Origin: a virus
Direction: 5' to 3' (one strand)
Length of the DNA stretch: 22,375 nucleotides
Virus record (IMG/VR): IMGVR_UViG_3300048433_000186
Coordinates: 1 to 22,375 of that record
Made by a program: the position numbers and the translations under genes. The notes beneath the pieces were generated by a model that saw nothing but the letters and a program-made list of their open reading frames with translations, did no database searches and was not told the DNA's origin. Below are positions 1 through 22,375 of the stretch, in pieces (position 1 is the first letter of the stretch; each line of letters opens with the position of its first letter).

Positions 1-1
1 G

Positions 2-118
2 AGCGAAGAAGATAAAAAGTACCTACAAGAAAAGCACAACAAGGGTTTAATTCTAAATGATGATGACCACGATTGGGGTGGTTGTCCTTCTACATACGAA
101 GAAGAATCGGATAAATAA
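2..118 (+). CDS. 3' end of an unidentified protein (5' partial)
   Basis: Reading frame 2 is open from the left edge to the TAA at 116-118 and gives 38 residues. The visible part is very acidic (an NDDDHDW stretch and an EEESD near the end) and holds a WGGCP motif. It lacks enough sequence to assign a family. It lies on the same strand as the late genes, so it is probably the tail of a late or virion-associated gene. The last codons contain GATAAATA (110-117), a variant of the late promoter box, but here it is also coding sequence. Confidence 0.6.
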   Translation, partial: SEEDKKYLQEKHNKGLILNDDDHDWGGCPSTYEEESDK

Positions 119-130
119 TCCTATACGTTG

Positions 131-158
131 AACTATTAAGTCGGAAGTAAACTATTAA
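131..158. repeat. Pair of AACTATTAA direct repeats upstream of the 206 gene
   Basis: AACTATTAA occurs at 131-139 and again at 150-158, offset by 19 bases or roughly two helical turns. The second copy runs into TATAAT at 159-164, a possible -10 box. AACTAT (150-155) is also matched by ATAGTT (165-170) as a short inverted repeat. The arrangement could be a regulator site overlapping a promoter for the gene at 206, but no good -35 box is visible at 16-18 bases, so this is tentative. Confidence 0.3.
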
Positions 159-205
159 TATAATATAGTTGAAGCAACGCACCTAACTTTAACAAGGAGG
201 GTGGT

Positions 206-361
206 ATGAATTTCAAATGGGATTTAAAATCATTGTTTAAGAAAAAACAACAAGAGATTTCTAAAAAGGCTCAATTGAGAGAAAGAAGTAAACAATCTTT
301 AGCTAGACCTAAAGCAAAATCAAATATTACTTCTAAAGATCCAAGATTGCAGAATATCTAA
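206..361 (+). CDS. Small basic protein, 51 aa, function unknown
   Basis: This ORF of 52 codons has a very strong Shine-Dalgarno sequence (AAGGAGGG at 194-201) just before its ATG, which is good evidence that it is translated. The protein begins MNFKWDLKSLFKKKQQ and is rich in Lys, Arg and Ser with few acidic residues. It has no membrane segment. Its stop codon at 359-361 runs into the A-rich arm of the terminator shared with the opposing operon. I do not recognise the family. A basic protein of this size could bind nucleic acid or be a minor virion component, but nothing in the sequence decides this. Confidence 0.65.
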   Translation: MNFKWDLKSLFKKKQQEISKKAQLRERSKQSLARPKAKSNITSKDPRLQNI

Positions 362-395
362 AAATAAAAACCCCCTAGTATTATCTACTAGGGGG
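361..395 (-). terminator. Strong intrinsic terminator for the minus-strand operon
   Basis: A perfect 10-bp inverted repeat (CCCCCTAGTA at 371-380, TACTAGGGGG at 386-395) with a 5-base loop is followed on the minus strand by a U-rich tract (tttttatttt, 370 down to 361). It sits 22 bases past the end of the last minus-strand gene, as expected for the end of the early operon. Read on the + strand the hairpin is followed by AAACAACAAC, so it should terminate poorly in that direction. It lies between two convergent genes. Confidence 0.88.
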
Positions 396-417
396 AAACA
401 ACAACAAAAAGGAACTG

Positions 418-681
418 TTATCTTGTATATACGGCGAAAGTATCAGCCATATCCATGTGTATAAAAGATTGAGGTCTATCATAACCAGGTTTTGATTTAC
501 CTCTATATCTGTATCTCACATTCATAGCATTTTTAGATGCCGAAATTTCTTTAAAATATTTTAAATACTTAATTGGTATATTATAGGCTATACAAGGGCC
601 TTTGTATTTAAAAGGGTCGACCATATATTTTGATAATAATGGCATTACAACTTTGTCAAAAACTTTTTTTCTTCTATTCAT
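418..681 (-). CDS. Hypothetical early protein, 87 aa
   Basis: This is the last gene of the minus-strand operon. An in-frame ATG exists at 717, but the better start is at 681: AGGAG (691-687) sits 5 bases before it, while the 717 start would put 28 bases inside the upstream gene without a visible ribosome site. The protein starts MNRRKKVFDKVVMPLLSK and is basic. Its second half contains YRYRGKSKPGYDRPQSF, rich in Arg, Tyr and Lys, and it ends with a DMADTFAVYTR tail. No catalytic motif, membrane segment or signal peptide is visible and I do not recognise the family. Its position in an early operon suggests a role in host takeover or metabolism rather than in the virion. Confidence 0.75.
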   Translation of the reverse strand: MNRRKKVFDKVVMPLLSKYMVDPFKYKGPCIAYNIPIKYLKYFKEISASKNAMNVRYRYRGKSKPGYDRPQSFIHMDMADTFAVYTR

Positions 682-686
682 AGTAT

Positions 687-691
687 CTCCT
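687..691 (-). promoter_or_regulatory. Ribosome binding site that decides the start at 681
   Basis: AGGAG on the minus strand lies 5 bases upstream of the ATG at 681-679 and overlaps the TAG stop (692-690) of the preceding gene. It supports the internal start over the upstream ATG at 717 and suggests translational coupling between the two genes. Confidence 0.75.
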
Positions 692-1052
692 ATCTTAAAT
701 ATAATGGACCAGTCCATTGAATTGCATAATTACCAGAAAGTACATTACCTCTTGGTGAGTTTAAAGCAGGTGCATTGTAGCCAGCAGCTTTCAATATATC
801 ACCTTTTTTAAAGTGTTTAAAATCTTCTTTTACAATAAAAGCAAATACACCGGTGTCTTGCACAATCTTAATGTACTTTTTACCTTGTGATACTTTTGTT
901 TTATTATCCCAATTGTCAACTTGTTCTTTACAGTAACCAGTTAACTCTTTATCGCCGTGGGTAGACCATCTTTTATAATCTTCTTTAGCGCCTGCCATCA
1001 TATTAGCTACGCCTTGTTCTAGTGTGTTTGCTGTTTGTTCAACTTTTATCAT
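690..1052 (-). CDS. Hypothetical early protein, 120 aa, conserved-looking C-terminal domain
   Basis: The start at 1052 is supported by AGAAGGA 8-10 bases upstream and by an almost ideal sigma70-type promoter at 1091-1119. Residues 1-55 are polar and helical. Residues about 58-120 form a compact domain with a KKYIKIV strand, a VFAFIVK strand, a FKKGDILKAAGYNAPA segment, then SPRGNVLSG and a WTGPLYLR end. From memory, small proteins with this K-K-Y-I-K-I ... GD-LKAA-W/Y-APA ... RGN pattern are common, uncharacterised proteins in marine T4-like phages. No enzyme motif is seen. Its stop overlaps the ribosome site of the next gene, so the two are co-expressed. Confidence 0.8.
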   Translation of the reverse strand: MIKVEQTANTLEQGVANMMAGAKEDYKRWSTHGDKELTGYCKEQVDNWDNKTKVSQGKKYIKIVQDTGVFAFIVKEDFKHFKKGDILKAAGYNAPALNSPRGNVLSGNYAIQWTGPLYLR

Positions 1053-1056
1053 AGTG

Positions 1057-1236
1057 TTATTGTCCTTCTTTGTTCATTGTTAATACGGTAAGTATACCAC
1101 AAATTAGCATGATTGTCAAGCAAATAAAAAACATTGTCCAGTTTTCATTTCCCATACAATGACCGCCACAATCCTCAATTGAACCGACAGCTAATATGGC
1201 AGATAATATAGTAGATATTGAAAAAAATGTAGTCAT
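1057..1236 (-). CDS. Small membrane protein, 59 aa, two predicted TM segments
   Basis: The ATG at 1236-1234 overlaps the stop of the upstream gene (TAATG), and the ORF runs 60 codons to the TAA at 1059-1057, 4 bases before the next start. The protein begins MTTFFSISTILSAILAVGS (a hydrophobic stretch at residues 4-20). It then has a short loop with two Cys and one His (EDCGGHC, residues 21-27) and a second hydrophobic stretch at about residues 34-54 (MFFICLTIMLICGILTVL). It ends in MNKEGQ. The second Cys-containing membrane stretch and the -35/-10 promoter for the next gene share the same DNA. Its early-operon position and two-TM design could fit a superinfection-exclusion or membrane-remodelling protein. 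A holin is less likely in an early operon. The function is not known. Confidence 0.65.
   Translation of the reverse strand: MTTFFSISTILSAILAVGSIEDCGGHCMGNENWTMFFICLTIMLICGILTVLTMNKEGQ
1091..1119 (-). promoter_or_regulatory. Sigma70-like early promoter P1
   Basis: On the minus strand TTGACA (1119-1114) is followed after exactly 17 bases by TATACT (1096-1091), close to the bacterial consensus. The predicted start point near 1084 leaves about 32 bases of leader before the ATG at 1052, including AGAAGGA. It lies inside the end of the 59-aa membrane protein gene, so it gives the last two genes extra expression. Confidence 0.85.
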
Positions 1237-1430
1237 TAAGCATTACCCATTTCTATATCAAGTATTTCATCAATATTCCATTCGTCAATATCAATCAAGT
1301 CAAGGTTATCAACTTGCATGATTTTTGCTTTAGCAGCTTCTTTGCTAATAGATTGGTTTTTAAGTTCAAGTAATATTGCGTCAACAGCTTTTTCAGCTAA
1401 ATCCCAATAGTAGTTTTTTGTTTTAGACAT
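1236..1430 (-). CDS. Small acidic early protein, 64 aa
   Basis: The start at 1430 has AAAGGAG 9 bases upstream and the promoter P2 at 1463-1491 gives it a leader of roughly 26 bases. The N-terminal half (MSKTKNYYWDLAEKAVDAIL) looks helical. Residues about 40-62 are strikingly acidic (NLDLIDIDEWNIDEILDIEM). Acidic small phage proteins made early often mimic DNA or bind host enzymes, but that is only an analogy here. The stop overlaps the next ATG by one base (TAATG), suggesting coupled translation. Confidence 0.75.
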   Translation of the reverse strand: MSKTKNYYWDLAEKAVDAILLELKNQSISKEAAKAKIMQVDNLDLIDIDEWNIDEILDIEMGNA

Positions 1431-1551
1431 AGTGTTGTTCTCCTTTGTTGTTTGTTAATAATAGTATATCAAAGATTTGTAGCAGAGTCAAGCAATTTCT
1501 TTGCTTAGCTTCTAAAATTCTTTGTTTTAGTGTTTTTTTATCTTTTTTCAT
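1423..1551 (-). CDS. Possible 42-aa basic leader ORF (leaderless)
   Basis: An ORF of 43 codons starts at 1551, only about five bases downstream of the predicted start point of promoter P3, and ends at 1423, overlapping the next gene by 8 bases out of frame. It encodes a Lys/Arg-rich start (MKKDKKTLKQRILEAKQR) followed by a hydrophobic LTLLQIFDILLL segment. There is no room for a Shine-Dalgarno site, so it would have to be translated from a leaderless message. Promoter P2 and the next gene's ribosome site lie inside it. It could be a real small protein, a leader peptide, or chance. Confidence 0.3.
   Translation of the reverse strand: MKKDKKTLKQRILEAKQRNCLTLLQIFDILLLTNNKGEQHYV
1463..1491 (-). 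promoter_or_regulatory. Sigma70-like early promoter P2
   Basis: TTGACT (1491-1486) and TATACT (1468-1463) on the minus strand are separated by exactly 17 bases. The predicted start point is near 1456, which gives a short leader with AAAGGAG before the ATG at 1430. The -35 context (TTGCTTGAC) and the leader end (AACACTATG) match those of P1, so the two look like copies of one cassette. Confidence 0.83.
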
Positions 1552-1562
1552 AATATACATAT

Positions 1563-1591
1563 ACTATACACTAAATATAAGCAATAGTCAA
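1563..1591 (-). promoter_or_regulatory. Sigma70-like early promoter P3
   Basis: TTGACT (1591-1586) and TATAGT (1568-1563) on the minus strand are again 17 bases apart, with the same TTGCTTGAC context as P1 and P2. It is the most upstream promoter of the minus-strand operon. The predicted start point, near 1556, is just before the ATG of the possible 42-aa ORF. Confidence 0.78.
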
Positions 1592-1641
1592 GCAAAAAAT
1601 TCAATAAAATTAAAGAAAAAAGCGAGTAAAATCAACAATTT

Positions 1642-1812
1642 ATGAACTATTTTGTTCTCATTTTGTTCTTTTTCACTATTTCCTGCTCTGGAATGCGTGA
1701 AAATTGCAAAATTAAACCAGATTTAGAGCGAATCGGCGAATCAGCTATAGAAAACGTAGAAAATTTAAGTGAAACTGAGTGGCGAGCCGCAAATGTAAAG
1801 TGTAATTACTAG
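1642..1812 (+). CDS. Small lipoprotein-like exported protein, 56 aa
   Basis: The ORF of 57 codons starts MNYFVLILFFFTISCSGM: a strongly hydrophobic segment (residues 3-13) ending at Cys15 in a TISC context. That resembles a lipobox ([LVI][AST][GAS]C), although Thr at -3 is not ideal. The mature part would be about 41 residues, polar and helical, with Cys22 and Cys54 that could pair. No clear Shine-Dalgarno site precedes the ATG (AGCGAG at 1621-1626 is weak). The late promoter at 1813 begins directly after its stop. Candidates are a superinfection-exclusion lipoprotein or a small outer-membrane spanin subunit. Neither is proven, since no partner inner-membrane spanin is visible. Confidence 0.55.
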   Translation: MNYFVLILFFFTISCSGMRENCKIKPDLERIGESAIENVENLSETEWRAANVKCNY

Positions 1813-1820
1813 TATAAATA
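1813..1820 (+). promoter_or_regulatory. T4-type late promoter box (TATAAATA)
   Basis: TATAAATA immediately follows the TAG of the 1642 gene. In T4 this box spans -13 to -6 and is read by the gp55 sigma factor with the gp45 clamp. By that geometry transcription would start near 1826, only about 3 bases before the ATG at 1829. It probably drives 1829-2517. Confidence 0.8.
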
Positions 1821-1828
1821 GTTTTAAC

Positions 1829-1987
1829 ATGGAAAATTGTAAAAATTGCGGACATAAGTGTCATTGTGGAACATCCTGTACACAGGAACACAAAGATGGC
1901 GATAATAAAGACATTTTAATACTTTGTTGTAATCATTGCCGTTGTGATTCGTATATTGATGAAGAAAAATATAATATAGAAAGTTAA
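1829..1987 (+). CDS. Cysteine-rich small protein, 52 aa, probable metal binder
   Basis: Nine of 52 residues are Cys (4, 7, 11, 13, 17, 33, 34, 37, 39), with His at 9, 12, 21 and 36. The N-terminal cluster reads CKNCGHKCHCGTSC and the C-terminal one CCNHCRC, separated by an acidic linker. Two CxxC pairs suggest a zinc-ribbon-like or multi-metal fold. The ATG lies 16 bases after the first T of the late promoter box, leaving almost no leader and no Shine-Dalgarno site. The next gene starts 3 bases after its stop. Similar short CHC-type proteins occur in marine T4-like phages, from memory. Its function is unknown. Confidence 0.65.
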   Translation: MENCKNCGHKCHCGTSCTQEHKDGDNKDILILCCNHCRCDSYIDEEKYNIES

Positions 1988-1990
1988 ATC

Positions 1991-2251
1991 ATGCCAAAAA
2001 TGAGATTATTTAAGTTTTGGAACGCTGATGGCGTTGAAAAAGAAAAAGAAGATATAAGTTTAAAGAAAGCAGTAAGAGCTGTACAAGGTGATTTTAAAGA
2101 TCAATCAATAAGTGTTGAATATATCAGTAAAAAAGGCAAAGAGATGTGCCATTCTATTGATATACCAATGGGTAGAAAAATAAGACAAGCTATAATATCA
2201 GAAAAAAATAGACTTGCTCAAAAAGCGAAATTAGAGGCTAATAGGCGATAA
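1991..2251 (+). CDS. Hypothetical basic protein upstream of the PAAR gene, 86 aa
   Basis: The protein starts MPKMRLFKFWNADGVEKEK, has a likely beta strand ISVEYISKKGKE, then IPMGRKIRQAIISEKNR, and ends in a Lys/Arg/Ala-rich helix. The start is 3 bases after the previous stop and its own stop overlaps the next ATG (TAATG), so it is translated in series with the PAAR protein. The tight coupling suggests a role in spike or baseplate assembly, but I do not recognise a domain. Confidence 0.75.
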   Translation: MPKMRLFKFWNADGVEKEKEDISLKKAVRAVQGDFKDQSISVEYISKKGKEMCHSIDIPMGRKIRQAIISEKNRLAQKAKLEANRR

Positions 2252-2517
2252 TGGCCGGTGTTAGTAGAAGTGGTGATACAGCAGGTGGTGTAATGAGTAA
2301 TACTCAATCAACTGTTAGTGTGAATGGTATCAAGGTTATCGTTGACGGTGATCCTGTAGCAGCACATGGTACTTTTCCACATATTGCTCAAGTAGTAAAC
2401 TCTACAAATCAATCTACTGTAAAAATTGGTGGTGTAAAAGTTGTAGTTGTTGGAGATCCTGCTTCTATATGTGCTGAGCCAGCAACAGGTTCAAATAATG
2501 TGTCAATAGGTTCATAA
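2251..2517 (+). CDS. 5.4: PAAR-motif spike tip protein (T4 gp5.4-like)
   Basis: This 88-residue protein has the PAAR-repeat pattern: Gly-rich turns with alternating short strands (VNGIKVIVDGDPVAAHG and IGGVKVVVVGDP) and possible metal ligands His39, His44 and Cys74. PAAR proteins cap the trimeric tail spike with a sharp metal-stabilised cone that helps pierce the cell envelope; T4 gp5.4 is the phage example. The length matches gp5.4 (97 aa in T4). It lies just before the gp25 gene, among baseplate genes. Its TAATG start implies coupling to the 86-aa protein upstream. Confidence 0.88.
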   Translation: MAGVSRSGDTAGGVMSNTQSTVSVNGIKVIVDGDPVAAHGTFPHIAQVVNSTNQSTVKIGGVKVVVVGDPASICAEPATGSNNVSIGS

Positions 2518-2523
2518 AAACTG

Positions 2524-2531
2524 GATAAATA
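2524..2531 (+). promoter_or_regulatory. Variant late promoter box (GATAAATA)
   Basis: GATAAATA lies 16 bases before the ATG of the gp25 gene, exactly the spacing seen between TATAAATA and the ATG of the Cys-rich gene at 1829. It differs from the T4 late consensus only in the first base. The predicted start point (about 2537) would leave a leader of about 3 bases. There is no strong Shine-Dalgarno site in the 22-base gap. Confidence 0.6.
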
Positions 2532-2539
2532 TTACACAT

Positions 2540-2965
2540 ATGGCAAACTATGACGCTTCTATAAACAACGAGAGTAATAGATCAAGTAGAATCTACAAAG
2601 ATTTAGATTTAGACTTTGGCCGTAATACTGTTACAAGTGACGTTAATAAATTAACAGATGTTGAAGCTGTAAAAAGAAGTGTTAGAAATTTAATTAATAC
2701 CTCTCACTTTGAGAGACCATTTCATCCTGAGATAGGTTCTAATGTGAGAGCAATGTTGTTTGAATTGGTAACACCACTTACTGCTTTAAACTTACAAAGA
2801 AAAGTAGAAGAAGTATTAGTTAACTTTGAACCAAGAATTAAGTTAGTTCAAATAGTAGCTAGACCAAATATTGACGCTAATGCATATAATTTAACAATTA
2901 GTTTTTATGTAATAGGTACAACTCAACCTGTTACAGTTGAAACATTTTTAGAGAGATTAAGATAA
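2540..2965 (+). CDS. 25: Baseplate wedge subunit gp25
   Basis: The 141-residue protein matches the gp25/TssE family in length (132 in T4) and motifs. There is a FHPEIGSNVRAMLFE block at residues 61-75 and the family's hallmark Glu-Pro-Arg at residues 97-99 (NFEPRI). The last third is beta-rich (YNLTISFYVIG, residues 116-126). gp25 joins the gp6-gp7 core of the baseplate wedge and contacts the start of the sheath. Its gene lies one base before the gp6 gene, an order usual in marine T4-like phages. Confidence 0.95.
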   Translation: MANYDASINNESNRSSRIYKDLDLDFGRNTVTSDVNKLTDVEAVKRSVRNLINTSHFERPFHPEIGSNVRAMLFELVTPLTALNLQRKVEEVLVNFEPRIKLVQIVARPNIDANAYNLTISFYVIGTTQPVTVETFLERLR

Positions 2966-2966
2966 A

Positions 2967-4823
2967 ATGGCCAGTAACAAATTAGAAGTTTCACAATTAG
3001 ACTTTGACGCAATCAAACAAAATTTAAAAACATTTTTACAAGATCAATCAGAATTTCAGGATTATGATTTTGAAGGATCAGGTTTTGCCGTTCTATTAGA
3101 TGTTTTAGCTTACAATACACATTACCTAGGTTTCAATGCAAACATGCTGACTAATGAAATGTATTTAGATTCAGCAGACATAAGAAAAAATATTGTGTCA
3201 TTAGCAAAGATGTTAGGTTATACACCAACAAGTGCAAAATCATCAACAGCTAATATTGACATTCTAGTAAACAATGCCTCAGGCACAGAAATAACAATGT
3301 CAAAAGGTACAGCGTTTACTACAACAAATAATAATATAACATATCAGTTTGTTACTAATGCTGATATAACAACAACGCCTGTGAATGGTGTTTATAGATT
3401 TAATAATGTATCGATACATGAAGGTTCTTTAGTTTCGTTTAATTACATTGTGGATAATTCAGATCCAGACCAAAGATTTACTATACCAAGTATAAATGCA
3501 GATACATCAACTTTAAAAGTAACAGTACAAAATTCTTCAAGTGATACAACAACATCAACGTATTCACTTGTTAGCTCATTATCAGAGTTAAACTCTACAT
3601 CTAAAGTTTACTTTACACAAGAAAGTGAAGACGGTAAATTTGAAGTATATTTTGGTGACGGTGTTTTAGGAAAAACATTATCAAATGGTAACATTGTAAA
3701 ATTACAATACATAGTTACAAATAAAGACGAAGCTAATGGTGCAAACGTATTTGCTTTATCTGGTTCTATTGGTGGTTTTTCAAATGTTTCTATAACAACT
3801 AATTCATCAGCACAAGGCGGATCAGAACCTCAATCTAAAGAGTCAATACGTTATAATGCTCCACTTCAATTCTCAGCACAAGACAGAGCAGTTACAACTG
3901 CTGATTATGAAACAAAAGTTTTACAAATATATCCTAATGCACAATCAGTAAGTGCTTGGGGTGGTGAAGATGATGAAACACCGGTTTATGGTCAAGTTAA
4001 GATTGCAATTAAGGCAGCTTCAGGTTCTACTTTAACAGCAACTACAAAATCAGATATCGTACAACAATTAAAAAGATATAATGTTGCTTCAGTAACACCA
4101 GTTATTGTTGATCCAGAAATTACAGATATTATATTAACATCTACTATAAAATATGATAATTCAGCTACAGATAAAAATTCAGAAACATTAAAATCAAATG
4201 TGATTACAACTTTAAATAATTACAACACAAATACACTAAATCAATTTGATGGTGTTTATAGATTTTCAAAAGTTTCAAAAGAAATTGATAATACAGATAC
4301 CTCAATATTATCTAATATTACAACTTTAAAAATAAGAAAAACATTTATACCAACATTAAGTTCATCAACAAGATACGACATCTATTATAGAAATGCATTA
4401 TACAATCCACATTCAGGACACAATTCAGCAATGGGTGGTATTTTGGAAACATCTGGTTTTAAAATAAGTGGTGATACAACTAATGTTTATTTCTTAGATG
4501 ATGATGGCGAGGGAAATGTAAGAACATATTACTTAGTAGGTTCTGTAAGAACATATACTAATAATACACAAGGTACAATTAATTATGCAACTGGTCAAAT
4601 TACAATTAATTCACTAAATGTAACAAGTATAGAAAATATTAGAGGTGCAACTTCTAATAAAATCGAATTAACGGTAAAACCAAAATCAAATGATGTGGTA
4701 CCAGTAAGAGATCAAGTATTAAATATTGATACATCAAACTCATCAATTAATGTAGAGGCAGATACTTTTGTTGGCGGCTCATCGGACGCAGGCGTAGGTT
4801 ATACAACAACAAGTAGCTATTAA
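2967..4823 (+). CDS. 6: Baseplate wedge subunit gp6
   Basis: At 618 residues this is close to T4 gp6 (660). The N-terminal third has the typical FLQDQSEFQDYDFEGSGF and NTHYLGFNANMLTNEMYL segments (about residues 22-68). A VYFGDGVLGKTLSNG block sits at about residue 227. An RAVTTADYETKVLQIYPN motif of the Baseplate_J type lies at about 305-323. gp6 dimers form the continuous ring at the core of the baseplate that triggers contraction. The start follows the gp25 stop by one base. Two tandem stop codons (TAATAA) end the gene before the next ATG. Confidence 0.95.
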   Translation: MASNKLEVSQLDFDAIKQNLKTFLQDQSEFQDYDFEGSGFAVLLDVLAYNTHYLGFNANMLTNEMYLDSADIRKNIVSLAKMLGYTPTSAKSSTANIDILVNNASGTEITMSKGTAFTTTNNNITYQFVTNADITTTPVNGVYRFNNVSIHEGSLVSFNYIVDNSDPDQRFTIPSINADTSTLKVTVQNSSSDTTTSTYSLVSSLSELNSTSKVYFTQESEDGKFEVYFGDGVLGKTLSNGNIVKLQYIVTNKDEANGANVFALSGSIGGFSNVSITTNSSAQGGSEPQSKESIRYNAPLQFSAQDRAVTTADYETKVLQIYPNAQSVSAWGGEDDETPVYGQVKIAIKAASGSTLTATTKSDIVQQLKRYNVASVTPVIVDPEITDIILTSTIKYDNSATDKNSETLKSNVITTLNNYNTNTLNQFDGVYRFSKVSKEIDNTDTSILSNITTLKIRKTFIPTLSSSTRYDIYYRNALYNPHSGHNSAMGGILETSGFKISGDTTNVYFLDDDGEGNVRTYYLVGSVRTYTNNTQGTINYATGQITINSLNVTSIENIRGATSNKIELTVKPKSNDVVPVRDQVLNIDTSNSSINVEADTFVGGSSDAGVGYTTTSSY

Positions 4824-4826
4824 TAA

Positions 4827-7388
4827 ATGGCGAAGTTTACTAAAAAAATATCCAAGTTAATAGGAGGCCAAACTCCTGATTTCGTACTTGCAGATCATCC
4901 TAAATTTGTAGAGTTTTTAAGATCATACTACACATTTATGGAATCAGCAGAGTTGTTGGTAACAAGTGTACAGACAACTGAAGGTATTTTATTAGAAACA
5001 GAAACAAACCAAAATAACGAATTACTTTTAGAAGGTACAAAATTATCAACTGACGGTCAAACACAAATTGACGAAAATGATAAAGTATTATTAGAAAGTT
5101 CTGTATATGGTAAATTTACAGTAGGCGAAACTATTACAGGTTCTACATCTGGTGCAACGGCAACTATATTAGCTGAAGACTTAGATAATGGTAGACTTTT
5201 TATTTCAGCACAAGATAAATTTAAAGACGGTGAAACTATAACAGGTAATTCATCAGCTGCTTCTGCTACGTTAAATGATTACAGACCAAATCCAGTTCAA
5301 AATATCCAAGACTTAGTAAACTTTAGAGATCCAGATAAAGTTATATCTAACTTCTTAACAAAATTTAGAAATGAGTTCTTAAATACTTTACCTGAAACTT
5401 TAGATAATAATGTAGATAAAAGAAAACTAATTAAAAATATCAAATCAGTTTACAGAGCAAAAGGTACTGCTAGAGGACATGAATTATTTTTTAAACTATT
5501 ATTTAATTTAGGATCAGAAACAATTTATCCTAGAGAACAAATGTTAAAAACTTCAGACGGTAAGTTTGATACTAAAAAAATTATAAGAGCGATTGGTACT
5601 GAGGGCGAAACTTTAAAATTAGTTGGTCGTACAGTTACAGGTCAAACATCTCAGGCAACTGCTATAATTGAAAACGTATTTAAATTTCAAATAGGTGCAA
5701 ATACAATATCTGAATTTATTTTAAATGATGATAGTATTTCTGGTAGTTTTGCAATAGGAGAAGAAATTAGAGGTACTGAAAATGATGATATTGATACTTT
5801 TATCAAAGCTAACATAACAGGTATTCCAACTTCACCAACAATTTCAAATGACGGTGCGTTACATTCTCCACAAGAATCAATTGCTGTAATAGGTGGCGGT
5901 CAAGGTGCAATCATGCAAGTTGAAGCTGTTGGTTCTGGTGGTATAACAGATTTCATTATTGATAACGCAGGTACAGGTTATTCAATAGGTGATGATTTAG
6001 TTTTTAATAATACAGATACAGGTGGTGGTTCTGCTGTTGCAAAAGTTTCAGTTGTCAACGGTGGTTTTACACAAGAAGAATCCACATCAACTGTTGACGA
6101 TCATATAGTTTTAGAAGATGAAACCGTAAGAGGTGATATGTACACAGGTAATAAAGTTGTACAAGAAAACGGCAACGGTGATATTACAGATATAAGAATT
6201 ATTAATAGTGGTAGTGGTTACAGTTCATTACCAACAATTGCAGTTACAGGTGGATCAAATGCAAGTGTATTTTGTTTTGGTGATGAAATTGGTAAAGTAC
6301 AGGCAATTAAAGTAATTGAAACTGGTGCTGAATATCAAAATTCTCCTTCGCCACCTACAGTATCTATGAGAACACACATTGTTTTAGGAAATGTATCAGG
6401 TGGTTTTTTAGCAAACGAAACTGTAACTTCGGTTGATAGTGCAAGTTCAACTATTACAGCTACAGTTGCAAGTTTTAATGGCAGTACAAATGTTTTAACT
6501 TTATCAAGTGCTACAGGTACTTTTGATGAAGATAGAGAATTAACTTCAAGTGGCGGTGGTACTGGTATAATTAAAAAAGTAGATTCTGCTACAGCGACAA
6601 CTACAGTTGCTAGTGTTATTGATACAGACGGTACATATATTAATCAGGATGGTTTTATTTCAGAAACTACAATGAAAGTACAAGACAGTTTATATTACCA
6701 AGATTTTTCATACGTTATCAAAGTTGGTCGTACAATTAATGACTGGAGAGATTCATTTAAAAAGACAATGCATACAGGTGGTTTTTACTTTACAGGTCTT
6801 GTAAACATATCAACACAGGTAGACGCACAAATTCAAAGTATAACAGGTTTAAATTCTGGTGCTACTGGTACACCAATCAAAGATGTATTGAATACACTAT
6901 ACTCTAAACTTTTAGGTAGAAGATTAGGAACAACAGACGGTGGCACATCATTAGCTTCAAATCCAGAATTAGCAATAGATGTAGAAGCAGGCGATAGTGT
7001 TATCGCTTCATTAGGTGCAAATGAGAGAGATGTAACTTTATCACGTCACATGATAATTCGACAACAATCAAAAGCATTATCTACACATAGAGAAAATACA
7101 ACTAAATTTGGTCTTGCAGTTGCAGGTCCGAGAATGAAATCAATAGATAAGTACGTTTTAGGTCTTAACATGGGTAGTCAAGTTAGATTAGATCAGATAC
7201 AAGCAATTCGTATGGAAAGTCTTAAAAATACTTCACTATATAATATAGTACCAACTTTTGATGATTTTAACACAGATATAAAAATTAACTTTGCAATATC
7301 AACTGAAATTGGTGAGATAGATAGTAACTCATTTGATGAAACAAATATTACATTTGACCAGTCGAATTTGAAATTTGATGTCGCATAG
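4827..7388 (+). CDS. 7: Large baseplate wedge protein, gp7 position
   Basis: This 853-residue protein lies between gp6 and gp8, where T4 has gp7 (1032 aa). Conserved parts are the N-terminus (TPDFVLADHPKFVEFLRSYY, residues 16-35), a helical block at about 164-240 (VNFRDPDKVISNFL, then YRAKGTARGHELFFKLLF), and YYQDFSYVIK ... FKKTMHTGGFYFTG at about 623-657. The middle (about 95-610) is beta-rich and repetitive, with GETITGSTSGATAT-type units and GTGYSIGDD / GSGYSSLPT units. The identification with gp7 rests on position and on the pattern in marine T4-like phages rather than on clear similarity to T4 gp7. It could instead be described as a wedge-associated structural protein. Confidence 0.75.
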   Translation: MAKFTKKISKLIGGQTPDFVLADHPKFVEFLRSYYTFMESAELLVTSVQTTEGILLETETNQNNELLLEGTKLSTDGQTQIDENDKVLLESSVYGKFTVGETITGSTSGATATILAEDLDNGRLFISAQDKFKDGETITGNSSAASATLNDYRPNPVQNIQDLVNFRDPDKVISNFLTKFRNEFLNTLPETLDNNVDKRKLIKNIKSVYRAKGTARGHELFFKLLFNLGSETIYPREQMLKTSDGKFDTKKIIRAIGTEGETLKLVGRTVTGQTSQATAIIENVFKFQIGANTISEFILNDDSISGSFAIGEEIRGTENDDIDTFIKANITGIPTSPTISNDGALHSPQESIAVIGGGQGAIMQVEAVGSGGITDFIIDNAGTGYSIGDDLVFNNTDTGGGSAVAKVSVVNGGFTQEESTSTVDDHIVLEDETVRGDMYTGNKVVQENGNGDITDIRIINSGSGYSSLPTIAVTGGSNASVFCFGDEIGKVQAIKVIETGAEYQNSPSPPTVSMRTHIVLGNVSGGFLANETVTSVDSASSTITATVASFNGSTNVLTLSSATGTFDEDRELTSSGGGTGIIKKVDSATATTTVASVIDTDGTYINQDGFISETTMKVQDSLYYQDFSYVIKVGRTINDWRDSFKKTMHTGGFYFTGLVNISTQVDAQIQSITGLNSGATGTPIKDVLNTLYSKLLGRRLGTTDGGTSLASNPELAIDVEAGDSVIASLGANERDVTLSRHMIIRQQSKALSTHRENTTKFGLAVAGPRMKSIDKYVLGLNMGSQVRLDQIQAIRMESLKNTSLYNIVPTFDDFNTDIKINFAISTEIGEIDSNSFDETNITFDQSNLKFDVA

Positions 7389-7391
7389 TTG

Positions 7392-7399
7392 TATAAATA
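7392..7399 (+). promoter_or_regulatory. T4-type late promoter box (TATAAATA)
   Basis: The box begins 4 bases after the stop of the preceding gene. The predicted start point near 7405 gives a short leader containing AGGA before the ATG at 7422. It starts a new transcription unit within the baseplate cluster. Confidence 0.85.
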
Positions 7400-7421
7400 G
7401 TATTAGGAAAAAATAAAAGAT

Positions 7422-7712
7422 ATGGCAAAACAAACTATAGGTATCGGATCAACAGCTAATGACGGAAACGGAGATCCAATCAGAACCGGTGGTGATAAGA
7501 TTAATGATAATTTTAATGAGTTGTACGCTTTTTTAGGTGGCAATACTCTACCATCAACAATTAAAATAGATTTCAGAACACCAGCAAATACAGGTCAAGC
7601 TGGCGACGGAGTAGGTCTAATAACACATGACAATACACATCTTTACATTTGTACAGGACCATACGATGGCTCTACTATAATTTGGAAAAGAGTAAGTTTA
7701 GGTTCATATTAA
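7422..7712 (+). CDS. Short virion or fibre-associated protein, 96 aa
   Basis: The N-terminus holds STANDGNGDPIRTGGDKIND followed by NFNELY, a pattern very common in phage tail fibre and virion proteins (T-x-NDGTGDPLRTAF-KIN-NF-ELY). The C-terminal half has a THLYICTG segment and a TIIWKRVSLG end, like the short LYVCTA ... WKRVAL elements that decorate structural proteins. It sits between the gp7-position gene and gp8, with its own late promoter in front and another behind it. It is probably a small virion component attached to the baseplate. Confidence 0.8.
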   Translation: MAKQTIGIGSTANDGNGDPIRTGGDKINDNFNELYAFLGGNTLPSTIKIDFRTPANTGQAGDGVGLITHDNTHLYICTGPYDGSTIIWKRVSLGSY

Positions 7713-7715
7713 CGT

Positions 7716-7723
7716 TATAAATA
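7716..7723 (+). promoter_or_regulatory. T4-type late promoter box (TATAAATA)
   Basis: The box lies 4 bases after the stop of the 96-aa gene. The predicted start point near 7729 is followed by AAAGGA and the gp8 ATG at 7742. Confidence 0.85.
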
Positions 7724-7741
7724 TAGTTAAAGGAATAACAA

Positions 7742-9208
7742 ATGGCAGCGATTATAACAAACAAATTTAGAATCCACAACTCAGAACAGTTTGTGGAATC
7801 ATTTTCAGAGGCAGCCGCTAGTGTATATTATCTAGCAATGGGCAGACCTCAAGCTTTTGGTACAAAAACCAGAGGTGACAGTAGAACAAATAATGAGGGT
7901 ACTGATACAGCACCTTTAACACCAGTAGATTCAATATCAGACGAGTTTTATTATTTTGATGATTTCTTAGCTGCAAAGAAAGTTCAAACAACAGACGTAT
8001 CTTTTGTTATTCAAAGAAGAAACTGGACAACTGGTACAGTTTACGATTATTACAGACACGATTACGGAAATAGAATTACAGGTGGTACTACAACACAATC
8101 AGCAAATAGTGGTGCAACTACTTTATATGATAGTGCTTTCTATGTTATAAACAGTTCTTTTCAAGTTTACAAATGTTTAGATAATAATGGTAATGCAAAT
8201 TCAACTGTAGAACCAACAGGAACAAATTCAACTATCTACTCATTAGGAGATGGTTACAAGTGGAAATATATGTACACATTAACTGCTGGTCAACAAACAA
8301 ATTTCTTATCAACAGATTTTATGGCAGTTGCAACTGACTCAACAATATCATCAGCTGCTGTTGACGGTGCAATTAACATAGTAAAAATTAAATCTGCCGG
8401 TACAGGTGGTGCAGACGGTACACATGCAAATATTAATATCAGAGGTGATGGTACAGCTGGTAAAGTTTCAGTAACAGTAAGTTCAGGTGCCATTTCAGCA
8501 GTAACAGTTACAGCAAAAGGTTCAGGTTATACTTTTGGTTATATTAGACTTGCAGACATAGTAGCTGCAGGTGCGACAAACTTGACAGGTGCTGAATTAG
8601 ATTGTATCATAGAACCAAAAGGCGGACACGGTTTTAATGCAGTAGAAGAATTAGGTGGTTTTTTTGTAATGTTAAACACTAACTTTGAAGGATCAGAAAC
8701 TTCAAACTCTGGCGACTTTACAGTAGCAAACGATTTTAGAAGAGTTGCATTAGTTAGAGATCCAAAATCAGGTGGTTCAGCTGCTACAGCAAACACTTTA
8801 AGAGGAATGAAAGTAGTTAGATTTGCGGCTTCTCCAACTCCAGGCACATTTGTAATTGATGAAGAAATAAATCAAGCAACAACAGGTGCAGTAGGTAAAG
8901 TTGTAGAATGGGATCCGACAAACAGACTTTTATATTATGTACAAACAAGATACAATGACGAAGGTTTAGATACTAACGGTAACTTAACAGCTTTTTCTGG
9001 TGCAAATGTAATATCAGGTATTAACTCATCTGCTACAGGTACACCTTCAACATCAACTGAAACAGTAGATAATGTTTCTTTAACATCTGGTTATGCGTCT
9101 TCAGAATTAGACGCTGACGTTGGAGATGTTATGTATGTTGAAAATAGAGCACCTATTACAAGAGCTTCAGATCAAACTGAAAATGTTAAATTAATAATTG
9201 AATTTTAG
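7742..9208 (+). CDS. 8: Baseplate wedge subunit gp8
   Basis: The N-terminus (NKFRIHNSEQFVESF, then YYLAMGRPQAF) is the one typical of gp8 proteins of marine T4-like phages. Around residue 170 is DGYKWKYMYTLT. The protein ends with NRAPITRASDQTENVKLI, the typical gp8 C-terminus. At 488 residues it is longer than T4 gp8 (334); the extra length includes a Gly/Thr-rich insertion at about 205-275 with a GSGYTFGYIRL unit. A VIDEEINQATTGAVGKVVEW unit of the same repeat type as in the upstream protein lies at about 373-392. gp8 is a wedge subunit bound to gp7 and gp10. Confidence 0.9.
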   Translation: MAAIITNKFRIHNSEQFVESFSEAAASVYYLAMGRPQAFGTKTRGDSRTNNEGTDTAPLTPVDSISDEFYYFDDFLAAKKVQTTDVSFVIQRRNWTTGTVYDYYRHDYGNRITGGTTTQSANSGATTLYDSAFYVINSSFQVYKCLDNNGNANSTVEPTGTNSTIYSLGDGYKWKYMYTLTAGQQTNFLSTDFMAVATDSTISSAAVDGAINIVKIKSAGTGGADGTHANINIRGDGTAGKVSVTVSSGAISAVTVTAKGSGYTFGYIRLADIVAAGATNLTGAELDCIIEPKGGHGFNAVEELGGFFVMLNTNFEGSETSNSGDFTVANDFRRVALVRDPKSGGSAATANTLRGMKVVRFAASPTPGTFVIDEEINQATTGAVGKVVEWDPTNRLLYYVQTRYNDEGLDTNGNLTAFSGANVISGINSSATGTPSTSTETVDNVSLTSGYASSELDADVGDVMYVENRAPITRASDQTENVKLIIEF

Positions 9209-9219
9209 AGGAAAGATAA

Positions 9220-12200
9220 ATGCCAAGTCCAACAGACTTTAATCTTTCGCCTTATTTTGATGATTTCTCGGAAACTAAAAAGTTTCACCGAGTTTTGTTC
9301 AGACCAGCATTTGCTGTACAGGCGAGAGAATTAACACAATCACAGACTATCTTACAAAATCAGATCGAAAGAGTATCTGACCACCTTTTTGAAAAAGGTG
9401 CAATGATTATTCCTGGTGAAATAGGATATGACTTATACTACTACGCTATAAAACTTACCTCAAAGTCAGCTTCAAATGTAAGTGATTATGTTGGATCAAC
9501 TTTAACAGGTGCTACATCTGGTGTAACTGCTACAGTTATAAATGCTGTGGCAACAGACGGTACTGATCCTGATACATTATTTGTTAAGTATATAAAAACT
9601 GCTACTACAGATAATTCACAAATTAATTTTACACATGGCGAAACAATTAACTCAAATGCAGCTGGTACACCAAGCGCTGTAGTTGCTTCTTGTCATACAG
9701 GTTCAGCTGCTGAAGTACAAGAAGGTATTTACTATATTAATGGTTTTCATGTAGAAGTAAATAATCAAACTTTAATATTAGACAAGTATACAAACACACC
9801 ATCATACAGAGTAGGTTTAACTGTAACAGAAAGTTTTGAAACCTCAAATGATGACACAAGTTTAAATGACAATGCAGCTGGTTCATCAAACGTAAATGCT
9901 CCAGGTGCTCACAGATTTAAAATCCTATTAACATTAGCTAAGAAAACAATATCATCAACCGAAGATTCAAACTTCTACGAGTTAATGAGATTGAATAATG
10001 GTAACTTACAAAATAAAGTAAGAACAACTGAATATGCAGTATTAGAAGATACTTTAGCTCGTAGAACATTTGACGAATCAGGTGATTATACAGTAAGCAG
10101 ATTTGATATCGATATTAGAGAACATTTAATATCAGGTACTAACAGAGGTATATTTACTTCAAGTAATGGTGGTTTAGAAAGTAAACTTGCCATAGGTCTT
10201 TCTCCTGGTAAAGCATATGTAAAAGGTTATGAAATAGAAAAAATTGCTACAACTTTTGTAGATGTAGATAAAGCTAGAGATTTTGAAACACAACAAAACT
10301 TTGGTACTAGATTTGATATAGGTAACTTTGTAAATGTAACAAATGTATTTAATACACCAGATATTACATTTGACGCTTCTAGTAGTACAGAGGCATTTAA
10401 AAAAGTAAGTTTACACTCTAAAGCTACATCTGCTAGAGGTACTATAGGTTCAGGTTCAGGCACAGCTTCTTTAGATGAAATTGGTCGTGCAAAAACTAGA
10501 GGTTTTGAATATAGTTCAGGTATAGCATCCAACTTTACATTTTCAAGTTCATCATTAACAAGTGCTATTTACAAACATTATCTTTTTGATATTACAATGT
10601 TTACACATGTTAACTCAGTTAAAGGTACAGCATTTACAACTGGAGAAACAATAACAGGTTCAACTTCAGCTGCAACTGCTACAGTAGAATCAATTTCTGC
10701 TGAAACAAGTAAAACAATTTCAGCAATTTCAAATACTGATAATCCTGGTATAACATCAACAGTATCATCAACAGCACATGGTTTAGAAGAAGGTCAACAA
10801 ATTACAGTAGCAAGTGCTGGATGGAATGTAGACTCATCATCTATTAATGATAATACAATATTTACAGTTAGAAATCCTAGTGCAAATGCTTTTGATTTAT
10901 TTGACGCAGACGGAACATCAGCAGTAAACGTAACATCATATTCTTCAGGTGGTACAATAAAACATGCTGTAGTAGTTTTATCAAACGTAAGAGGTGAGTT
11001 TGTCGCAGGTGAAACAATCACAGGCGGTACTTCTTCAGGTACAGACGTTATTCAATCAAACGTAGTAGGATTTAAAGCAGTTAGATCCTTTGATATGTCA
11101 AACGCTAAACAAATTTCAATGGCAGGTTCTCCGACATATACTGCCGATACATCACTTGCAACAGCAACAGGTGAAGTAACAACTATAACAGGTTCTTTAG
11201 ACATAGCTGCAACTGCCAATTCACAAGTAACTGGTTCTGGTACAAGATTTACAACAGAATTAGAAATTGGTGACTCAATTACATTTACTAATAATAATGG
11301 TACATCTGAAACTCATATTGTTGAGGCAATTGTTTCTGATACACAAATAACATTAGAAAGTACACCAGCAGCTGCTTCTACAAAAACTATTGCAACTAGA
11401 AACAGATCAAAATTACAATCACCAGAAAAAAATATTTCTGTATTTTCATTACCATATGAAACTATCAAAACATTAAAAACTACATCAAACGGTGGTGTTA
11501 CAGATACAAATTACAAATTTTCAAAACAATTTACATCTCAGTTATCAAACGGATCGTTACAGTTAACAGCAGGTAACAACGAAGTATTTACTGCCTTGAC
11601 AGAGGGAGATTATGTAATCTCAATTAAAACTTTAGGTTCTGCTTCAACTGGTGCAGCTGGTGATGTTTTAAGTATTACAGGTAATAATGCAAATGGTTCA
11701 GCAATCTTTAGTAGATCAGGAAGTCCAACAGGTAAAATTTTAACATTAAACTTTGGTACTGCTTATGCAGACGCAACATTAAAAGTTGTTGCTACTATTA
11801 GTAAATCTATCGGAGATAGTAAATCAAAAGCTTTACAAGAAAATTCAACATTAGCAGTTGCAACTCAAGCTACTATTGAAAGTGGTACAATCAATTTAGG
11901 TAAGGCAGACATCTTCCAATTAAAATCAATTAAGATGGCAGCTGACTTTAGTACAAATGCACAATCAAGTGACACAGACATTACAGATAGATTTGATTTA
12001 GATAATGGTCAAAGAGATAACTTCTATGATGTTGGTAGAATAAAATTAAAAACTGGTGCATTAAATCCTACAGGTAGATTATTAATTACTTTTGACTTCT
12101 TTACACACGGTGCTGGAGATTACTTTGACGTAGACTCTTATGAGGGTGTTGTAACATATGAAAATATACCAAGTTATACATCTGTTAACTCTGGCGAAAG

Positions 12201-15200
12201 ATTTGAATTAAGAGATTCATTAGACTTTAGACCACGTGTTGCTGATGATAGTACAATTAATTCTGGTTCACAAGATAGAGATTACGATACAACTGCTGGT
12301 GCAACTGTAACAAACGTTATTAAATTTAATACAGACGTTGCAGGTGATTTTGAATATTACTTACCAAGAATAGATAAAGTATTCTTAGATAAAAACGGTA
12401 GTTTTAAAATATTAAAAGGTGCTTCAGCATTATCACCGCAAGTTCCAGGAACTTTAGATAATGCAATGCATTTATACACATTGTTTTTGCCAAGTTATAC
12501 ATTAGATACTGCTGAGATAGGTATTGAATCAGTTGATAACAAACGATATACAATGAGAGATATTGGAAGAATAGAAAAGAGAATAGAAAATACAGAATAC
12601 TATACTCAACTTTCAATGTTAGAACAAAATGCTCAATCATTACAAATACAAGACGCTGATGGTTTTGATAGATTTAAAAATGGATTTATCGTAGATAACT
12701 TTACAGGTCACGGTATCGGTGATGTAGGTAATAATGATTACAAAGCTTCAATCGATTATGCTGAAGGACAATTAAGACCATCATTCCACGAAGACGCAAT
12801 ACAACTTATTGAAAGAGATGATGACGGTTCAGCAATTGTAGCTGCAGATAGAACAGATTCAAACTATGCAAAAACAGGTGATTTAATTACTCTACCATTT
12901 ACAGAGTCAACTTTAATAGATCAACCTTATGCAAGTAAATCAATCAACGTAAACCCTTTTGGTGTATTTACATGGATTGGTTCAATAGATTTAACACCAC
13001 CAAGTGATGAATGGAAAGAAACAGAAAGAGCACCAGAATTAGTAATTAATAATCCAAACGGAAGTTGGGATAACTTAGTTAAGAATAACGGTAACTCTGG
13101 TCAATTATCTGAGTTTCCTATGTCAACTGTATGGAACGAATGGCAAGATACATGGACAGGTCGTCCAGTAGAAACCGAAAGAAGAAATTTAGGTACATAC
13201 GAAAAAAGAGGTGGTCATGGTTGGAGAGTTATTGCTAGAGAAGAAGTAACAACATCACAAAGAGTTCAACAAGCACGTACAGGTATTAGAGCTGTTGCTG
13301 TTCCTGAAACAGTTAGAACATCAATGGGTGATAAAATTATTTCAGTTGCATTTGTACCTTTCATAAGATCAAAAACTTTAACATTCTCAGCAACAAGAAT
13401 GAAACCAAACACAAGAGTTTACGCTTACTTTGATAACATCTTAATAACTTCATATGTAACACCAACTGGTGGTTCTTTAGGTGGTAATTTAATTACAGAT
13501 ACTAACGGTGCCATATCAGGTACATTTACAATACCTGATCCTAAAAATAATGCAAATCCAAGATGGAGAACAGGTAAGAGATTATTCAGATTAACAAGTT
13601 CAGCTTCAAATAGTCAAACTAATTCAGACGTTGATACAGCTGCTAATGCAGAATACACTGCTTCAGGTACAATTAATACAGTACAAGAAACAATAGTATC
13701 AAGTAGAGAATTTAAAGTTGAAATGAGAAGTGTAACAGATACACAAACGATCAATAGAACATCTACAAGAACGGAAGAAAGACAAGTAGGTTACCATGAC
13801 CCACTAGCACAAACTTTCTTAATAGATGACGCTGGTGGCGTATTCTTATCAAGTGTTGATTTACACTTTAGTTCAAAAGACTCTGCTATACCAGTTACAG
13901 TACAAATTAGAGATGTTGTAAATGGTTATCCTGGACAAAAGATATTACCTTTCTCAGAGGTAACTTTAAATCCAAGTTCAGTAAATACAAGTTCAGATTC
14001 TTCATCAGCAACGACATTTAATTTCCCAAGTCCTGTTTACATACAAGAAAATGTTGAGTATTGTTTTGTAATTATGTCAAACTGTCAAAACTACAATGCT
14101 TATGTGGCAAGAATGGGTGAAACAAACTTATTATCAGATAGATCAATTTCATCACAACCATATGCAGGTGTTATGTTTAAATCACAAAACGGTACAACTT
14201 GGTCTGCTGAACAAAACGAAGATATTAAATTTAAATTAAAAAGATGTGAGTTTGAAAATGTTACAGGTACAGTTACGTTGGTTAATGATACTCTACCAAG
14301 TAGAACACTAAAAACAAATCCATTAAGAACAACAAGTGGATCTGCTGTAATCAGAGTATTTCATCCAAATCATGGTATGCATACAACATCAAACAACGTT
14401 ACTATTTCTGGAATGCCTTCAGGTACAACACACAATATACCGGCAGCTGAAATTAATAAAACTCATACATCAATTTCAAATATTACTTTAGACAGTTACG
14501 ATATAACTGTATCTACAAATGCTAATACTACTGGCGATATGGGTAGTGCAGCTATTATTGCAACACAAAACAGACATTATGATGTATTAAACTTATCAGG
14601 TGTTCAAACAATGCAAGTGCCAGGTACAACAATTAACCATTATGTAAGACCTACAAGTAGTACGTCTGTAAGTGGTAGTGAAACATCATTTGCTTTAACT
14701 AGTGGTACAAATAAAATTGCAGTTGTAGGTAATGATAATATTTCATTCACTTCTCCGAAGATGGTTGCTTCTGAAATAAATGAAACAAATGAAATTACAG
14801 GTTCATCAAAATCATTCTTTACAGTTTTAGAATTAGCTACAGCAAACACAAAATTATCACCTGTAATCGATACTCAAAGAATGAGTGCTTTTGTAATATC
14901 AAACAGATTAAATAGTCCACAAAGTGGCGATCCAGATTATGTTTCTGATATTACAAATACAGGTACATCATCAGCTGCTGTTTACTGTACAAAACCAATT
15001 ATATTAGAAAATACATCAACTGCTTTAGATGTAAGACTAACAGCTAATGTTAGAGGTTCGTCTGAAATAGAAATGTATTACAGAGTAACAGGTCCACAAG
15101 ACGAGTCAAGTGTAAAAGATTTATCTTGGATACCATTTAATACAAACGGTAATTCAGATGTCGCAGTTGCACCTGCTACAAATGATAGTACTTTCAATGA

Positions 15201-15327
15201 ATTAAGATATACAGCAAGTAGTATAAATGAATTTACAACTTTCCAACTTAAAATAGTTATGAAAGGAACTAACTCATCATATCCACCTATTATTAGTGAT
15301 ATGAGAGGTATAGCATTAGCGGTATAA
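9220..15327 (+). CDS. Very large DUF4815-type baseplate or virion structural protein, 2035 aa
   Basis: The N-terminus (NLSPYFDDFSETKKFHRVLF, then RPAFAVQARELTQSQTILQN and QIERVSDHLF) matches the DUF4815 family of phage structural proteins. A second conserved block (about 1290-1410) contains RTGIRAVAVPETV, VAFVPFIRSKTL and KPNTRVYAYFDN. A third, at about 1530-1680, starts QTFLIDDAGGVFLSSVDLHF and ends near IKFKLKRCEF. A beta-rich C-terminus (about 1925-2035) ends DMRGIALAV. Between them are many Gly/Thr/Ser-rich beta units, including FTTGETITGSTSAATATVES and FVAGETITGGTSSG. GAGG precedes the ATG. In marine T4-like phages this protein occupies the place of T4 gp9/gp10 and probably connects wedge to fibres; the exact counterpart is uncertain. 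Confidence 0.88.
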   Translation: MPSPTDFNLSPYFDDFSETKKFHRVLFRPAFAVQARELTQSQTILQNQIERVSDHLFEKGAMIIPGEIGYDLYYYAIKLTSKSASNVSDYVGSTLTGATSGVTATVINAVATDGTDPDTLFVKYIKTATTDNSQINFTHGETINSNAAGTPSAVVASCHTGSAAEVQEGIYYINGFHVEVNNQTLILDKYTNTPSYRVGLTVTESFETSNDDTSLNDNAAGSSNVNAPGAHRFKILLTLAKKTISSTEDSNFYELMRLNNGNLQNKVRTTEYAVLEDTLARRTFDESGDYTVSRFDIDIREHLISGTNRGIFTSSNGGLESKLAIGLSPGKAYVKGYEIEKIATTFVDVDKARDFETQQNFGTRFDIGNFVNVTNVFNTPDITFDASSSTEAFKKVSLHSKATSARGTIGSGSGTASLDEIGRAKTRGFEYSSGIASNFTFSSSSLTSAIYKHYLFDITMFTHVNSVKGTAFTTGETITGSTSAATATVESISAETSKTISAISNTDNPGITSTVSSTAHGLEEGQQITVASAGWNVDSSSINDNTIFTVRNPSANAFDLFDADGTSAVNVTSYSSGGTIKHAVVVLSNVRGEFVAGETITGGTSSGTDVIQSNVVGFKAVRSFDMSNAKQISMAGSPTYTADTSLATATGEVTTITGSLDIAATANSQVTGSGTRFTTELEIGDSITFTNNNGTSETHIVEAIVSDTQITLESTPAAASTKTIATRNRSKLQSPEKNISVFSLPYETIKTLKTTSNGGVTDTNYKFSKQFTSQLSNGSLQLTAGNNEVFTALTEGDYVISIKTLGSASTGAAGDVLSITGNNANGSAIFSRSGSPTGKILTLNFGTAYADATLKVVATISKSIGDSKSKALQENSTLAVATQATIESGTINLGKADIFQLKSIKMAADFSTNAQSSDTDITDRFDLDNGQRDNFYDVGRIKLKTGALNPTGRLLITFDFFTHGAGDYFDVDSYEGVVTYENIPSYTSVNSGERFELRDSLDFRPRVADDSTINSGSQDRDYDTTAGATVTNVIKFNTDVAGDFEYYLPRIDKVFLDKNGSFKILKGASALSPQVPGTLDNAMHLYTLFLPSYTLDTAEIGIESVDNKRYTMRDIGRIEKRIENTEYYTQLSMLEQNAQSLQIQDADGFDRFKNGFIVDNFTGHGIGDVGNNDYKASIDYAEGQLRPSFHEDAIQLIERDDDGSAIVAADRTDSNYAKTGDLITLPFTESTLIDQPYASKSINVNPFGVFTWIGSIDLTPPSDEWKETERAPELVINNPNGSWDNLVKNNGNSGQLSEFPMSTVWNEWQDTWTGRPVETERRNLGTYEKRGGHGWRVIAREEVTTSQRVQQARTGIRAVAVPETVRTSMGDKIISVAFVPFIRSKTLTFSATRMKPNTRVYAYFDNILITSYVTPTGGSLGGNLITDTNGAISGTFTIPDPKNNANPRWRTGKRLFRLTSSASNSQTNSDVDTAANAEYTASGTINTVQETIVSSREFKVEMRSVTDTQTINRTSTRTEERQVGYHDPLAQTFLIDDAGGVFLSSVDLHFSSKDSAIPVTVQIRDVVNGYPGQKILPFSEVTLNPSSVNTSSDSSSATTFNFPSPVYIQENVEYCFVIMSNCQNYNAYVARMGETNLLSDRSISSQPYAGVMFKSQNGTTWSAEQNEDIKFKLKRCEFENVTGTVTLVNDTLPSRTLKTNPLRTTSGSAVIRVFHPNHGMHTTSNNVTISGMPSGTTHNIPAAEINKTHTSISNITLDSYDITVSTNANTTGDMGSAAIIATQNRHYDVLNLSGVQTMQVPGTTINHYVRPTSSTSVSGSETSFALTSGTNKIAVVGNDNISFTSPKMVASEINETNEITGSSKSFFTVLELATANTKLSPVIDTQRMSAFVISNRLNSPQSGDPDYVSDITNTGTSSAAVYCTKPIILENTSTALDVRLTANVRGSSEIEMYYRVTGPQDESSVKDLSWIPFNTNGNSDVAVAPATNDSTFNELRYTASSINEFTTFQLKIVMKGTNSSYPPIISDMRGIALAV

Positions 15328-15328
15328 T

Positions 15329-15550
15329 ATGGCAAAAATAAAAGTTGAAAATTATAACAGTTTTGTAAGAGATACAAGATCAAGCGCTATTGTAAATACC
15401 AACACTATCAATTTCAAAGAATACATGCAGAAAAGAGCTGATAGACATAAACAACAAGATGAGATTAGATCAGCGGTAAAAGAAATAAATAGTTTAAAAG
15501 CTGAACTATTAGAAATAAAAAATATGATACAAGAGGTTATTAAAAAATAA
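15329..15550 (+). CDS. Small coiled-coil structural protein, 73 aa
   Basis: The start lies one base after the preceding stop (TAATATG). The N-terminal half has NSFVRDTRSSAIVNTNTINF, a pattern (V-RD-x-x-S-AI-NT) seen in small proteins behind the large structural gene in many T4-like marine phages. The C-terminal half (about 45-73) is a regular heptad-type helix (EINSLKAELLEIKNMIQEV) that should form a coiled coil. It may trimerise or clip to the large protein upstream. The stop overlaps the next ATG. Confidence 0.78.
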   Translation: MAKIKVENYNSFVRDTRSSAIVNTNTINFKEYMQKRADRHKQQDEIRSAVKEINSLKAELLEIKNMIQEVIKK

Positions 15551-15954
15551 TGGCAATTAGAAGTGTAGCATCCACAGATACTTTAGGTACTTTAAGAACG
15601 ACATTTAACAGTTTAGGTACAGACGTAGGCGATCTAGCTAACTTAACTACCTCTGATACTTCAAATATTGTATCAGCTTTGAATGAAGTTAGATCACAAA
15701 CTAGTTCAATTTTTGTTGTTGACGAATCTTCAACGACTACAGAAATCGAATCAGGCGAAAGTCTAAATATCTCTGGTGGAACAAACTTAACAACAGCTTT
15801 AACAGGAGATAAGTTGGATATTACTCTAAATACTACAATTACAGGATTGACAAGTATAACTTCAACAACAGGTGTCTTTACTAACCTAACATTAGGTGGT
15901 ATTGATGTTGCAACTAAACCCTTTGCTATAGCACAATCTATAGCTCTAGGATAA
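15550..15954 (+). CDS. Tail fibre-like virion protein, 134 aa
   Basis: The TAATG start couples it to the coiled-coil protein. Residues 10-46 (TLGTLRTTFNSLGTDVGDL, then SDTSNIVSALNEV) match the N-terminal region of many phage fibre proteins. Residues about 55-90 carry a VDESSTTTEIESGESLNISG module that recurs in the long fibre gene at 19988. The protein ends abruptly at SIALG, with no receptor-binding C-terminal domain, so it is a short fibre module or attachment piece. A possible weak terminator follows. Confidence 0.78.
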   Translation: MAIRSVASTDTLGTLRTTFNSLGTDVGDLANLTTSDTSNIVSALNEVRSQTSSIFVVDESSTTTEIESGESLNISGGTNLTTALTGDKLDITLNTTITGLTSITSTTGVFTNLTLGGIDVATKPFAIAQSIALG

Positions 15955-15964
15955 AAATAATTTT

Positions 15965-15994
15965 TAGATTATATCATTTTTTAGATATAATCTA
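15965..15994. terminator. AT-rich hairpin, possible weak terminator
   Basis: TAGATTATATC (15965-15975) and GATATAATCTA (15984-15994) are perfect inverted repeats around an 8-base T-rich loop. The stem is 11 bp but has only two G-C pairs, and no U-tract follows on either strand. It lies 10 bases after the 15550 gene and just before a late promoter box. It may be a weak terminator, a message-stabilising hairpin or a regulator site. Confidence 0.45.
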
Positions 15995-15995
15995 T

Positions 15996-16003
15996 TATAA
16001 ATA
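15996..16003 (+). promoter_or_regulatory. T4-type late promoter box (TATAAATA)
   Basis: The box lies 26 bases before the ATG at 16023. The predicted start point near 16009 leaves a leader with AGAGGA. It directly follows the AT-rich hairpin, so an upstream unit ends and a new one begins here. Confidence 0.85.
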
Positions 16004-16022
16004 AACATAAGAGGATAATTTA

Positions 16023-16394
16023 ATGGCTAACGATTTTAAAAGATTTGCAAAAGCAGGTGTTAGTAACAACACAGGCGCTAGTGCTGACGCTTTGTACTCT
16101 GTTCCAGCAGGATCAGGATCAAGTGCGTTGGAATCAATCGTTATTGGTATTTCATTGGCAAATACATCTACATCAACAGATACAACCGTTTCGGTATTTT
16201 TAGATAACCATGACGGTACTAATGATGTACATGTAGTAAAGACAGTTTCTTTACCTGCTTCAACGCAGATTGAACTAATGACCGGTAACAAACTAGTTTT
16301 ACAGAACACAGGTTCAGCAGGAGACGTGTTAAGAGTATTCGCTGCTAACGCTTCAATAGTTGATTGTACTGTTTCTGTATTAGAAGACGTATAA
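16023..16394 (+). CDS. Virion structural protein, Ig/jelly-roll-like, 123 aa
   Basis: The protein begins MANDFKRFAKAGVSNNTG and continues with beta segments (ALYSVPAG, SIVIGISLANTS, VSVFLDN, HVVKTVSLPASTQIEL, NKLVLQNTG, VSVLEDV). This strand order, with a VPAG-x-x-IV-x-G-LANTS core and a V-LP-G-S/T-x-x-x-L turn, is common in small decoration or fibre-associated proteins of marine myoviruses. It has one Cys and no signal peptide or membrane segment. It has its own late promoter and a good ribosome site. Confidence 0.78.
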   Translation: MANDFKRFAKAGVSNNTGASADALYSVPAGSGSSALESIVIGISLANTSTSTDTTVSVFLDNHDGTNDVHVVKTVSLPASTQIELMTGNKLVLQNTGSAGDVLRVFAANASIVDCTVSVLEDV

Positions 16395-16431
16395 TAGTTA
16401 CTAATATTTAAGCTAAGAGAAGGAAATATAA

Positions 16432-16671
16432 ATGAGGTATCTACCAATAGAAAGACAACCAACGTCTATCGTAAGAAGAACAGCTACAGGTAACGGTTCT
16501 ACAACTGGTTTTACTGTATCTAATGGTCTTACTGCTGATAAAGTAGTTGTAGATGTAAACGGTATCGTCCAAATACCTACAACAAACTATACTGTTTCAG
16601 GAACTACGTTGACTTTTGATAGTGCTCCGGTTTCTGGACATGTAATACAAATAATCGAATTGCCTGTGTAA
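16432..16671 (+). CDS. Short fibre-like beta protein, 79 aa
   Basis: AGAAGGA lies 6 bases before the ATG. After a basic N-terminus (MRYLPIERQPTSIVRR) comes a single module: TGNGSTTGFTVSNG, VVDVNGIVQIPTTNYTVSG and TLTFDSAPVSGHVIQI. This GDGST-x-x-F-T ... VNG-x-Q-x-P-x-x-YTVSGTTLTF-x-x-APxxG module is widespread in phage tail fibres and is usually part of longer proteins. Here it stands alone, so it may be a small adaptor or decoration protein, or a remnant of a longer fibre. Confidence 0.78.
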   Translation: MRYLPIERQPTSIVRRTATGNGSTTGFTVSNGLTADKVVVDVNGIVQIPTTNYTVSGTTLTFDSAPVSGHVIQIIELPV

Positions 16672-16679
16672 TGAGAGAG

Positions 16680-16687
16680 GATAAATA
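16680..16687 (+). promoter_or_regulatory. Variant late promoter box (GATAAATA)
   Basis: GATAAATA starts 13 bases before the ATG at 16693, so with T4 geometry the start point would coincide with the start codon. It overlaps GAGAGG (16675-16680), which could instead serve as a distant ribosome site. The first-base G is shared with the box upstream of gp25. Confidence 0.45.
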
Positions 16688-16692
16688 CTAAT

Positions 16693-18471
16693 ATGCCACG
16701 AAAAATACATTCAGATAACACAGATTTTAATACCGATACAGACTCACTCGGTATACCTAAGGGTACAACTGGTCAAAGGGATGCTCCATCAAATTCTGGT
16801 GCGATCAGACATAATACCACCGAAGGTGGAATTGAACAATGGACAGGTAGTGCATGGTCTGTAATTTATCCAGATCCAGTAATTACATCTGTTACATCCT
16901 CAACAGTTGGTCTTAACGAAGATGATGACGCTACTATAACTATAACAGGTTCATCTCTTATAAAAGTCAACAAAGTAGAATTTTTAAACAACTCAGGCGG
17001 TGCAGTATTATCAACAGCTGCTACAGTAACAGTAGTTAGTGGTACATCCGTTACTGCTACTTATGACGCTTCAGATTTTACAGCTGGTCAAACAATTAAT
17101 ATTAAAGTAACAACATCTACAAACCAAACAGCACAAGAAGATTCAGCATTTACAATATCTGCCGATCCAGTTTGGCAAACAAGTGCAGGTTCTTTAGGTA
17201 CAGTTGCAGACGGAAGTAGATCAGGTTTCTCAACAACAGTATCAGCAACAACATCTGATTCAGTTGCAGTACAATATGAAATAGCTTCTGGTTCATTACC
17301 AGCAGGTGCTTCATTAAATGTAGTTACAGGTGTTATATCTGGTAACTTAACAGTTGTAGGTTCAAATACTACATCAACATTTACTTTAACTGCTGTCGCT
17401 CAAACATCAGATTCATCTGTAAGAAGAACAGATAGACAATTTACAATTACAGTTACACCACCAGTAGTTTCATTTACAAACTCAGGTTCATTAGGTACTT
17501 TAGCTAACTATGCTAGAAGTTCAGATAACTTAACATCAGGAGATTGTGGTGCTACAATTACATCAGGTTCAGTAGGAAGTTTCACAGTATCATCTGGTTC
17601 ACTACCAGGTGGTTTATCACTTGATTCATCAAACGGTAATATTACAGGTACTGCTAACGCTGTAGGTTCAAACACTACATCTAACTTTACTGTACAACTT
17701 ACTGCTTCAGGTGATTTTACAAGTTTCACCCAAACTGAAGATTTTTCTATTGTAGTTAATGGTCCAACAGCAACTACATACTCAAATTCAACATCATTCA
17801 ACGCACCAGCAGGTATGACATCACTAGACGTACTAGTAGTTGCAGGTGGCGGCGGAGGTGGTAGTGCCGGTCAAAACCTTAACTCTGAAAAAGCTGGCGG
17901 CGGTGGTGGCGGTGGTCTAATTTACCGACCAGGCTTTCCAGTTTCTCCAGGTTCTAACTACACAGTTACAGTTGGAAATGGTGGTACTAATCCAGGAATT
18001 AAAACTACAGGTAACATTGGAGGAAACTCCGTGTTTGGTACACTAACTGCTATCGGCGGTGGTAGATCAAACGGTGGTTACGCAGGTGGTAACTTGAACG
18101 GTGGTTCAGGTGGCGGTGCAAAAGGTCACGGCGGTCACGGAAACGCTGAACAACCAGGTAGACCTGGAGATTCAGGTACTTACGGTTTCGGTCATCCAGG
18201 TGGCGGTTCATCAGGACAGCAACCAGGTGGTGGCGGAGGTGCCGGCGGTGGCGGTTCTCGTCCAAACGGTGGTTCTGGTAGAACATACTCAATCTCAGGT
18301 TCATCTATAACTTACGCTGGAGGCGGCGGAGGATACGGCGGATCAGGATCTGGTGGCGGTGGTTCATATAATGGTGGCGGCGGAACAGGTAACCGTGGAG
18401 GTGGCGGTGGCGGTGGTCACAACACTTCAGGTGGTTCTGGCGGTAAAGGTGTAGTAGTTATTTCTTACTAA
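16693..18471 (+). CDS. Adhesin-like tail fibre protein with Ig-like domains and a polyglycine C-terminus, 592 aa
   Basis: The N-terminus (about 15-60) has SLGIPKGTTGQRDAPSNSGA and IEQWTGSAW, a module typical of marine phage fibre proteins. Residues about 61-156 resemble an IPT/TIG domain (TITITGSSLIKVNKVEFLNN). Residues about 160-256 and 258-357 are two putative Ig (He_PIG-type) repeats, each with SGSLPAGASL / SGSLPGGLSL followed by GVISG / GNITG. Residues about 360-592 are a glycine-rich domain (SLDVLVVAGGGGGGSAG and runs of up to seven Gly), ending KGVVVISY. Gly-rich domains of this sort form polyglycine-II bundles in T2/S16 gp38 adhesins, which bind the receptor. I infer a receptor-binding or fibre-tip role. 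Confidence 0.8.
   Translation: MPRKIHSDNTDFNTDTDSLGIPKGTTGQRDAPSNSGAIRHNTTEGGIEQWTGSAWSVIYPDPVITSVTSSTVGLNEDDDATITITGSSLIKVNKVEFLNNSGGAVLSTAATVTVVSGTSVTATYDASDFTAGQTINIKVTTSTNQTAQEDSAFTISADPVWQTSAGSLGTVADGSRSGFSTTVSATTSDSVAVQYEIASGSLPAGASLNVVTGVISGNLTVVGSNTTSTFTLTAVAQTSDSSVRRTDRQFTITVTPPVVSFTNSGSLGTLANYARSSDNLTSGDCGATITSGSVGSFTVSSGSLPGGLSLDSSNGNITGTANAVGSNTTSNFTVQLTASGDFTSFTQTEDFSIVVNGPTATTYSNSTSFNAPAGMTSLDVLVVAGGGGGGSAGQNLNSEKAGGGGGGGLIYRPGFPVSPGSNYTVTVGNGGTNPGIKTTGNIGGNSVFGTLTAIGGGRSNGGYAGGNLNGGSGGGAKGHGGHGNAEQPGRPGDSGTYGFGHPGGGSSGQQPGGGGGAGGGGSRPNGGSGRTYSISGSSITYAGGGGGYGGSGSGGGGSYNGGGGTGNRGGGGGGGHNTSGGSGGKGVVVISY
17842..18468 (+). repeat. Polyglycine-coding GGN tract region
   Basis: This stretch contains repeated GGT/GGC/GGA runs (for example around 17845-17865, 17895-17915, 18228-18255, 18325-18365 and 18400-18418) and is visibly more GC-rich than the surrounding AT-rich genes. 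The runs are in frame with the fibre gene. Slippage or recombination by multiples of three would change Gly-run length without breaking the protein. Confidence 0.8.
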
Positions 18472-18505
18472 CACTTTTATATTAAATTAATTAAGTGAGG
18501 ATATT

Positions 18506-18880
18506 ATGATAGAACAGACGGACAACTTCGAGTCTAATTTTAACTACGACAATATAACTTTCGAACACAAAGAAGCTATCAAAGAAGTAATTACTATATT
18601 AAGGGATTCCGATCAAAAAGGAGTTCCTTTAAATATGATTATTCCTATGCTAAGAGTAAAGTTTGGTGTTGAAGATATTCCAGAAATGTCATTAGACGAA
18701 AGTAAAATGATAAAATTAGCAAGACAATTCCAAGAAAAAACAGGTCAATCAATCGGCGAAACTATACAAGGGTATACGCTTAAAAGCGATAATTACAAAG
18801 TACCTCATATAAGTTTTAGTTCTGATTTAGACATATTAGATGAATTTTTAAAATTTGTTAAGGAGAATAAAAATGATTAA
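18506..18880 (+). CDS. Hypothetical helical protein, 124 aa
   Basis: GTGAGG lies 5-10 bases before the ATG. The N-terminus is acidic and Asn-rich. Residues about 22-75 look like a run of helices (HKEAIKEVITILRDSDQKG, NMIIPMLRVKFGV, SKMIKLARQFQEK), and the C-terminal third has a SFSSDLDILDEFLKFVKENK helix. No domain is recognised. It overlaps the start of the next gene by 8 bases. It sits between adhesin and fibre genes, so an assembly chaperone or a small structural protein is possible, but that is inference from position only. Confidence 0.75.
   Translation: MIEQTDNFESNFNYDNITFEHKEAIKEVITILRDSDQKGVPLNMIIPMLRVKFGVEDIPEMSLDESKMIKLARQFQEKTGQSIGETIQGYTLKSDNYKVPHISFSSDLDILDEFLKFVKENKND
18860..18865 (+). 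promoter_or_regulatory. Ribosome binding site that decides the start at 18873
   Basis: AAGGAG ends 7 bases before the ATG at 18873. The alternative in-frame ATG at 18855 has no such site, so the protein is taken to start at 18873. Confidence 0.8.
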
Positions 18881-19073
18881 CAAAATAATCGAAACTATCT
18901 TTCCTTTTTGGTTTCCTAAAACTGTAGAAATGCAACATAAAGAAGACTTAAAAGGTATAGAAAAAAAGACAAAAGCTGAATTAGAAAAATTAGGTAGAAA
19001 AATCGGTATCGAATTAGATAAAAGACTAACTAAAGATAAACTAATAAAAGCAATTAAAAAAGCAAATAAATAG
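18873..19073 (+). CDS. Small protein with SAP-like C-terminal helix pair, 66 aa
   Basis: The chosen start (MINKIIETIFPFWFPK) follows AAGGAG; an upstream in-frame ATG at 18855 would add six residues. The N-terminus is short and hydrophobic/aromatic (IIETIFPFWF). The C-terminal half has KAELEKLGRKIGIELDKRLT followed by KDKLIKAIKKA. This looks like the helix-turn-helix of SAP/Rho-N-type domains (T-KxELexLGRxxGIELDrR-xKxxLI), which bind nucleic acid or proteins in several phage contexts. The gene ends just before a palindromic late promoter. Confidence 0.72.
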   Translation: MINKIIETIFPFWFPKTVEMQHKEDLKGIEKKTKAELEKLGRKIGIELDKRLTKDKLIKAIKKANK

Positions 19074-19086
19074 TTATAAATAACTA
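19071..19086. repeat. Perfect 16-base palindrome around a late promoter box
   Basis: TAGTTAT (19071-19077), AA, ATAACTA (19080-19086) form a perfect inverted repeat. It includes the TAG stop of the upstream gene and the complete TATAAATA box at 19075-19082. Other late boxes in the window show only partial symmetry. Confidence 0.6.
19075..19082 (+). promoter_or_regulatory. T4-type late promoter box (TATAAATA)
   Basis: The box lies 20 bases after the last complete sense codon region and 27 bases before the ATG at 19102. The predicted start point near 19088 is followed by AAAGGTG as ribosome site. Confidence 0.85.
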
Positions 19087-19101
19087 TAAAGGTGAATAAT
19101 T

Positions 19102-19326
19102 ATGGCAGATGATACAAGAACAATTACCATTGACGGTGTTGAATATAAAGAATCAGAGTTAAGTACTAGATTATTAAATATAATTTCAGTTCGTTCAGAA
19201 ATTCAAGTTTCTAAAACAAGACACGAATTAGAATTAGAAAAGATTGACGTACTAACCAAATATTACAATGGGAAAATAAAAGAAGAGTTAGAACAACTAG
19301 ATAAAAAAGATGGCGGCAGTAGCTAA
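19102..19326 (+). CDS. Small helical protein, DUF6447-like, 74 aa
   Basis: It begins MADDTRTITIDGVEYKESEL, a start shared by many short proteins of marine phages (T-ITIDG-x-EY ... DLS, resembling the family I know as DUF6447). The remainder is a long helix (residues about 25-68, LLNIISVRSEIQVSKTRHEL then EKIDVLTKYYNGKIKEELEQ), probably a coiled coil. It ends DKKDGGSS. The next gene starts inside its last codons. A small assembly or connector role is plausible; the function is not established. Confidence 0.78.
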   Translation: MADDTRTITIDGVEYKESELSTRLLNIISVRSEIQVSKTRHELELEKIDVLTKYYNGKIKEELEQLDKKDGGSS

Positions 19327-19648
19327 TTTAACAATAGACCAAGGTGCAACTTTCAGTTCGGATGTAACTGTAACTGATAGCGCCGGTGTCGCATTTAATC
19401 TTACAGATCATACTGTAACTGCTAAGATAGCCAAGGGTTATTCTTCAGCAAATACACGAACAGTTCTAACAACAGCTGTGTCAACACCTACAAATGGTGT
19501 TATAACACTTTCCCTTACAGCAGATCAAACAGCCGTCTTAGACGCTCCAGCAAGATATGTGTATGATGTAGAAATTCGTAGTTCAGATTCTACTGTTACC
19601 AGAGTAATCGAAGGCATAATAACTGTAAATCCTGGCGTAGTTGGTTAA
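19310..19648 (+). CDS. Beta-rich virion protein, 112 aa
   Basis: The ATG at 19310 overlaps the previous gene by 17 bases. The sequence runs LTIDQGATFSSDVTVTDSAG, then FNLTDHTVTAKIAKG, GVITLSLTADQTAVL, YVYDVEIRSSDSTVTRVIEG and ITVNPGVVG. This pattern (D-QG-tF ... DLTg-t..a.i.. ... G-itLsLt ... Y-YDvei-..-g.v.R..eG-i-V.p.V) is common in small structural proteins of cyanophages and other marine phages and looks like a beta-sandwich. It may be a decoration or fibre-collar protein. Confidence 0.78.
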   Translation: MAAVANLTIDQGATFSSDVTVTDSAGVAFNLTDHTVTAKIAKGYSSANTRTVLTTAVSTPTNGVITLSLTADQTAVLDAPARYVYDVEIRSSDSTVTRVIEGIITVNPGVVG

Positions 19649-19667
19649 TTATTTAACTCTTTTCTCT

Positions 19668-19675
19668 TATAAATA
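19668..19675 (+). promoter_or_regulatory. T4-type late promoter box, first of a tandem pair
   Basis: TATAAATA is repeated 12 bases later (19680-19687). The predicted start point for this box, about 19681, falls within the second box. Confidence 0.75.
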
Positions 19676-19679
19676 TAAG

Positions 19680-19687
19680 TATAAATA
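19680..19687 (+). promoter_or_regulatory. T4-type late promoter box, second of a tandem pair
   Basis: TATAAATA with a predicted start point near 19693, followed by AGGAGAG and the ATG at 19704. This box is best placed to drive the 19704 gene and the long fibre gene behind it. Confidence 0.85.
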
Positions 19688-19703
19688 TTAACAGGAGAGA
19701 ACC

Positions 19704-19976
19704 ATGGTCAGAGCAGTTATTAATAATACAGGCGGAACAAAAGCCACTATTAATTCCAATAACGGTAATGCTCCACAGCAAGTATCGGTTACACTACCAA
19801 GTGGAACAGGAAGTGCTGGTTCAATCCAAAAATTAAGTTCGTTAAGTGATGTAGATGTATCAAGCGTAGCAGACGGTGCTCTACTTCAATATAACGGATC
19901 AACACAAAAATTTACAGCAAAGAACGAGCTAGATACTACAACTGGAACATTAGTATTCAACGGCGGTTCTTTTTAG
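19704..19976 (+). CDS. Short fibre-like protein, 90 aa
   Basis: AGGAGAG precedes the ATG. The second half (about 42-90) contains IQKLSSLSDVDVSSVADGAL, LQYNGSTQKFTAKN and ELDTTTGTLVFNGGSF, a module seen widely in phage fibre proteins (LSDVDtssvadGalLvYdsstgkwvA). It ends there with no further domain. The next gene's ribosome site (TAGGAG) overlaps its stop, so the two are likely made together; it may be the base or adaptor for the long fibre. Confidence 0.8.
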   Translation: MVRAVINNTGGTKATINSNNGNAPQQVSVTLPSGTGSAGSIQKLSSLSDVDVSSVADGALLQYNGSTQKFTAKNELDTTTGTLVFNGGSF

Positions 19977-19987
19977 GAGCAAATTAA

Positions 19988-22375
19988 ATGGCAACAGTAA
20001 TACAGATAAAAAGAAGTTCTAATACCTCCGCTCCTTCAACGCTTAAACTAGGAGAAATGGCCTATACATTCGGTACAGGTTCACAATCAAACCTAGGAGA
20101 TAGATTATTCATTGGTGAAGGTGGCGTAGATGGAAACGGTGACGCTAATAACGTTACAGTTATAGGCGGACAATATTTCACAGACATGTTAGATCATGTC
20201 GCAGGTACACTAACTGCTTCATCAGCAATGACAGTAGATAGTAACTCAGCAATAAGCACAATCAATATAGGTAACTCAGCCACAGTAGGTGGTACATTAA
20301 AATTTAATGAGGGTACAAACAATGGTGCTCATGCAGTATCATTAAAATCACCAAATGCATTATCTGATAACTTAGCATTAACTTTGCCAGGTGCTGACGG
20401 TTCTAACGGTAGTGTTTTAACAACAGACGGTTCGGGTAATTTATCATTTGCAGCTCCAGCAACTTCACTTACCCTTGTTGATGAAAGTTCCACATCAACT
20501 ACTATAAACTTACTTACTGAAACATTAAAAATTACAGGTGGTAACGGTATAGCTACAGCATTATCTGGTGATACTATGACAGTATCTTTTGATGATGACG
20601 CTGTGTTTAACGGTATCGACATGAACGGTTCTGAATTATTTTTAGACGCAGATAAAGATACTTCAATTACTGCTGATACAGATGATAAGATAGATTTTAA
20701 AATTGGTGGCAATGATATACTTACAGTAACACCAGGTGTTATAGACCTTAAAAATGCAGGCACGGCTTCACAAATAAAATTATATTGTGAATCAAATAAT
20801 GCTCATGCACAAACAGTTATAGGTGCGCCACACTCTGAGGGTGCTTCAAATACACTTACACTTCCAGGTACAGGTGGTGACGCTAGATTAGTTTCAACAG
20901 CTTCAACAGCAACACTTACAAATAAAACATTTGATTTAGGTGGAACTGGTAACAGTTTAACTGGATCATTAGCAGAATTTAATACTGCTTTACAAGGTGA
21001 TAGTTTTGTTTCATTGACAGGTTCAGAAACACTTACAAATAAAACACTTACAACACCAATCGCAAACGCTGGAATACAGTTAAAGAATGGTTCAACAAGT
21101 GCAGGTTTCTTAGAGTTCTTTGAAGATTCTGATAACGGTACAAACAAAGTCACACTAATAGGACCAGCTTCTACTGGTGATGTTACAGTAACATTACCTG
21201 CCGCTGCTGATACTTTAGTAGGTAAGGCAACAACTGATACATTATCAAATAAAACTATTGACGCTGCTAGTAACACATTAGCAAACATTGGTAATTCATC
21301 ACTTTCAAACTCTACAATTACTTTAGGTTCAACTACTTTAACATTAGGCGCAACATCAACAGCAATTGCAGGTGTAACTGAATTAACAGTTGATAATTTA
21401 AATATAAATGCTAATACTATTGCCTCTTCTAATACAAATGGTAATATCGTTTTAGATCCAAATGGTTCTGGTACAGTTGATGTAAATTCTAGTAGAATTA
21501 CAAGTGTTACAGATCCATCAAGCGCTCAGGACGCAGCTACAAAAGCATATGTCGATAGTGTTGCAAATGGTTTAGATGTAAAAGAAAGTGTAAGATTGGC
21601 AACAGCAGCTGCATTAGCAGCCGTAACTTATAATAACGGTAACGGTACTTTAACTGCTGACGCTAACGGTGCATTAACAATTGACGGTGTTGCTACTGTA
21701 GCAGATGACAGAGTTCTAATTAAGAACCAGGCAAGTGCAGTACAAAACGGTATCTATAAAGTAACAACAATTGGTTCTGGCTCGGCGGCTTTCGTTTTAA
21801 CTAGAAGTCCTGACGCAGACACGGCTGCTGAATTAACTGGTGGAACATTCTTCTTTGTTGAAGAAGGTACTGCTAACGCAGATAACGGTTATGTTGCAAC
21901 TCACAATGGTACACCAACATTTGGTTCAACTAATATTGCATTTCAACAGTTCTCAGGCGCAGGTCAAATTAGTGCTGGTGACGCATTAACAAAAACAGGT
22001 AACACAATTGATGTTGCAGTTGATGATAGTTCAATTGAAACTAACTCAGACGCATTAAGAGTTAAAGCTAGTGGTATTACAAATGCCATGTTAGCAGGTT
22101 CGATTGCAGCTTCTAAATTAGCAGGTTCAATTGGTAATTCAAAACTTTCAAACTCATCAATTACAGTAGGCGATGGTTCGAATACTACAGCAGTTGCTCT
22201 TGGTGGTACAATAACATATGCAGCTGGCGAAGGCATAGATGTAGCAGAAAGTTCAGGTACAATTACTTATTCTGCTGAGTTGGCAACAACTTCAAATAAA
22301 GGTGTGGCTTCATTCGCTTCAGCTAACTTTACAGTTAGTTCAGGTGCAGTAACGGTCACAGGTATAGACGGCGGA
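19988..22375 (+). CDS. Long tail fibre protein (3' partial), at least 796 aa visible
   Basis: The ORF opens at the ATG at 19988, 6 bases after the TAGGAG site (19975-19980) that overlaps the previous stop, and is open to the window edge. The N-terminus (VIQIKRSSNTSAPSTLKLGE) is the type that starts many marine phage fibres. The middle has repeated TLTNKTF / TLTNKTL / TLSNKTI units (about 309-425) and alternating beta units. Residues about 502-659 hold a conserved block: SRITSVTDPSSAQDAATKAY, then GLDVKESVRLA, VLIKNQASAVQNGIYKV, VLTRSPDAD, and TGGTFFFVEEGTANADNGYV ... FQQFSGAG. This block occurs in many T4-like and siphovirus fibres. The receptor-binding C-terminus lies beyond the window. Confidence 0.9.
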   Translation, partial: MATVIQIKRSSNTSAPSTLKLGEMAYTFGTGSQSNLGDRLFIGEGGVDGNGDANNVTVIGGQYFTDMLDHVAGTLTASSAMTVDSNSAISTINIGNSATVGGTLKFNEGTNNGAHAVSLKSPNALSDNLALTLPGADGSNGSVLTTDGSGNLSFAAPATSLTLVDESSTSTTINLLTETLKITGGNGIATALSGDTMTVSFDDDAVFNGIDMNGSELFLDADKDTSITADTDDKIDFKIGGNDILTVTPGVIDLKNAGTASQIKLYCESNNAHAQTVIGAPHSEGASNTLTLPGTGGDARLVSTASTATLTNKTFDLGGTGNSLTGSLAEFNTALQGDSFVSLTGSETLTNKTLTTPIANAGIQLKNGSTSAGFLEFFEDSDNGTNKVTLIGPASTGDVTVTLPAAADTLVGKATTDTLSNKTIDAASNTLANIGNSSLSNSTITLGSTTLTLGATSTAIAGVTELTVDNLNINANTIASSNTNGNIVLDPNGSGTVDVNSSRITSVTDPSSAQDAATKAYVDSVANGLDVKESVRLATAAALAAVTYNNGNGTLTADANGALTIDGVATVADDRVLIKNQASAVQNGIYKVTTIGSGSAAFVLTRSPDADTAAELTGGTFFFVEEGTANADNGYVATHNGTPTFGSTNIAFQQFSGAGQISAGDALTKTGNTIDVAVDDSSIETNSDALRVKASGITNAMLAGSIAASKLAGSIGNSKLSNSSITVGDGSNTTAVALGGTITYAAGEGIDVAESSGTITYSAELATTSNKGVASFASANFTVSSGAVTVTGIDGG

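Follow-up and report, generated by a model that had tools for sequence, protein, structure and literature searches.

Promoter early stem-loop cassettes (PeSLs) of T4-type phages have been described as host-like early promoters in plastic regions (PMC4503421, citing Arbiol 2010, Comeau 2014). Plasticity has also been described among structural genes: a plastic region splits the baseplate module in some cyanomyophages (PMC7029224), and g15-g18 is a hyperplastic region (PMC2984593). The late motif given for cyanomyoviruses in the latter paper is NATAAATA, and the prediction of middle and late promoters was reported to have failed in pelagimyophages (PMC7029224). Mosig and other pelagimyophages have glutamine riboswitches, which were discussed together with tmRNA (PMC9004378). 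A transcriptome of pelagimyophage infection was not found in the literature; PMC12753301 covers HTVC022P and HTVC027P, without mention of HTVC008M.

The stretch of DNA analyzed here, called the window, is a virus record of 22,375 bases from a pelagimyophage, a T4-like phage of SAR11, which are the most abundant bacteria in the ocean. The closest isolate is Pelagibacter phage Mosig EXVC030M, with 82% identity across 24% of the first 3.6 kb of the window, and no other near match was found among isolate phages. The plus-strand genes of the window include PAAR, gp25, baseplate-J, gp9/10, and a gp8-like gene. A block of minus-strand genes at 361-1591 is flanked on both sides by plus-strand late baseplate genes (Table 1). 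An earlier note on this DNA described the block as a self-contained early-type operon inserted into the late structural cluster. We conclude instead, with a probability of about 75%, that pelagimyophages keep a standing slot for early genes at this place upstream of the PAAR/gp25 genes, running antisense inside the late baseplate cluster. The first plus-strand gene to the right of the block (1642-1812) encodes a small lipoprotein-like product (hydrophobic start, TISC) and is present in 52 of 104 loci.

Table 1. Features of the minus-strand block and of its right flank (positions in the window)
Feature	Position	Strand	Description
Gene A	418..681	-	87 aa, basic, pI 10.0; conserved IPxKYL...RYRG...ADTFAIY
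Gene B	690..1052	-	120 aa, basic; distant relative of DUF7717 / PHROG 5014 and 818
Gene C	1057..1236	-	59 aa; two hydrophobic segments flanking a conserved IEDCxGxCxGxENW loop
Gene D	1236..1430	-	64 aa, acidic, pI 4.2; accessory, 8/72 loci
ORF E	1423..1560	-	45 aa (42 aa if ATG 1551); doubtful gene, overlaps P2
Promoter P1	1591-1563	-	TTGACT-N17-TATAGT; operon start
Promoter P2	1491-1463	-	TTGACT-N17-TATACT; within ORF E, ahead of D
Promoter P3	1119-1091	-	TTGACA-N17-TATACT; within gene C coding sequence, predicted to drive B and A
Intrinsic terminator	395-371	-	10-bp stem, 6 GC, then TTTTTATTTT; -18.4 kcal/mol, z -4.1
T4-type late promoter motif TATAAATA	1813..1820	+	precedes the plus-strand genes to the right of the slot

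The raw minus-strand ORF calls were 418-717, 690-1052, 1057-1236, 1236-1430, and 1423-1560. The start of gene A was moved from 717 to the ATG at 681, which is preceded by AGGAG, because the added N-terminal codons lie over the end of B in another reading frame and the relatives begin at MNRR. With A starting at 681 and B stopping at 690, these two genes do not overlap. The overlapping starts and stops noted earlier are real for C and D, which share one base (TAATG at 1236-1238), and for D and E (1423-1430), but not for A and B. The tBLASTn-based gene A set had picked up some C-termini of B by way of the false upstream start, and these were taken out before the set was aligned and used for structure prediction. 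Values of pN/pS were 0.31 for B, 0.45 for C, 0.47 for A, and 0.62 for D, indicating selection at the protein level, with purifying selection on A, B, and C and weaker selection on D. Four small genes and one possible gene had been proposed for the block. The four stand, with the corrected start of A, but ORF E is doubtful since its codon score is negative, the predicted start point of P1 lies only about 5 nt ahead of its ATG at 1551, and its conservation coincides in large part with promoter P2. Matches to ORF E were limited to a few close relatives.

The three sigma70-like promoters that had been proposed were upheld by a strict motif, TTGAC-N18-TATNNT, which occurs three times in the 1.2-kb block against about 0.01 expected there (0.18 per strand in 22 kb), an excess of about 300-fold. 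Strictness of the motif matters because a loose sigma70 consensus scan of 3.6 kb showed no excess, with 24 matches found and 20.1 +/- 4.6 expected. The loose scan was discarded as evidence, as its count is within chance. In the slots of 104 loci, 43 strict promoters were found on the minus strand (many of them homologous copies and thus not independent, with 32 distinct sequences) and five on the plus strand, compared to 1.8 in shuffles. The downstream structural DNA of 104 loci contained five on the minus strand and one on the plus strand, with 3.6 expected. The proposed terminator was also confirmed. It is oriented in the minus direction only, with no U-tract in the plus direction, and it is the sole minus-strand terminator of the block, located at the operon end. 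A search for strict terminators was positive in only 6 of 69 slots of relatives and in none of the shuffles; the terminator is not kept beyond close relatives, and a terminator universal to the slot was ruled out.

The late motif shows the opposite distribution. TATAAATA, which is the T4 late motif, occurs seven times on the plus strand of the window and never on the minus strand, with 1.8 expected per strand. In the 1.5 kb upstream of gp25, 104 loci together have 145 copies on the plus strand and none on the minus strand, with about 16 expected. The flanking baseplate genes carry this motif, in agreement with the earlier statement that the block sits among plus-strand late genes. Two marks of a T4-type early unit were found: host-like sigma70 promoters, and a late motif on the opposite strand only. 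Promoter class thus gives good support to an early-type operon that runs antisense to late genes and has promoters and a terminator of its own, and the same class suggests that transcription of the slot would be early. Since the two promoter classes split cleanly by strand here, TTGAC-N17-TATANT could be used as a definition of early promoters in SAR11 viruses.

The main new point of this analysis concerns promoter P3. Residues 40-41 are Leu-Thr in 45 of 77 distinct C genes, and this pair is encoded as TTG-ACA in every one of the 45. These genes form 14 clusters below 85% identity; TTGACA is present in every cluster, and TATANT at the 17-nt spacing is also kept in 13 of them. Where a residue other than Thr comes after Leu 40, which precludes a -35 element, TTG is used in only one of nine genes. 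The share of TTG is similarly small among the other leucines of C (6/108, ~6%) and among the leucines of the structural genes in the window (13/260). Invariant TTG-ACA in the Leu-Thr genes, compared to a single TTG among the nine without Thr, indicates that P3 is under DNA-level selection for a promoter. P3 would be a clear, testable example of a regulatory element held in coding sequence by synonymous-site selection. The embedded promoter stands before B in some loci and before a gene of family F9 in others. In Mosig, Val-Ala replaces Leu-Thr in C, and the TTGACA element is absent. About half of the C gene clusters have no embedded promoter, meaning that it is not essential to the slot.

To sample relatives through gp25, 33 distinct loci with at least 2.2 kb upstream of this gene were used. 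Minus-strand genes occupy the slot in 32 of the 33. Gene A was found in 19 of these slots, B in 14, a detectable C in five, and any of the three in 21; the locus maps come from our own ORF caller, making counts of single small genes approximate. Homologues that were fetched independently lie in the slot, antisense to the gp25 cluster, in 175/177 cases for A, 211/212 for B, and 144/147 for C, although these counts are not all independent because some contigs were fetched repeatedly. B was found at the slot across lineages down to about 48% identity, and D and E were confined to few relatives. The orders C-B-A, C-F9-B, C-B-F9-A, and C-F36-B were all observed. Minus-strand genes are present at the slot in the isolates Mosig and HTVC008M, and A, B, and C were not found there in Melnitz and S-PM2. 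The earlier note had suggested comparing the same location in related phages, and would have taken identical genes there in all relatives as a refutation. By that comparison, the near-constant occupancy and the ties of A, B, and C to the site argue against an insertion, and the mixture of common families with variable genes means that neither an entirely core set nor an accessory insert fits. These comparisons support a permanent slot whose cargo is partly swapped among relatives around the B, C, and A families.

A few loci depart from the usual arrangement. In L112, gene A occurs twice in one slot, at 5684-5980 and 6377-6670, flanking B. A C homologue is located outside the slot in L308, L313, and L317; in L317, the one of the three that was examined, it lies amid auxiliary genes and is without the TTGACA element. 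Two MAG contigs with the bacterial titles Deltaproteobacteria and Rickettsiales (L176 and L177) contain this phage region, including gp25, B, C, and A, and appear to be phage DNA that ended up in bacterial genome bins. A host origin of C was considered and found to be unsupported, as these contigs with the same phage region are its only two matches in bacterial genomes.

The slots of relatives contain two other types of cargo. Genes for tRNA-Arg, Leu, Pro, or His are located at the distal end of the slot, on the early strand, in 24 loci (including L001, L007, L088, L095, L101, L116, and L157); the window has no tRNA gene. In about ten loci (L110, L114, L124, L326-L331, and L347), a gene for a sigma70 region-4-only protein of 139-172 aa lies immediately upstream of C. 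Sigma70 region 4 makes up the C-terminal 80 residues of this protein (Pfam E 2.2e-16 for one family member), the best PDB match is an RpoD (E 2.1e-30), and the N-terminus is unrelated. Similar region-4-only proteins are found elsewhere in other marine phages (L332-L345). In one locus without a gp25 match (L354), a B-like gene and a sigma70 region-4-only gene share a strand and lie about 3 kb apart.

The window's B scored 21.6 bits against DUF7717 (PF24835), below the Pfam cut-off of 27, and all 39 members of the B family match this domain, with a best E of 7.5e-08. The alignment spans residues 41-96 with Pfam and 48-120 with PHROG, where the related families are 5014, 818, and 3274. Weak relatives of B were found in small-gene arrays of cyanophages. 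No informative match to A, C, D, or E was present in Pfam, PHROGs, PADLOC, or NCBIfam, and comparison of A through E to the PADLOC models gave no defence match and nothing better than E 0.045. AlphaFold models reached pLDDT 86 and pTM 0.74 for A, and pLDDT 86 and pTM 0.80 for B, with mean pLDDT of 61-73 in the other four of the five B models. Foldseek returned no PDB match with E<=0.001 for either model; the best viral match to the A model was an uncharacterised phage protein (E 0.055). In C, hydropathy peaks above 2 in two segments, and the conserved loop has two cysteines. Host takeover, as proposed earlier, is our best inference for the role of the slot, favored by the tRNA and sigma-region-4 cargo of relatives. 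It is drawn from context, since A, B, C, and D have no known function, fold, or defence match.

A glutamine riboswitch (RF01739) is located next to the block, at 124-183 on the plus strand, with 49.1 bits against a cut-off of 35. It precedes a 51-aa basic ORF (206-361, plus strand) that converges on the minus-strand block. A core-pattern search found the riboswitch in 17 of 63 relative loci, on the plus strand every time. In 16 riboswitch loci, the next called gene is 19-29 nt away and encodes one of two small basic proteins, which are apparently unrelated to each other. The idea that these proteins are glutamine-synthetase inactivating factors received no support from Pfam or NCBIfam. One elaborate reading, which we regard as very unlikely, combines the riboswitch with the operon and makes the slot a takeover and switching locus, with early nested transcripts from promoters in coding genes and a later antisense shut-off paced by cellular glutamine. 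Takeover proteins would be supplied early, joined in some relatives by a sigma70 region-4 decoy. Plus-strand transcription through the riboswitch and the gene at 206-361 would then meet no plus-strand terminator, and this readthrough, antisense to the whole early operon, would shut the operon off in step with cellular glutamine.

The best explanation, a standing early-gene slot, can be put as a series of steps. Early in infection, host RNA polymerase with the housekeeping sigma factor would read the minus strand from P1, P2, and P3, and the nested transcripts would stop at the terminator; the sequence evidence for both is strong. Gene C, a putative membrane protein, would carry the promoter and, in its tail, the ribosome site for the next gene, which is also strongly indicated. 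With P3 embedded in C, the distal genes B and A would receive strong transcription of their own even when the upstream cargo changes. The slot itself would be permanent, with a cargo that is rearranged from one relative to the next around the B, C, and A families, as the locus comparisons support. Its products may be small proteins made early to prepare the cell for phage growth: C would be located in the inner membrane and B and A would be basic and soluble, with tRNAs and the region-4-only protein added in relatives. Later, judging from the motifs, the late sigma system of the phage would read the plus strand only, from TATAAATA.

Other explanations were weighed against this slot. If the minus-strand genes were late or constitutive, the promoter matches would be chance occurrences in AT-rich DNA, as the unremarkable loose scan might suggest. 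The strict motif, however, is far in excess in the block, strand-biased in relatives, and kept at synonymous sites, and the minus strand near gp25 is free of TATAAATA, which makes chance extremely improbable. A recent accessory island, acquired as a single cassette in this phage lineage, would account for the full set of transcription signals packed into 1.2 kb, for the narrow distribution of D and E, and for Melnitz and S-PM2. This explanation is largely refuted by slot occupancy and by A, B, and C being bound to the site and almost never found elsewhere, including the most divergent B genes, and we give it a slim chance.

Two alternatives concern function rather than the slot as such. The operon could mainly provide translation or metabolic support to a large AT-rich phage instead of attacking the host or its defences. 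The tRNA genes at the distal end of so many slots and the lack of PADLOC matches for A through E agree with such a role, but the window itself has no tRNA and the region-4 protein of some relatives points to transcription control, so we hold this to be possible but not the likelier role. Another possible explanation is that the product of gene C acts in superinfection exclusion as T4 Imm does, blocking DNA entry by a second phage. T4 Imm, which confers superinfection immunity, is a small membrane protein that is made early and has two hydrophobic segments. The size of C, its hydrophobic segments, its two-cysteine loop, and its early-type promoters are all compatible with this function. Membrane hairpins are common among phages, however, and C matches no family above the cut-off in Pfam, PHROG, or NCBIfam, which leaves an Imm-type role doubtful. 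Under the standing-slot explanation, the A, B, and C families are concrete candidates for early functions in hosts that are difficult to manipulate. Should host-takeover genes generally reside in the slot, new anti-host proteins could be sought there across marine T4-like phages.

The closest comparison is to the slot of Mosig (Mosig_00112 to 00114 plus tRNA-Pro, Arg, and Leu), which is in the same place upstream of PAAR/gp25 and on the minus strand. Its B and C are 77% and 69% identical to those of the window, whereas D and E are missing, A has no match, and three tRNAs are at the distal end. Gene C is like T4 Imm in being a small protein with two predicted membrane segments and early-type promoters, and unlike it in having a conserved CxxxC loop. 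PeSLs, as outlined in PMC4503421, share with the slot early promoters in a plastic region next to exchangeable small genes. In contrast to PeSLs so outlined, P2 and P3 are inside coding sequence and there is no stem-loop joined to each promoter. In their passages on plastic regions, PMC7029224 and PMC2984593 make no mention of an antisense early operon that is fixed upstream of gp25 and bears B, C, and A families bound to the locus. What the regions of cyanomyophages and pelagimyophages described there have in common with the slot is the placement of variable genes between structural genes.
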